Source: Campylobacterales bacterium
GTDB lineage: Bacteria; Campylobacterota; Campylobacteria; Campylobacterales; Sulfurovaceae
Reading direction: 5' to 3'
Length of the DNA stretch: 64,000 nucleotides
NCBI GenBank assembly: GCA_014763895.1
Contig: JACXUM010000002.1
Coordinates: 49,270-113,269 of the forward strand
The position numbers and the translations under genes are program-made. Shown here piece after piece: positions 1 through 64,000 of this stretch (position 1 is its first letter; every line of letters begins with the position of its first letter). The notes under the pieces are model-generated. The model was not told the origin of the DNA. It did not search any database and saw nothing but the letters and a program-made list of their open reading frames with translations.

Positions 1-1
1 T

Positions 2-286
2 TTGGTTGCAATGACAATCCTTTTTATCGTGTACCGTATCTTTAAGATTGCCTCGAAAGTGCAAAATCCCGTTTATTATCTTTTCTCAGTCGGGGTTGGC
101 CTGCTGATCGCTTTTGCTTTTATCATTAACAGTTACGGGATCGCAGGTATCACTCCTATCAAAGGGATCGCTGTTCCATTTTTGAGCTACGGGGGTTCTC
201 ATATCATGGCCTCCTGTATCGCGATCGGGATGCTGTTGATGATTTCTAAAAAAGTGCCAAGAAAAGAAGATGGCAGTATGCTATAA
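2..286 (+). CDS. ftsW: Cell division/lipid II flippase-type SEDS protein FtsW, C-terminal fragment (truncated by window edge)
   Basis: C-terminal SEDS motifs 'GIAVPFLSYGGSHIMASCIAIGMLL'; immediately upstream of murG. Confidence 0.85.
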   Translation: MVAMTILFIVYRIFKIASKVQNPVYYLFSVGVGLLIAFAFIINSYGIAGITPIKGIAVPFLSYGGSHIMASCIAIGMLLMISKKVPRKEDGSML

Positions 287-303
287 AAAGACAGGGAATA
301 AAG

Positions 304-1323
304 ATGAGTATCGTAATGACAGGCGGAGGTACCGGCGGGCATCTTGCCATCATCAGGGCAGTCAAGGAGTGCTTGAATGACCAGAGACTGATCTATATCG
401 GATCGACCAAAGGGCAGGATAGGCAGTGGTTTGAACATGATGAAGCCTTTTTAAAAAAGTATTTTTTGCAAACCCAAGGAGTGGTCAATCAAGGATTATT
501 GGGAAAAGTAAAGTCCTTGTGGATGTTGGTCAAAGCGACACTGAGAGCAAAGAGACTGCTCAAAGAGCATGAGGCAAAAGTTGTATTTTCTGTCGGTGGG
601 TTTTCTTCTGCCCCGACGGCATTTGCCGCCAAACTGCTGGGTATTCCTCTGGTGATCCATGAACAAAATGCTGCATTGGGTTCTTTGAATAAAGTGCTCA
701 AACCTTATGCTGCATCGTTTATATCTTCCTATCTTGAGGAGAGCCCTATTAAGGCTTATCCTGTAAAAGAGATATTTTTTGAAAATGCCCGTATTCGTAA
801 TACGGTACAATGTGTACTCTTTTTAGGCGGATCCCAGGGAGCCAAAGCGATCAATACCCTTGCACTCAAAATAGCGTCTGAGCTTCAAAAAAGAGGTATC
901 AAGATCATTCACCAGGCGGGTGAAAAAAATGTGGATGAGGTCAAAAAAGCCTATGAAGGGTTGGGAATTGAAGCGGAAGTATTCGGCTTTACAACGAAAT
1001 TGGCGGATTATATGAAAGAGGCAGATTTTGCCATAGCAAGAGCCGGGGCTTCGACACTATGGGAGCTTGCAGCTACTGGGTTACCTGCACTTTTCATCCC
1101 TTATCCCTATGCAGCAAGTGACCATCAGTACTACAATGCGATATTTTTAGTAGAACAGCATCTGGCCTGGTTGATGAGAGAAGATGAGATCAGCGAAGAA
1201 AAAGCGATCGCTTTGATGGATGAAGACATGGAGGCAAAAAGCCGAGGTTTGATTGAGAGCATTGAAAAAGACGGAAGCAGGCAGATTGCAGAATTATTAA
1301 AAGGGTATGTAAGCATCAAATAA
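304..1323 (+). CDS. murG: UDP-N-acetylglucosamine--N-acetylmuramyl-(pentapeptide) pyrophosphoryl-undecaprenol GlcNAc transferase
   Basis: 'MTGGGTGGHL' N-terminus, 'FLGGSQGAKAIN', 'ARAGASTLWELAATGLPALFIPYPYAASDHQ'. Confidence 0.97.
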   Translation: MSIVMTGGGTGGHLAIIRAVKECLNDQRLIYIGSTKGQDRQWFEHDEAFLKKYFLQTQGVVNQGLLGKVKSLWMLVKATLRAKRLLKEHEAKVVFSVGGFSSAPTAFAAKLLGIPLVIHEQNAALGSLNKVLKPYAASFISSYLEESPIKAYPVKEIFFENARIRNTVQCVLFLGGSQGAKAINTLALKIASELQKRGIKIIHQAGEKNVDEVKKAYEGLGIEAEVFGFTTKLADYMKEADFAIARAGASTLWELAATGLPALFIPYPYAASDHQYYNAIFLVEQHLAWLMREDEISEEKAIALMDEDMEAKSRGLIESIEKDGSRQIAELLKGYVSIK

Positions 1324-1394
1324 CTTTTTTTGACATTTAAGACTTTTATGCTTTTTTAATTTGAAAAGTTATAGTAAAAAAGGGCGGGTCATAA

Positions 1395-1778
1395 ATGAAA
1401 AAAAGTTTTTTAATGAGCGGGTTAAGCATTTTCGTGATGGCAGTTGCCGGGTGTGGTGGCGGAGGTTCTAGTAATCCTCCGGCAACAGTTGATATCAGTA
1501 ATTTGGATAATGGTTATTCAATCGAGTACCAAAAAATAGGGATTAATACACCGAGTGGTGTAATGCAATTTTGTGGAAGTGATTATATTATGACTGGGTA
1601 TATCGAGAGCAATGGGACTTTTGAGATCGATAGTAACCTTATCGTCTTTCATGATACAGATGATTTTCAATTACTGACGACGGGAGAATTGGTAGAAGAT
1701 GAGAACTATGAGTTTAGTGGAATTAGTGACGATCCTACGATTCAAATTACGCATATAGAAGAAATTGATTGTATTTAA
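1395..1778 (+). CDS. Small hypothetical lipoprotein
   Basis: N-terminal signal followed by lipobox-like 'VAGCGGGGSSNPP'; no family recognised. Confidence 0.6.
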   Translation: MKKSFLMSGLSIFVMAVAGCGGGGSSNPPATVDISNLDNGYSIEYQKIGINTPSGVMQFCGSDYIMTGYIESNGTFEIDSNLIVFHDTDDFQLLTTGELVEDENYEFSGISDDPTIQITHIEEIDCI

Positions 1779-1943
1779 AGGTTTTTCTCTAAATCTATGA
1801 AGTGAAGGGGATGAAAAATGGAAGTGGATAAAGGTTGCTTTTAAGCCCCTTAGAATGAACATTTCCCTCTTTTAACTCCAGTTTACCTTTCGATAACCAC
1901 ATTTTGGGTAAAATATCTCCATTTTATCAGAGGATATTTTTCA

Positions 1944-4502
1944 ATGGATATTAGAAAAGCATATTTAGACTTTTTTCAAAGCAAAGGGCATCAACTTGTA
2001 GAGAGTTCCCCACTCGTTCCTGATGATGCAACCCTGCTTTTTACGAATGCTGGGATGGTACAGTTTAAGAACATCTTTACAGGCAATGCACCTATCCCAA
2101 ATCCCCCAAGAGCGACTTCTTCCCAAACATGTATCCGTGCAGGCGGGAAGCATAATGACCTTGACAATGTCGGGTATACTGCCAGACACCATACCTTTTT
2201 TGAAATGCTTGGGAATTTTTCTTTCGGTGATTATTTTAAAGAAGAGGCGATCGCTTATGCATGGGAATTTGTAACCGGTAAGAACTATCTTGCCCTCCCG
2301 ATAGAAAAGATCTGGGTAACCGTACATGAGACCGATGATGAAGCCTTTGATATCTGGAAAAACTATGTCAAAGAAGAGCGTATCATGCGCTTTGGGGATA
2401 AGGATAACTTCTGGCAGATGGGCGATACAGGTCCTTGCGGTCCGTGTTCGGAGATCTTCTATGACCAGGGAGAGGAACATTTTAACTCTCCTGAAGATGT
2501 GATGGGTGGAGACGGTGATAGATTTTTGGAGATATGGAACCTTGTATTTATGCAGTACGAAAGAGATGAGAACGGTACCCTTCATCCGCTTCCAAAACCG
2601 AGTATCGATACGGGTATGGGGCTTGAAAGGGTTGTTGCGATCAAAGAAGGGGAGTTCAACAACTACCACTCTTCGCTCTTTAGACCTTTGCTTGATGCGG
2701 TCAGCAAGCTGGTTGGCAGACCTTACAGCTATGAAGCATCGGATTCGGCAAGTTACCGTGTTATTGCAGATCACCTGCGTTCAACAGCTTTCTTACTGGC
2801 ACAGGGAGTGAACTTTGATAAAGTAGGTCGTGGGTACGTCCTTCGCCGTATCATGAGACGTGCAATCAGACACGGCTATCTGCTTGGAATGCGTGAGCCG
2901 TTCATGTACAAACTTGTCGATACACTGGTGGATGTGATGGGAGATCATTATATCTATCTTGAAACAAGGGCTGAAGCGATCAAAACCGCGATGAAATTTG
3001 AAGAAGAGAGTTTCTTTGATACGATTGAGGCTGGGATCAGACTCTTTAACGAAGAGCTTGAAAATACGACAGATGTCTTTAACGGTGAAGTAGCTTTCAA
3101 GCTTTATGATACGTACGGGTTCCCGCTGGATCTGACAGAGGATATGCTTAGAGAAAAGGGTATCCGTCTTGATATCGAAGCATTTGATGCAAAGATGGAA
3201 GCTCAGAAAGCACAGTCCAAGGCGGCGTGGAAAGGCAGCGGGGATGCTGCGATGAGCGGGGATTTTAAAACACTCAAAGAGACATTCGGGCTCAATACCT
3301 TTGTAGGGTATGAGACAACACAGCAAAAAACAAAAGTATTGGCTCTTTTGGATGAGGAGTTTAACCAGGTAGAAAGTCTGGATGGGAAAGGATGGGCATT
3401 GCTTGAGCAGACGCCTTTCTATGCTGAGTCTGGAGGACAGAGTGGAGATAGAGGGGAACTTGTCGGTAAGGCAAAGGTGCTTGATACGAAGAAATTTTTA
3501 GATATGAATCTTTCCGAAGTCAAAGGAAAACTGAAAGTTGGTGACGAGGTAGAAGCGGCAGTAGACCAGTCCCGAACACAAATTACCAAGCATCACTCCG
3601 CAACACACTTGCTACATGCAGCACTTCGTGAAATTCTTGGAGACCATATCACCCAGGCAGGTTCATTGGTTGAAGCGAACAGACTGCGCTTTGACTTCTC
3701 TCATCCTAAAGCGATGCGTGTTGAAGAGATCGAAGCAGTGGAGGCCTGGGTCAATGACAAGATAGACAGGGATATTCCTGCGCAAACAAAAGTGATGCCG
3801 ATCGAGGAAGCTAAAAATGCCGGAGCGATGGCACTGTTTGGCGAAAAGTACGGCGATGAGGTACGTGTGGTAAGTATGGGGAATGCCTCTTTAGAACTTT
3901 GTGGAGGAACACACGTGGCCTCTACGGCGCAGATAGGGCTTTTTATGATCACAAAAGAGAGCGGGGTAAGTGCCGGAGTACGCCGTATCGAAGCGATCTG
4001 CGGTGCTGAAGCGATCAGGGTGGTCAAAGGGCTTAGAGGGGAGCTTTCACGGATCAAAGAGGAAGTGAAAAACCAAAACCCGATTGCTGGTATCGCAAAG
4101 CTCAAAGAGCAGGTCAAAACACTCAAAAATGAACTCGCTTCTGCGATGAGCGTACAGCAAAAAGAGCTCAAAGCCGTTGAAGTAAACGGAGTCCATGTGA
4201 TCGTTGAAGAGGTTGAGAGCGGTGATATCAAGACGATGATTGATGAGATCAAGAACAGATATGAAAGTATTGCAGTAATGTTGTTCATGAAAAAAGACGA
4301 TAAAGTGATGTTTGCAGCTGGCAGCAAAGGAAATGCGATCAAAGCAGGAGACTGGATCAAAACCATTGCACCTATCGTAGGCGGCGGCGGTGGCGGACGT
4401 CCTGATTTTGCACAGGCAGGGGGGAAAGACCCAAATAAGATAGAAGAGGCTATCGAAGAGGCTAAAGTCTATTTGGCTCAGATCCTGGAGGGCGGAAACT
4501 AG
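1944..4502 (+). CDS. alaS: Alanyl-tRNA synthetase
   Basis: Full-length 852 aa; '[32 protein letters not shown]', '[13 protein letters not shown]', C-terminal '[18 protein letters not shown]'. Confidence 0.99.
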
Positions 4503-4503
4503 G

Positions 4504-5037
4504 ATGAAAACCGAATTGACAGGATTTTTCGGTGCATTTGCACATGAGATTGTTTTTTTGCATGTATTCAGCGCATTTATCTGGGTTGGAGGCATGATCG
4601 CGATTCGTTTGGCCGTGCATCCAAACCTTCAGCTTATCGAGGATCCAAAAGTAAGGCTCGGACGTACCTTGGCAATCACGGGGAGATTTTTCAATATTGT
4701 GATACCGTTTATCATAACTATTATTGTGACAGCTGTGTTGATGGCAGTCGGTTTGGGTTTTAGAAATGCCGCTGTTGATGAAAATGGCCATATTATTTCC
4801 GAAGCAGCGATGTATATTTATAATATCGTCCATGTCAAAGAGGGCATCTGGCTGATCATGGCAATGAACTTTACCTGGATGTACCTCAAAAGAAGAAAAG
4901 CACAAAAACTCTTTGATGAGGGTAAACTTTCTGATGCCAAAGTCGCATTGTCCTTGATCCCAAAGCTATTGCTGCCGATTAATATCGCATTGGGCGTTGT
5001 GGCAATATGGTTAGGTATTACTCTTAGAGGATTTTAA
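4504..5037 (+). CDS. Hypothetical integral membrane protein (CopD-like helices)
   Basis: Several hydrophobic segments; 'HVFSAFIWVGGMIAIR'; tightly linked to alaS. Confidence 0.6.
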   Translation: MKTELTGFFGAFAHEIVFLHVFSAFIWVGGMIAIRLAVHPNLQLIEDPKVRLGRTLAITGRFFNIVIPFIITIIVTAVLMAVGLGFRNAAVDENGHIISEAAMYIYNIVHVKEGIWLIMAMNFTWMYLKRRKAQKLFDEGKLSDAKVALSLIPKLLLPINIALGVVAIWLGITLRGF

Positions 5038-5039
5038 AT

Positions 5040-5615
5040 ATGAAAAAAAAGGAACAAATCTGTTTGTGTTCCTCTTCACCCTCGCGTGCTTTATTGCTTG
5101 AGAAATTCGGTGTGGATTTCATCCAGAAATCTCCTGATTTTGATGAAGATCTTATTGCAACAAATGAGGCTAAAAATTTTGTTTATACAGCCAGTAAAGG
5201 CAAATTGGAGGCAGGAGTAAAGGAATTTGGTCTTGATACCCCTCTGTTGTGTGCCGATACCGTTATTGCTGCAAGTGACGGTACGATCCTGCGTAAAGCA
5301 AAAGATATCGACGATGCCAGGCGAATTTTGAAGATTCAAAGCGGTTCGACGATTGCCATTATCTCTTCTGTGCATTTTAGATCTAAAAAATTACTTTTTA
5401 CGGATATTTCCGCGACCTATTACCAGTTTGCTCCGTTTGATGAAAATGAACTTGAATCTTACCTTCAAAGCGGTCTTTGGGAAGGTAAGGCAGGTGGGTG
5501 CATGGTGGAGGGATTCTGCAGAAAATATATTCGAAGCGTCAAAGGGCTTGAGAGTACGGCAATGGGACTGCAGGTTGAAAAGTTGCTGCCTTGGATCGGT
5601 GAATTGAATGTATGA
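5040..5615 (+). CDS. maf: Maf-family nucleoside triphosphate pyrophosphatase
   Basis: 'LCSSSPSRALLLEKFGVDF', 'LLCADTVIA', 'GKAGGCMVEG' Maf-like pattern. Confidence 0.85.
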   Translation: MKKKEQICLCSSSPSRALLLEKFGVDFIQKSPDFDEDLIATNEAKNFVYTASKGKLEAGVKEFGLDTPLLCADTVIAASDGTILRKAKDIDDARRILKIQSGSTIAIISSVHFRSKKLLFTDISATYYQFAPFDENELESYLQSGLWEGKAGGCMVEGFCRKYIRSVKGLESTAMGLQVEKLLPWIGELNV

Positions 5616-6699
5616 ACATGAACTTCTTGCATTGAAAAAAGCAGGACGCTTCAGGGAACGGCATCTTTTTGAGCGTTCTTTGATCGATCTGGCAAGCAAT
5701 GACTATCTGGGGCTTGCGAACAAAAGAAAACAGCTCAAAAAAGCATTAAGCATATTGGACAGCTATGATATCTTTGCCCCTAAAGCCAGTATGTTGGTTA
5801 ACGGATATCATGAAGTCCATCAGGCATTTGAAACATTGCTTTGTGGGATCAATGGGTTTGAAGCGGGTATTACAGTTGGATCTGGATTTTTGGCAAACCT
5901 TTCGCTGATCGAGTCTTTGGTACGTAAACAGGATAGGCTGTTTATGGATGAGGAGTACCATGCAAGCGGTATGATCGCAACGGGACTTTTAGGCGACCGG
6001 GTCATTTTTTTCAAACATAACGATGCAGCAGATCTAAAAGAAAAGATAGCACAGTATGGAAAAAAGAGGAATATTATTGCGATAGAGGGTATCTATTCGA
6101 TGAGCGGCGAGGTTTGCCATCAAGAGTTTTTTGATATCGCAGATGACTATGAAGCGCTCTTGATCGTCGATGAAGCGCACAGTTCCGGTGTTTTGGGTGA
6201 AAATCTTTTAGGTGTGTTTGAACATTATGGTATCGATATTAAACCGCACTATATCAAGATGGGTACTTTGGGTAAAGCCTATGGAAGTTACGGTGCCTAT
6301 ATCCTTGCTTCCAGAGAGATTGTCTCTTTTTTGGAAAACCGGGCTAAACCGATCATCTATTCGACCGCACCTTCTGTAATTGACACGGCTCTGGCATTGG
6401 TCAATGTACAACATATTCAGAACAATGCACAAAAATACCGTCACCGTATCGATAAACGTCAAAAGGTTGTTAAAGAGATATTGGATATGGAGTTGCAAGG
6501 TCTGATCCTGCCGATCCCTATGCCAAGCAATCAAGAGGCGCTTAGGATGCAAAAGCAATTGATGGAACAGGGTTTTTTGGTTGGAGCTATCAGGCAGCCT
6601 ACCGTAAAACATCCTATCTTGAGGGTAATCCCAAGAATAGGAGTCAGTATAAAAGATCTCAAACGGGTATTAAAGTTCATTAACGCCAAAACGTTATAA
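5608..6699 (+). CDS. Alpha-oxoamine synthase family PLP enzyme (BioF/KBL-like)
   Basis: 'NDYLGLANKRK', 'GSGFLANLSLIESLV', 'IVDEAHSSGVLGENLLG', 'KMGTLGKAYGSYGAYI'. Confidence 0.85.
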   Translation: MYEHELLALKKAGRFRERHLFERSLIDLASNDYLGLANKRKQLKKALSILDSYDIFAPKASMLVNGYHEVHQAFETLLCGINGFEAGITVGSGFLANLSLIESLVRKQDRLFMDEEYHASGMIATGLLGDRVIFFKHNDAADLKEKIAQYGKKRNIIAIEGIYSMSGEVCHQEFFDIADDYEALLIVDEAHSSGVLGENLLGVFEHYGIDIKPHYIKMGTLGKAYGSYGAYILASREIVSFLENRAKPIIYSTAPSVIDTALALVNVQHIQNNAQKYRHRIDKRQKVVKEILDMELQGLILPIPMPSNQEALRMQKQLMEQGFLVGAIRQPTVKHPILRVIPRIGVSIKDLKRVLKFINAKTL

Positions 6700-6724
6700 T
6701 TGGTATTTAAAATAAAGGATCAAG

Positions 6725-8842
6725 GTGTTTAGTTATTTAATTAAAGGTTCTGTTATCCTTATCATGTTATTTGGGGTTGCATTGGTTGCAGCCTTCATCT
6801 ATGCTTATGAAGAGGTGACATTGGATGCAGATAGACTCATCAATTATAAACCGGAAACTTCCAGTGTTATTTTGGATAGGAACGGAAATCAATTAGCCTA
6901 TGTGTTTAAAAAAGAGCACCGTCTTTTTGCACGTTATGATGAGATCCCTGGGGTATTGATCGAGGGTCTTGTAGCAATGGAAGATACCCGTTTCTTTGAG
7001 CACAGCGGGGTAAACCCAGATGCCATATTTAGGGCGATTATCAAGGATATTCAGGCTGGAAAATTTGTGGAAGGCGGGAGTACGATCACCCAGCAGCTTA
7101 TCAAAAATAAAATCCTTTCCAATGAAAAAAAACTTGCACGTAAGATCAGGGAGGCAATTCTTGCTTTGAAAATTGAGCATGAACTCAGTAAAGAACAGAT
7201 TCTTGAGCGCTATCTCAATGAAATATCCTACGGCAATAACTATTTTGGTGTTAAAACGGCTGCAAAGGGATATTTTCACAAAGAGTTGAACGAACTCACC
7301 CTGAAAGAGTGTGCGATGCTGATAGGAATACCGAATGCTCCAAGCTACTATAACCCTATTCGTCATTATAAGCGTGCGCTTGACCGGGCCAATAATGTAT
7401 TGTACCGCATGAAAAGCATCGGATGGATCACACAAAGGGATTATCTCAAAGCGGCTAAAGAATCTCCAGAAGTCTATAAAACCTCTTTGACGCAGAATAT
7501 CGCTCCGTATATCGTGGATGAGGTATTAAGACGTTTTGATGGTAAATTGGGTGATATCCGTACCGGCGGATACCAAATCTATACAACGATAGATATGCAA
7601 CAGCAAAAAATCGCTGAAGATGCAGTTGCGTATGCTTATAAAAAACTTTTGAAACGTTACAATGAAAAAGCAGAGACTTCTACGCTTAACGGTGGACTGG
7701 TTTCGGTTGAGAGCAGCACAGGTGATATCCTCTCGATGGTCGGAGGGGTGGATTATGCCAAGTCCGCCTTTAACCGTATTACGCAGTCAAAACGTCAGCC
7801 TGGTTCATCATTTAAGCCCTTTATTTATCAAACGGCACTTGACATGGGGTACAACCCGGCTACTCCGTTGACAGATCTAGCACGAACATTTCAGTATTAT
7901 TCCAACGGAAAATTGAAGATCTGGTCACCTAAAAACTATGAAAGGGATTTTAAAGGGTTCATTCCTTTAAGGGAAGCATTGGTACATTCCCGAAACCTTG
8001 CTACGATCAATCTTGTAGCAGATATTGGTGTAAGTACCATCCGGAAGCGATTGGCGTACTTGGATGTGCCTCATATCCCTAATGATATGTCGCTAGCTTT
8101 GGGCAATCTTGGACTAAGTCCTCTTAAAATGGCACAGATCTTTTCGGTATTTGCAAACCAAGGCCATATGATAGAACCCAGACTTGTCAGTAAGATCATC
8201 TCCAAAGAAGGGGCAGTGATCTATGAAACCCGTCCGAAAGAGATAGAAGGGTTTACAACTCCGGAGCAGGCCTATCTGATGACCGATATCCTCAAAGATG
8301 TTATCAGGAGAGGGACCGGGATAAATGCAGCGGTTCCAGGTTTAGAACTTGCCGGTAAAACCGGTACAACCAATGATGGCGTGGATGCATGGTTCTGCGG
8401 CTATTCTCCTACGATAGAAACCATTTCATGGTTTGGAAGGGATAACAATAAGCCTATCGGCAAAAGTGCAACAGGAGGTGCGATCGCTGCGCCGGCATTT
8501 TCATACTATTATCAAAAACTTTTGGAGTCAGATCCTACTATGAAGCGTACATTTGATATCCCAAAAGGTGTTTTCATGGGAGAATACAACGGTAAAATGG
8601 AGCTTTATACCAAAGACTCTCCGCTTCCTGCGGTGAAACATGAACCGGTTGACGAATATGGCCAGATGTTGAATGAAAATAATGAAACATCGCAAGTAGT
8701 CGATACAGAGGAGGATATGGGAATGGCCCAAACGCTTCCTGTCGAGGGAGAAGAACCTAATACTCAGGAAGATGATGCATTGCATCCTAAAAAAAGCGTT
8801 CCGACAACGCCTGCATCTCACGATAGTGGAACGCTGTTTTAA
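6725..8842 (+). CDS. pbpA: Penicillin-binding protein 1A (bifunctional transglycosylase/transpeptidase)
   Basis: GT51 'AMEDTRFFEHSGVNPDAIFRA...GGSTITQQLIKN'; TP 'QPGSSFKPFIYQTAL', 'SRNL', 'AGKTGTTND'. Confidence 0.95.
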   Translation: MFSYLIKGSVILIMLFGVALVAAFIYAYEEVTLDADRLINYKPETSSVILDRNGNQLAYVFKKEHRLFARYDEIPGVLIEGLVAMEDTRFFEHSGVNPDAIFRAIIKDIQAGKFVEGGSTITQQLIKNKILSNEKKLARKIREAILALKIEHELSKEQILERYLNEISYGNNYFGVKTAAKGYFHKELNELTLKECAMLIGIPNAPSYYNPIRHYKRALDRANNVLYRMKSIGWITQRDYLKAAKESPEVYKTSLTQNIAPYIVDEVLRRFDGKLGDIRTGGYQIYTTIDMQQQKIAEDAVAYAYKKLLKRYNEKAETSTLNGGLVSVESSTGDILSMVGGVDYAKSAFNRITQSKRQPGSSFKPFIYQTALDMGYNPATPLTDLARTFQYYSNGKLKIWSPKNYERDFKGFIPLREALVHSRNLATINLVADIGVSTIRKRLAYLDVPHIPNDMSLALGNLGLSPLKMAQIFSVFANQGHMIEPRLVSKIISKEGAVIYETRPKEIEGFTTPEQAYLMTDILKDVIRRGTGINAAVPGLELAGKTGTTNDGVDAWFCGYSPTIETISWFGRDNNKPIGKSATGGAIAAPAFSYYYQKLLESDPTMKRTFDIPKGVFMGEYNGKMELYTKDSPLPAVKHEPVDEYGQMLNENNETSQVVDTEEDMGMAQTLPVEGEEPNTQEDDALHPKKSVPTTPASHDSGTLF

Positions 8843-8864
8843 TTGATTTAGGTAAGAAAAAGAT

Positions 8865-8887
8865 CTTTCAGGCAAGAAGCCTGAAAG
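8865..8887. terminator. Hairpin terminator between convergent PBP1A and glnA genes
   Basis: Perfect inverted repeat CTTTCAGGC-aagaa-GCCTGAAAG; A-tract upstream gives a U-tract on the minus strand. Confidence 0.75.
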
Positions 8888-8893
8888 TAGGTT

Positions 8894-10324
8894 TTAGCAA
8901 GAGAATACTGTAGAGAAGTCGAATGCAGTTGGTCTTGCTTCATCCGGCCATACTTGTCTTTCGAACATATAGTGTTGATATGTTGTAATGAACTCTTCAG
9001 TAAATACCGGGCTAAGGAACGCATGGTCTTCGATAAGAGCCTCAAGTGCTTCTCTTAGGGTATGCGGCATTTGAGGGATTTTTTTCTCTCTGATCTCATC
9101 AAGGTTCAGTTCGAATAGATCCTCATCCATTGGCCCTACCGGAATATATTTGTTTTTGATACCATCGATTCCGGCCATGAGCAATGCTGCAAAACAAAGG
9201 TATGGGCAAGATGCTGAATCCGGGAATCTTGTTTCGATTCTCGTAGCCATTTCGCCTGCACCATAAGGGATACGACATGCAGCCGATCTGTTTTGCATAG
9301 AGTAAGTCAAGATGGATGGAGCTTCAAATCCAGGGATCAATCTTCGGTAAGAGTTTGAACTTGGGTTTGTGATAGCTGCAACTGCTTTCGCGTGTTTGAA
9401 GATACCGCCAAGGTAGTGAAGCGCTGTTTCACTTAGGTTTGCGTATTCACCTTGTTTATAGAAAAGGTTTTTACCGTCTTTCCAGATTGATTGGTGTACA
9501 TGTTGACCGTTTCCGTTGTCTCCGTAAAGTGGTTTTGGCATGAACGTTGCAGTTTTACCGTTTAGGTGTGCTACCATTTTAACTACGTATTTATATTTTT
9601 GTACGTTATCCGCTGCTTCGATCAAAGTCCCGAATTTGATACCGATTTCACCTTGCCCCTGAGCAACTTCGTGGTGGCCAAGAACTACTTCAAGTCCTAC
9701 TTCTTCAAGGATCTGCATCATTTCAGCTCTTAGGTCAACCATTGTATCGATAGGCATAACCGGGAAGTAACCACCTTTCGTGCCAGCTCTGTGACCTATG
9801 TTTCCTGTTTCACCATAGCCCGTAGACGCATTCCATGAACCTTCTTCTGAGTCTACTCTGTAACCTGCCTGGTTGACACCATCCCAGATACGCACATCAT
9901 CGAATACAAAGAATTCATTTTCAGGACCGAAATAAGCTACATCACCGATATTTGCTTCTGCAAGGTATTCAAGAGCTCTTTTAGCGATGGCTCTTGGACA
10001 TTTTTCATACATTTGGCCTTTGTAAATGTCATAAACATCACAGATAACGATCACGGTACTGTCTGCTGTGAATGGATCCATGAAAGCAGTTTCAATATCC
10101 GGTTTCAAAAGCATGTCTGATTTGTTGATCGGCTGCCAAGCTTCGATAGAACTACCGTCAAATGGAAGACCAGCATCAAGCATGCTGTCGCTTACCGCAC
10201 TTCTTCTATACGTGACATGGTGCCACATTCCTTTGATGTCTGTAAATCTAAAATCTACAAATTCTACTTCATTTTCTTCACAGAACTTGTTAAATTCTGC
10301 AATGTTGTTTACGAATTTACCCAT
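8894..10324 (-). CDS. glnA: Glutamine synthetase, type I
   Basis: '[22 protein letters not shown]', '[13 protein letters not shown]', '[10 protein letters not shown]'; start chosen at MGKFVNNI. Confidence 0.98.
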
Positions 10325-10449
10325 GCGGATTTCCTCCAAAATTAAATTTATCCATATATTATAGCCATTCTAAAATAAGAGATAGTGAAGTTGGTTGCCT
10401 AAAAAATAGTCATTTATTTCTTTCTCACAAAAAATGTAAAAATTAGTGC

Positions 10450-11229
10450 TTAAAAAACGATCAATTCCCTGTCACGTTGTTCAAATGTCATGGCTTTGGT
10501 ATAGCCTACTTCTTTGGCCAATATAATCATCTCTTCATATCCAAATCCAACCTGTTCAACCGAATGGGCATCTGAAGCAAAGGTGATAGGGATATCAAGT
10601 TCATAAGCTTCTTCCAAAAGTGCGCGGGAAGGATAGATTTCGCCGACAGGTTTGCGTAAACCGGCAGCATTGAGTTCTAGAACCATATTGGATGCTTTAA
10701 TTGCTTTAAGGGCGTCTTTAGCCAAGAGACGGGTATCGATCGATGGCATAAATTTAAACACCTTGATAAGGTCCAAATGGCCGACGATATCGAATTTGCC
10801 GGTTTTAGCCATCATTTCGGTGGCTTCAAAATAGGCTTTCCATATCTCATCGATATTGCGGTCCTTATATCCGCCTATAAACTCGGGATTGTCAAATCCC
10901 CATTTGTCGATGAAATGTACCGAACCGATAAGATAATCCACTTTTGCATTTAAAACCCGCTCATCCATATAACCCGGAAGGTAGTCTACTTCATAGCCCA
11001 AAAGGATACGGATATCATTTTTATAGCGTTCTTTGGCCTCGAGAACCTCTTGCGTGTAGGCTTCCATCTCTTCAAATGCAAGACGGTATTTCTGGTCAAA
11101 ATCCATAGGGGCATGCTCTGAAAAACCGTAAACATCAATTTCCAGCTCTATCGCTCTTTGGATAAATTCGTCAATGGTTCCTTCTGCATGGTTGCATCGT
11201 GTAGTATGATTGTGTATATCTATTCTCAT
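10450..11229 (-). CDS. PHP-family histidinol-phosphatase-like protein
   Basis: 'MRIDIHNHTTRCNHAEGTIDEFIQRAIELEIDVYGFSEHAP', 'FASDAHSVEQVG'. Confidence 0.85.
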   Translation of the reverse strand: MRIDIHNHTTRCNHAEGTIDEFIQRAIELEIDVYGFSEHAPMDFDQKYRLAFEEMEAYTQEVLEAKERYKNDIRILLGYEVDYLPGYMDERVLNAKVDYLIGSVHFIDKWGFDNPEFIGGYKDRNIDEIWKAYFEATEMMAKTGKFDIVGHLDLIKVFKFMPSIDTRLLAKDALKAIKASNMVLELNAAGLRKPVGEIYPSRALLEEAYELDIPITFASDAHSVEQVGFGYEEMIILAKEVGYTKAMTFEQRDRELIVF

Positions 11230-11350
11230 TCTGTCTTATCTAATCTTTTACTTTGTTTTGTATTTATTCTATCATAAAATCTATGTTTTACCACTAATAG
11301 GGTAAAATAAGTGCTTAAACTATCTGACTTGTATTCAGAACAGGAAAAAT

Positions 11351-12697
11351 ATGACACATCAAAAAAAAGTAGAACTTCTAGCACCTGCCGGCAATCTTGA
11401 GAAGATGAAGATCGCCCTCAATTACGGTGCAGACGCCGTGTACGGCGGGACCAGCACATTTTCTTTGCGTATCCGTTCGGGCAAAGAATTTGATATGGAT
11501 TCTTTCAAAGAAGGGATCGATTATGCCCACGAGAGAGGCAAAAAGGTCTATTGTACCATTAACAGTTTTCCCTTTAACTCACAATTGAAATTGTATGAAA
11601 GCCATATAGCCAAGATGGCGGAATTGAAGCCGGATGCACTTATCGTTTCAAGTCCCGGTGTAGTCAAGATGGCAAAGAAGATCGCCCCCGATATTCCATT
11701 GCATCTCTCTACGCAGGCCAATGTGATGAATGCCCTTGATGCACAGGTCTATTATGATATGGGGGTAACGCGTATCATTGCTGCAAGGGAGATCAGTTTG
11801 AAGGATTGCGAAGCGATCAAATCGGTGATCCCTGATCTGGAAATAGAAGTGTTTGTACACGGTTCGATGTGTTTTGCCTACAGCGGACGCTGTCTAATCT
11901 CTGCACTCCAGACAGGACGTGTACCAAATAGGGGAAGTTGTGCCAATGACTGCCGTTTTCCTTATGAGATCTATGCGTATAATCCTGAGACAAACACGAC
12001 TTTCAGGCTTGAAGAGGAGAGTGGAGTCGGTACCTATATCATGAACGCCAAAGATATGAACCTTGCTTCCCATATTGATGAGATACTCTCTTCAGGGGTG
12101 ATTGATTCTCTCAAGATTGAAGGACGGACAAAATCTCCTTATTATGCGGGTGTGGTTACCAAAGCATATCGTCATGCCATTGATGATTTCTATGCAGGAA
12201 AATTTGATGCAGCGAAGTATCAAGCCCAATTGAATACGACACAAAACCGGGGGTTTACAGACGCCTATCTAGTATCCCGTCCTTTTGAGAAAAGCGACAC
12301 GCAGGCATTGGGGTTCTCCATCCAATACGGAACGCACCAAGTAGCAGGATTGGTTGGCGAAGACGGCAAGACATGGCGCTGTAAAGACAAGACCTGCATA
12401 GGTGACCGTGTAGAGATCGTGTTGCCAGTCGGTGCGGAGGTTGAATGTATCGAAAATGAATATGGCAGAATCGATGAGGAAGGCGGAGCATATTGGCTGA
12501 CATTCAAAAAGATCGTTTCGGCTTCAGGCAAAGAATTTGAATGTATCCACAGCGGGGATCTGAATGACATTATTCTTCCGGTTGCCTTGCCAGGATATAC
12601 CATTTTAAGGCGAGAGATAGATGAGGCTCTGATGAAGAAAGGTCTTACCGAAGACTCAACTCCCATGCATATGCAACCAAAAAATCAACTAAACTAA
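11351..12697 (+). CDS. Peptidase U32 family protein (TrhP/YegQ-like)
   Basis: 'ELLAPAGNLEKMKIALNYGADAVYGG', 'VFVHGSMCFAYSGRCLIS', 'NRGSCANDCR'. Confidence 0.93.
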   Translation: MTHQKKVELLAPAGNLEKMKIALNYGADAVYGGTSTFSLRIRSGKEFDMDSFKEGIDYAHERGKKVYCTINSFPFNSQLKLYESHIAKMAELKPDALIVSSPGVVKMAKKIAPDIPLHLSTQANVMNALDAQVYYDMGVTRIIAAREISLKDCEAIKSVIPDLEIEVFVHGSMCFAYSGRCLISALQTGRVPNRGSCANDCRFPYEIYAYNPETNTTFRLEEESGVGTYIMNAKDMNLASHIDEILSSGVIDSLKIEGRTKSPYYAGVVTKAYRHAIDDFYAGKFDAAKYQAQLNTTQNRGFTDAYLVSRPFEKSDTQALGFSIQYGTHQVAGLVGEDGKTWRCKDKTCIGDRVEIVLPVGAEVECIENEYGRIDEEGGAYWLTFKKIVSASGKEFECIHSGDLNDIILPVALPGYTILRREIDEALMKKGLTEDSTPMHMQPKNQLN

Positions 12698-12706
12698 AAA
12701 AGGAGT

Positions 12707-13207
12707 ATGAAAATGAAATTCGTATCGATTGTTATCGGAAGTAAAAGTGACTATGATGTGATGAAAGAGTGTGCCCAGACACTACAAAAGTTTGGGGTAC
12801 CCTATGAGCTGATCATTTCTTCGGCACATAGAAGCCCAAAAAGAACCAAGAATTATATCAAAGAGGCTGAAGCCAAAGGTGCGCAGGTGTTTATCGCAGC
12901 AGCAGGTATGGCAGCTCATTTGGCGGGCGCTTTGGCTGCAACGACCATCAAACCGGTACTTGGTGTTCCGATGGCAAGCGGTGAACTCAGAGGGGAAGAT
13001 GCGTTGCTTAGTACCGTGATGATGCCCGGCGGGATGCCGGTAGGAACCGTTGCTATCGGGAAGGCAGGAGCGGTTAATGCTGCATATCTGGCGATTCAGA
13101 TCATGGCACTGGAAGATGATGAATTACGTGTGAAATTACAAGAAGACAGAATCAGCAAGGCGAAAAAAGTGGAACTCGACTCCTCTGAGATCGAAGTAAG
13201 ACTTTAG
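12707..13207 (+). CDS. purE: 5-(carboxyamino)imidazole ribonucleotide mutase
   Basis: 'IVIGSKSDYDVMKECAQTL', 'SAHRSPKRT', 'AAAGMAAHLAGALAA'. Confidence 0.96.
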   Translation: MKMKFVSIVIGSKSDYDVMKECAQTLQKFGVPYELIISSAHRSPKRTKNYIKEAEAKGAQVFIAAAGMAAHLAGALAATTIKPVLGVPMASGELRGEDALLSTVMMPGGMPVGTVAIGKAGAVNAAYLAIQIMALEDDELRVKLQEDRISKAKKVELDSSEIEVRL

Positions 13208-13231
13208 GATTGAAAAGTGTCAGGAATATTG

Positions 13232-14125
13232 ATGAATAAAAATGCAATCACATTCAGCGAGCTGCTGCTAAAACTGCAACAGTTCTGGGCCCAGCAGGGA
13301 TGCAATATTGTGCAGCCTTATGATATCCCGGCTGGTGCCGGTACTTTCCACCCTGCAACGCTTTTGCGAAGTTTGGACAGCAAACCGTGGAGTACAGCAT
13401 ATGTGGCTCCTAGCAGAAGGCCGACCGACGGGCGTTACGGTGAGAACCCTAATCGTTTGGGAGCTTACTATCAGTTTCAGGTTTTGATCAAGCCAAGCCC
13501 GGACAATATCCAGGAACTTTATCTCAAATCTCTTGAGTACCTTGGGTTGAATCTGGCTGAGCATGATATCCGTTTTGTTGAAGATAACTGGGAATCTCCA
13601 ACACTTGGTGCATGGGGACTTGGATGGGAAGTATGGCTGGATGGCATGGAAGTAACGCAATTTACCTATTTTCAACAAGTAGGCGGTATTTCCTGTGATC
13701 CTGTGGCAGTAGAGATAACCTACGGAACTGAGAGGCTCGCTATGTATCTACAAGGGGTTGAATCGGTATTTGATATCGTTTGGAATAGAAACGGTGATGA
13801 AGTTACGACTTATGCGGATGTGCACAAAGAGAGCGAATACGAATTCAGTAAATACCATTTTGAAGTGGCAAGTGTCGAAAAGCTTTTTGCGCATTTTGAA
13901 GATGCGAGTGCGGAATGCAGGCTCTGCCTTGAAAAAAGATTGCCTCTTGCGGCCTATGATCAGTGTATGATGGCATCGCATGCATTTAACATCTTGGATG
14001 CAAGAAAAGCTGTTTCACAGGCACAGAGACAGAACTACATCTTAAAGGTGCGTGAACTTGCGATCGGTTGTGCCCAGTTGTACAAAGATCAGGAACAAGA
14101 ACGTAACCAAAGGGTAAGAGGCTAA
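13232..14125 (+). CDS. glyQ: Glycyl-tRNA synthetase alpha subunit
   Basis: '[36 protein letters not shown]...[17 protein letters not shown]'; ATG at 13232 preceded by AGGA preferred to GTG at 13217. Confidence 0.97.
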
Positions 14126-14163
14126 AACATTCCTTTTGAATCTGAGGATGTGGCTTTCTCTTT

Positions 14164-14205
14164 TGTTTCTTTTTTTAAAAAAAAGAAGCAAAAGTTTCTT
14201 TAAAA
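14164..14205. terminator. AT-rich hairpin downstream of glyQ
   Basis: CTTTTGTTTCTTTTTTT / AAAAAAAGAAGCAAAAG inverted repeat. Confidence 0.5.
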
Positions 14206-14293
14206 AAATCGTCATAACTTTCGAATCGCTTTGCTTTCAGAGTCGTTCGTTACGACGGTCACACAGCATGTGACTTAATGAAAAAGGAATAGA

Positions 14294-15028
14294 ATGAAAC
14301 TCCAAGAAGTGTATACCTTTCTTGACCAGATAAGTCCTTTTGCGCTTCAGGAAAAATGGGACAATTCAGGGTTGATCATAGGTGATATGAACAGAGAGGT
14401 TTCACAGGTCGTTGTTTCATTGGATATTGATGAGACAATGATTGAACAAACGCCGGAGGGATCACTTTTCATCATACACCATCCGTTGATATTTGGAAAA
14501 CTTTCCAAACTGGACTTTTCAGTTTATCCTTCAAATCTGATTGAAAAGTTGATCTTGAAAAAACACTCCCTTATAGCGATGCATACCAATTTTGACCAAA
14601 CCCATCTTAATAAATATGTGTTCGAAAAGATTTTGGGTTTGACACTCGTAGAACAAGATCCCTTTGTGTGTGTTGCAAAAGGAGAATGGGGATATGAAGA
14701 ACTTTTGGCATTAGTCAAAGAAAAGCTGTCACTGCCTATACTAAAAGTGGTTGGTAAAAAAGAACATATTCATTCCGTTGCACTGACAACAGGAGCAGGT
14801 GCCTCTTTAATGGATACGGTAGACGTGGATTGCTTTTTGACGGGTGATATTAAATATCATGATGCCATGAAAGCAATAAGTGAAAATCTGATGATGATCG
14901 ATATAGGGCATTATGAAAGCGAGCGCTTTTTTGTTGAGATTTTAGCCCATGAGTTGAAAAATTTACCTCTTTTGGTTATAATTTCAAATTCAAAAAATCC
15001 TTTTCATATTGAATCAATAGAAAGATAG
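14294..15028 (+). CDS. Nif3-like dinuclear metal center protein
   Basis: 'FALQEKWDNSGLIIGD', 'IIHHPLIFGKLS', 'AMHTNFDQ', 'LTGDIKYHDA', 'DIGHYESE'. Confidence 0.92.
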   Translation: MKLQEVYTFLDQISPFALQEKWDNSGLIIGDMNREVSQVVVSLDIDETMIEQTPEGSLFIIHHPLIFGKLSKLDFSVYPSNLIEKLILKKHSLIAMHTNFDQTHLNKYVFEKILGLTLVEQDPFVCVAKGEWGYEELLALVKEKLSLPILKVVGKKEHIHSVALTTGAGASLMDTVDVDCFLTGDIKYHDAMKAISENLMMIDIGHYESERFFVEILAHELKNLPLLVIISNSKNPFHIESIER

Positions 15029-15063
15029 GGAAAAGATCTCCTAAACTCCACAAAGGACCAAGT

Positions 15064-15783
15064 GTGAATAAACGTTTACAAGAGCTCATAGAGCTTGCAA
15101 AAAATGACAAAACGATCGATAGCTATAAGCCGGAGCTGGAAGCTGCAGACAGAAAAGTGGCAAAAGCGCAAAAGAAGATCGATGATGCACAGGAAGAAGC
15201 AGACAAAATGGCAGCAGGCATCGCAGCCAATGAAGAGAAGATCAGGTCTTTTGAAGAACAATTGAAGATCCTGAATGATCAATTGTCATCTAATGCTAAA
15301 AAAGCAAAAGAGATCTCTACTGAAAAAGAGATGAAAGCACTTTCTTTGGAAGAAGATATCGCAAAAGAGAAAATGACTTTTGCCAATGAAGAGATCCAAA
15401 GACTTCAAGGGATCAATGAAATGAAAGCATCTCTTCTTGAAGATATGAACGAAAAGATCAAACAGTTCACAGCTGAGTTCCAAGCTATCAATGAGACTGT
15501 AGCGGTAGAAAAAGCCCAAATCGAACAAAGCAAAGCAGAGCTTTTTGAGAAAAGAGAAGCACTTAGCAGAAACATTGAGCAGAAAGTCCTTTCTTTTTAT
15601 GAAAAGATCCGTCTTTGGGCAGGAAATACAGCGGTTGTTCCTGTAAAAAAACAGGCATGTTACGGATGTTATATGAAACTCAATGATAAAACGTATGCAG
15701 ATGTGATCAAGGGTGATGAGATCGTCAACTGTCCTCACTGCGGACGTATCCTTTATATCGAGCGTGAAACGCAAGATGCATAA
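15064..15783 (+). CDS. Coiled-coil zinc-ribbon protein (HP0958/FlgZ-like)
   Basis: Long coiled-coil then 'CYGCYMKL...CPHCGRILY'; gene order glyQ–nif3-like–this–waaA as in Helicobacter. Confidence 0.85.
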   Translation: MNKRLQELIELAKNDKTIDSYKPELEAADRKVAKAQKKIDDAQEEADKMAAGIAANEEKIRSFEEQLKILNDQLSSNAKKAKEISTEKEMKALSLEEDIAKEKMTFANEEIQRLQGINEMKASLLEDMNEKIKQFTAEFQAINETVAVEKAQIEQSKAELFEKREALSRNIEQKVLSFYEKIRLWAGNTAVVPVKKQACYGCYMKLNDKTYADVIKGDEIVNCPHCGRILYIERETQDA

Positions 15784-15793
15784 ATGATGCGCT

Positions 15794-16969
15794 ATGGAGG
15801 GACTTTTTTTTCTTCTCTATAGTGTGGCTACGGCTTTTGCCTATGTGATCTCATTGCCGTTTCTGGCAATTTTCTCCCTGAAAGCAAAATACAAAGATTC
15901 TATTCCTGCACGATTTTTTTTACGGCATAACAGCCCTTTGAAAGAAAATGGAATTTGGTTTCATGTATGCAGTTTTGGAGAAGCAAAAGCGATCGCTTCA
16001 TTGGTTGAAAAATTCCCTAAAGAAAAATTGCGTATGAGTGCGATCACGCATACGGGGTTTGAGGTTATTAGGACCTATGCTTCACAGAGCAGGTATCTTC
16101 CGTTTGAGCCTTTGCTGTTCGGCTGGATCAAGCCGCAGAGGGCATTGGTGGTGATGGAAGCAGAGTTTTGGTATCTGCTTTTTGCACTGGCCAAAAAAAG
16201 AGGCGCTAAGACGATCCTTATCAATGCGAGGATGAGTGACAGGTCTTTTCCGAAATATTTGAAAATGGCTTGGTTATACAGACACATTTTTAAACAGATC
16301 GATGAAGTCTATGCACAAAGCCGGTTAGATAAAGAACGGTTGGAGCAGTTGGGCGCTAAAAACGTAAGAGTAACCGGTAATATCAAGCTCGCATCGCTTC
16401 CCTCAGTGCAGCATAAGTTGGAAAAACCTTCACATATGGTGGTATGTGCAGCAAGTACGCATGAAGGTGAAGAAGGTTTGGTTTTGGAAGCTTACCGGGC
16501 TCTTAAAAAAGAAGAACCCGAAGCGATGCTGATCGTTGTACCGCGTCATCCCGAACGTTTTGAGAGTGTTGAAAAGATGCTCCAAGCATTCAGTCATGAG
16601 ATGGATATTGCCTATGAGAGATATTCACAGAATCTGGGGATGAAAAGTGATGTGGTGTTGGTGGATGTATTGGGCGCACTGGTCGATATCTATGCGATCA
16701 GCGACCTGGTAATACTTGGTGGTGCATTTGAGCCTATCGGTGGACACAATGCCGCTGAAGCAGCGCAGTTTGGCTGCAAGATCATTTCAGGCGAGCATTA
16801 CTTTAACCAAAAGGATATTTTTGAAGCCTGTGAAGGGATAGCGGTAGTGGAGGCATCTAATCTGACTAAAAGGGTGCTACAGCATCACATGCTTAAGCCT
16901 GCCCGAATCAAATATCAAGCCGATATAACTCCGATCATAGAGAGTCTGCAAGATGTTCTATCAGATTGA
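15794..16969 (+). CDS. waaA: 3-deoxy-D-manno-octulosonic acid transferase
   Basis: 'WFHVCSFGEAKAI', 'AASTHEGEEGLVLEAY', 'GGAFEPIGGHNAAEAAQFG'. Confidence 0.93.
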   Translation: MEGLFFLLYSVATAFAYVISLPFLAIFSLKAKYKDSIPARFFLRHNSPLKENGIWFHVCSFGEAKAIASLVEKFPKEKLRMSAITHTGFEVIRTYASQSRYLPFEPLLFGWIKPQRALVVMEAEFWYLLFALAKKRGAKTILINARMSDRSFPKYLKMAWLYRHIFKQIDEVYAQSRLDKERLEQLGAKNVRVTGNIKLASLPSVQHKLEKPSHMVVCAASTHEGEEGLVLEAYRALKKEEPEAMLIVVPRHPERFESVEKMLQAFSHEMDIAYERYSQNLGMKSDVVLVDVLGALVDIYAISDLVILGGAFEPIGGHNAAEAAQFGCKIISGEHYFNQKDIFEACEGIAVVEASNLTKRVLQHHMLKPARIKYQADITPIIESLQDVLSD

Positions 16970-17246
16970 TTCGGGTAAGGTCAGTTTGCGTATCAAAGCG
17001 CAGCCTGCTGCAAGCAAAAATGCATTTTGTGGGCCATACGGTGAGGATGCACTTAAGGTAACGATCAAAGCACCTGCAGTGGAAGGTGCGGCAAATCAAG
17101 AGTTGGTTAAGTTTCTCTCAAAAAGCTTTAAAGTTTCAAAAGGTGATATACTTTTTAAAACAGGACAGACCAGCAAGGTCAAGATAGTGGAATTCCCGCT
17201 GACAAAAGAATTTGAAAATTGGATAGAAGAAAATGGCTACAGATAA
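16953..17246 (+). CDS. DUF167 (YggU) family protein
   Basis: 'VSLRIKAQPAASKNAFCG...LKVTIKAPAVEGAANQELVKFLSK'. Confidence 0.9.
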   Translation: MFYQIDSGKVSLRIKAQPAASKNAFCGPYGEDALKVTIKAPAVEGAANQELVKFLSKSFKVSKGDILFKTGQTSKVKIVEFPLTKEFENWIEENGYR

Positions 17247-17970
17247 AGCATATAAAATATTGGCAAAACAAGAAAATATTTCGAACAATCAGGCTAAAGA
17301 ACTTATCGATAAGGGACTGGTTTATGTTGGGGACAAACAGGTCAAGATCGCACGAGCGCAGATCAATGATGAAACAAAGTTTCGTGTTGAATATCCTTCT
17401 GATATCGAAATTATCTATGAGGATGAGAATATCATTGCAGTTAACAAACCGGCACAAGTCGATAGTTATGATATTCAAGATGCCATAGAGGGAGCCGAGC
17501 TTCTGCACCGCCTTGACAGAGATACCAGTGGTGTGCTGCTTCTTGGGAAAAACAGGGAGTTTATAGAGGCTGCTGTCAAAGAGTTTAAGAACCGACGCGT
17601 GTATAAAGAGTATGTTGCCTGGGTGGAAGGTGTTGTCTATGAGACAATGGAGATCGATGATCCGATTTTGACGATCAAGAAAGGGAAAGCCTTTTCTAAG
17701 ATCGATCCCATCAGAGGTAAAAAAGCTCACACTAAAGTCATCCCAGAAGAGGTCCAGGGTAAGAAAAGCAAGGCTCGTATAGAGATTACCACGGGAAGGA
17801 CCCATCAGATCCGTGTACACCTTGCCAGTGTGGGACATCCCGTAGTAGGGGATGCACAGTACGGTAGCCATACCAAGAGCAAACACATATTGTTGCATTC
17901 AAAGAAGATCAAACTCTTTGATTATGTGTTCGAGGCCCCAGAGCCAAAGGGTATCGCACGCTATAAGTAA
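17233..17970 (+). CDS. RluA-family pseudouridine synthase
   Basis: 'HRLDRDTSGVLLLGKN', 'GRTHQIRVHLASVGHPVVGDAQYG'. Confidence 0.94.
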   Translation: MATDKAYKILAKQENISNNQAKELIDKGLVYVGDKQVKIARAQINDETKFRVEYPSDIEIIYEDENIIAVNKPAQVDSYDIQDAIEGAELLHRLDRDTSGVLLLGKNREFIEAAVKEFKNRRVYKEYVAWVEGVVYETMEIDDPILTIKKGKAFSKIDPIRGKKAHTKVIPEEVQGKKSKARIEITTGRTHQIRVHLASVGHPVVGDAQYGSHTKSKHILLHSKKIKLFDYVFEAPEPKGIARYK

Positions 17971-18018
17971 ATCTTGGATAAAATCACAACCATAGAATAA
18001 GAAAGATCAAGGTAAAAG

Positions 18019-19371
18019 ATGTTTGATACGTTAACCGACAGTTTTAAAAATGCAATAGGCAAAATACGTTTTCAGGATGATGAAAAAGCGCTAAAAAAAG
18101 CAACGGCAGAGCTTAAAAAGTCTTTGCTCAAAGCAGATGTGCATCATAAGGTCGTTAAAGAACTTATCAATACGGTAGAACTAGATACCAAAAAGAACGG
18201 TATCGGGAAAGAGCAGTTTTTAAGAGCACTACAAACGGAATTGACCCATTTGCTCACTATCCCAGGGGCGCCTAAAGGCTTTACTTTTGCTTCCAATCCT
18301 CCTACTGTGGTTTTGATGATCGGTCTTCAGGGATCGGGTAAAACGACAACAACCGGAAAACTTGCCTATTTTCTTAAAGAACAGAAGAAAAAAAAGGTGA
18401 TGGTAATCGCAGCTGACCTTCAAAGGCTTGCTGCAGTTGAGCAGTTACGCCAGATCACTGCGCAGATCGATGTGACATTGGTTGCTGATGAGCATGCTAA
18501 GCCTGTAGAGATCGTAAAGACGGGACTGGAGAAAGCCAAAAAAGAGCTTTATGATGTCGTGCTGATCGATACGGCAGGTCGTTTGGCGATCGATGAAGAG
18601 TTGATGGATGAACTGGCAGAAGTCAAAAAAGTTGCACAGCCCGATGAGCTATTTTATGTTGCAGATGCGATGACCGGACAGGATGCAGTCAGGACGGCAC
18701 AGACTTTTAAAGAGAAGATAGGAATTACCGGGGTTGTTCTGAGTAAATTTGATGGTGATTCCAAAGGGGGTATCGCCCTTGGACTGACCGAACAGGTTGG
18801 CGTACCGCTTCGCTTTATCGGTGCAGGTGAAAAAATGCCTGATCTTGAACAGTTCATCCCCGATAGGATCGTCAGCCGTTTGATGGGGGCAGGTGATGTT
18901 GAATCTCTTGCAGAAAAAGCGGCAGCGGCAATTGATCCTAAAGAGGCCAAAAAATTTACCCAGAAGATCAAAAAAGGGCAATTCAACTTCAATGATTTCC
19001 TTGCTCAGATGGAGCAGATGAAAAAACTGGGAAGTATGAAATCCATTATGGGAATGATCCCAGGTATGAGCGGTCTGGCGAAGCAGATAGGGGATATGGA
19101 CCTTGAGAATTCCCAGGAGATGAAAATGATCAAGGCGATGATTTCTTCAATGACACCCAAAGAGAGAGAAAATCCGGATTTGCTGAATAATACGCGCAAA
19201 AGACGTATTGCCGCAGGAGCTGGGCTTGACCAGATGCAGGTCAACCGAGTTCTTAAACAGTTTAAGAACGCCTCTTTGATGGCAAAGAAACTTTCCGGCA
19301 AGGGCGGGATGAAACAGATGCAGGACCTCATGAAACAGATGCAAGGCGGCGGCGGTCTTCCATTCAGATAA
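18019..19371 (+). CDS. ffh: Signal recognition particle protein Ffh
   Basis: 'GLQGSGKTTTTGKLA', 'DTAGRLAIDEELM', C-terminal Met-rich M domain. Confidence 0.98.
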   Translation: MFDTLTDSFKNAIGKIRFQDDEKALKKATAELKKSLLKADVHHKVVKELINTVELDTKKNGIGKEQFLRALQTELTHLLTIPGAPKGFTFASNPPTVVLMIGLQGSGKTTTTGKLAYFLKEQKKKKVMVIAADLQRLAAVEQLRQITAQIDVTLVADEHAKPVEIVKTGLEKAKKELYDVVLIDTAGRLAIDEELMDELAEVKKVAQPDELFYVADAMTGQDAVRTAQTFKEKIGITGVVLSKFDGDSKGGIALGLTEQVGVPLRFIGAGEKMPDLEQFIPDRIVSRLMGAGDVESLAEKAAAAIDPKEAKKFTQKIKKGQFNFNDFLAQMEQMKKLGSMKSIMGMIPGMSGLAKQIGDMDLENSQEMKMIKAMISSMTPKERENPDLLNNTRKRRIAAGAGLDQMQVNRVLKQFKNASLMAKKLSGKGGMKQMQDLMKQMQGGGGLPFR

Positions 19372-19395
19372 CGTTTGTAAAATCAAGCGAAGTTA

Positions 19396-19438
19396 TACGC
19401 TAACGTTGAGGTCGCTTAAGCAGCAGGACTATGCAAGC
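19396..19438. repeat. Intergenic repeat copy A (pairs with 20720..20762)
   Basis: 43-nt block, 34/43 identical by eye to copy B; begins TACGCTAACG. Confidence 0.6.
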
Positions 19439-19509
19439 CAATTATAGAGAGACAGAGGATAAAGATAGCTTTTGAGCCGGTCTGTATTTAATAAAAAATT
19501 TATTTATTT

Positions 19510-19520
19510 TATGCTATAAT
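19510..19520 (+). promoter_or_regulatory. Candidate -10 box upstream of the rpsP operon leader
   Basis: 'atgcTATAATtccg' in an AT-rich region, about 160 nt upstream of rpsP. Confidence 0.5.
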
Positions 19521-19678
19521 TCCGTTCCCAATAGTAGTGCAGGGTAAAAGTATTGATGAGTGCTTTAGTCATTAAAAGCAGTTGTCAGTACTATTTGATG
19601 GGATCCAAGCAAAGGCTCTTGCCAGATAGTTGCTCTTTTAAAGAGTCAAATCAAAAGAAACATTAAAAGGATAAACAT

Positions 19679-19906
19679 ATGACAATGATCAGAATGACAA
19701 GAATGGGTAGAAAAAAGAGACCTTTTTACAGAATCGTAGTAACAGATAGTAGAAAAAGAAGAGACAGTGGATGGATCGAAGCGATCGGTCACTACAATCC
19801 GGTAAGTGCGAACAAAGACCTTACTCTTGATCAAGAGAGATTGAACTACTGGCTAAGCGTTGGTGCTCAAATGAGCCCAACAGTAAAAAGATTGGCTGGT
19901 AAATAA
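19679..19906 (+). CDS. rpsP: 30S ribosomal protein S16
   Basis: '[39 protein letters not shown]'; the initial MTM may shift the start slightly. Confidence 0.98.
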
Positions 19907-19914
19907 TCCTTCCG

Positions 19915-20160
19915 ATGGTTGAAGCGTTCCTAAGTGCTTATGCTAAACTTCTTGTAAACAATCCTGAAGACATCTCTGTAGAGATCGCAGAGATTGATGA
20001 AGGATTTGATGAGGTGACCATTTACGCCAATAGCGAAGATGTCGGTAAACTCATAGGCAAAGAGGGACGTATGATCAATGCGATTAAAACCGTCATCTCC
20101 GGCTGTAAAGCCAAAGGCGGTAAAAACTACCGCGTCAACGTAAAATCCGTCAACGAATGA
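19915..20160 (+). CDS. khpA: KH-domain RNA-binding protein
   Basis: 'GKLIGKEGRMINAIKTVI'; located between rpsP and rimM. Confidence 0.92.
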   Translation: MVEAFLSAYAKLLVNNPEDISVEIAEIDEGFDEVTIYANSEDVGKLIGKEGRMINAIKTVISGCKAKGGKNYRVNVKSVNE

Positions 20161-20684
20161 AAAAAAATCAATTTCTTATCGCTCAGATCGGTAGAACTGT
20201 GGGTTTGTACGGTGATCTGAAGCTCCATCTTTTCACAGATTTCCCTGAACAATTTCAAAAAGGTATGACTTTTCAAAGCAGCAGAGGTGATTTGACCATA
20301 GCCTCTGTTGACCATAAAAGAGGTATCGTCCATTTTGTTGGTTATGAGGATATGGATCATGCGAAAAAACTCACCAATGTAAAGATTTACACAAGCGAAG
20401 AGGCTACCAAAGAGAACTGTCACCTGGAAGAAGGCGAACATTTCTGGTTTGATATCATCGGATGCAGCATCCAAGAGAATGATACGATACTGGGTGTGGT
20501 TAGTGAGATACAGAGAATGGCCGATGTTGACTATCTTGCGATTGATACTGATGAGGTTTTTGTCAAACGGGGGTTGCCAAAACATTTTCTTCTTCCTTAT
20601 ATTCCACGTTATATCATTAAGGCCGATACGGGTGCTAAAACAATCTATGTACAAGATGCCAAAGACATTTTGGAAGCCTCATAG
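20157..20684 (+). CDS. rimM: 16S rRNA processing protein RimM
   Basis: 'IAQIGRTVGLYGDLKLHLFTDFPEQF', 'HFWFDIIGC', C-terminal 'LLPYIPRYI'. Confidence 0.94.
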   Translation: MKKNQFLIAQIGRTVGLYGDLKLHLFTDFPEQFQKGMTFQSSRGDLTIASVDHKRGIVHFVGYEDMDHAKKLTNVKIYTSEEATKENCHLEEGEHFWFDIIGCSIQENDTILGVVSEIQRMADVDYLAIDTDEVFVKRGLPKHFLLPYIPRYIIKADTGAKTIYVQDAKDILEAS

Positions 20685-20719
20685 TTGATAGGACGATTTT
20701 TGAACAAAGTCCAAAAATC

Positions 20720-20762
20720 TACGCTAACGCTGAGTTTGCTTTAGCGGCAGGCTTATGCGAGT
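20720..20762. repeat. Intergenic repeat copy B (pairs with 19396..19438)
   Basis: TACGCTAACGCTGAGTTTGCTTTAGCGGCAGGCTTATGCGAGT, 34/43 matches to copy A. Confidence 0.6.
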
Positions 20763-20781
20763 AGTCGCTTAAGGAGATCTC

Positions 20782-21477
20782 ATGCGCTTTTCGTTTGTAA
20801 CCCTTTTTCCCTCTTTAATCCAAGGTTATTTTTCTGATAGTATCCTCGCGCGTGCAATGAAAGAGAAGAGGATCACTATTGATTTTTACGATCCTAGAGA
20901 CTTTACAGCAAATAAGCATAAAAAGGTTGATGCGCCGATGATCGGCGGAGGTGCAGGCATGCTGATGACTCCTCAGCCTCTGATGGATACGCTTGCATCG
21001 ATCAAAAAAGAGTCACCTGATGCCCATATCATCTTTGTGACCCCGGTTGCAAAATCTTTTAAGCAAAACGATGCCAAGCGTCTGGCTCAAAAAAAGCATC
21101 TTGTCTTTGTCAGCGGGCGCTATGAGGGTATCGATGAGCGTGTAATCGAAACGTGGGCAGATGAAGTGTTTTCGATCGGGGATTTTATCCTGACAGGCGG
21201 AGAGTTGGCAAGTATGGTGATCTGTGATGCAGTGAGCCGTAATGTAGAAGGGGTGCTTGGAAACAGTGACTCTTTAACGGTAGAAAGTTTTGAAACCCCA
21301 TTACTTGAAGCGCCATCTTTTACAAAACCGAAAATTTATGAAAACAAAGCAGTTGTTTCAGAATTTTTAAAGGGTAATCATAGTAAAATCACGGACTTAA
21401 AAAAAGAGTTGGCTTTGTGTAAAACAAAGTATTTCCGACCAGACCTATACAAGAAAAAGGTATCACATGAGAAATAA
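20782..21477 (+). CDS. trmD: tRNA (guanine-N1)-methyltransferase
   Basis: '[21 protein letters not shown]', '[12 protein letters not shown]', '[15 protein letters not shown]'. Confidence 0.97.
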
Positions 21478-21826
21478 ATATATCGAAAGCTTTGAGCAAG
21501 CGCAGTTGCAAAACAAAAACGTTCCTGAATTTAGAGCAGGTGACACACTAAGAGTTGCTGTAAGAATTAAGGAAGGGAACAAAGAGAGAGTTCAAAATTA
21601 TGAAGGACTTTGTATCTCTATCAGAGGTACAGGTACAGGGAAAACTTTCAATGTTAGAAAGATCGGTGCGAACTCTGTAGGTGTAGAAAGAATCTTCCCA
21701 CTATATTCTGATAGTATCGAAAGTATCGAAGTACTTAGAAGAGGTAGAGTAAGAAGAGCGAAATTGTTCTATCTTAGAGATCTTAAAGGTAAAGCTGCAA
21801 GAATTAAAGAACTTAGAAGAAAGTAA
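21467..21826 (+). CDS. rplS: 50S ribosomal protein L19
   Basis: '[29 protein letters not shown]', '[25 protein letters not shown]'. Confidence 0.98.
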
Positions 21827-21838
21827 TTTTCTTCTAAG
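21812..21838 (+). terminator. Hairpin overlapping the rplS stop codon
   Basis: Perfect 11-bp inverted repeat CTTAGAAGAAA-gtaat-TTTCTTCTAAG. Confidence 0.55.
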
Positions 21839-21947
21839 ACCGCTTCATTTTTTATCCATTTTTTCATTTCTAATTTCAATTTCATAATCATCTTATTAAC
21901 CAGTAATTTGTTATCATTGTTCATTTCAGATCACAGGATATTTTATA

Positions 21948-22523
21948 TTGCAAGAGTTTAAAAGAAAAGCATTGCTGCTTATGCAGATACTTTTGGTTGC
22001 AACCTTTATCATCTTTGAAGAGATCATTTGGGAAGGGCTTGCGAAACCGATCTATACCTATGTACATTCGTTACGAATCCTTCAAAAATTAGAGATGAAG
22101 TTAAAGCAAGCCAATGCGTATTTGGTACTTGTTTTGTTTGTTCTATTATTGGTCGGTGTTGAGATGATGGGGGTTTATGCCGGTGTGCTATTTGTCAGCG
22201 GCCATGTTTTTATGGGATCCTTAACTTATCTGATGAAGGTACCGATCGCTGCATTTACTTTTTGGCTCTTTCGAACAACTGAATCTAAATTAATGAGGTT
22301 TGGTTGGTTCAAGAAGCTCTATGAACTCTTGATGAAAGGTATAGAGTGGCTCAAAGCAAGTAGTGTCTATCAAGAAACAATAAAGCAGGTTGCGTATATA
22401 AAAGCAATCTCTCGAAAATGGCTTATATACCTTAAATCAACCTATTTTAGTCAAGAAAATATATTCATGGCACGGCTTAAACGGATCTATAGTTATATGA
22501 AGCATATATGGAAAACCCAGTAA
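21948..22523 (+). CDS. Hypothetical membrane protein
   Basis: TTG start; hydrophobic helices 'LLMQILLVATFIIFEEIIWEGLAKPIYTYV'. Confidence 0.6.
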   Translation: MQEFKRKALLLMQILLVATFIIFEEIIWEGLAKPIYTYVHSLRILQKLEMKLKQANAYLVLVLFVLLLVGVEMMGVYAGVLFVSGHVFMGSLTYLMKVPIAAFTFWLFRTTESKLMRFGWFKKLYELLMKGIEWLKASSVYQETIKQVAYIKAISRKWLIYLKSTYFSQENIFMARLKRIYSYMKHIWKTQ

Positions 22524-22526
22524 TCT

Positions 22527-23003
22527 TTAGCGGTGCCCTTTCACACTTCTTGGTATCAGTTCGTTCATCTCCTCGCCACCGATCGCATAAGCTTCTCCAA
22601 ACCCGAACGTTGCTTCGCCCCTAGCGGGGGTTAGTTCATAGAAATTAAAGTCTTTCATTGCAGTCAACATCGTGATCATCTCTTGGTTAAATTTTTTTCC
22701 AAAAGCAGTTTTAACAATTCCAAATTGGGTATCTTCTCTTGTAATCATGCGAACATCACACTGCAAGGAGATGCGTTTTCTTGCAAAAATGTTATGGCAC
22801 GTTTTTTCATCTTCGATAAAAAATGCCGAAGCTTTCCACTCTTTTTGGATATTTTTGCTGTGTGTCGCAATATCCGAGATCAGGATATAAATATGGCACC
22901 CGTCATAAAAGAACGGTGCATAGGAAGTAAAAGGATAGCCATCCTCACTGACTGTACCTAAGATAGTACTTTGATAGGATTGAAGATAGGCTTCAAGCTT
23001 CAT
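22527..23003 (-). CDS. Pyridoxamine 5'-phosphate oxidase-fold protein (HugZ/HutZ-like)
   Basis: 'LGTVSEDGYPFTSYAPFFYDGCHIYILISDIATHSKNI', 'LTPARGEATFGFGEAY'. Confidence 0.8.
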   Translation of the reverse strand: MKLEAYLQSYQSTILGTVSEDGYPFTSYAPFFYDGCHIYILISDIATHSKNIQKEWKASAFFIEDEKTCHNIFARKRISLQCDVRMITREDTQFGIVKTAFGKKFNQEMITMLTAMKDFNFYELTPARGEATFGFGEAYAIGGEEMNELIPRSVKGHR

Positions 23004-23004
23004 T

Positions 23005-23466
23005 TTAGTACGACCTGTTTTTTATCGCCTGTTGCGCTTCTTTGTTAAGAGTTCTTGCCTTGAGATCTTCGCGTTTGTCATGCAGTTTTTTACCGCGTGC
23101 CAAAGCAATGCTGACCTTTGCCCTGTTGCGCTCGTTAAAATAGAGCATCAACGGTACGATGGTAAGCCCTTCTTTATGCACTTTCATGAAAAGTTTATGC
23201 AGCTCTTTTTTATGCATGAGAAGCTTTCTAGGAGTACGCGTATCTGGGCTGTAGTGTTTATGGGCAGTATCCAGATGGGCAATGTGCGCATTCATCAGAT
23301 AGAGTTCGCCTTTGATAAAACGGCAGAAAGCATCGGTCAGATTGGCACGTTTTGCGCGAAGTGCCTTTACCTCACTGCCTTGAAGGACGATACCTGCTTC
23401 ATATTTTTCAAGTATCTCGTAATCATGTCTGGCTTTTTTGTTCTGTGCGATGAGATCTATAGACAA
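23005..23466 (-). CDS. smpB: SsrA-binding protein SmpB
   Basis: 'IAQNKKARHDYEILEKYEAGIVLQGSEVKALRAKRANLTDAF', 'ARGKKLHDKRE'. Confidence 0.98.
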   Translation of the reverse strand: MSIDLIAQNKKARHDYEILEKYEAGIVLQGSEVKALRAKRANLTDAFCRFIKGELYLMNAHIAHLDTAHKHYSPDTRTPRKLLMHKKELHKLFMKVHKEGLTIVPLMLYFNERNRAKVSIALARGKKLHDKREDLKARTLNKEAQQAIKNRSY

Positions 23467-23592
23467 ATCGGTCCTTTTTTTGGCATATTATAGCACAGTA
23501 GGAAAAGTCTCTATGAAGTTCTATACACATTTTAAAGTTTTAATATAGTAATATTTAGAAATTTAGCTATTTAAGCTGAGGGGGAGAAAGAA

Positions 23593-24804
23593 ATGAAACG
23601 AATCATATTAGGGATGCTGGCATTAGTCAGTATAGGGAGTGCAGAAGATATCAATACAAAATGGGCTACCAATGAAAATTGCCAGGCATGCCATCAAAAT
23701 ATTTCAAGCAAATGGGAAACATCAAGGCATTCCAATTCACATTTCAGCAAAAATGATCTGTTTAAAAAATCTCTTGAATACATGGTCACGAAAAAACCGA
23801 CAATGATTTTGGAAGAGGTAAAAGTAGCATGTGCCGAGTGCCATAATCCAAGAATTGCCAAAAGCGAAATGAGCAAAGAAGACAAAGTTGGATTATTGAT
23901 GGATATCGGAGATACCAAAGAGAATTTTAAAGGTGTGCTGAATACAAAGACGATGCAGAACGGAATTAACTGTATCGTTTGTCATAATGTGGATGAAATT
24001 CATCTGGATAAAAATAAAGGTTCAAGGGGGTTGAATAGCATTAAATTCGGGTCTCAGGGAACGATGTTCGGGCCTTTTGATGATGCCGTCTCACCATATC
24101 ATAAAACGGAACAGCGAGCGCATTTTGTAGGTGATAATCCTCAGCTTTGTTTTGTATGCCATTACAGTTCTAAAAATGAAAATGGATTGGAAGTCTATGG
24201 AACTGGTAAAGAATATGATATGTTCCATGAAGAGAACAATGTGACTGAAGAAGGATGTAAAAACTGTCATATGAGCCCCAAGAGAAAAGGGGTCGCCTCT
24301 AATTTTGCCCCAGCCGGCGGAAGTCCGAAAGAGAGAATGGTCAGGGAGCATCGTTTCGCAAGTGTGGATAACAGCAATATCTTGAGTGACTATATCGATG
24401 TGAAAAGTCATGTGGATACTCAAAAGTTTATCATCAATGTAAAAAACAATACACCGCACAAGATACCGACAGGATACGGTTTAAGAGAGATCATCCTAAC
24501 TGTCAAATTTTTCAATAATGAAGATAAAGAACTTGGAAAAGAACAACAAATACTGGCTGTAAAATGGAAAGATGCAGCAGGCGAAGAGACGATTCCTCAT
24601 CTGGCCAAATCCATTGCCCGTGACACACGCTTGGATGGGAAAGCAAGCAAGGATTATGCATTTACGATCCCTCAAGGCGCAACCTATGCTAAATATACTT
24701 TCTCTTATCGATTGATCAGTGAAGATATGGCTAAAAAGATTGGTGTAACGGATAACTTTTTCTTGAAAGAGTATACATTCTCAGAAACAAGGGTCAATCT
24801 GTGA
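23593..24804 (+). CDS. Multiheme c-type cytochrome (five CXXCH motifs, cytochrome c554-like)
   Basis: CQACH, CAECH, CIVCH, CFVCH, CKNCH plus signal peptide. Confidence 0.88.
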   Translation: MKRIILGMLALVSIGSAEDINTKWATNENCQACHQNISSKWETSRHSNSHFSKNDLFKKSLEYMVTKKPTMILEEVKVACAECHNPRIAKSEMSKEDKVGLLMDIGDTKENFKGVLNTKTMQNGINCIVCHNVDEIHLDKNKGSRGLNSIKFGSQGTMFGPFDDAVSPYHKTEQRAHFVGDNPQLCFVCHYSSKNENGLEVYGTGKEYDMFHEENNVTEEGCKNCHMSPKRKGVASNFAPAGGSPKERMVREHRFASVDNSNILSDYIDVKSHVDTQKFIINVKNNTPHKIPTGYGLREIILTVKFFNNEDKELGKEQQILAVKWKDAAGEETIPHLAKSIARDTRLDGKASKDYAFTIPQGATYAKYTFSYRLISEDMAKKIGVTDNFFLKEYTFSETRVNL

Positions 24805-24818
24805 CTTTATATCCTGCC

Positions 24819-24845
24819 TAACTTCCATCTTTCTGATGGAGGTTA
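24819..24845. terminator. Hairpin between the cytochrome gene and ispE (convergent)
   Basis: TAACTTCCATC-tttct-GATGGAGGTTA, one G-U pair. Confidence 0.55.
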
Positions 24846-24882
24846 AACTATGACATTAAAAAGATTGATCCTGTCTGGAGAT

Positions 24883-25662
24883 TTATTTATCGTCTTTAAC
24901 TCTAAAAAATGTACTGCCGCTTCCGCTGTAATACCATCCTTTTGGAGCCATCTGTTCAAGTTCTGGATAGGCTATCAATGCGGCTTTATATAGATCATTC
25001 AGCAGTATGGGATCATGGATTTTCCCCAGAATTTCCTTGGAAGTAAGTTGGTCCCATCCGATAAAACTGCCAAGACGTATATGGGGCAGTAGATGCTCTT
25101 TAAATGTTTTATAGACTTTGGCCGTATCACATCCGAGTTTTGGTGTAAAAAGTTCAAGAGATAGGGTTTCTTCTTCAAAAGGTTCTACAACCTCTCCAAA
25201 ACCAGAAACGTTTGCCGAGGGATAATCATAGATAAAGAACGGGATATCTGCACCTATTGTACTTCCGATGCGTGCCAATTCCTCTGTGCTAATGAGCAGA
25301 TTGCAGGCTTGCTTGGCCAGTCTCATGAATGCAGCGGCATCTGAGCTTCCTCCGCCAAGCCCTGCTTGGGAAGGGATACGTTTGGTAACGACAACTTTAT
25401 GGTGATAAAAGAAATTCAGCAGATCCAGATCACCCGTATGCTCATTAAGTGCCTTATAGGCTTTGTAGATGGTATTGGACTCCAATGGCACACCTTTACA
25501 CCCTTCGATAGTAAAAGTATCGCATTCACATGGTTCGAAGGTAATTGTATCATAGAGGTCATCTATCCTCATAAAACGGGAAAGCAGGGTATGATATCCT
25601 TCTCTATGCCCGGTTATCTTCAAAAAGATATTGACCTTTGCATGTGCCTGGATGCTATACAT
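24883..25662 (-). CDS. ispE: 4-diphosphocytidyl-2-C-methyl-D-erythritol kinase
   Basis: 'AHAKVNIFLKITGHREGYHTLLSRF', 'PSQAGLGGGSSDAAAFMR', C-terminal 'SGSGSTFF'. Confidence 0.95.
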   Translation of the reverse strand: MYSIQAHAKVNIFLKITGHREGYHTLLSRFMRIDDLYDTITFEPCECDTFTIEGCKGVPLESNTIYKAYKALNEHTGDLDLLNFFYHHKVVVTKRIPSQAGLGGGSSDAAAFMRLAKQACNLLISTEELARIGSTIGADIPFFIYDYPSANVSGFGEVVEPFEEETLSLELFTPKLGCDTAKVYKTFKEHLLPHIRLGSFIGWDQLTSKEILGKIHDPILLNDLYKAALIAYPELEQMAPKGWYYSGSGSTFFRVKDDK

Positions 25663-26491
25663 GAGGCTCCTTGAATTTTTCGAGACGATTGAGCTTATAG
25701 CTTACCTCACCGTTTTCTATATGGATGATGGAAAAATAGTTTTGTGTTTCGATAAGATAGTTTCCATTATCTTGAGTAACAAAATAGTCGATAGATAACT
25801 TCTTGCCTTTTTCAAGATACGCATCATCACCCGTGTAGATATTGCGTTGGATAGCAAGATATTGGAAAGGATCAAGGGCTTTTTCCTCGTCAAAATAGAA
25901 TTTACCCTCCTGAATACGGTGCAAAGAAGAGAGTGTGCCGTCAACACCAAGTATGTCTGCAATCATGGCTCCAAGGCTTCGTATATAAGTCCCTTCGCTC
26001 ACCGTAGCTTCAAAGTGAATGAACGGATGATTATAGTTGATCAGCTTGATATCATAAATCGTTGAAGTAATGGTTTTAAGAGGTGTTTCTTTGCCTTCCC
26101 GTGCCAGTTCGTAGGCACGTTTCCCACCTATCTTTTTGGCACTGAATTTTGGTGGGTAATAGGTCAGTATCCCTTTTAAAGAGTGAAGCACCGTTTTGAT
26201 CTGTTCTTCTGTGAAAGGGGAAACCTCTTGGATCGAATCGACTTTTTCGATATCAAGTGTTTGGGAGTCGGCACCAAGCCATAGGGTTGCTTTATAGCTT
26301 TTGGGTGTTTTTTGAAGATAAGGAAAGAGTTTGGTATATTGACCGGTTGCAACGATGAGGCATCCTGTTGCAAAAGGGTCCAAAGTACCCGAAAAGCCCA
26401 CTTTTTTGGTATGGTATTTTCGTTTAACATAACCCATATAGCTGTTTGAACTGCGAAAAATGGGTTTATTGACCACAAAAAGACGGTTCAT
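25655..26491 (-). CDS. truB: tRNA pseudouridine(55) synthase
   Basis: 'KKVGFSGTLDPFATGCLIVATG', 'KRAYELAREG', 'SEGTYIRSLG'. Confidence 0.96.
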   Translation of the reverse strand: MNRLFVVNKPIFRSSNSYMGYVKRKYHTKKVGFSGTLDPFATGCLIVATGQYTKLFPYLQKTPKSYKATLWLGADSQTLDIEKVDSIQEVSPFTEEQIKTVLHSLKGILTYYPPKFSAKKIGGKRAYELAREGKETPLKTITSTIYDIKLINYNHPFIHFEATVSEGTYIRSLGAMIADILGVDGTLSSLHRIQEGKFYFDEEKALDPFQYLAIQRNIYTGDDAYLEKGKKLSIDYFVTQDNGNYLIETQNYFSIIHIENGEVSYKLNRLEKFKEPHV

Positions 26492-26503
26492 ATAGCCAGC
26501 CTT

Positions 26504-28585
26504 TTAGATCAATTGGACAAAAGAGCTGAGAATCTCTTTTTTATTGCCGCCGAAATTAATCAACAGTTTATACTCTTTCCCCGATTTGTTTGCAGCCTGT
26601 ACCCTTCCAATCCCGAATATTTTGTGTTTGACCAGATCGCCTTTTTTGAAAGCAGAGCTTTTGGTGATCTTTAAACTTGCATCCTGGATCAGTCCTGCTT
26701 CACCCAAGAAACGGCTTTTATCGATCATCTTTCTACGGCCTTTGTAGAAGCGGCTGTCAACATAGCAAAGGGTAAGATCGGATTTGGCCCGCGTGATCGC
26801 TACATAACCCAAACGGCGCTCTTCTTCCATATTGCATCCTTCGCCAAGCAGCGGGAAAAATTCCTCTTCCATACCGATGACGAATAGATGTTCGAATTCC
26901 AATCCTTTTGCCGCATGAATGCTCATGATGCTGATGGTGTTTTCTTCTACCTGGTCCTGATCGCTTTGGAGCGTAATATCATTGAGGAACTCATCAAGGG
27001 TTAGATCGGGATTTTTGATCACAGAGTCTCTAAAATATCCATAAAACTCATCCATGTTTAAAATGCGGTCAAATCCGTCTACCATCGCAGCATAATGATC
27101 TTTGAGTTTGATACGTTCTTCAAAAAGCGTAATGAAGTTACCCAGGGCTCTTTCCATTTCCTCTTGCAGCATGTGAATGTCTTCTATAAAGGATTCCAGT
27201 GTTTTGACGGTTTTTTTGCTTACGATCTGAGGAAGTTCTGTTTTAAGGTTTTTTTGAATGTAATCATAAAGTGAAAGTTTTTGATGGAGAGCAGCCTGCT
27301 GAAGTTTTTCGATCGAAGCATTGCCAAGACCTCTTTTGGGTTTGTTGATGATACGCAGAAGTGAAAAATCATCATGCGGGTTTGCCAACACCCTGAAATA
27401 GGAGATGATATCTTTGATTTCCGCACGTTCATAAAAGCGCATACCGCCAATCAACTTAAATCCTAAACCTGCTTTGATAAATCCCTCTTCAAGAGATCTT
27501 GAAAGGGCATTGATACGGTAGAGTACAGCGATCTCATCTGGGTCTGCGCCTTTTTCAAGAAGCGTTTGGATTTGCTGTGCGATCGCTTTTGCCTCATGTG
27601 TTTCATCCAAGGAATGAAGCAGTTTAACTTCTGGACCTTCGCCTTTTTGGCTCGTAAGTGTTTTCCCGAGTCTGGTAGAATTATGTTCAATGAGGGTATT
27701 CGCAGCATTAAGAATAGGTTTGGTAGAACGGTAGTTTGTCTCAAGTTTTACGATTTTTGTGCCGCCGAAATGATCGGAAAAATCAAGAATATTGCGAATA
27801 TTTGCACCTCTCCATCCGTAAATGCTCTGATCATCATCTCCCACCACGCATAGGTTGCCGTGCTCGCTCGCCAGATGTTCCAAAAGCCTGAACTGAAGTT
27901 CATTCGTATCCTGGTACTCATCGACCATGATATAGCTGTATCGAAGGCTGGTTTCCTTGCGAAGTTCTTTATTCTCATCAAGTATTTTGTAGGTAAGCAT
28001 TAAAAGATCATCAAAATCAACCAGATTATTTTCTTCGATATTTTGTTGATACCGTTGATAGATCAATGCAACTTTTTTATAGTCGGGCAGTTCGGCTTTT
28101 TCCATTACGATTTCGGGACTAAGGAGCGAGTTTTTGTATTTTGATATCTCCGAAGCGATAAATGAAAGGTTGAGGTCTATTTTGAGATCTTTGGCAATGC
28201 TTCGAAGCAACCTTTTTTTATCATCACTGTCAATGATCACAAAGGTATTTTTTCGTCCCAGTTTTTCGATATGAAATTTCAAAAAAAGCAGGCCGAATTT
28301 ATGAAATGTACACAAAAGAGGCGGGTAAGCAGTTTTGTTTTTGATAAGTTTCAAGGCACGTTCGCGCATCTCGCTTGCAGCTTTGTTGGTGAAGGTCAGA
28401 GTAAGCGTGTTTGCCGGGTCTATCCCTACTGCTCCAATGAGGTAGGCCAATCTGGCAGTCAGTGTTTTTGTCTTCCCGCTTCCCGCTCCTGCGAGTATGA
28501 GCATAGAACCGTCAATGTGCTCTACAGCTTCACGTTGGGAAGGATTGAGTTCCTTTAATATCTGTTCCATTCTCGTTGCGTTCAC
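26504..28585 (-). CDS. UvrD/Rep/PcrA-type superfamily I DNA helicase
   Basis: 'LNPSQREAVEHIDGSMLILAGAGSGKTKTLTARLAYL', 'VVGDDDQSIYGWRGA', 'HAAKGLEF'. Confidence 0.96.
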   Translation of the reverse strand: MNATRMEQILKELNPSQREAVEHIDGSMLILAGAGSGKTKTLTARLAYLIGAVGIDPANTLTLTFTNKAASEMRERALKLIKNKTAYPPLLCTFHKFGLLFLKFHIEKLGRKNTFVIIDSDDKKRLLRSIAKDLKIDLNLSFIASEISKYKNSLLSPEIVMEKAELPDYKKVALIYQRYQQNIEENNLVDFDDLLMLTYKILDENKELRKETSLRYSYIMVDEYQDTNELQFRLLEHLASEHGNLCVVGDDDQSIYGWRGANIRNILDFSDHFGGTKIVKLETNYRSTKPILNAANTLIEHNSTRLGKTLTSQKGEGPEVKLLHSLDETHEAKAIAQQIQTLLEKGADPDEIAVLYRINALSRSLEEGFIKAGLGFKLIGGMRFYERAEIKDIISYFRVLANPHDDFSLLRIINKPKRGLGNASIEKLQQAALHQKLSLYDYIQKNLKTELPQIVSKKTVKTLESFIEDIHMLQEEMERALGNFITLFEERIKLKDHYAAMVDGFDRILNMDEFYGYFRDSVIKNPDLTLDEFLNDITLQSDQDQVEENTISIMSIHAAKGLEFEHLFVIGMEEEFFPLLGEGCNMEEERRLGYVAITRAKSDLTLCYVDSRFYKGRRKMIDKSRFLGEAGLIQDASLKITKSSAFKKGDLVKHKIFGIGRVQAANKSGKEYKLLINFGGNKKEILSSFVQLI

Positions 28586-28729
28586 TTTCCTCTAATACTA
28601 ATGATTATATCGTGAATATCATTAAAACTCGGATGTATAGATAGAATAATGTTTTCTTATGCAGTTATTTAAGTATAATTTGATATAATAAGAATAATAG
28701 TTTAAAATTTACAAAAAAAATAAGGAAAC

Positions 28730-29635
28730 ATGATGTTAAAAGATTTTGTTAAAATCGAAACATTCTTAACGGTAGCAAGAGAGCGCAGTTTTTCTAAAGC
28801 ATCATCGAAACTTGGGATATCACAGCCTGCAGTGACACAGCAGATCAAGTTTGTCGAAAAATATCTTGGCACGAAAGTTATCGAGCGTAAAAAGAACGGT
28901 ATCAAACTTACCAATGAAGGCGAAGAACTTTATAAGATCGCAACTAGGCTTGAAAAAGAGATCCATGCAGCTGAACAGGATATTCTCAAGATCATCAATA
29001 AAGAGATCACTTTCAGATTGGGTGCATCCTTCACGATAGGTACGTATGTTGTTCCAGGAGAGTGTCTCAATACTATAGGAAAAGCGATCAATAATGACGT
29101 AAAACTCAGTGTTGATCTAAGCAACGGAATTGTTGAGAAGCTTAAGGACAGAAAACTCGATGTGGGTTTGATCGAGTCACCGGTATTTGATAATGATTTG
29201 ATCTATAGAGAGTGGCTGGAAGATGAATTGGTATTGGTGAGTAACGTCCCGTTGCCAAAGATCGTTAAAACCGAAGATCTTTATACTTACAACTGGATCT
29301 GCCGTGAAGAGGGATCACATACCAGACGCGTTGTTTCAGAGGTATTTGAAGAGCTTGGTGTATCGTGTAAAAGCTTCAATGTGCTTAGCGAAGTGAGCAA
29401 TACGACATCCGTACTTCAAACTATCAAAAGAAGTAAAAAAGACACTGCGCATCCGGTTGTCTCTATCATTTCGAAATATGCGATTGCTGACGAAGTGGCA
29501 GCCGGAGAGCTATTTGAATCAAGGATCAGAGGATATACGATGAAGCGCAAGTTCTATATCGTATACTCCAAAGAGAACAAACACAACGCCTATGTGGATC
29601 AGGTGGTAGACTTTATCTTGGCAGGACACTGCTAA
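28730..29635 (+). CDS. LysR-family transcriptional regulator
   Basis: N-terminal HTH 'FLTVARERSFSKASSKLGISQPAVTQQIKFVEKYLGTKVIER' and substrate-binding domain. Confidence 0.95.
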   Translation: MMLKDFVKIETFLTVARERSFSKASSKLGISQPAVTQQIKFVEKYLGTKVIERKKNGIKLTNEGEELYKIATRLEKEIHAAEQDILKIINKEITFRLGASFTIGTYVVPGECLNTIGKAINNDVKLSVDLSNGIVEKLKDRKLDVGLIESPVFDNDLIYREWLEDELVLVSNVPLPKIVKTEDLYTYNWICREEGSHTRRVVSEVFEELGVSCKSFNVLSEVSNTTSVLQTIKRSKKDTAHPVVSIISKYAIADEVAAGELFESRIRGYTMKRKFYIVYSKENKHNAYVDQVVDFILAGHC

Positions 29636-29704
29636 AAAGCGTTTGTATCCCTTTTATTTTTAGTGCCCATCATCAGTATGGGCATAAAATAAAATAATTT
29701 CCCC

Positions 29705-30166
29705 CTACTTTTCTTTCTTTTTCAGAAGCTTTTGGTTTTCAGGATTTTTAAGCAGTGCTGCCATTGAGAGTGTTTCAGAAGGGGCTGTTTTATCTTTTTT
29801 CTCGTCTTTTGGGGCAGGTTCTGAGAGGTTGATTACGACAGGATGATCTTCTACAAAGATCTGTCTGATGGCAAGCAAAGGAATTTGCACGGTTGAACCA
29901 AAATTTTCGCTTCCAAATCCTGCTTCAAATGAAAAACAGTCATCTGTTAATTGTGAACTCTCATAGGTATACCCGCTGATGATAAAAAGGACCGTTTCTC
30001 TGAATGTTTTTTTGATCTCGCTTGGAAGTTCGGGATGAAAAGAAATATATTTGGTTTCGCATGCCAGTGCAAATTCCTGATTTTGATCGAAGAGATAGCG
30101 TATGGTATGATGGATATGCTCGGTCATAAGTTTACGATACTGGGGTGTTTGAAAAAGCTTTAACAT
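29705..30166 (-). CDS. Hypothetical protein with SspB-like pattern (possible ClpX adaptor)
   Basis: 'ISFHPELPSEIKKTFRETVLFIISGYTYESSQLTDDCFSFEAGFGSENFGSTVQIPLLAIRQIFVED' resembles SspB substrate-binding domain; disordered charged C-terminus. Confidence 0.5.
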   Translation of the reverse strand: MLKLFQTPQYRKLMTEHIHHTIRYLFDQNQEFALACETKYISFHPELPSEIKKTFRETVLFIISGYTYESSQLTDDCFSFEAGFGSENFGSTVQIPLLAIRQIFVEDHPVVINLSEPAPKDEKKDKTAPSETLSMAALLKNPENQKLLKKKEK

Positions 30167-30180
30167 CTTGTTAATTCCCT

Positions 30181-30768
30181 TTATGAAGTAAGGATACGGA
30201 CGTCCTTCAAGATTTTAAATCCTATCATAGCATTCATTAAAGCTACGTGTGAATAATCGGATAGATCTTTGGTATAGATCGTTTGAGGATATAAAAATCC
30301 TTCATCAAGCAATTTGGCCCTCATCGTACCTTCCAGCAATGGATTAGCAGGTGTGACCCATTTGCTTCCGTCAAACAATGCAATATTGGATATCGTCGTA
30401 TCGGTGATGAGCCCTTCTTTTTCGATGATAATCTCATCAGCCTCAGGATTGTTTTGTAGCAAGGTATTGAATATCTCGCGGTCAGCATATTTGTAGTGAT
30501 ATTCGATATCATAGGTAACGATTTTTAATGTTTCTATCTTTTTGGGAGTGTAGGGAAGATATTCGATCTGCTGTATGGTTTGCTCATATACGATTCTGCA
30601 TCGGTAGAGACCTGTTTGAGGGGGGGTGATATACTCCTGAAGTTGAGGATGTGCTCTAAGGCCAAAAAGCTCCTTGCGGCTCTTTTCAAAACGTACCTGG
30701 TGATAGGCAAGATCGGAAATCTCGCCGTTTTCTATCCTGATAGTTTCTAAAAGAAGAGGATTAGGCAT
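30181..30768 (-). CDS. pabC: Class IV aminotransferase / aminodeoxychorismate lyase-like
   Basis: 'LLETIRIENGEISDLAYHQVRFEKSRKELFG', 'GLITDTTISNIALFDGSKWVTPANPLLEGTMR'; start chosen at MPNPLLLET. Confidence 0.85.
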   Translation of the reverse strand: MPNPLLLETIRIENGEISDLAYHQVRFEKSRKELFGLRAHPQLQEYITPPQTGLYRCRIVYEQTIQQIEYLPYTPKKIETLKIVTYDIEYHYKYADREIFNTLLQNNPEADEIIIEKEGLITDTTISNIALFDGSKWVTPANPLLEGTMRAKLLDEGFLYPQTIYTKDLSDYSHVALMNAMIGFKILKDVRILTS

Positions 30769-31681
30769 CAAAAAGTTCTGTAGAAAGGTATCGTTCTGCC
30801 GTATCACAGAGGATCGTAACGATCGTTTTGCCTTTATTCTCCGGCCTATTTGCAAGGGTCTGGGCTGCGACGAGGTTCGCACCTGCGGAAATACCGATCA
30901 GCAGTCCTTCCTCTTTTGCCATTTTGCGTGACATTGCAAAGGCATCTTCATTGCTCACTGAGATCACTTCGTCATAGAGTTTTGTATTGAGGATGTCCGG
31001 GACAAACCCCGCACCTATCCCCTGTATTTTATGGGGGCCTGCAGATTTTCCTTTCAGTACAGAGGAGGCTTCCGGTTCAACGGCAATGACTTTGAGAGAA
31101 GGAATCTTCTCTTTAAGTACTTCGCCGGTACCTGTCAGCGTACCGCCGGTACCTACTGCAGCCACAAAGATATCAACCTTCCCGTCTGTATCTTTCAAGA
31201 TTTCAAGAGCGGTGGTTGTTCTGTGAATGTCAGGATTATTTGGATTTTTGAACTGATGCAGTACTTTGGCATTATGCAGTTCTTTTTCCAGGCTTGCAGC
31301 TTTTGCAATGGCGCCTCCCATTCCCTCCGATGCCGGTGTCAAAACAAGATCCGCACCCATATGGATAAGCAGCTTTCGTCTTTCGATACTCATTGATTCA
31401 GGCATAGTGAGGATAAGTTTCATCCCCCTGGCTGCACAGATGGCTGCAAGACCGATACCTGTATTGCCGCTGGTTGGTTCTATGATCGTTGTCTCGTGAT
31501 CAATCTCGCCTGATTTGAGTGCTTCCTTGATCATATTAAACGCAATGCGGTCTTTGACCGAAGAAGTAGGGTTCATAAATTCACATTTTCCCAAGATGGC
31601 GGCTTGTGTTTCAGTAGAGAGCGAATTGATCTTGAGCAGAGGCGTATTGCCTATCAATTCTTCAATGCTGTTGGCTATCAT
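30761..31681 (-). CDS. cysK: Cysteine synthase family PLP enzyme
   Basis: 'IGNTPLLKINSLS', 'NPTSSVKDRIAFNMI', 'EPTSGNTGIGLAAI', 'GTGGTLTG'. Confidence 0.95.
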   Translation of the reverse strand: MIANSIEELIGNTPLLKINSLSTETQAAILGKCEFMNPTSSVKDRIAFNMIKEALKSGEIDHETTIIEPTSGNTGIGLAAICAARGMKLILTMPESMSIERRKLLIHMGADLVLTPASEGMGGAIAKAASLEKELHNAKVLHQFKNPNNPDIHRTTTALEILKDTDGKVDIFVAAVGTGGTLTGTGEVLKEKIPSLKVIAVEPEASSVLKGKSAGPHKIQGIGAGFVPDILNTKLYDEVISVSNEDAFAMSRKMAKEEGLLIGISAGANLVAAQTLANRPENKGKTIVTILCDTAERYLSTELFDA

Positions 31682-31737
31682 CCGTATTCCTTGTATTTAT
31701 AATTATTCATTATAGTCTATTATTAGTTTGATTTGCT

Positions 31738-32376
31738 TTAAACAAGCGGTTTATAGGTATAGGTTTCATCATCATAATAGGTGATCTTTCCATCTTCGAT
31801 ATCATAATACCATCCGTGCAAAAAGAGTTTGCCGCCATCAACCCCTTTTTTGACAGCAGGATAGGTAAGCAGATTATCCAGCTGAAAGATCACGGAGAGT
31901 TGTTCGGTATAACGCAGGAGAGATTCTCTATCGTCTTTATCGTAGCTTGCAATGGCCAATTTCTTTGCTTCATGTCCCAATTCGAGCCATTTGACGGTAT
32001 GGATATTCTCAGGTGTTTTTGGGATCTCATTATAGAGCGCTCCGATAGCGCCGCAATGGGAGTGACCGCAAACAATGATATCGGATATCTCCAGTACACT
32101 GACGGCATACTCGATGGCAGCGGCAGTCGCATGAAACTCTTCATCCGGTTTAAACGGGGCAACAAAGTTGCCGATATTCCTGATGATGAACAGATCGCCC
32201 GGTTTGCTTCCCGTAATCATATTGGGCATGATCCTCGAATCGCTGCAGCCTATGAAAAGAGCTTTGGGATGCTGCCCTTCTTCAACCAGTTTTTTGAAAC
32301 GGTCCTGGTTGTGTTTGAACTTGACCTGACGGAATGCAGCGTGCCCTTTGGCAAATCCTTCGATTTTGCTATGCAT
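31738..32376 (-). CDS. Beta-class carbonic anhydrase
   Basis: 'LFIGCSDSRIMPNMITGSKPGDLFIIRNIGN', 'IIVCGHSHCGAIGA'. Confidence 0.96.
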   Translation of the reverse strand: MHSKIEGFAKGHAAFRQVKFKHNQDRFKKLVEEGQHPKALFIGCSDSRIMPNMITGSKPGDLFIIRNIGNFVAPFKPDEEFHATAAAIEYAVSVLEISDIIVCGHSHCGAIGALYNEIPKTPENIHTVKWLELGHEAKKLAIASYDKDDRESLLRYTEQLSVIFQLDNLLTYPAVKKGVDGGKLFLHGWYYDIEDGKITYYDDETYTYKPLV

Positions 32377-33385
32377 AAAGCACTTCTTTGAGCGAATAGG
32401 CTATCTCTTCTCCTGCATACATTGGAACGACGTCATGATACATATCAGGGACTTTAAAAGGAGTTCTTTCCAAAACTATTCTTTTGCTGGAAGGTGTTAT
32501 GCCGTAAATGTTTTGTGCATTGTCCGAAACAAATGCTTGAAGTTTTTCGACAGATGCACCTTCTTTTTCAAAAAGTTCTGCCAACAATTGTAATGCGATC
32601 GGTGCAGTGAAGACACCTGCGGCACATCCGCAGGACTCTTTGGCGTGCTGCGGATGTGGAGCTGAATCAGAGCCGAACATGACTTTAGGATGGCCCTCAA
32701 GCGCTACTTTGAGCAGGGCTTCTTTGTCTTCGGGACGTTTGGCGATCGGTTTGCAAAAGAGATGGGGTCTAAGCATCCCGCCAGCTACATCGTCAAGCGT
32801 GATGATAAGGTGATGAACGGTAATCGTGGCATAAAGGTTCTTAAATCTATCAAGCGCCTCCACGCTCGCTTTGGTTGTAATGTGTTCCATGATGATTTTA
32901 AGCTTTGGAAAGGCAGAGGCGAGCTTCTCATAGATAGGTACAAACTGTGCTTCCCTATCCATGACAAAACCGTTGGTTTCTCCATGGATGCATAGAGGGA
33001 TTTCAAGGTCGCTCATGGCTTCAAGGGCAGGACGAAGTTCTTCAATATCAAATCCGCTTACGCCTCCTTCGGAGTTGGTCGTGATACCTGCGGGATAGAG
33101 TTTGAGCGCAGTGACTTCATCTTTTACGCTTTCCAGGAAAGAACGGTCATAAGTCGGTTTGAAAAAAAGTGTCATATAGGGGGTAAATCTATCGGTTCCT
33201 ATCGCTTTGAGGATACGTTCTTTGTATGCGATGATCTCTTCCCTGCTGCAAACCGGAGGTACAAGGTTTGGCATAACCAATCCGCCTGAAAAAGTGTGCG
33301 AACTTAACGGTGCGATATTTGCAAGCATTTTTTCGTCACGAAGATGCAGGTGCATATCCAGCGGCGCATGAAGTATGATCGACAT
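32369..33385 (-). CDS. pyrC: Dihydroorotase
   Basis: 'APLDMHLHLRDEKML', 'KLYPAGITTNSEGG', 'MFGSDSAPHP'; start at MSIILHAPLD. Confidence 0.95.
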   Translation of the reverse strand: MSIILHAPLDMHLHLRDEKMLANIAPLSSHTFSGGLVMPNLVPPVCSREEIIAYKERILKAIGTDRFTPYMTLFFKPTYDRSFLESVKDEVTALKLYPAGITTNSEGGVSGFDIEELRPALEAMSDLEIPLCIHGETNGFVMDREAQFVPIYEKLASAFPKLKIIMEHITTKASVEALDRFKNLYATITVHHLIITLDDVAGGMLRPHLFCKPIAKRPEDKEALLKVALEGHPKVMFGSDSAPHPQHAKESCGCAAGVFTAPIALQLLAELFEKEGASVEKLQAFVSDNAQNIYGITPSSKRIVLERTPFKVPDMYHDVVPMYAGEEIAYSLKEVLYA

Positions 33386-33454
33386 AAAAATCCTTCTATA
33401 AATAATAATGGCTGAGTATGCCACAAATTTCGTTAAGAACGAGTAAAGCCGGGA

Positions 33455-33811
33455 TTAAAGTGCTTTTGGGGCCGATCCAAACTGTTTGATGACATAACAG
33501 TGCCCATGGTCTTTTGGAATGAGCCAATAGCGTATTTTGATATGGCTTGCATCACTGGAAGGGGAAAGCAAATGGGTAATAGAAGGAGGGGTGAAGTCGA
33601 CAACAGGGTAATCGATCCCTCCTGCAAAGAGCTGATTGCAGCGCAGGATGCGCAGTGTACTATGAAAAAGTGCTTTATGGGGTGCATTGAATTCAAACTG
33701 CCATTTGGCATATTCAGAACAGCTTGGATAGTAGCGACAGGATGCAGGCAGCATTCTTGAGACATATTGATATCCTTTGATAGGCGCTACCCAAAATTTG
33801 GATGAGTCCAT
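33455..33811 (-). CDS. yidD: Membrane protein insertion efficiency factor YidD
   Basis: 'IKGYQYVSRMLPASCRYYPSCSEYAKWQFE', 'ILRCNQLFAGGIDYP'. Confidence 0.9.
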   Translation of the reverse strand: MDSSKFWVAPIKGYQYVSRMLPASCRYYPSCSEYAKWQFEFNAPHKALFHSTLRILRCNQLFAGGIDYPVVDFTPPSITHLLSPSSDASHIKIRYWLIPKDHGHCYVIKQFGSAPKAL

Positions 33812-33823
33812 TAAAAAATGATC

Positions 33824-35110
33824 CTATTGATAATCATTATTCCCAATCCTTGTCACATTTCCTTGTTTGATCATATAGGCATCTGCCATATTGACGCTGT
33901 GATAGATCGTCGTACCGTACTTTAAACTGTAATATTGTAGCAGAATCTTTTGAAGGGTGGGTTCAATGGATGGTGTGAACCATCCGTTATTGCTTAGAAC
34001 GATCATCTCTTTGGGATCGTTTTTGTAAAGTATTTCGCTGGTAGCCTCAAAGCAGATCGCATTGCGATAGGTGTGTTCTCCGATTTGATAATCACTGATC
34101 TTTGTACTGGCAATGTAATCTACTGCACCGTCATAAAATATCTTATTGACCCAGCGGCTTAAAAAATCGGGAAGCGGGTTGCTTTCCCCAAAAGGGACCA
34201 AAATGACTTTGTTGGCAACCTGGACATGATCTTTGGTAAAAATGAAAGTTGAGTTATGCGGGACTTCTCCATCCCAGTAGAGTGCACCTGTAACAATGTT
34301 GATCTTTTGTGCTTTTTGCTGAAGCCTGTCAAACAGTTCGGGTGTGTAGTTCAAGAAAACTGGGAAAACAGATTCCGGAAGGATTACCAGTGTTTTATTT
34401 GCATCAATAGCATTATCAATAAGCTTAAAGATGCCCTCAAACTGCATCCCTTGAAATTTTTTATCCCATTTTTCTTCGACAGGGATCTTCGTTTGGGTTA
34501 TTTGTAGAAAGGAAGGGATCTGATATGGAGTATCCTTATGGGGTTGATAGGCTAAAAGGATCAGTAGCAGGAAAATCCACTTTTTATATCCGATGCTGAA
34601 TACCAATGCGGCCAATACCAGGGCAAACTGCCATTTATGTATCCCAAGATAGCTTTGTGTGAAGATCAATTCGGGTTTGAACCAGTCAAAACCTAAAGGA
34701 TGCACCCAGCTTAAGCTCCAGATCCCGATAGCTTTAAGGGCCAATGACAACCAAAAAGGATGGGGCAAATGAAACCATAAAGGTATCTTCTGTGCAACCC
34801 ATGCAGCCGACCAAAACAAAAAAGCATAGATAAGTGCAATGATGACAATGCCAATGGGGATGGCCCATCCAAATCCATAATGTACAAAACTAAGCGTAAT
34901 CCACCAAAACCAGAAAATCCCTATAAAAAATCCTGTCCAAAACCATACTTTATCGGTGTGTATCAGTAACAGATATAGAGTTGCCATGCCCAGGAGGGTA
35001 GTGATCATGGGATGGGAAAATCCTGCAAAATCAAGGTAGATAAAGGCTGCACCCAAAAGCGCAATGAAAAAGCCTCTTGTTAGTACAAAGGTGTTAAAAT
35101 GATGGCGCAT
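33824..35110 (-). CDS. lnt: Apolipoprotein N-acyltransferase
   Basis: Hydrophobic N-terminal half plus nitrilase-like 'VILPESVFPVFLNY', 'VPFGESNPLPDFLSR', 'AICFEATSEI'; start chosen at MRHHFNTF. Confidence 0.88.
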   Translation of the reverse strand: MRHHFNTFVLTRGFFIALLGAAFIYLDFAGFSHPMITTLLGMATLYLLLIHTDKVWFWTGFFIGIFWFWWITLSFVHYGFGWAIPIGIVIIALIYAFLFWSAAWVAQKIPLWFHLPHPFWLSLALKAIGIWSLSWVHPLGFDWFKPELIFTQSYLGIHKWQFALVLAALVFSIGYKKWIFLLLILLAYQPHKDTPYQIPSFLQITQTKIPVEEKWDKKFQGMQFEGIFKLIDNAIDANKTLVILPESVFPVFLNYTPELFDRLQQKAQKINIVTGALYWDGEVPHNSTFIFTKDHVQVANKVILVPFGESNPLPDFLSRWVNKIFYDGAVDYIASTKISDYQIGEHTYRNAICFEATSEILYKNDPKEMIVLSNNGWFTPSIEPTLQKILLQYYSLKYGTTIYHSVNMADAYMIKQGNVTRIGNNDYQ

Positions 35111-35138
35111 TTTTAAAAATTTACTCAAAAGGATTCCT

Positions 35139-35429
35139 ATGGGAGCAGAACAAGGCAATATGATCGGATCATTCTTACCGTTGATCATTCTATTTGCAAT
35201 TTTCTATTTTTTGATCATCAGGCCGCAGCAAAAGCAGCAAAAGGCGCATAAAGAGATGCTGGCTTCTCTTGCTAAAGGTGATAAGATTATTACCAATGGC
35301 GGTTTGATCGCCGAAATTGTTAAACCTGAAGAGGATTTTATCAAAATCAAACTAAATGATGATACTATCGTAAAGCTTGACAGGGCTTTTGTTGCAAAAA
35401 AGGTTGAATCAGGCAATGAAAACGCTTAA
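35139..35429 (+). CDS. yajC: Preprotein translocase subunit YajC
   Basis: 'FAIFYFLIIRPQQKQQKAHKEMLASLAKGDKIITNGGLI'. Confidence 0.96.
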   Translation: MGAEQGNMIGSFLPLIILFAIFYFLIIRPQQKQQKAHKEMLASLAKGDKIITNGGLIAEIVKPEEDFIKIKLNDDTIVKLDRAFVAKKVESGNENA

Positions 35430-36984
35430 TTTCAGAGTCATACTCTTCCTTTTTGCACTCATTTTCGGAATCGTTTTCTCGATCCCTTCTTTGATACAGA
35501 GCGAAGAAGGAAAGAAAATTACCCTTGGATTGGATCTGCAGGGCGGGTTGCATATGCTTTTGGGTGTCAAAAGCGAGATCGCTATCGAGTCCAGGCTTAA
35601 ATCGATGGCTGCCAGTGTAAAATATCTTTTTGATGATGAAGAGATTATTTTTGATGATCTGCGCACGGATGAAGGACAAAAGATTACTTTTGAACTGCTT
35701 GATAACGATGATGTTGCCGAAGCAAAAGCACTGCTTCAAAAAGAGATTCCCGGTACGACACTTGAGACGGACGGTTTGAAGTTTACTTTGACGATGACGC
35801 CTGAGGAGGTCGCACAGACAAGTCAAAATGCGATCAGCCAGGCTGTAGATACGATCAGAAACAGGCTGAATGAATTTGGCCTTGCAGAACCGACGGTTGC
35901 CAAGCAGGGTGAAGACAAGATACTAGTCGAGGTACCCGGTATCAAAACTCAGGCTGATGAACAGCGTGTCCGTGAATTGATCGCAAGGGCAGCGCATCTG
36001 CAGCTGATGGCAGTAGATGAAGAGAGAGCCGCAAGGGTCATGAGTATGAGCGAGAACGAAGCCAAGAGTTACGGTGATGTGATTTTGACCGATGTTTACT
36101 CTCCTGAGCGTTACTTGCTTAGAGCGATCCCGGTGTTGGACGGCTCCATGTTGACGGATGCAAAAGTCGGGTTTGATCAGAACAATCAACCGGTCATCAA
36201 CTTTTCTCTCAATGGACAGGGGGCAAAGATCTTCGGGGATTTTACCGGTAAAAGTGTCGGCAAACGTATGGCGGTGGTACTCGATAACAAAGTCTATTCC
36301 GCTCCTGTGATACGCGAACGTATCGGAGGTGGGCATGTACAGATCTCAGGTAATTTTACCGTTCCTGAAGCACATGACCTGGCTATCGCACTGAAATCGG
36401 GAGCATTGCTTGCACCGGTCTACGTGGAAGAGAAACGTTCTGTTGGGCCGAGTTTGGGTGCGGACAGTATCAAACAAAGTTCGATCGCTTTAGTGATGGG
36501 CTTTGTTCTGGTTGTAATGTTCATGATGCTCTATTACGGTATGGCGGGTGTGATCGCCAATGTTGCATTGATCGGAAACCTTTTCCTGATCTTAGCGGTG
36601 ATGTCGCTCTTTGGCGCCACTTTGACGCTGCCGGGGATGGCAGGTATCGTGCTGACGGTTGGTATGGCCGTGGATGCAAATGTCATCATCAGTGAACGTA
36701 TCAGGGAACTGTTAAGAGAAGGTAGATCGATCGCAAAATCGATCGAAGACGGTTACAGTAATGCTTTTACCGCGATCTGGGATGCCAATGTCACCACTTT
36801 GATTGCGGCAGTTGTTCTTTATGTTTACGGAACAGGCCCGATCAAAGGATTTGCATTGACGATGAGTATCGGTATTTTGGCGTCGATGCTGACTGCGATC
36901 GTAGGTACACACGGGATGTATCACTGGCTGCTTCCTAAGATCGATAGTAAAAAACTGAACTTTTGGTTCGGTATCAGAGCATAG
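35416..36984 (+). CDS. secD: Protein translocase subunit SecD
   Basis: 'GLDLQGGLHMLLGV', 'LTLPGMAGIVLTVGMAVDANVIISERIRE'; start MKTLNFRV overlaps yajC. Confidence 0.97.
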   Translation: MKTLNFRVILFLFALIFGIVFSIPSLIQSEEGKKITLGLDLQGGLHMLLGVKSEIAIESRLKSMAASVKYLFDDEEIIFDDLRTDEGQKITFELLDNDDVAEAKALLQKEIPGTTLETDGLKFTLTMTPEEVAQTSQNAISQAVDTIRNRLNEFGLAEPTVAKQGEDKILVEVPGIKTQADEQRVRELIARAAHLQLMAVDEERAARVMSMSENEAKSYGDVILTDVYSPERYLLRAIPVLDGSMLTDAKVGFDQNNQPVINFSLNGQGAKIFGDFTGKSVGKRMAVVLDNKVYSAPVIRERIGGGHVQISGNFTVPEAHDLAIALKSGALLAPVYVEEKRSVGPSLGADSIKQSSIALVMGFVLVVMFMMLYYGMAGVIANVALIGNLFLILAVMSLFGATLTLPGMAGIVLTVGMAVDANVIISERIRELLREGRSIAKSIEDGYSNAFTAIWDANVTTLIAAVVLYVYGTGPIKGFALTMSIGILASMLTAIVGTHGMYHWLLPKIDSKKLNFWFGIRA

Positions 36985-36995
36985 GAGAGAGAACG

Positions 36996-37967
36996 ATGGA
37001 AGTTTTTAAATATAAAAAGCCTATGGATTTGATGAAGCAGAGCAAACGTTTCGGTTTGTTCTCTTTGACCTTGGTACTTCTATCCCTGGGATTGATCTTT
37101 TTTAAAGGGTTCAATTACGGGATCGATTTTGCAGGTGGTACGCTGGTTCAAGTCCAGTATGAAGGCAAGGCTCCTATTGCAAAGGTAAGAGAAGCGATCA
37201 ATACGGACAAGGCTTTTGAAGGTGCCAGTGTCACCTTCTTTGGCAGCGAGGATGAGATAGTCATCCGCACCAAGGTAAGTTCCCAGTCTTTGGGGAAGGA
37301 TCTGGGTGACCAGGTAAGTACATTGCTTCAAGGGACAGGCGAGTATAAAATCCGAAGAGTGGATATGGTCGGTGCCAAAGTCGGTTCAGAACTGAGAGAA
37401 CAAGGATTGATGGCAATGGTACTTGCCATTTTGGGTATCTTGATCTATGTTGCTTTCCGATTTGAATGGCGTTTTGCATTGGCTTCGGTGATCGCATTGG
37501 TACACGACGTTACGATTGCGATGGGTGCAGTTGTACTCTTTAATATCGAGGTCAATCTTGATACACTCGCGGCGATGCTGACCATTTTGGGATACTCTCT
37601 CAATGATACGATCATTGTATTTGATAGGATCAGAGAAGGAATTAATACCATTAAGACCGGTGAACTTGCAGAAGTGATCGATGAGTCTGTGACACGTACG
37701 CTTTCACGTACGACATTGACTTCACTCACGACATTGTTTGTAGTTTTCGTATTGTTTTTATTTGGCGGAGAGATCATCAAAGGGTTCAGCTTCCCGCTTA
37801 TGGTGGGGATCATGGTCGGTACCTATTCGTCGATCTTTGTGGCATCGCCTATCTTGATGTGGCTTGGATTCTCTGTTTCAGATTTTAGAGAAAAAGAAGC
37901 AGAAAAGCTTAAAAGAGAAAAAGAAAAAGAAAAAATGCGATCAATGTACGAACAGGGTACGCTATAA
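36996..37967 (+). CDS. secF: Protein translocase subunit SecF
   Basis: 'GINYGIDFAGGTL'-type motif (FNYGIDFAGGTLVQV), 'LTILGYSLNDTIIVFDRIRE'. Confidence 0.97.
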   Translation: MEVFKYKKPMDLMKQSKRFGLFSLTLVLLSLGLIFFKGFNYGIDFAGGTLVQVQYEGKAPIAKVREAINTDKAFEGASVTFFGSEDEIVIRTKVSSQSLGKDLGDQVSTLLQGTGEYKIRRVDMVGAKVGSELREQGLMAMVLAILGILIYVAFRFEWRFALASVIALVHDVTIAMGAVVLFNIEVNLDTLAAMLTILGYSLNDTIIVFDRIREGINTIKTGELAEVIDESVTRTLSRTTLTSLTTLFVVFVLFLFGGEIIKGFSFPLMVGIMVGTYSSIFVASPILMWLGFSVSDFREKEAEKLKREKEKEKMRSMYEQGTL

Positions 37968-37969
37968 TT
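37934..37969 (+). repeat. Imperfect direct repeat copy 1 spanning the secF stop
   Basis: AATGCGATCAATG...CAGGGTACGCTATAATT. Confidence 0.65.
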
Positions 37970-38019
37970 GATGAAGCATTCTTTCTTCTGAGTCAAAAGT
38001 GAAGCTTCAGTGAGATGAA

Positions 38020-38046
38020 TTTTGGATGGGCTTTGCTCATCCAAAA
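38020..38046 (+). terminator. Hairpin downstream of secF
   Basis: TTTTGGATG-ggctttgct-CATCCAAAA perfect 9-bp stem. Confidence 0.5.
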
Positions 38047-38067
38047 GAAGAGCCAATAATGATACAG

Positions 38068-38102
38068 AATGCGATCAATGGATAGCAGGGTACGTTATAA
38101 TA
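38068..38102 (+). repeat. Imperfect direct repeat copy 2 upstream of the next gene
   Basis: AATGCGATCAATG...CAGGGTACGTTATAATA. Confidence 0.65.
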
Positions 38103-38130
38103 AAACAAGGATAACAGGTAGGAGTTAGGG

Positions 38131-38469
38131 ATGAACTGGGGTAAAGTCTTTTATATCTTTTTTACGTTGATGTCGCTGACAACATCGGCTTCATTTTTAT
38201 ATGAGCACACAGCGGTCGCACTTTTTGTTGCCGGAAGTGTGAATGTTGTGTCGACTCTTTTGAAAATCGGTGTGAGGAATTTGCTCGCTGCCGAGCTTTT
38301 GGCGGGTTCATTGGTTGCGGACCTTCATCTTATCCCGGCGTTTTTTGCTTTGGAGTTCTACCATAGTCCTGCAATTGCCAAGGGACTCGTGATCGGTGCG
38401 ATTATTGCCAATCTTTACACGATTTTTATGTCAATGATAGAAAGTGCCAAAGAGAAAGCAGACTTTTAA
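38131..38469 (+). CDS. Conserved hypothetical small membrane protein (DUF6394-like)
   Basis: 112 aa, several hydrophobic helices. Confidence 0.6.
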   Translation: MNWGKVFYIFFTLMSLTTSASFLYEHTAVALFVAGSVNVVSTLLKIGVRNLLAAELLAGSLVADLHLIPAFFALEFYHSPAIAKGLVIGAIIANLYTIFMSMIESAKEKADF

Positions 38470-38515
38470 TACAGGCTTGCTATCTTTGTTATATATGATC
38501 TAAAAGGGTTGATGT

Positions 38516-40609
38516 ATGATAAAGGTGCCGTTTCTTACAGGTTTGGATCCTGAGCTTAAAAGAGGAGAGATCAAAACCTATTTTCAGCACTGCTATAAAC
38601 GCTATGAATCTCTTTTTGAGGTTATAGCGGATCAAAAAGCTTTTTATCAAAAAGCTGATCCCCTGCGGCATCCCATTCTTTTCTACTACGGACATACCGC
38701 TGTTTTTTTTATCAATAAGCTCAAACTTGCTGGTTTGATCGATGAACGAATCGATGCAAGACTGGAATCCATTTTTGCCGTTGGCGTTGATGAGATGAGC
38801 TGGGACGATCTGGATGAATCCCATTATGACTGGCCGACATTGGAAGAGACACAAGCCTATCGCGACAAAGTCTATGAGATTGTCTGTGGATTGATCGATA
38901 CTTTACCCATTAGTCTGCCGATCACATGGGAGTCGTCTTGGTGGATTATCCTGATGGGGATCGAACATGAAAATATCCATTTGGAGACTTCGTCGGTATT
39001 GATACGTCAGCTTCCTTTGGAATATATACGAGAGGATGATCGTTGGGATATCTGTCACGATCCAGGTACAATGACAGAAAACAGGTTAAAAGAGGTATCG
39101 GGCGGGAGTGTCCATGCAGGAAAAAACCATGATGCAGAATTTTACGGGTGGGATAACGAATACGGTGAACACTATGCACAAATCCCTTCTTTCCAAGCCT
39201 CTGTCTTTCTGGTTTCCAACGGTGAATACCTTTCGTTTGTAGAAGCAAATGGATACGGTGAAGATCGTTATTGGAGCGAGGAAGGAAAGCAGTGGAAAGC
39301 CTATCAAAAGGCTAGGCACCCGAGGTTTTGGCGCAAAGAGCAGCATGGTTATCGTCTGCGTACGATGACCAGAGAGATCGGTCTGCCTTTGGGATGGCCT
39401 GTAGAAGTAAACTATCTGGAGGCAGAGGCCTTCTGTGCTTTCATGAGTGAGCAAACCGGTTTGAAGCTGACGTTACCGACTGAGGATGAATACTTTAGAC
39501 TACGTGATGTAGCACTAGTCCCTCCTTTGGCACAATGGGAAGAAAAAGCTCCGGGGAATATCGGTCTAGAAGGGTTCGCTTCCAGCGTACCGGTCGATAC
39601 CTATGAGTATCATGGATTTTATGATGTGATCGGAAATGTATGGCAATGGACACGTACCCCTATTTATCCCTTCGAAGGCTTTAAGGTCCATCCGATCTAT
39701 GATGATTTTACCGTACCGACTTTTGATGGCAAACATAACCTGATCAAAGGCGGATCGTGGATCAGCTGCGGCAATCTTGCTGATGGGCAAAGCCGTTATG
39801 CTTTCAGACGCCATTTCTATCAGTTTGCAGGGTTTAGATATGTGCAAAGTGCGTATGAGGAAGAGGTAAATGTCGGTATTTATGCAAAGGAGGGTATGGT
39901 TTCGCAGTACTGTCATTTTGGGTGGGGCGAGAATGTCTTGGATGTGGAGAATTATCCCTCCCGTTGTGCCCGTATGGCATTACGTTATATGAAAGAGAAA
40001 CCCAAACGCAAGGCTTTGGATATAGGCTGTGCGATTGGAAGAAGTACCTTTGAGCTTGCGCGCGGTTTTGATGAAGTGATCGGTGCGGATTTTTCGGCCC
40101 GATTCATCCAATATGCACAAATGCTCAAAGAGAACGGTATTTTACGTTACAGTGTACCCATGGAAGCTGAGATCGAAACTCTCTATGAGGTCAACCTGAA
40201 AACATTCGGTTTGGAACAGGAATGTCAGAAAGTGGCTTTTTGGCAGGCAGATGCTTGTAATCTCAAGCCGATTTTTAGCGGTTTTGATCTGATCTTTGCA
40301 GGCAATCTCATAGACAGGCTTTATGATCCAAAGAAATTTCTTGATTCCATCCCCTCACGGCTCAATGAAAAAGGCCTGTTGATACTGACCTCTCCCTATT
40401 CGTGGGATGAAGCGTTTACACCTAAGGAAAAATGGATCGGCGGCTATAAACGAAACGGTGAAAATATTACGACCTTGGAGGGACTGGGGGAGATACTGGA
40501 ACCTTATTTTAGATTAATCGACGTGCAGGATATTCCTTTCGTGATACAAGAGAGTGCCAGAAAGCATCAGCATACGATCGCTCAAATGACTGTGTGGGAA
40601 AAGAGATAA
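38516..40609 (+). CDS. ovoA: 5-histidylcysteine sulfoxide synthase / 4-mercaptohistidine N1-methyltransferase (ovothiol biosynthesis)
   Basis: HxxxHxE iron motif in 'GIEHENIHLETSSVLIRQLP', FGE-sulfatase-like domain 'VIGNVWQWTRTP...KGGSWISCGN...FRRHFYQFAGFRYV', C-terminal SAM methyltransferase 'ALDIGCAIGRSTFELARGF'. Confidence 0.93.
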   Translation: MIKVPFLTGLDPELKRGEIKTYFQHCYKRYESLFEVIADQKAFYQKADPLRHPILFYYGHTAVFFINKLKLAGLIDERIDARLESIFAVGVDEMSWDDLDESHYDWPTLEETQAYRDKVYEIVCGLIDTLPISLPITWESSWWIILMGIEHENIHLETSSVLIRQLPLEYIREDDRWDICHDPGTMTENRLKEVSGGSVHAGKNHDAEFYGWDNEYGEHYAQIPSFQASVFLVSNGEYLSFVEANGYGEDRYWSEEGKQWKAYQKARHPRFWRKEQHGYRLRTMTREIGLPLGWPVEVNYLEAEAFCAFMSEQTGLKLTLPTEDEYFRLRDVALVPPLAQWEEKAPGNIGLEGFASSVPVDTYEYHGFYDVIGNVWQWTRTPIYPFEGFKVHPIYDDFTVPTFDGKHNLIKGGSWISCGNLADGQSRYAFRRHFYQFAGFRYVQSAYEEEVNVGIYAKEGMVSQYCHFGWGENVLDVENYPSRCARMALRYMKEKPKRKALDIGCAIGRSTFELARGFDEVIGADFSARFIQYAQMLKENGILRYSVPMEAEIETLYEVNLKTFGLEQECQKVAFWQADACNLKPIFSGFDLIFAGNLIDRLYDPKKFLDSIPSRLNEKGLLILTSPYSWDEAFTPKEKWIGGYKRNGENITTLEGLGEILEPYFRLIDVQDIPFVIQESARKHQHTIAQMTVWEKR

Positions 40610-40610
40610 G

Positions 40611-41768
40611 ATGCAATTTGATATGATCGACAGAAGCGGTACCTATAGTGTAAAGTTTGAGGAGAGAGGAAGGAAGTTTGGTACAGAAGATGTCCTTCCG
40701 TTATGGGTGGCAGATATGGACATGGCAGCGCCGCCATGCATACAGGAAGCGCTCTTAAAACGAGTACAACACCCCATCTATGGCTATACGATCTACCCGG
40801 AAACCTATTATGAAGCGATACGGGGGTGGATGGAGAAACGTTTTGGATGGAAGGTTGACAGAGAGTGGATCGTTCCGGCATATGGCGTAGTATCTTCGAT
40901 CTATTTAGCACTCGAAGCTTATACTGAAGAAGGGGATGGAGTACTGATACAAAGCCCTATCTACCCACCTTTTATGTCTGCTGTCCATCAAAAAAAACGC
41001 TGTATTTTAGATAACACGCTTTGTTATGAAGAAGGGCTTTACATGATAGATTTTGAAGATTTTGAACGCAAAGCCAAAGAAGCAAAGCTCTTTTTGCTCT
41101 GTTCTCCCCATAACCCGACTACAAGGGTTTGGAATAAGGACGAACTGGAAAAAATGATAGAGATCTGCCTTCAAAATAATGTAGTGATCGTATCAGATGA
41201 GATCCATGCGGACATTGTCTATGAAAAGCAGCATCATGTGTTGGGATCCTTTAAAAAGATTATGGATCGGTGCATTATATTGAATGCGCCATCCAAGACC
41301 TTCAATGTAGCCGGACTTAACACCTCTTATGCTATTATTCCGCAAAAAAGACTGCGGAACGCTTATGTGGCGGCGCAATACCGGGCAGGTCTGAGTAACG
41401 GCAATCCCTTTGGCATCGAAGCATTGATAGCTGGCTACTCTGATGCAGAGGAGTGGCTTGAAATGCTTAAAACGTATCTATCGGAAAATATCAGGTTCGT
41501 CAAGCTCTTTTTGGAGGAACATGGCTTGCCGATCAAAGCGGTAGAGACGGAAGCTACTTTTTTGATGTGGCTTGACTGCAAAGGATTGAAGCTGTCTCAT
41601 GCTTCATTGATCGATTTTTTTGTCAATGAAGCCAAGCTTGGGTTGAATGACGGAATGAGTTTTGGCGGGTCTGGTGAGGGATTTATGCGTTTGAATATAG
41701 GAACGTCCAGGGTTGTTTTGGAAGAAGCAATGCAGAGATTATTGGCTGCTTATAAGGATAGAAGTTGA
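40611..41768 (+). CDS. ovoB: PatB/MalY-family PLP beta-lyase, probable OvoB
   Basis: 'PLWVADMDMAAPPCIQEALLKR', 'LCSPHNPTTRVW', PLP-Lys 'NAPSKTFNVAGL'; one base gap from ovoA. Confidence 0.7.
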   Translation: MQFDMIDRSGTYSVKFEERGRKFGTEDVLPLWVADMDMAAPPCIQEALLKRVQHPIYGYTIYPETYYEAIRGWMEKRFGWKVDREWIVPAYGVVSSIYLALEAYTEEGDGVLIQSPIYPPFMSAVHQKKRCILDNTLCYEEGLYMIDFEDFERKAKEAKLFLLCSPHNPTTRVWNKDELEKMIEICLQNNVVIVSDEIHADIVYEKQHHVLGSFKKIMDRCIILNAPSKTFNVAGLNTSYAIIPQKRLRNAYVAAQYRAGLSNGNPFGIEALIAGYSDAEEWLEMLKTYLSENIRFVKLFLEEHGLPIKAVETEATFLMWLDCKGLKLSHASLIDFFVNEAKLGLNDGMSFGGSGEGFMRLNIGTSRVVLEEAMQRLLAAYKDRS

Positions 41769-43459
41769 GAACGCTTGTCATTTTTTTGGCTATTACACTG
41801 GGTATCTATGCCGCGCTTCCTGCCCAGATACAAGCACAGTTAAACAAATCGGGTATTTCAAAGAACGAGGTTGCCGTCTACATCAAAGAAGTCGGGGGAA
41901 GAGAGATCGCTACTTTTAATGCGACCAAAACGATGGTACCTGCTTCTGTTATGAAAGTGTTGACCACCTATTCGTCGGTTTTAACATTGGGATTTGATTA
42001 TCGTTGGCCGACACAATTCTATACGAGCGGAACGCTGCAAAATGGTGTACTCAAAGGGGATCTGGTCGTTAGAGCATTCGGGGATCCCTCTTTGGGTTCA
42101 GAAGACCTCGATGATATCGTAAATCAGATACGTAACTCAGGGATCAGGGAAATCAGAGGCAATATCATCATAGACCGTAGTTATTTTAAAGTGGGTAACA
42201 AAGATACTTCGGGGTTTGATGAAAACCTTTACAGCCCTTATAATGCGATGCCAGATGCCATGATGTTCGAGGAGCGTGTCAGTACTATCTGTGTGGCACC
42301 GAAAGAAAACAGGGTCTCGCAAAAAAATGTGGATTACAGCTATAAAATAGTCAATAAACTGCAGCGTGTGAACACACCGTGTCAGGGCCGTTACTCCTGG
42401 CCTTATGTAAGGGTTTATAGGAATGAAGCGGTTCCGTTGGTGTTGCTACAGGGTAAGATATCCAGCAGATGCGGTGAAAGAAGGATATGCCAGGTTTTGA
42501 CCAAGCCTTATAAATCGTTTTATTATGCTCTCAAAGATGCATTGTCACGAGACGGGGTAAAGGTTCATGGCGGTTTAAAACTGGCCAAAGTCCCCAGGGA
42601 TGCCAACATTCTTTTCGTGCATTACTCTGAACCGTTGGAAAAGATCGTTTCCAAGACCGCAAAAGAGAGCGATAACCTCTACGCAAGGCATTTGATGCTC
42701 TTGCTGGGTGCAAAAATGTACGGTGCTCCTGCTACTCTTGATAAGGGCAGAAGTGCTATTATAAATATCCTTCGAAGCAAAGGTGTGATCCGCAATGGAG
42801 TCGTGAAAGTAGATAACGGCTGCGGACTTTCGCATATTTCAAAATTAAATGCAAAAATCTTAGGTGATGTGCTGGATGATGCCTATGCCAGATACGGTGA
42901 AAGATGGATGAATACGCTTTCCATCGGCGGAGTAGACGGAACGATCAAGGCACGTTTTAGAGGAACAACGGCAGATAGGCATAGCTGGATGAAAACCGGT
43001 ACGCTCAAACGTGTTAAAAATATTGCCGGTTATGTCAGAAACAGGGCGGGTAAACTTTATAATGTAGTGATCCTTGTTAACAGTAATAAAGGTAACTGGC
43101 GTGCGGTCCAGTTTCAAAATGAGGTCATCAAATGGCTCGCGGGAACTACCAGTGCACCGCAAGCACAACCTTCCAGGGCTAAGCAGCAATCTGATGAAGA
43201 TGAACCAAAATATGTATCACATGAGACTCCTCAGAGCGTTGCTCAAAATGGATACGGCATACAGGTCGGTTCCTTTATGAACGAACCAAGCACGTCGTAT
43301 CTTGCACGGATCAGACAGGCCGGTTTTTCTTATGTGATCGTACGCAAAGATATCTACAAAGTTTTGATCGGTCCGTATCGCGATGAAACCAGTGCTAAAA
43401 ATGCATTGGAGCGTGTCAGACAAAGGCTGAACAAAGGAGCTTTTGTCATTCGATATTGA
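41765..43459 (+). CDS. dacB: D-alanyl-D-alanine carboxypeptidase (S13/PBP4-type) with C-terminal SPOR domain
   Basis: SxxK 'PASVMKVLTTYSSVL', SxN 'ESDNLYARHL', KTG 'MKTGTLKRVKNIAGYV'; C-term 'YGIQVGSFMNEPSTSYLARIRQAGFSYVIVRKDIYKVLIGPYRDETSAKNALERVR'. Confidence 0.9.
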   Translation: MRTLVIFLAITLGIYAALPAQIQAQLNKSGISKNEVAVYIKEVGGREIATFNATKTMVPASVMKVLTTYSSVLTLGFDYRWPTQFYTSGTLQNGVLKGDLVVRAFGDPSLGSEDLDDIVNQIRNSGIREIRGNIIIDRSYFKVGNKDTSGFDENLYSPYNAMPDAMMFEERVSTICVAPKENRVSQKNVDYSYKIVNKLQRVNTPCQGRYSWPYVRVYRNEAVPLVLLQGKISSRCGERRICQVLTKPYKSFYYALKDALSRDGVKVHGGLKLAKVPRDANILFVHYSEPLEKIVSKTAKESDNLYARHLMLLLGAKMYGAPATLDKGRSAIINILRSKGVIRNGVVKVDNGCGLSHISKLNAKILGDVLDDAYARYGERWMNTLSIGGVDGTIKARFRGTTADRHSWMKTGTLKRVKNIAGYVRNRAGKLYNVVILVNSNKGNWRAVQFQNEVIKWLAGTTSAPQAQPSRAKQQSDEDEPKYVSHETPQSVAQNGYGIQVGSFMNEPSTSYLARIRQAGFSYVIVRKDIYKVLIGPYRDETSAKNALERVRQRLNKGAFVIRY

Positions 43460-43517
43460 TGGGTTTCAAATCTTAACACCATCTACGCTATAATCTCTTA
43501 AAAAAATTAGAGTACCA

Positions 43518-44642
43518 ATGCATTTTGAAACCTATCCTTTTGAAAAATTGAACCAGTTACTATCAGGCATCACTCCCAATGATGCATTTGAACCCTTGAG
43601 TCTAACCATAGGCGAACCGCAGTTTGACACGCCTGAGTTTATCATGGATGCTCTTTGTGCCAGTGCCTCGCTTTTGAATAAATATCCCAAAACTGCCGGC
43701 GAAGAGATACTTCGTGAAGGGATGCTTCAGTATCTCCAAGACCGTTTTGATCTGAAACTTAACAATTCGCAGATCATCCCGACATTCGGGACACGGGAAG
43801 TTCTTTTTAATTTTCCTCAGTTTTTGCTGCATGATATCAAAGAGCCGGTCATGATATTCCCCAACCCTTTTTACCAGATCTATGAGGGTGCTGCGATAGC
43901 CAGCCGTGCAAAAGTGCTTTATCTAAATCTCAATGAACAAAACAATTTTCAGCCTATAGTGGATGAAGCTATGCTCTCATCAGCCGATCTGGTGATTCTG
44001 AATTCTCCCAACAACCCGACCTCTTCGGTGATGCACGCCGAAGCCTTGAAACGATGGGTCAATCTGGCACTGACTTATGATTTCGTACTGCTCAATGATG
44101 AATGCTATATCGATCTCTACTTGGATCAGCCGCTTCCTTCGCTGCTTAATGCAAGTATCGAAGCAGGGAATAAGGAGTTTAAAAATGTTTTGGTCATCAA
44201 CTCGATCTCCAAACGCTCTTCGGCTCCAGGACTTCGCTCCGGGTTTATCGCCGGGGATGCCGACATTCTCAAGTCCTACATGGTATACAGAACCTATGTG
44301 GGATGTGCTTCTCCCTTGCCGCTTCAGTATGCTGCAGCCGCAGCATGGGCAGATCAGGCACATGTGGATGTATTCAGGGAAAAGTATAGAAAGAACTTTC
44401 AACTTGCAAAAGAGATTTTAAATGTTCCAATGCCCGAAGCAACTTTTTATATCTGGCTGAGGGTAGAAGATGAAATGGCCTTTACCGTCAAACTCTATGA
44501 GAAATACAACCTGAAAGTTCTTCCGGGATCGTTCTTGGGACGCTTGGAAGAAGGCAAGGGGTATGTGCGCCTTGCACTGGTATATGAGGAAGCCCAAACC
44601 GCAGAAGCACTCAAAAGAATCAAATCAGCCTTGGAGGAATAG
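43518..44642 (+). CDS. dapC: Aminotransferase class I/II, succinyldiaminopimelate aminotransferase-like
   Basis: 'LSLTIGEPQFDTPEFIMDAL', 'NSPNNPTSSVMH', 'SISKRSSAPGLRSGFIAGD'. Confidence 0.82.
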   Translation: MHFETYPFEKLNQLLSGITPNDAFEPLSLTIGEPQFDTPEFIMDALCASASLLNKYPKTAGEEILREGMLQYLQDRFDLKLNNSQIIPTFGTREVLFNFPQFLLHDIKEPVMIFPNPFYQIYEGAAIASRAKVLYLNLNEQNNFQPIVDEAMLSSADLVILNSPNNPTSSVMHAEALKRWVNLALTYDFVLLNDECYIDLYLDQPLPSLLNASIEAGNKEFKNVLVINSISKRSSAPGLRSGFIAGDADILKSYMVYRTYVGCASPLPLQYAAAAAWADQAHVDVFREKYRKNFQLAKEILNVPMPEATFYIWLRVEDEMAFTVKLYEKYNLKVLPGSFLGRLEEGKGYVRLALVYEEAQTAEALKRIKSALEE

Positions 44643-44645
44643 ACA

Positions 44646-45242
44646 ATGCAAAACCACGAAGAAATAGATGTTGAAGCACTTAAAAAGGACGAACAGTTCC
44701 TGGAAAACCTCAAACTCCTGGAGCAGGAGATGAGAGAAGAAAACAGTATAGCCAAAGGGTATCAGCTTCTTGATGCAAACCTTATCATTGAAAGCGAAGA
44801 AGAGGTAATCAATGAACTCTTTACATTTATCGTCAATGCGGCGTTTGATAAGCTTGCTGAAAACCTTGCGGAACAAAAATCATTTGATGTGAACGATGTT
44901 GAAGATCTGGCCACGGCAAGAGCGATCTATGAGCATGGTATCCAACGTTACAGCGAAAACGACAAGAAGGGTGCCAAGGAGATTTTTTTGGTACTGCATC
45001 ATACGATCAACCACCCAGAACTCAAAGATGCCATGATGATCCATGCCGCTGCGGTAATGGCGGGCCATAGTTTTGATGATTTTATCGAAAATCTTGTTGA
45101 TGTAAGTGCTGTCAATGAATATGACCCTTTGGCATTCTTTATCCAGACCTTTACACAGCCCACAGATATTTTGCTGACAATGTTTGCCAAATATGTGCAA
45201 CAGGGAAAAGAAGAGCTGAAAGTCCTCGAAGAAAACAAATAA
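44646..45242 (+). CDS. Conserved hypothetical protein
   Basis: 198 aa acidic protein in a tight operon between dapC-like and murC. Confidence 0.7.
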   Translation: MQNHEEIDVEALKKDEQFLENLKLLEQEMREENSIAKGYQLLDANLIIESEEEVINELFTFIVNAAFDKLAENLAEQKSFDVNDVEDLATARAIYEHGIQRYSENDKKGAKEIFLVLHHTINHPELKDAMMIHAAAVMAGHSFDDFIENLVDVSAVNEYDPLAFFIQTFTQPTDILLTMFAKYVQQGKEELKVLEENK

Positions 45243-45288
45243 GCGCTTTAAAACATCATTTTATCTATTTGAATCCAAAGGATTGGGC

Positions 45289-46602
45289 ATGAAAATTCAT
45301 TTTATCGGTATCGGCGGTATAGGTCTGTCTGCATTGGCAAAATTTTTGGCAAATGACGGCCATAAAATTTCGGGAAGCGATATCAAACAGACAGAGATCA
45401 CCAATGACCTGGCGACCAACTTTGATGCGAAGATCACGATCCCGCATCATGAAGATGCCGTTGAAGGGGTGGACAGGGTCATTTACTCAGCAGCTGTACG
45501 TCCAACCAATCCCGAATACCAAAAAGCAAAAGCGCTGGGAATCGAACTGCTTTCACGCAAAGAGTCACTCAAATTCATTCTTGGAAAAAAAGAGGTTTAT
45601 GCCGTGGGAGGAGCACACGGCAAAAGCACCACTTCGGCAATGCTTGCATCCCTGATCCCGCACTCCAATGCGCTTATCGGAGCGATCAGCAAAGAGTTCG
45701 GTTCCAACGTACGCCATTTTTCTAACAACAAAGTCGTTTTTGAAGCCGACGAGAGTGATGAGAGTTTTCTCAATTCCAATCCCTATCTTGCGATCGTGAC
45801 GAATGTAGAACCTGAACATATGGAGTACTACGGCTATGATGAAGAGCGTTTCTACAATGCCTATAAGAATTTCCTTTCTTTGGCAAAGATCCGTGTGATC
45901 AACGGTGAAGATCCGTTTTTGTCCTCTTTGGATATGGAAGCGGTGAGGCTTTACCCTTCAAAGGATATCAGAAATATCGAATTTGTATTGGTGAACGGGG
46001 AACCCCATACGAAATTCGAACTTTTGGACCTTGGGAGTTTTGAAGTATTCGGGTTTGGTGTGCATATCGCCATCGATGCGGCACTGGCGATCCTTGCAGC
46101 TTTGCAGCTCGGTGAGAAGATCGAAGATATGAGGGATAATCTCAAACATTTCAAAGGGATCAAAAAACGTTTTGATATTATCCAGAATAAATCTTCCTGT
46201 GTCGTTATCGATGATTACGGGCATCATCCAACCGAGATCAAAGCGACGATGCAGTCACTGAAAACCTATGCAGGTATGAGAGGTTTTGATAAACTTCAGA
46301 TCATTTGGCAGCCGCATAAGTACAGCCGGACAATGGACAATCTTTCAGGCTTTGTCGAGTGTTTTCAGGGAGCTGATGAACTCGTTATCCTGCCTATCTG
46401 GTCAGCCGGGGAGTTGGAGATAGAGATAGACCTCAAAGGCGCCTTCTCCAGATACAACCTGACGATGGCAGACAAGGTGACCAAAGAAGACGGTATCGTG
46501 AAAGTGATCAAAGACGGACATATCGTCAAAGAGTACGCAGAAGGGCTGATCACGGCCTTTGGGGCAGGGGATATTACCTATCAGATCCGCGGAAAAGCGT
46601 GA
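45289..46602 (+). CDS. murC: UDP-N-acetylmuramate--L-alanine ligase
   Basis: 'MKIHFIGIGGIGLSALAKFLANDGHKISGSD', 'GGAHGKSTTSAMLA', 'IDDYGHHPTEIKATM'. Confidence 0.97.
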   Translation: MKIHFIGIGGIGLSALAKFLANDGHKISGSDIKQTEITNDLATNFDAKITIPHHEDAVEGVDRVIYSAAVRPTNPEYQKAKALGIELLSRKESLKFILGKKEVYAVGGAHGKSTTSAMLASLIPHSNALIGAISKEFGSNVRHFSNNKVVFEADESDESFLNSNPYLAIVTNVEPEHMEYYGYDEERFYNAYKNFLSLAKIRVINGEDPFLSSLDMEAVRLYPSKDIRNIEFVLVNGEPHTKFELLDLGSFEVFGFGVHIAIDAALAILAALQLGEKIEDMRDNLKHFKGIKKRFDIIQNKSSCVVIDDYGHHPTEIKATMQSLKTYAGMRGFDKLQIIWQPHKYSRTMDNLSGFVECFQGADELVILPIWSAGELEIEIDLKGAFSRYNLTMADKVTKEDGIVKVIKDGHIVKEYAEGLITAFGAGDITYQIRGKA

Positions 46603-46608
46603 TAAAGA

Positions 46609-47214
46609 TTACTGAAGCGATCGAATCGTTTCATGAATTTTTTGGGCCATTTGTTTATAGCCTGAAGCGTTGGGATGGATCTGATCGCTTTTAAGAGTTG
46701 GCTGGCTGAGTATATGGGAGAGCATATCTTCTATCAAAGGTACTTCTTCTTCGTCGGCCACCTCTTCATAGAGCTCCAATGGATCCAAACCAAACAGACT
46801 GATATCCGGTACTGCCACTAGGACAACTTCTATGTTGTGAGACTTGGCCAAATGGATCATCGATTTGATATTGGTTTTGAGTGTTTGCAGAGAATGACCT
46901 CTAAGGATATCATTGCCTCCAACGCAGAGTATCATGAGTTTGATGGAAGGATCTTTCAAAAGACCAGGCAACCGTTTGAGCGCCCCAGTTGAAGTTTCTC
47001 CATTGATTCCTGCATTGATCACTTGATTGCCTGAGAGTTTCTCAAGAACAGCGGGATAGCTTTGATCAGCGGCCGCTCCGTAGCCAAAGGTAAGGCTGTC
47101 TCCAAAAGCAAGGATCGTATCTTGCGGTGTAAGGTGGATAGGATGTACGTCCGGCCTTTTGTAAATGGAAAAGAAGACCAATAGTATCAAAACTGCCGAG
47201 ATCAGATATTTCAT
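46609..47214 (-). CDS. SGNH/GDSL hydrolase (TesA-like arylesterase)
   Basis: 'ILAFGDSLTFGYGA', 'VINAGINGETS', 'LCVGGNDILRG', 'DQIHPNASGY'. Confidence 0.92.
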   Translation of the reverse strand: MKYLISAVLILLVFFSIYKRPDVHPIHLTPQDTILAFGDSLTFGYGAAADQSYPAVLEKLSGNQVINAGINGETSTGALKRLPGLLKDPSIKLMILCVGGNDILRGHSLQTLKTNIKSMIHLAKSHNIEVVLVAVPDISLFGLDPLELYEEVADEEEVPLIEDMLSHILSQPTLKSDQIHPNASGYKQMAQKIHETIRSLQ

Positions 47215-47316
47215 TGTTTACCTTTAATGGTTTGAACCTTGTATTATAACGAAGTTGTTTTTCCATCTTTTGGCAATCATGTTATAATCTTATAAAAATT
47301 GAAAGGTAGATACGCA

Positions 47317-49539
47317 TTGTCAGTACTGCAAGCCACTGAAAAATCGATCATTCAAAAACTTGATCTTGACGGTTATATCGCACAGTTCAAACATTATTTA
47401 GCCAGAGAGAAATCGGTGGTAATGATGGGAGACATCCATCAGCATTACCGTTATATCAAGGCACTTTCAACTATACAGTTTCCTTCTCCCCTCAGCGTTG
47501 CAGCGCTGGAAAGAGAACTCAATATCATCAAAAAACAGGGCGTGTTGGGGCTTGATGAGATCTATGATTTTGTGAAGATCTGCTCCTACTTTAACAAACT
47601 CTCTACGCTTGAACTGCCTGAACCGTTATTTTCTTGGATCAGAGGGATAGAGATACCTTCAGAGATCAGTGAGATCATCGGGTATTTTAACGATGAGGGG
47701 CAGATCAACCCCCAAAGGGATCCTGAACTGTTTGATATCGAACGTGCGATCAAATACAACAAAACCGAGATCAAAGAGACCCTGTACAAACTTGCCCATT
47801 CAAGCAAACTTTTGCCTTATCTGGTGGATTCGCAGGTGCATTTCAACGGAGGGGAAGAGACACTGCTCGTACGCGGCGGATTTAACCAGGTGATCAAAGC
47901 CACTGTGGTAGGCAGAAGTGCGGGAGGGTACTTTTACATCATCCCGCAGAACATTTCACACCTCAAGGACAAAGAGGCTGCATTGCTTAGCTCCAGAGAA
48001 GAGCTGATCTACCGCTACTGCAAGCAGATCTCCGCGGTCTTTTTTAAATGGGAACGTTTTTTAAGCTTTATCAACAAAGAGTATGACCGGTTTGACCATT
48101 ACCAGGCACGGGTGAGCTTTGCCAGGGTCAACGAATATGAGTTCATCCTCCCAAATAAAGATAAACGGATCAAATTGCAGGATTTTGCCCATCCCGCCAT
48201 TGATAATCCCATTCCCATCTCTATCGACTTGAACAAAAAGATCATGCTCGTGACCGGTGTGAATGCGGGGGGGAAAACGATGCTGCTCAAATCGATGCTC
48301 AGCGCGGTCTATATGAGCAAATATCTTCTGCCATTCAGATGCGATCCTTCCAGAACTCAGGTAGGGCATTACAAGAGCATCGAAGCGGTCATCGATGATC
48401 CCCAATCGGTTAAGAACGATATTTCGACATTTGCAGGCCGTATGGTCGAGTTTGCCAAACTTTTCGAGAAAGAAGATGCGATCGTAGGTGTGGATGAGAT
48501 CGAACTGGGAACTGACAGTGATGAAGCAGCGAGCCTCTTTCGCGTGATGCTCGATGAGCTTAAAAAAAGAGGGATGACCTTTGTTGTGACCACGCACCAT
48601 AAGCGGTTGGCCTCACTGATGGCAAGCGATGATGAGGTGGAACTGATCGCCGCACTCTACGATGAAGCCCAGCGAAAACCGACCTATACCTTTTTGCAGG
48701 GAAGCATCGGGAAAAGTTATGCTTTTGAAACGGCACGGCGCTACGGCATACCGCCTTTTATCGTTGAGAGGGCCAAAGAGGTTTACGGAGAGGATAAAGA
48801 GAACCTTAATGAACTGATCGAGAAATCCACCTCGCTTGAGCGTGAAATGCGTACCAAGATCTCTTCTATCGATGAACAGCTTTCGCAAGTGGAAAAACAA
48901 AAGCAGAGACTTCAGGATGAAGAGATAAAACTTCAGGAAAGCCACCGCAAAGCGGTCGCTACGCTGGAGAACCGTTATAATGCAGCGGTCAAAAAAGCCC
49001 AGGAAGCGCTTAAAGCCAAAGAATCCACCGAAGGAAGAAGACTGCTTAATGTGGCACATCAGCGCAAAACGTTTACACCCAAAGAGGTCAAACTCGAATC
49101 GCAGGAACCGCTCAAAGAAGGTGACAAGGTAAAATACCGTTCCCATAAAGCCGAACTGCTTTCCATCAGAGGCAATGATGCGACGATCCTCGTGGACGGG
49201 ATGAAGATGCGAGTACCACTAAGTCAGCTCAAAAAAAGAGGGGATAGTGAACAGCCAAAAAGTGTGCCAAAATCTTCAAAAGCCGATGTAACGGTTCAAA
49301 AAACCGGTGCAAGCGTATCGGTCAAAGTGTTGGGTTTGTATGCCGATGAGGCGATCGAAAAAGTGGACAAATTCCTTTCGGATGCATTGGTCAACGGATT
49401 AAGAGAAGTACAGATCATCCATGGTACAGGTGGCGGGGTGCTTGCCAAAGTGATTACCGATTATCTCAAAAACCATCCCAAGATAGAAAAGTTCTACCGG
49501 ATGCCCGGCAATTTGGGAATCACAATCGTAGAATTGTAA
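47317..49539 (+). CDS. mutS2: Endonuclease MutS2 with Smr domain
   Basis: Walker A 'VTGVNAGGKTMLLKS', 'VDEIELGTDSDEAASLF', coiled-coil, C-terminal Smr 'REVQIIHGTGGGVLAKVITDYLKNHP'; TTG start preceded by GAAAGGTAG. Confidence 0.93.
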   Translation: MSVLQATEKSIIQKLDLDGYIAQFKHYLAREKSVVMMGDIHQHYRYIKALSTIQFPSPLSVAALERELNIIKKQGVLGLDEIYDFVKICSYFNKLSTLELPEPLFSWIRGIEIPSEISEIIGYFNDEGQINPQRDPELFDIERAIKYNKTEIKETLYKLAHSSKLLPYLVDSQVHFNGGEETLLVRGGFNQVIKATVVGRSAGGYFYIIPQNISHLKDKEAALLSSREELIYRYCKQISAVFFKWERFLSFINKEYDRFDHYQARVSFARVNEYEFILPNKDKRIKLQDFAHPAIDNPIPISIDLNKKIMLVTGVNAGGKTMLLKSMLSAVYMSKYLLPFRCDPSRTQVGHYKSIEAVIDDPQSVKNDISTFAGRMVEFAKLFEKEDAIVGVDEIELGTDSDEAASLFRVMLDELKKRGMTFVVTTHHKRLASLMASDDEVELIAALYDEAQRKPTYTFLQGSIGKSYAFETARRYGIPPFIVERAKEVYGEDKENLNELIEKSTSLEREMRTKISSIDEQLSQVEKQKQRLQDEEIKLQESHRKAVATLENRYNAAVKKAQEALKAKESTEGRRLLNVAHQRKTFTPKEVKLESQEPLKEGDKVKYRSHKAELLSIRGNDATILVDGMKMRVPLSQLKKRGDSEQPKSVPKSSKADVTVQKTGASVSVKVLGLYADEAIEKVDKFLSDALVNGLREVQIIHGTGGGVLAKVITDYLKNHPKIEKFYRMPGNLGITIVEL

Positions 49540-49576
49540 AAAATATAAAGATATTTTTATATTTTTGATTGAATGC

Positions 49577-49608
49577 AGATGGACATCCTGCTTTTAGGAT
49601 GTCCATCT
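49577..49608. terminator. Bidirectional terminator between convergent genes
   Basis: Perfect 13-bp inverted repeat AGATGGACATCCT-gctttt-AGGATGTCCATCT followed by T-rich sequence. Confidence 0.85.
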
Positions 49609-49621
49609 AGTGTTTTTAGTT

Positions 49622-50488
49622 TTAATCATCTAGGTTAAAAGCCCTAAGTGTACCCTCAGTCTCACCGGTTTTCATAATCAAAGTAGAATATCCGTCAAAC
49701 ACTATACCGGTCGGATAATAACCACTGTCAAAATCGAAGTCGGATAATTCAGTTACTGTTTTCGAAGTCACATCTACTGAGTATAATTTATCTACAGAAT
49801 CGTTTGTAACAAATAATGTGGAACCATTATTGTCTATTGTTAAACCATCCACACCAGTCATGGAAAGAAAATTTTCAACAGTACCATCACTTTCTACTGT
49901 TACAATACCACTAGACACTGCTGCATAGAGTGTTCCATCACTTCCAAAGACTAAATCTGAAATAGCATCTGAATCAGAATAAATATTAATAGGTGGATTT
50001 CCACCATTCAAATCATATGCGTATATTGAATTATAAGAAGCATAGATCAAGTTTCCGCCATATGATCCATAGTTATTTGGAGCAATAACCATCGAATTAA
50101 TATAATTTGAAGTAATTATTTTAGTGTAAGTTCCATTGATTCGATCAATTTCAAAGACACCTGTACCTGTACCTGCATAAACATAAGATCCGTTATCAAC
50201 TACTGAGAGTACATTTTCCCCTGCAATAGTTGTTAACGTACTTAACTCGCATGTCTCACGGTTTAACCCAAGTACTGTCCCAGCTGAATCACCTGCAATG
50301 AGAAGATTACCATCTTTATCAAATGCTAAATCTCCATAACCGTAATTATTTGATACTTGTAAAGGCAAACAAGTAGTGTTAAATTCTGACCATACTTCTT
50401 CATTGCATGTTTTTTGATTGTGATGATCACACCCATTTATCATCATCCATACTAACCCCATACTTACTATACTCAGTGTTTTTCTCAT
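49622..50488 (-). CDS. Lipoprotein with beta-propeller-like repeats
   Basis: Lipobox-like 'WMMINGCDHHNQ'; repeated 'FDKDGNLLIAGDSAGTV', 'FGSDGTLYAAVSSGIV', 'IDNNGSTLFVTNDSV' blades. Confidence 0.65.
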   Translation of the reverse strand: MRKTLSIVSMGLVWMMINGCDHHNQKTCNEEVWSEFNTTCLPLQVSNNYGYGDLAFDKDGNLLIAGDSAGTVLGLNRETCELSTLTTIAGENVLSVVDNGSYVYAGTGTGVFEIDRINGTYTKIITSNYINSMVIAPNNYGSYGGNLIYASYNSIYAYDLNGGNPPINIYSDSDAISDLVFGSDGTLYAAVSSGIVTVESDGTVENFLSMTGVDGLTIDNNGSTLFVTNDSVDKLYSVDVTSKTVTELSDFDFDSGYYPTGIVFDGYSTLIMKTGETEGTLRAFNLDD

Positions 50489-50761
50489 TTTTCCTCCTTC
50501 ACTGCAATATATTACTATTCTTCTATGCCTATTAATCTTAAGGAAAACTAAATTTTATGAAGTGAAATCCAGGATTAATAGACCTTTTAAAAAGAGAGCC
50601 AACATATTTTTTGCTTTGTTATGTTATATGGTCAAAAGTATAGGGTAAGATAAGAAAACTTAATACTTATTTGATAAAAAATGATGATATCACAAAGCAC
50701 AACTAACCTTTAATCCCATTTTGCTATAATAATCCAATTTTTAATATTATTGGAGAATGCT

Positions 50762-51340
50762 GTGAGTATTTCAGAAAGTATCGGGCAGGTTAAAAAAGAG
50801 TTGAGCGGGGATGAGCAGGTACTGGTCTCTGTTTTTAAACTCGAACAGACCTATAAAAAATATAAAAAGATCATTTGGGGCGTATTGATCGCGGCGGCGG
50901 CGGCAATACTCGGCAATACGGCAAACGATGTATGGCATGAGACAGTACTTGAGAAAGCCAACGATGCTTTTTTGGTTTTGCAAGACAACCCAAAGGATGA
51001 GCAGGCACTTCAAACGCTCAAAGAGAAGAATCCTGCACTTTTCGAACTTTTTTCTTTTGCAGAAGCTGCAAAAAATAAAGATACCGATGCATTGGCATCG
51101 TTGTCGCAAAGCAGCAATGCTATTGTTGCCGATGCAAGCAATTACACACAAAAAACGTTAAAAAACGAGCGTTCGGACTCCATGCTCTACCATGAGTTGG
51201 CACTATTGGAATCTGCCTATCTTGCGATTAAGTCAGGGGATATCAAACAGGCAAAAGCCAATCTTGAAACGATTGATGAACGTTCGCCGGTAGGCTCAGT
51301 TGCAACACTTCTCAAACACTCCATCCTAAAGGCAAAATAA
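50762..51340 (+). CDS. Membrane-anchored TPR-like protein (YfgM-like)
   Basis: GTG start preceded by GGAG; N-terminal TM after charged stretch, alpha-helical repeats, precedes a BamB-like lipoprotein. Confidence 0.6.
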   Translation: MSISESIGQVKKELSGDEQVLVSVFKLEQTYKKYKKIIWGVLIAAAAAILGNTANDVWHETVLEKANDAFLVLQDNPKDEQALQTLKEKNPALFELFSFAEAAKNKDTDALASLSQSSNAIVADASNYTQKTLKNERSDSMLYHELALLESAYLAIKSGDIKQAKANLETIDERSPVGSVATLLKHSILKAK

Positions 51341-52350
51341 TGAAAAAGATTTCTCTTCTTGCTTCAGTAGCGGCAGCTGTGGTATTGTCCGGCTGTAGCA
51401 GCAAACAGTATTTTGAACCCAAAGAGACTTTCTCGGCATCGAGTGCTACGCATTCATATGGCAGTGCTATTGTTGATTTAAGCCGTGACGGTGCGACATT
51501 GAAAAATGGACGTTATATCGGAACACAAGGTTTGAGCAGTATTGATCTTGGAGAAGGGTATCGTTATCTAAGCGAAAATGATGCGTATGTGCTTGCGGCA
51601 AATTCCGAGGGGATATTAAGAGTCATCGATAAAAAAACAAAAGAGCCCCTCAGAGCGGTGTCACTGCATATCCCGGTCGTTTCTGCTGAAATTCAAGGCA
51701 ATGTGATCGCTTATGTACTCAATAACAATACCTTCGGTATCTATACAATAGAGGATAATACGAAGGTATTTGAGAGCCGTTCGGAAGAGACCTTTGCGAT
51801 AGATACGAGAGCGGCAAGCCCGATGTTCATCGACAGCCTTGCGGTGATGCCGATGCTTGACGGGAAATTAATCATTGTGGACCCCTCAGATGCTGAAAAT
51901 GCCAAAGTGGTTTATATCAGCAGCGCCAAGGCATTCAACAATGTGATCTATCTTGATCGTATGGGCAATACCATGGTCGCAGCTACCCCAAGTACCTTGA
52001 TCACCTTAGGCGGTGAAGGCAAACAGGAATATCGAGCGAATATCTCTGAAGTTGCGATCAGCGAGGGCAGTATCTATCTCTTTAGCAAAGAAGGAGAGGT
52101 TAAAAAACTGACATCTTCACTTGAAGAGGCTGCTCAAAACAAATTTAAATTTGCACACTTCTCAGCAGCAGCGGCGTTTGACGGCAAGGTATATGCCTTG
52201 GATCAGAAGGGATCTTTGATCGTACTTTCAAGCGATTTGAAACAGTACAAGATCTATGATGTAGGAGAGGTGGAAGAACCGGCATTCATTGCAGGTAAAA
52301 AACTTTATATAGACGGTGATGCGATCGAACTCTCCAAGTTGGGTTATTAA
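51340..52350 (+). CDS. Lipoprotein with propeller-like repeats (BamB-like)
   Basis: Lipobox 'AVVLSGCSSKQ'; repeats 'ANSEGILRVIDKKTKEPLRAVSL', 'MLDGKLIIVDPSDAENAKVVY', 'FDGKVYALDQKGSLIVLSSDL'. Confidence 0.6.
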   Translation: MKKISLLASVAAAVVLSGCSSKQYFEPKETFSASSATHSYGSAIVDLSRDGATLKNGRYIGTQGLSSIDLGEGYRYLSENDAYVLAANSEGILRVIDKKTKEPLRAVSLHIPVVSAEIQGNVIAYVLNNNTFGIYTIEDNTKVFESRSEETFAIDTRAASPMFIDSLAVMPMLDGKLIIVDPSDAENAKVVYISSAKAFNNVIYLDRMGNTMVAATPSTLITLGGEGKQEYRANISEVAISEGSIYLFSKEGEVKKLTSSLEEAAQNKFKFAHFSAAAAFDGKVYALDQKGSLIVLSSDLKQYKIYDVGEVEEPAFIAGKKLYIDGDAIELSKLGY

Positions 52351-52403
52351 GAAAACCGCCTTTAAAAAGCTGTTTAGAGAGTAGGGAAGTCTTATAGGCT
52401 ATT

Positions 52404-53219
52404 ATGAGTGATCTGTTAAAGGCATTTGAGGAATATCTGAGCGTTACAAAAGCACTTGATCCTTTGACTGTCTCCTCTTATCTTGGCGATCTTAGGCAGC
52501 TTGAATCACAGGTTCAAAAACCTTTAAGTGCATTGGATACTTCCGAAGTACTTGTTTTTCTTGCCGGTTTTGACAATAAACGCACGCTTAACCGCAAGCT
52601 CTCTTCGATCAATACTTTTTTTCATTTTTGCCATCATCAGCATTTTTTTCATGAATCGATCAATATCCCAATGGCAAAAATTCCAAAGAATCTTCCCAAA
52701 TATCTGCATCATGATGAAATCATAAGATCTGTTGAACAGATCGATCGAAGTACATTGATGGGGCTAAGGGACTATGCTTTTATCCTATTCCTTTATGCCA
52801 GCGGCTGCAGGGTCTCTGAGGCTCTGAATGTCGCCAGAAGCGATATCTGTGAGGGATGGCTCAAGATCCGTTTTGCCAAGGGTGAAAAAGAAAGAATGGT
52901 CCCCTTGGCGCCTTTGGCACTCAAAGCTTTGGAAGCATATCTTAAAGCGCAGGATCTAAGCAGCAGTTACCTCTGGCTCAATTACAAAGGTGAAATATTG
53001 AGCCGTATCTCTGCTTTTAAGATCGTGAAAAAGTATCTGGGTATATCTCCGCATGTGTTGCGCCACTCTTTTGCGACATCGCTCATCATTGGTGGAGCAG
53101 ACCTACGGGTAGTGCAGGAACTTCTAGGTCACAGTTCCTTGGAAACCACACAGATCTATACCCATATCCAAAAACAAAATCTTTCCGATACGATGCAAAA
53201 GTATCATCCTCTGGCATGA
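52404..53219 (+). CDS. Xer-type tyrosine recombinase
   Basis: 'YASGCRVSEALNVARSDI', 'SPHVLRHSFATSLIIGGADLRVVQELLGHSSLETTQIYTHI'. Confidence 0.95.
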   Translation: MSDLLKAFEEYLSVTKALDPLTVSSYLGDLRQLESQVQKPLSALDTSEVLVFLAGFDNKRTLNRKLSSINTFFHFCHHQHFFHESINIPMAKIPKNLPKYLHHDEIIRSVEQIDRSTLMGLRDYAFILFLYASGCRVSEALNVARSDICEGWLKIRFAKGEKERMVPLAPLALKALEAYLKAQDLSSSYLWLNYKGEILSRISAFKIVKKYLGISPHVLRHSFATSLIIGGADLRVVQELLGHSSLETTQIYTHIQKQNLSDTMQKYHPLA

Positions 53220-53237
53220 TTGTGGTATGATAGTCAA

Positions 53238-53573
53238 ATGAAAAGTATCGTTGAAAATTTACAAAAAAAGCAGATGATCTTCAAATCATTCAAAGCGCTC
53301 AATCCAAAAGAACTGGGAACACGTAAAAAAGTAGAGATCTATATAGGGATTGATCTGAAGTCTTTTTATACGTTTGTCATGAGTTTGGAGAAAAAAAGCA
53401 GGGTTTTACTAAAGGAAGCCCGGGAGCTGGGCAGGCTGCATGAAGAGGCAGAACGGTATCTTGGCAGTAAAATCATGAAAAAAATTCTGCTGATTGATGC
53501 ACCTTTGTGTTCAAAGGCAAAAGCATGGCTTGAAACAGAGGGCTGGAAGGTGATGAACGTTGCAGAATCGTGA
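53238..53573 (+). CDS. Hypothetical protein
   Basis: 111 aa from ATG at 53238; between xer-like gene and coaX. Confidence 0.6.
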   Translation: MKSIVENLQKKQMIFKSFKALNPKELGTRKKVEIYIGIDLKSFYTFVMSLEKKSRVLLKEARELGRLHEEAERYLGSKIMKKILLIDAPLCSKAKAWLETEGWKVMNVAES

Positions 53574-53590
53574 ATTGTTTCACGATTCTG
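53563..53590 (+). terminator. Perfect hairpin overlapping the stop codon of the upstream ORF
   Basis: CAGAATCGTGAA-ttgt-TTCACGATTCTG, 12-bp stem; stop TGA 53571-53573 inside the stem. Confidence 0.55.
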
Positions 53591-53635
53591 GTGAAGGCAA
53601 AAGATCAATAAGCCTTTTAAAAGAGAAGGAGTATC

Positions 53636-54250
53636 ATGCTGCTAGCTGATATCGGGAATAGTTATTTTCATATCTATGACGGAAAGGATGTCGTGCATCT
53701 TTCGCATGAAGAGGCTATAAAACGGTATGCCAAAGAGAGACTTTACTATATCTGTGTCAAACCCGGTTTGGCCGAAAAGATGAAAGATATGACCCTTTGG
53801 GAAAATATTGCTCCTCGATTGGTATTGCATGGAGCCTATGATACGATGGGGATAGACAGAAAAGCACTTTGCCTCAGTCATCCAAACGGTATTTTTGTCG
53901 ATGCGGGTTCCGCGATCACGGTCGATATGGTAGAGGAGGGCCATTATAAAGGTGGGTTTATCCTTCCGGGGATCAAATCCTATCTAGATGCCTATAGGTC
54001 TATCTCGCCGGTTTTAGATACACAGATCAACAAGAGAGTGAACCTGGAACAATGGCCCCTTACAACTAAAGATGGGATAAGCTATGGTATAATCGCATCT
54101 ATTAAAGCCCTGATTGATCAGCATCGCCAAAATAAGAGACTTTATGTGACAGGCGGGGATGGTTTTTGGCTTTCTTCTTTTTTTGAGGAAGCCGTTTTTG
54201 ATGAGACGCTGGTCTTTAAAGGGATGCGCAGGGCACTGGGCGCAGAGTAA
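53636..54250 (+). CDS. coaX: Type III pantothenate kinase
   Basis: 'MLLADIGNSYFHIYDG', 'GIFVDAGSAITVDMVEEGHYKGGFILPGI', 'LYVTGGDG'. Confidence 0.93.
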   Translation: MLLADIGNSYFHIYDGKDVVHLSHEEAIKRYAKERLYYICVKPGLAEKMKDMTLWENIAPRLVLHGAYDTMGIDRKALCLSHPNGIFVDAGSAITVDMVEEGHYKGGFILPGIKSYLDAYRSISPVLDTQINKRVNLEQWPLTTKDGISYGIIASIKALIDQHRQNKRLYVTGGDGFWLSSFFEEAVFDETLVFKGMRRALGAE

Positions 54251-54293
54251 AATAAAAAATCGAAATAGCGGTTTTGAGTGAAGGATAGTTTAT

Positions 54294-54914
54294 ATGTTGA
54301 CTGTGGCATTGCCAAAGGGCAGGATAGCGGAAGAGACACTGGAGATTTTTTCGCAGATCTTCGGAGGGGAATTTAAATTTGAAGGACGTGAATTGATCTC
54401 CCAAAGAGGAGAGTTCCGTTTTTTAAACGTGCGCAATCAGGATGTTCCTACCTATGTCGAACACGGTGCTGCAGATATCGGTGTGGTAGGTCTTGACGTG
54501 ATCACCGAAAAAGAGCTGGATATCATCCAGCTTTTGGATATGAGGCTTGGGAAGTGCAAGGTGGCTATCGGAATCAAGAATGAAGATGAGCTTGACTGGT
54601 CCAGGCCCAACATCAAGATCGCTACCAAAATGGAAAATATCACCAAAAACTACTTTGCTCAAAAGGCTGTAGGCGTAGAAGTGGTGAAACTCTACGGTTC
54701 TATCGAACTCGCTCCCCTGGTAGGGCTTGCCGATGCGATCGTAGATATCGTGGAGACTGGGAATACGATGCGAGAAAATGGCCTGAAAGTCGCAGAGGAG
54801 ATCATGGATTCTTCGGCGCATCTCATCTCAAACAAGAACAGTTTTTATGCTAAAAAAGAGGAGATCCTCTCCTTGTATGAAAAGATCAAAGAGGTTTTAG
54901 AGAGCCGTGGCTAA
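54294..54914 (+). CDS. hisG: ATP phosphoribosyltransferase (short form)
   Basis: 'LTVALPKGRIAEETLEIF', 'RNQDVPTYVEHGAADIGVVGLDV', 'GLADAIVDIVETGNTMRENGL'. Confidence 0.97.
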   Translation: MLTVALPKGRIAEETLEIFSQIFGGEFKFEGRELISQRGEFRFLNVRNQDVPTYVEHGAADIGVVGLDVITEKELDIIQLLDMRLGKCKVAIGIKNEDELDWSRPNIKIATKMENITKNYFAQKAVGVEVVKLYGSIELAPLVGLADAIVDIVETGNTMRENGLKVAEEIMDSSAHLISNKNSFYAKKEEILSLYEKIKEVLESRG

Positions 54915-55614
54915 TACGACCGACTCACTCGATCTCTATGCAAAGGTAGAGGACCTCCTTGGGGTAAAAGAGGCTGCTCCCCGTTTATATGCGCATTATC
55001 TTCTTTTTCTAAATTCCGTTGATTGCAGCACACTTCTGGATGTCGGGTGCGGTTCGGGTGATTTTCTTTTCCAGATGCAGAAGGCTTTGGAGATCGACAC
55101 GCTTAAAGGGATCGACCTAAGCCCTGTGATGGTTGAAAATACGCAAAAAAAAGGCATTGATGCGGCATGCATTGATCTTTGCCATTTTGAGGGCAGATTT
55201 GATGTTATTACGGCAGTTTTTGATATGCTCAATTATCTTAACCCATCTGCACTTGAACACTTTTTGGGATGTGTTTATGAGCATCTCCATGCTGGAGGGT
55301 TTTTCCTCTGCGATATCAACACCCGCTATGGGTTTGAACAGGTTGCCGTGGGATCGTACATCGTCGATGACGAGGATCGGTTTTTAGCGATAGACAGTGA
55401 TTTTGAAAAGGATCAGTATATCTCCGAGTTTACGCTGTTTGAAAAAGAGAATGACGGGTGTTTTAGAAAGTCCCAGGAGACGATACGGCAGTATTATCAT
55501 CCGATCGAAAAGATCGTTCGCTCAAGCGGTTTGAAACTGGTGGAAAAAAGTGAGGTCAATCTCTATGATCTCGATGACGCCGATAAACATTTTCTTGTAT
55601 TGCAAAAAATCTAA
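54907..55614 (+). CDS. Class I SAM-dependent methyltransferase
   Basis: 'LLDVGCGSGDFLFQMQKA', 'FDVITAVFDMLNYL'. Confidence 0.9.
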   Translation: MANTTDSLDLYAKVEDLLGVKEAAPRLYAHYLLFLNSVDCSTLLDVGCGSGDFLFQMQKALEIDTLKGIDLSPVMVENTQKKGIDAACIDLCHFEGRFDVITAVFDMLNYLNPSALEHFLGCVYEHLHAGGFFLCDINTRYGFEQVAVGSYIVDDEDRFLAIDSDFEKDQYISEFTLFEKENDGCFRKSQETIRQYYHPIEKIVRSSGLKLVEKSEVNLYDLDDADKHFLVLQKI

Positions 55615-56048
55615 CTGGCTTTCCCGATAATCCATATAAAATTCAAGTTGTAGAATATATGAAGGAGTATACTGGGTATGATACTTTGGTACTGCTCTTT
55701 AAAATAGCCAAATATCAGGGAAGGGAAAAAGACCAGTCCCGCCCAAAGAGGGGCATGGTAAATCAAGTGAATCGCTGAAAAAAGGAGCGAGGTTAAAAGA
55801 TTTGCCAAAGAGAGATGAAAAAAGAGGAGGTATTGTTTTGTTTTTCTTCCGATATATTCCTGTATAACCCCGCGAAACGTCAACTCCTCAATAACCGGAA
55901 AGATGATAAGCGTCCATATAAACGTTTCTTTCTTAAAAAAAAGCTCTTTGGTTGTTACAGGTTGGCTGCCAAACAGCCAACTGTAGAAAAAACAAAAGAG
56001 CGGCGCGGCGATTAATGCCGCTGCATAATAAAGTTCTTTTCGTCTCAT
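55611..56048 (-). CDS. CPBP-family glutamic-type intramembrane protease, candidate C-terminal sorting enzyme
   Basis: 'PVIEELTFRGVIQEYIG' (EExxxR), 'SAIHLIYH', 'LLHIFYNLNFIW' motifs; multiple TM; 7 nt downstream of a protease with a Cys-type CTERM tail. Confidence 0.85.
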   Translation of the reverse strand: MRRKELYYAAALIAAPLFCFFYSWLFGSQPVTTKELFFKKETFIWTLIIFPVIEELTFRGVIQEYIGRKTKQYLLFFHLSLANLLTSLLFSAIHLIYHAPLWAGLVFFPSLIFGYFKEQYQSIIPSILLHIFYNLNFIWIIGKAS

Positions 56049-56055
56049 TCTAATA

Positions 56056-58146
56056 TTAGTTTATGAATTTGCGTCTCCAGGGATAAAAGATGGATAGAAC
56101 CAACATCAAGACGAATAAGGCATCAAACTTTTCATTATTTGGGTTGTAAGTACAACCTCCGCCGCCGCCACCGCCGCCAGGTTCATCGGAGGATTGATCG
56201 ACAGATGCGATCATCTTTCCTGCATTTAAAAGTCCTGAGGTTGATACTTTCCCATTATACGCACTTTTTAGTGTTATATTATCTAAAAGTATCTGCTTGC
56301 GCTGGCTGGCATTGAGCCCATTATCAATGGAAGCTAGCAGGCCCAATGCTCCTGTTACATGTGGGGTAGCCATCGAAGTGCCATCGCCATATGCATAATT
56401 GTTTGCAATACTGCAACTCGAAATATTGACATCATCCATATTATATCCTTCATAAGCAACAGAGGAGTCATTTGTTCGAGCAATAGCAATTTGCAGGTTT
56501 GAAACAAAATAATCAGATGGTATGATCAATGAAACTATTTTCCAGTCAGGGCTTATCTGCCCGGAAATTTTAGTGATGTGATCCCAGGTTTGGCTGTCGT
56601 TTTTGGAAAGATAGAGAGCTAAATAATCGTAATCTTCTTCAATTTCACCTTTGATTTTCATATTGACACAGACCCCTTGATTAGCTGTAGAAACAGCATT
56701 TGATAGATCGATAGTATTGCGAAGTAATGCCAGTTGAACTCTATTGTTGGTATAGTTACCATCCAGACTGTCGCTTAAAGAATGGGTAGAAGATGCGGAC
56801 ATACTATTATCAAGTGTCCAGTGCTCCGTAGTGATATCAGTTTTATTGCTATCGGTGCTATCATAGGTGTAAAAAACCCAGTTATTTGTACCATTTTCGA
56901 AGTTGTCGCTAAAGTAAACAGGTGCATTGTTTGGAGTAGCAGTTGTTGGGATAGTACTAACTATATCGACGCCAGGAGCAGCCAGATCAACCGTTGTAGC
57001 GCCATAGTTTGAAAAGGAAGCAAGATTTCCATTGGTATCGGATGCCGCAACCGATACAATGTTCGCTATATCATAGTTTGCAGGATAGAACTGTGTGATA
57101 TCATTATTGTCACCTTTATAATCATCGCCGCCATTCCCAGCAGCGGCTATAAAGAGTATATTTTCAGAGTCGGCTGTTTGGATAGCCTCTTGCAGGGAAG
57201 GATCAGATTCTCCTTCTGATCCCCAGGAATTATTGGTTGCTACAATGTTCGTCCCATTTTGTTTAAGCTTATTAAAGTAGTTGACACATTCTATCGCATC
57301 ACTGGTATACCCTAAGCCCGATGCATCCAAAAATTTACATGGGACTATCTTGACATTCCAGTTTACCCCTGCAATACCTGTTTCGTTATCGCCAACTGCA
57401 CCGATCGTCCCGGCGGTATGTGTTCCATGGCCATTGTCATCCATCGGATTGCTGTCGCCATTTACCGTATCAATGCCGTGCACGTCATCTATATAACCGT
57501 TACCGTCATCATCCACTCCATTATTTGGAGTTTCATCGGGATTTATCCAGATATTTCCACTTAGGTCACTATGGGTATAATCCACACCGGTATCGATGAT
57601 GCCTATGACCACATCCTCGCTGCCGGTAGTTCTGTCCCATGCAGAAGTTACATTGATATCTGTGATAGGGTCATGGTTATTTTGTAATCCCCACAGTTCA
57701 TTGAACTTTGGGTCATTTGGTACCTCGCATGCATGAACGATTTGATCTTCTGTTACACTCTCTACCCCCGGCATTTTTTTGACCGCTTCAATGAGCTGAT
57801 CAACGCTTAATGTGGAAGATTCAATGACTAAGAGCTGTTTGGAGGCAGACTTACCGGAGGCGGATGATTCGCTTATGCTTTTTGATGGCGCAAGGTAAAA
57901 GCTTTTTTTGATTTTAAATTTAGCGGCATTGGTTTCCAAAGATTGTAAAAAAGTCTCTTTGATCTCCCCAGCTTTTAAAACAGCTATCACTCGGGCATGG
58001 GATTTTGGAGGTGTCTGTTCGGGTTTTGACTGTGATGGGGTTTTGATCGTACCGATAAGACTTTTCATGGCGTCTGAAATATCTGCGAATAGCGGTGCTG
58101 AAATCATGCCTGATAAAATCAATCCAGTTAAATATCTGCTTTTCAT
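56056..58146 (-). CDS. S8 subtilisin-like serine protease with propeptide, inserted domain and C-terminal Gly-Cys/TM/Arg sorting signal
   Basis: Asp 'IGIIDTGVDYTHSDL', His 'NGHGTHTAGTIGA', Ser 'GDGTSMATPHVTGAL'; tail 'GGGGGGGGCTYNPNNEKFDALFVLMLVLSIFYPWRRKFIN'. Confidence 0.96.
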   Translation of the reverse strand: MKSRYLTGLILSGMISAPLFADISDAMKSLIGTIKTPSQSKPEQTPPKSHARVIAVLKAGEIKETFLQSLETNAAKFKIKKSFYLAPSKSISESSASGKSASKQLLVIESSTLSVDQLIEAVKKMPGVESVTEDQIVHACEVPNDPKFNELWGLQNNHDPITDINVTSAWDRTTGSEDVVIGIIDTGVDYTHSDLSGNIWINPDETPNNGVDDDGNGYIDDVHGIDTVNGDSNPMDDNGHGTHTAGTIGAVGDNETGIAGVNWNVKIVPCKFLDASGLGYTSDAIECVNYFNKLKQNGTNIVATNNSWGSEGESDPSLQEAIQTADSENILFIAAAGNGGDDYKGDNNDITQFYPANYDIANIVSVAASDTNGNLASFSNYGATTVDLAAPGVDIVSTIPTTATPNNAPVYFSDNFENGTNNWVFYTYDSTDSNKTDITTEHWTLDNSMSASSTHSLSDSLDGNYTNNRVQLALLRNTIDLSNAVSTANQGVCVNMKIKGEIEEDYDYLALYLSKNDSQTWDHITKISGQISPDWKIVSLIIPSDYFVSNLQIAIARTNDSSVAYEGYNMDDVNISSCSIANNYAYGDGTSMATPHVTGALGLLASIDNGLNASQRKQILLDNITLKSAYNGKVSTSGLLNAGKMIASVDQSSDEPGGGGGGGGCTYNPNNEKFDALFVLMLVLSIFYPWRRKFIN

Positions 58147-58276
58147 TGGTAAACCTTTATAAAAATATTTTATAGTATATCAAATAATTGCAATGTATCA
58201 GTAGAGTTATAAATTTTTAGTAGATATTATAAAAAATATAAAAGTATATATAAGATTATAGCTGTAAGGGGAGGGT

Positions 58277-58296
58277 ACTCCACGCGGTGGTGGAGT
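58277..58296 (-). terminator. Hairpin downstream of rpsR
   Basis: ACTCCAC / GTGGAGT inverted repeat immediately after the rpsR stop on the minus strand. Confidence 0.55.
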
Positions 58297-58300
58297 GATC

Positions 58301-58564
58301 TTATTTGATCATTTCAAGTGGTGATTCAACAACGTTCTTTCTGTCTACGATGTATGGAATCATTGCTGTCTGTCTTGCTCTTTTGATCGCGATTGTAACC
58401 ATTTCCTGGTGTCTTTTACAGTTACCTGTCAATCTTCTTGGCATGATCTTAAATCTTTCGCTCAATGAAAATTTAAGTTGTGAAAGGTCTTTGTAATCTA
58501 CGTAATCGATCTTTGCTTCACAGTATTTGCAGTATCTTTTTTTGAATTTTCTTTTGTCTGACAT
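58301..58564 (-). CDS. rpsR: 30S ribosomal protein S18 (Cys-containing form)
   Basis: '[42 protein letters not shown]'; N-terminal '[17 protein letters not shown]'. Confidence 0.97.
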
Positions 58565-58572
58565 ATGTTCTC

Positions 58573-59061
58573 CTAAAACGGTATTTCATCTTCGCTGATG
58601 TCAATTTCTGGGATGTTAGAGACTGGTTCTTGTCTTGGTGCAGCCTGAGGCCTTGGTGCAGGTTGTGAATACATCTCATCTGACGGCATCTGGTCGTACT
58701 CATTGTTTCCGTAACCGCCGCCTGATACTGTATCATCCTTGCCACCTATCATTTGAAGGTTTTCTACAATGATAGAGTGTTTGCTTCGTTTGCTTCCGTC
58801 CTGTGCTGTCCAGGTATCAAGCCTCAATCTTCCATCTACTAAAACTTTGCTTCCCTTGTGAAGGTACTGATTGGCTATCTCGGCAGTTCTTCCGAAAAAG
58901 GTTATATCGATGAACATCACTTCTTCTTTTTGCTGACCAGACTGATCTTTGAACTTTCGGTTGGTTGCAAGGCCGGTATTGCCCACTGCTGCGCCGCCCG
59001 GTGTATATCGGATCTCGATGTCTCTGGTAAGGTTGCCTGCTAAAATAACTTTGTTGTACAT
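58573..59061 (-). CDS. ssb: Single-stranded DNA-binding protein
   Basis: '[37 protein letters not shown]'; C-terminal 'DISEDEIPF' tip. Confidence 0.98.
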
Positions 59062-59085
59062 AAGGGTGCTCCTATAGTGCGCTTA

Positions 59086-59463
59086 TTACGCCTCTTGTGC
59101 CTCTTCTACTTTTGCCTCTTTTTTTGGACCTTTGTTTGCAGCTGCTACAAGTTTGTCAAATTGCGCGATTTCTCTTTGTTTAGAATATTTTACAGTGAGA
59201 AACTTAATAATCTCTTCGTTGTTTCTGAGATTTCTTTCGAGCTCTTGGATCACGTTACCGTCTGCTTTGAAGTAAAGCACCGTATAGTATCCTCTGTTGC
59301 TTTTTGCAACGGTATAAGCGAGTTTTCTCATTCCCATGTCATCAGTTGCCAAAAGTTCAGCACCTTCTTTAGCAAGAACTTCTTTCACTTTTGCGATTTG
59401 TGATGCAATCTCTTCTTCTGTTAGTGTAGGTTTAACTACGAACAGTGTTTCATAACAAGTCAT
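59086..59463 (-). CDS. rpsF: 30S ribosomal protein S6
   Basis: 'MTCYETLFVVKPTLTEEEIASQIAKVKEVL', 'RKLAYTVAKSNRGYYTVLYFKADG'. Confidence 0.97.
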   Translation of the reverse strand: MTCYETLFVVKPTLTEEEIASQIAKVKEVLAKEGAELLATDDMGMRKLAYTVAKSNRGYYTVLYFKADGNVIQELERNLRNNEEIIKFLTVKYSKQREIAQFDKLVAAANKGPKKEAKVEEAQEA

Positions 59464-59570
59464 TATGTTTCCTTTTGGTTTAATAGCCCATTTTTCCACC
59501 CTCCGCGGATGTCCAAAAAAATGAGCAAGAATTTTGGAAGGCGTATTTTATCATAAGAGAACTTAATGTT

Positions 59571-60320
59571 TTATAAGTTCTTAAATGATAGAAACACGAC
59601 CGTAAGAAGAGCGTTGAGCACGAGAATAAAGATCATCGTATAGCCTGTTGGAAGATCGAAGAGATAGGAGATAGCCAATGCGATCAGGATGTTGAGTGTG
59701 CCAAAGATCCATGCAAAATAAAGGGGCTTGAAACGTTTTTGTACAAGTGCGGCATAAGCGGGTGCGACAAGCAGTGCAAAAACGACCAAAACGCCTGCAT
59801 TTTGAACCGAAGAGGTCACCGTCAGGGCAAGAGTGCCAAAAAAGAGCAGTTCCTTGTAGAGCCCGCTAAGCCTTGGATAAAGTGCGAACATCACAAGGGC
59901 GATCACTCCATAGAGCCACAGTGCCTGGACTACATCTTCTTGCGTGCTAAAGAGAATATCCGCAGCGCTTAACTTGTTGAAAAGCTCCATCCCCTCAGAG
60001 CTTTGCGCAAGGATCAGCATCATAGAAGAGATACCCAGCGCATAGAGCAGCCCGATAAAGGCTTCGATCTGTTTGATCTTGTGTGAAGCCAAGGTGATGG
60101 CCAAAGCCGCAGCAAGGGCAAAAAGCAGCGTCAGCAGCTGCTGATATGCCCCTCCAAAAAAAGCGATACTCAGAGCGGTCCCCACAGCAGCGACCTGCCC
60201 GATCGCAAGATCGGTGAAAATGACGCCTCTTTTGATGATCTCAAGCCCAAAAAGGGCATGGATAAAGACCAACAGGATCGAAAGAGCCAATGCAGGCCAC
60301 AAAAGTGTAATTACTGACAT
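59571..60320 (-). CDS. znuB: ABC-3-type metal ABC transporter permease (ZnuB-like)
   Basis: Eight or so hydrophobic helices; 'IIKRGVIFTDLAIGQVAAVGTALSIAFFG'; overlaps znuA-like gene. Confidence 0.85.
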   Translation of the reverse strand: MSVITLLWPALALSILLVFIHALFGLEIIKRGVIFTDLAIGQVAAVGTALSIAFFGGAYQQLLTLLFALAAALAITLASHKIKQIEAFIGLLYALGISSMMLILAQSSEGMELFNKLSAADILFSTQEDVVQALWLYGVIALVMFALYPRLSGLYKELLFFGTLALTVTSSVQNAGVLVVFALLVAPAYAALVQKRFKPLYFAWIFGTLNILIALAISYLFDLPTGYTMIFILVLNALLTVVFLSFKNL

Positions 60321-61192
60321 AGGAGGTTGGCTATCGTTTCATAAAATGTTTTCAATGTCTCTGTGCCTTCGATACTGCCTACATCATGAGGGATAACCTT
60401 CACGTTTGCACCGGTTTTGGAAGCAATGAACGAAGCGCTTTTCTTCTCATGGTAAGGATCTTGCAAAATAGTGTGAACGTGTTGTTGCTGCATGGTTCTG
60501 ATCACTTCCATCGTATGTTTGGAACTCGGAGTGATCCCCGGGAGCGGTTCGATGGTTGCTGCTATCTTGATACCGTACCGATTGAAAAGATAGTTGTAAA
60601 GCTGGTGGTACTGTACGACCTTTTTACCCTTGCATGAGTGCATTTTACTGTCAAATTGCGTAAGGAATGCATTCCATTTTGTTGTGAAATCCGCAAGACG
60701 GTTTTGATACGCGCTATGGTGCTGCGGATCAAGGTTTGAAAGTTTGTTCGCGATCATTCTTGCAATCGGGACGATGTTATGCGGATCGGTTGAAAAATGG
60801 GGATTGCCTTCGGGGTGCACGTCACCGTAAGCACGCGAGACGGTCGCAGGTTTGTTGATCAGCGCGACAGCCTGGCTGGCATCAACAAACCCTTGGGAAC
60901 CGATAGCGATCTTGGGGTTATTGGCATTTCGAAGCAGTGGCGGCAGCCAGCCTATTTCGAGTCCCGCACCATTGGCTACCAGCATATCTGCCCTGGAGAG
61001 GGTCGGTATCAAAGAGGGTTTTGGGATGATAAAATGCGGGTCGAGCTTTGGCGAAGCCAGAACCTTGACATTCACGTCATCGCCCCCGATCGCTTTAGTA
61101 ATCTCCCCCAGATAGGTATAACTTGCTACGACATTGACCTGTGCGAATGTCCAGCTTGTGATGAAAGCAAATATCCATAAAATCTTTTTCAT
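60311..61192 (-). CDS. znuA: Metal ABC transporter substrate-binding protein (ZnuA-like)
   Basis: Signal peptide; 'VVASYTYLGEITKAIGGDDVNVKVLASPKLDPHFIIPKPSLIPTLSRADMLVANGAGLEIGWL', 'VVQYHQLYNYLFNRYGIKIAATIEPLPGITPS'. Confidence 0.9.
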   Translation of the reverse strand: MKKILWIFAFITSWTFAQVNVVASYTYLGEITKAIGGDDVNVKVLASPKLDPHFIIPKPSLIPTLSRADMLVANGAGLEIGWLPPLLRNANNPKIAIGSQGFVDASQAVALINKPATVSRAYGDVHPEGNPHFSTDPHNIVPIARMIANKLSNLDPQHHSAYQNRLADFTTKWNAFLTQFDSKMHSCKGKKVVQYHQLYNYLFNRYGIKIAATIEPLPGITPSSKHTMEVIRTMQQQHVHTILQDPYHEKKSASFIASKTGANVKVIPHDVGSIEGTETLKTFYETIANLLCQ

Positions 61193-61201
61193 AATGGCTC
61201 C

Positions 61202-62437
61202 TTAAAATGCGTGTGCACCGTGTGCACCGGCTTCTATCGTAAAATCTAAAAGAATCTCTGAGATGTTCTTGCGTTCGTCACCGAACATCTTGGACCTGTC
61301 ATAAGCATACTGAAGCCTGAATTTGGAAAACTCGAACGGTTTGTACTCGAGCATCGCGCTGGTACGGTCAAGATCATGAGGCATATCGGCAAGGTTTTTG
61401 TAGAGACGCTCATAACGGATGCCGGTTGCCCAGTTCTGGTTATAGTCGTAAACAAGCTGAGTATAATAGCCTGCCTGGTCCTGGTCTCCTTGGCTCGTAT
61501 CTTTGTCACGATAGAGGAGCTCAGACTGCCATGCAAGAGAGCTGTAGCTGTCCAGCATCATTTTAAAGGTGAGATCAGCACCGTAAACATCGGTATCCAA
61601 TCCCTCTTCATTTTTGCCGTGTGCGATCGAGAGGCCTCCAAGCAGGGTTGTGTTGTCAGTCAGATCGGTTCCGGTTTTGAGATAGCCTACATAAAGATTG
61701 TTCTTCTCGATATCGCCAAAGCTTACGTCATTGCTTCCTTGCAATGCTTCAACCCCTGCCATCAGATAAGCATCGGTAGGCAGTATCCACTGCAGCTGTA
61801 CACCGGCATCGTTAAGCCCTTCGGCACCGAAGATCGCTTCATAGGCAAGCGGCTGTGAAGTAAAATCCCACGCATGTTGATGGATCGGATTGATACGTCC
61901 GAAATCACTCAGGAACTTTCCTGCTTTTGCACGAAGGCCGTAAGGAAATGCACGGGAGGTGATATAGGCCTCTTCGATCTCGAATTCATCCGGATGCAGA
62001 TGGAACACTGCATCCGCATCAAAATATGGCCCGACGGTCGAATGCATAGCTATCTCAGCATAGTTGAAGTTGAATCCGCGGTTTTTGTTGTAAGGGATCT
62101 CGCTCTCTTCCTGGGGATCGAATTCGCCAAATCCCGGGATAAAATAGCTCTCATAGGTGCTGTTATTGACATTTCTTCCTACTGCCGAACCGTTGAGGAT
62201 CAGTGCAATGTCCGGAAGGAATGATTTCTGGTCAAAGGTAGATGACGGTGCTTGCACATTTGCGGTTGCTGCCGCAGATGCAGAACTCTGCTTTGTTTCA
62301 AGCTCCTCCAATCGCTGTTGAAGCGCGGCAATGATGCGCTGTTGTTGTGCCAATTGCGTTTTGAGCTGTTCCAGGTCGCTTTGTGCAAACAAAGTTGCAG
62401 AAGCAGCGAAGGACAACCCTACGATTTTTTTGATCAT
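61202..62437 (-). CDS. Outer-membrane porin-like protein associated with metal uptake
   Basis: Signal peptide, N-terminal coiled-coil 'LEQLKTQLAQQQRIIAALQQRLEELE', alternating beta-strand pattern, terminal aromatic 'HAF'. Confidence 0.75.
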   Translation of the reverse strand: MIKKIVGLSFAASATLFAQSDLEQLKTQLAQQQRIIAALQQRLEELETKQSSASAAATANVQAPSSTFDQKSFLPDIALILNGSAVGRNVNNSTYESYFIPGFGEFDPQEESEIPYNKNRGFNFNYAEIAMHSTVGPYFDADAVFHLHPDEFEIEEAYITSRAFPYGLRAKAGKFLSDFGRINPIHQHAWDFTSQPLAYEAIFGAEGLNDAGVQLQWILPTDAYLMAGVEALQGSNDVSFGDIEKNNLYVGYLKTGTDLTDNTTLLGGLSIAHGKNEEGLDTDVYGADLTFKMMLDSYSSLAWQSELLYRDKDTSQGDQDQAGYYTQLVYDYNQNWATGIRYERLYKNLADMPHDLDRTSAMLEYKPFEFSKFRLQYAYDRSKMFGDERKNISEILLDFTIEAGAHGAHAF

Positions 62438-62492
62438 AAGATGATTCTCCTAAAATAAATGATATTGGTTTTTTTGTTTTGAAATAGGTTAT

Positions 62493-62765
62493 TTAGGAAA
62501 AGCGGGGAGGGGCTCTTGAAAAATGAAAACGGATGATCAAAGCAGGTATTGACTGCACTGAAAAATCGGCAATGAGCGGATAGAGGGTATCTATTTGTGG
62601 AAGGCTGAAAGTATCGGGTATATCGGCACTGCCAAAGTCTGCCTGGAGCACGCAAAGCTGGCATTCATGATGGGGCTCATGGTCTTCATGGTGATGGAAT
62701 GTCCCCAGGACAGATCCGATCAATAACCATACAATGATAAGTTTTTTTGCCCAGAACCGTTTCAT
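62493..62765 (-). CDS. Small membrane/exported His- and Cys-containing protein
   Basis: 'IVWLLIGSVLGTFHHHEDHEPHHECQLCVLQ', putative metal ligand cluster after a TM/signal. Confidence 0.6.
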   Translation of the reverse strand: MKRFWAKKLIIVWLLIGSVLGTFHHHEDHEPHHECQLCVLQADFGSADIPDTFSLPQIDTLYPLIADFSVQSIPALIIRFHFSRAPPRFS

Positions 62766-62785
62766 GGGCGTATTTTAGCCAAATT

Positions 62786-63763
62786 TTATAAATATCCCTG
62801 CAGCTTGATCAGCATGCCGTAAAGCAGCCCCTCTTTTTGTGAAGCGGATGCTTTTTTCATCGCAATCTCGCTTTCGAGCAGATGTTCAAAGATCTTTAGC
62901 AAGACGGCAGATTTGACGCGCAGTGCCAATTGGGCTTTTTGTTCTTCGATGGGTTTTGGAAGGCGATAGCCAAGTATTTCGGCCGAATCGACAGTACCAT
63001 GCAGTTTGATATAGGCATGGAACAAAAAGACCTGGTTGACAAAGTACTGTGTCGCACGCAGGATGGAGAACTCGTCTTCCCCCAGTTCAAGCAGTTTGCT
63101 GATCGTATCGGTGATCGGTTTTCTGTTGAAGAGATCGATGAGCAGCTGTTCGACTGCCAACGGCGCGGTGGAATAGACCAGCCTGTCGATATCCTTGCTG
63201 GTCACTTTGGTGCCCAAAATGGCAAGTTTTTCCAGTTCATTGGAACAGAGCGCAAGGTTGTTGTGAAGCAGTGCCATGAGATGCTGCAGGGCATAGGCGT
63301 CGATATCCATACCCAGCTTGCGTGCCTTTTGTTCCAGTACAGCCATACCTTCGCGCAGGTTCGGGGCGAAAAGGCGTACCCATACACCGCCGGTTTTGTC
63401 GCTAAAAGAGCTTTGCAGCGTTTTGGCGTCTTTATCCGGGCCGCTGAAGGCATAGAGGAAATAGTTGTCACTGTTTTTGTTTGCAAGTTCCACAAGGTTG
63501 TCCAGCTCTTTTTTGGGGATCTTCTTGTCATGCCTGACAATGACCAGATTGGTCCCCCCAAAGAGAGAGGTCTGGGAGAGAAATGCCTTTGCCTGTCCAA
63601 AATCCCACTCGTCAAAATAGAGCGTAAGCATACTCTCTCTTGCATCGAGCTTTTGGATGTAAAAGTCCAGATAACGGTCGATAGCATAGTCGTTTTCACC
63701 GTAAAAGAGTACGGCTTTTGGCAGTGAAGTTTTGAGTTTCTGGTCAAATTCTTTTTGGTACAT
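62786..63763 (-). CDS. holA: DNA polymerase III delta subunit (HolA)
   Basis: 'AVLFYGENDYAIDRYLDFYIQKL', 'NLVIVRHDKKIPKKELDNLVELAN', 'LLHNNLALCSNELEKLAIL'. Confidence 0.88.
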   Translation of the reverse strand: MYQKEFDQKLKTSLPKAVLFYGENDYAIDRYLDFYIQKLDARESMLTLYFDEWDFGQAKAFLSQTSLFGGTNLVIVRHDKKIPKKELDNLVELANKNSDNYFLYAFSGPDKDAKTLQSSFSDKTGGVWVRLFAPNLREGMAVLEQKARKLGMDIDAYALQHLMALLHNNLALCSNELEKLAILGTKVTSKDIDRLVYSTAPLAVEQLLIDLFNRKPITDTISKLLELGEDEFSILRATQYFVNQVFLFHAYIKLHGTVDSAEILGYRLPKPIEEQKAQLALRVKSAVLLKIFEHLLESEIAMKKASASQKEGLLYGMLIKLQGYL

Positions 63764-64000
63764 TCGGCTGCTTTTGTGAATTTATTTGATAGTGACAGTG
63801 TAGCATATCTAAAGTATGACTCTCTTTTGGTTACAATAATCCAAATCCAAAAGCAGAGCGGTGTATGTTGTTTCAAAAATCGGTTTTAAAGAGTATGGTT
63901 CAGGATGAACGTCTTGTAGCTTCGAGGATAGTGTAAAATAAAGTTCGCAATTTTCATTTACGATACCCTTTCAGAAGAAAGAAACGGAGAGTAAAATGAG

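Follow-up and report, generated by a model that had tools for sequence, protein, structure and literature searches.

What connects a secreted subtilase with the small intramembrane protease encoded directly behind it? The question is posed by a two-gene locus in a Campylobacterota genome, inferred to belong to the genus Sulfurovum, lying within the 64,000-nucleotide stretch of DNA analysed here, which we call the window. A preliminary description had read the two genes as a dedicated enzyme/substrate pair, in which the protease cleaves near a cysteine in the C-terminal tail of the subtilase and possibly lipidates or anchors it there. We put the probability at roughly 0.8 that the two genes form a Sulfurovum protein-sorting module of the MrtJ/JDVT-CTERM type, whose subtilase would be exported through Sec, held in the membrane and cut by MrtJ at or after the cysteine.

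Results

The window pair and its family assignment

Both open reading frames lie on the minus strand, with the CPBP protease frame 7 nt downstream of the subtilase frame (Table 1), and what had been described of them, from strand and spacing to the Gly8-Cys-TM-Arg tail and the EELTFR, H and HxxxN motifs, proved accurate. The subtilase has a signal-peptide-like N-terminus, a weak I9-like propeptide and a split S8 domain bearing a weak MAM-like insert, and its C-terminus, SSDEPGGGGGGGGCTYNPNNEKFDALFVLMLVLSIFYPWRRKFIN, contains Cys665.

Table 1. Features of the subtilase and MrtJ genes, in window coordinates
Feature	Position	Strand	Evidence
Subtilase (S8), 696 aa, secreted, with JDVT-CTERM tail	56056..58146	-	PF00082 6e-48; JDVT-CTERM 39.4 bits
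JDVT-CTERM sorting signal, residues 660-696	56059..56169	-	profile match covers residues 660-694
Cys665 codon, invariant Cys of signature motif GGGCTYNP	56152..56154	-	invariant in 27/27 tails
Tail hydrophobic segment, residues 676-690	56077..56121	-	by inspection
Arg/Lys cluster RRK, residues 691-693	56068..56076	-	sequence; conserved among tails
MrtJ, CPBP/Rce1-type glutamic intramembrane protease, 145 aa	55611..56048	-	NF033192 98.9 bits; PF02517
EELTFR catalytic motif of MrtJ, residues 54-59	55872..55889	-	alignment of relatives
His94 of MrtJ	55767..55769	-	invariant in alignment
HIFYN (HxxxN) motif of MrtJ, residues 130-134	55647..55661	-	H and N invariant

A run of the NCBIfam models, which the preliminary description had proposed as a check, placed both proteins over the curated cut-offs, at 98.9 against 75 bits for the enzyme (MrtJ, NF033192; E=2e-28) and 39.4 against 27 bits for the tail (JDVT-CTERM, NF033191; E=4e-10). 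In 14 control genomes there were zero JDVT matches at E<=0.01 and no MrtJ over cut-off (0/14), and with E values this low and controls this clean the matches are not a matter of chance. By the curated cut-offs the tail is thus a JDVT-CTERM and the protease is MrtJ, as had been suspected, which makes the pair an added member of a known system and not a new type of system. The enzyme did not reach the cut-off of Mrt_core (NF040914; 64.5 vs 100 bits), nor those of MrtX, MrtC, MrtP or MrtS.

The details fit this assignment. The tail has all the JDVT-CTERM parts, namely the signature motif with its invariant Cys, the hydrophobic helix and the basic end, and the CPBP catalytic residues EExxxR, H and HxxxN are all present in the enzyme, where E54, E55, L56, F58, R59, H94, H130 and N134 are invariant across 19 relatives. 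AlphaFold2 gave a confident model of MrtJ (pLDDT 86); neither a PDB fold search with that model nor a PDB sequence-profile search with MrtJ returned a match, so the Rce1 fold rests on the Pfam match, and the catalytic geometry is a predicted one.

Co-occurrence of MrtJ and the tail

Does the tail follow the enzyme from genome to genome? Co-occurrence was considered at three levels: the phylum (398 genomes), the genus Sulfurovum (78 genomes) and MrtJ genomes outside the genus (19). Across the phylum, MrtJ and JDVT over their cut-offs coincide in the same 5 of 398 genomes, and weaker CPBP relatives, below the MrtJ cut-off, occur without a tail in other Campylobacterota. Within Sulfurovum, MrtJ is found in 18 of the 78 genomes, every one of which has a tail (18/18), and 59 of the 60 MrtJ-less genomes have none over cut-off; the single tail-only genome (G429) is an assembly 78% complete, one of whose tails runs off a contig end. 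The association within the genus has a Fisher p of 9e-17, a statistic that ignores kinship. Enzyme distances also track tail distances (Mantel r=0.76, 0/5000 permutations), again with phylogeny ignored. In the whole genome that contains the window (1.77 Mb), profile searches recovered a single JDVT tail and a single MrtJ, so the earlier remark that no other protein in the window carries this tail can be widened to the whole genome.

Outside the genus, a tail over cut-off is present in 14 of the 19 MrtJ genomes; of the other five, one gives a weak match and G481, G485, G489 and G495 give no JDVT match. CPBP homologues in genomes lacking any Cys-containing tail had been named beforehand as speaking against the link; none appear among the 18 MrtJ genomes of the genus, whereas the five outside it without a confident tail leave part of the objection standing there. 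The reason may be incompleteness (for these assemblies completeness is unstated), divergence of the tails or some other role; one of the genomes carries a stop within mrtJ. A related objection, loss of the tail in close orthologues that retain the CPBP gene, is not borne out by the nearest orthologous pair (G397), which keeps both. On the sequence patterns as a whole, the enzyme-tail link, which was the main inference of the preliminary description, is well supported.

In the thiotrophic symbiont of Bathymodiolus heckerae, an mrtJ-like frame is interrupted by an internal stop (L131) and the genome has no JDVT match, possibly a joint loss of mrtJ and tail.

A conserved tail on changing cargo

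The 27 complete tails share GGGC[ST]xNP.....D, followed by the helix and then mostly YPxRR; the positions that never vary among them, on cargo that is otherwise unrelated, are GGG, C, the NP of CxxNP and D10. Written more fully, the tail pattern is GGGC[ST]YNP....FD..., then YP.RRK. The proteins that bear it include subtilases, a C39-like peptidase with PKD, choice-of-anchor F (NF033657) and choice-of-anchor O (NF040591) proteins, LamG-like (lectin-like) and Ig-like proteins, and a repeat-type protein that matches nothing in Pfam and, by eye, resembles a propeller. Choice-of-anchor F is confined to tail-positive genomes in a sample of 80 relatives. Two further mrtJ pairs, in MAGs of Campylobacteraceae and Nitratifractor (L122, L124), have a GGGCTYNP tail on what resembles, by eye, a C10-type cysteine peptidase.

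The subtilases themselves occur with and without the tail. Homologues in MrtJ genomes are tailed in 5 of 6 cases, the exception being G448, whose MrtJ is paired with a choice-of-anchor F protein. Six MrtJ-less genomes also encode a homologue (G445, G431, G401, G398, G415 and G461), and in none of these is there a JDVT match anywhere; the readable C-termini are tailless, the G415 copy running off its contig and the G461 copy being in pieces. The tailless subtilases of G431, G401 and G448 (L109, L111, L114) end in a short hydrophobic stretch with no basic end (NNFVLPYLLFW, LMNPIYYLLGL and MNPSIITYLLF), which may be a different C-terminal signal.

One enzyme, probably several substrates

In the 18 adjacent pairs of the genus the tailed gene always lies upstream of mrtJ on the same strand, with a spacing of 0-12 nt in 17 pairs and 44 nt in one. 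Is the enzyme then dedicated to its neighbour? That part of the preliminary description holds for the window genome and stops there, since relatives combine one enzyme with two to four tailed proteins of different kinds. Five genomes (G410, G419, G420, G426 and G454) have one intact mrtJ and 2-4 tailed genes, from which we conclude that a single MrtJ probably serves several substrates. Some of these tailed genes sit on other contigs or far from mrtJ, and such distant tailed genes are present in MrtJ genomes and absent from complete MrtJ-less ones. Outside the genus G484 and G492 are also multi-tailed, and the state is therefore not peculiar to Sulfurovum.

G410 also holds a degenerate second mrtJ with several stops (contig C124; L086:2106-2348), located downstream of a JDVT-tailed choice-of-anchor F gene that has been retained; with an intact mrtJ elsewhere in the genome, this arrangement is consistent with action in trans.

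Genomic position of the pairs

The window pair is flanked by a hisG-methyltransferase block and by rpsR-ssb-rpsF, and in the nearest relative, G397, the pair adjoins the same methyltransferase. In G225 the gap between methyltransferase and rpsR is about 70 bp with no pair inside, the pair lying beyond holA, which is also its place in G462. Both sites, between methyltransferase and rpsR and beyond holA, are occupied in G219, with different cargo: within contig C45, 25000-44999 (L077), some 8 kb separates its two mrtJ/JDVT pairs, which lie on opposite strands, flank rpsR-ssb-rpsF-holA and carry a C39-like protein and a subtilase. We considered a single cassette, fixed in its site and swapping cargo, and rejected it. 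The mrtJ at the methyltransferase-rpsR site of G219, with C39-like cargo, is closer to the enzymes of G462 and G225 than to that of the window, and so is not simply the window cassette with new cargo.

Discussion

A predicted route and its alternatives

How might the module work? By analogy with MrtX, the likeliest route would run from Sec export through parking in the membrane and a MrtJ cut next to the Cys to delivery by type II secretion (T2SS), genes for which are in the genome. An N-terminal signal peptide would direct the subtilase to export through Sec, and the C-terminal helix would keep it in the inner membrane while the Arg cluster stays in the cytoplasm. MrtJ, which is a minimal glutamic intramembrane protease of the Rce1-like type, would recognise the GGGC[ST]YNP signature and take off the helix by a cut at the Cys or immediately behind it; possible lipidation would follow, then T2SS delivery and surface display. 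We infer all of this, the cleavage and its site included. Contig C45 of the window genome carries gspC, D, E, F and G-like genes, of which GspD and GspG exceed their cut-offs while the rest fall short. The T2SS was dismissed as a discriminating factor: a GspD match is found in 77 of the 78 genus genomes, MrtJ-less members included.

Perhaps the two genes are only chance neighbours or a co-inherited cassette, with the CPBP protein acting elsewhere and the tail serving as a plain membrane anchor. Adjacent genes can indeed hitch-hike, and the pairs of several genomes lie near the same ribosomal-protein/holA region; however, the same enzyme adjoins unrelated cargo with only the tail in common, and tailed genes distant from mrtJ occur in MrtJ genomes with none in complete MrtJ-less ones, so that we regard this as very improbable. 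Hardly more credible is a sortase-like MrtJ, one that would attach the new C-terminus to an acceptor by transpeptidation or transamidation. For rhombosortase, which belongs to a different class of intramembrane proteases, transamidation of the cleaved substrate has been suggested (see the discussion in PMC11980579), but the known activity of Rce1-type enzymes is hydrolysis, with a Glu that activates water, and the MrtJ alignment has no conserved Cys able to act as a nucleophile.

A more serious alternative, though still an unlikely one, is that MrtJ cuts the tail and the Cys is not lipidated: the tail would be a temporary anchor, and a soluble protease would be freed to the medium through the T2SS. 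None of the pairs includes a recognised lipidating enzyme, the acyltransferase of myxosortases is still to be identified (PMC11980579), and proteases and lectin-like proteins are plausible as free exoproteins. Against such release stand the Cys, invariant in 27/27 tails, and the related MrtX system, which requires its Cys and yields surface anchoring (PMC11980579). The sorting module, with a cut at or after the Cys, remains our preferred reading.

We see even odds for a broader picture, in which Sulfurovum has a distinct JDVT branch (GGGC[ST]YNP....FD...YPxRRK) that would act as a general surface-display route: one MrtJ would serve unrelated cargo in trans, cargo genes would be swapped beside the enzyme, and the tail would be gained or lost with the presence of the enzyme. 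The natural variation of the genus, with its tailed and tailless subtilases, changed cargo, several tails per enzyme and a decayed second enzyme, offers test material. For reconstitution in laboratory E. coli, the system is available here in a very small form, with an enzyme of 145 aa and one native substrate.

Comparison with known sorting systems

GlyGly-CTERM and rhombosortase share with the window pair a Gly-rich tripartite tail on secreted proteases and T2SS delivery; unlike it, that tail is processed by a rhomboid serine protease and is not known to be defined by an invariant Cys (see PMC6219818). Synerg-CTERM and MrtS are closer, with a Cys tail and a CPBP enzyme, but the window enzyme falls far under the MrtS cut-off (57.5 vs 130). 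The MYXO-CTERM/MrtX system has in common with it a CPBP core protease, a Cys-containing tripartite tail and a T2SS in the genome. MrtX differs in being longer (its profile has 238 positions, and the window MrtJ matches the C-terminal part only) and in having dozens of substrates. It cuts the MYXO-CTERM of TraA in a Cys-dependent manner, and normal surface anchoring depends on it (PMC11980579); in the literature on myxosortases and JDVT, where that paper was the one relevant source on MrtJ, we found no experiment on any MrtJ, and MrtX is the relative shown to work.

The predicted MrtJ/JDVT-CTERM system now extends to Sulfurovum. As reported, with the original prediction credited to Haft 2024, it is a system of beta- and gammaproteobacteria in which MrtJ is accompanied by just one JDVT-CTERM protein (PMC11980579). 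The window pair resembles it in having both proteins over the cut-offs, a tailed gene adjoining mrtJ, and the invariant Cys, helix and Arg cluster; it differs in its host, one of the Campylobacterota, and in its subtilase cargo. The single JDVT protein per enzyme is true of the window genome and not of the five multi-tail relatives in the genus, where one enzyme is accompanied by several tailed proteins.
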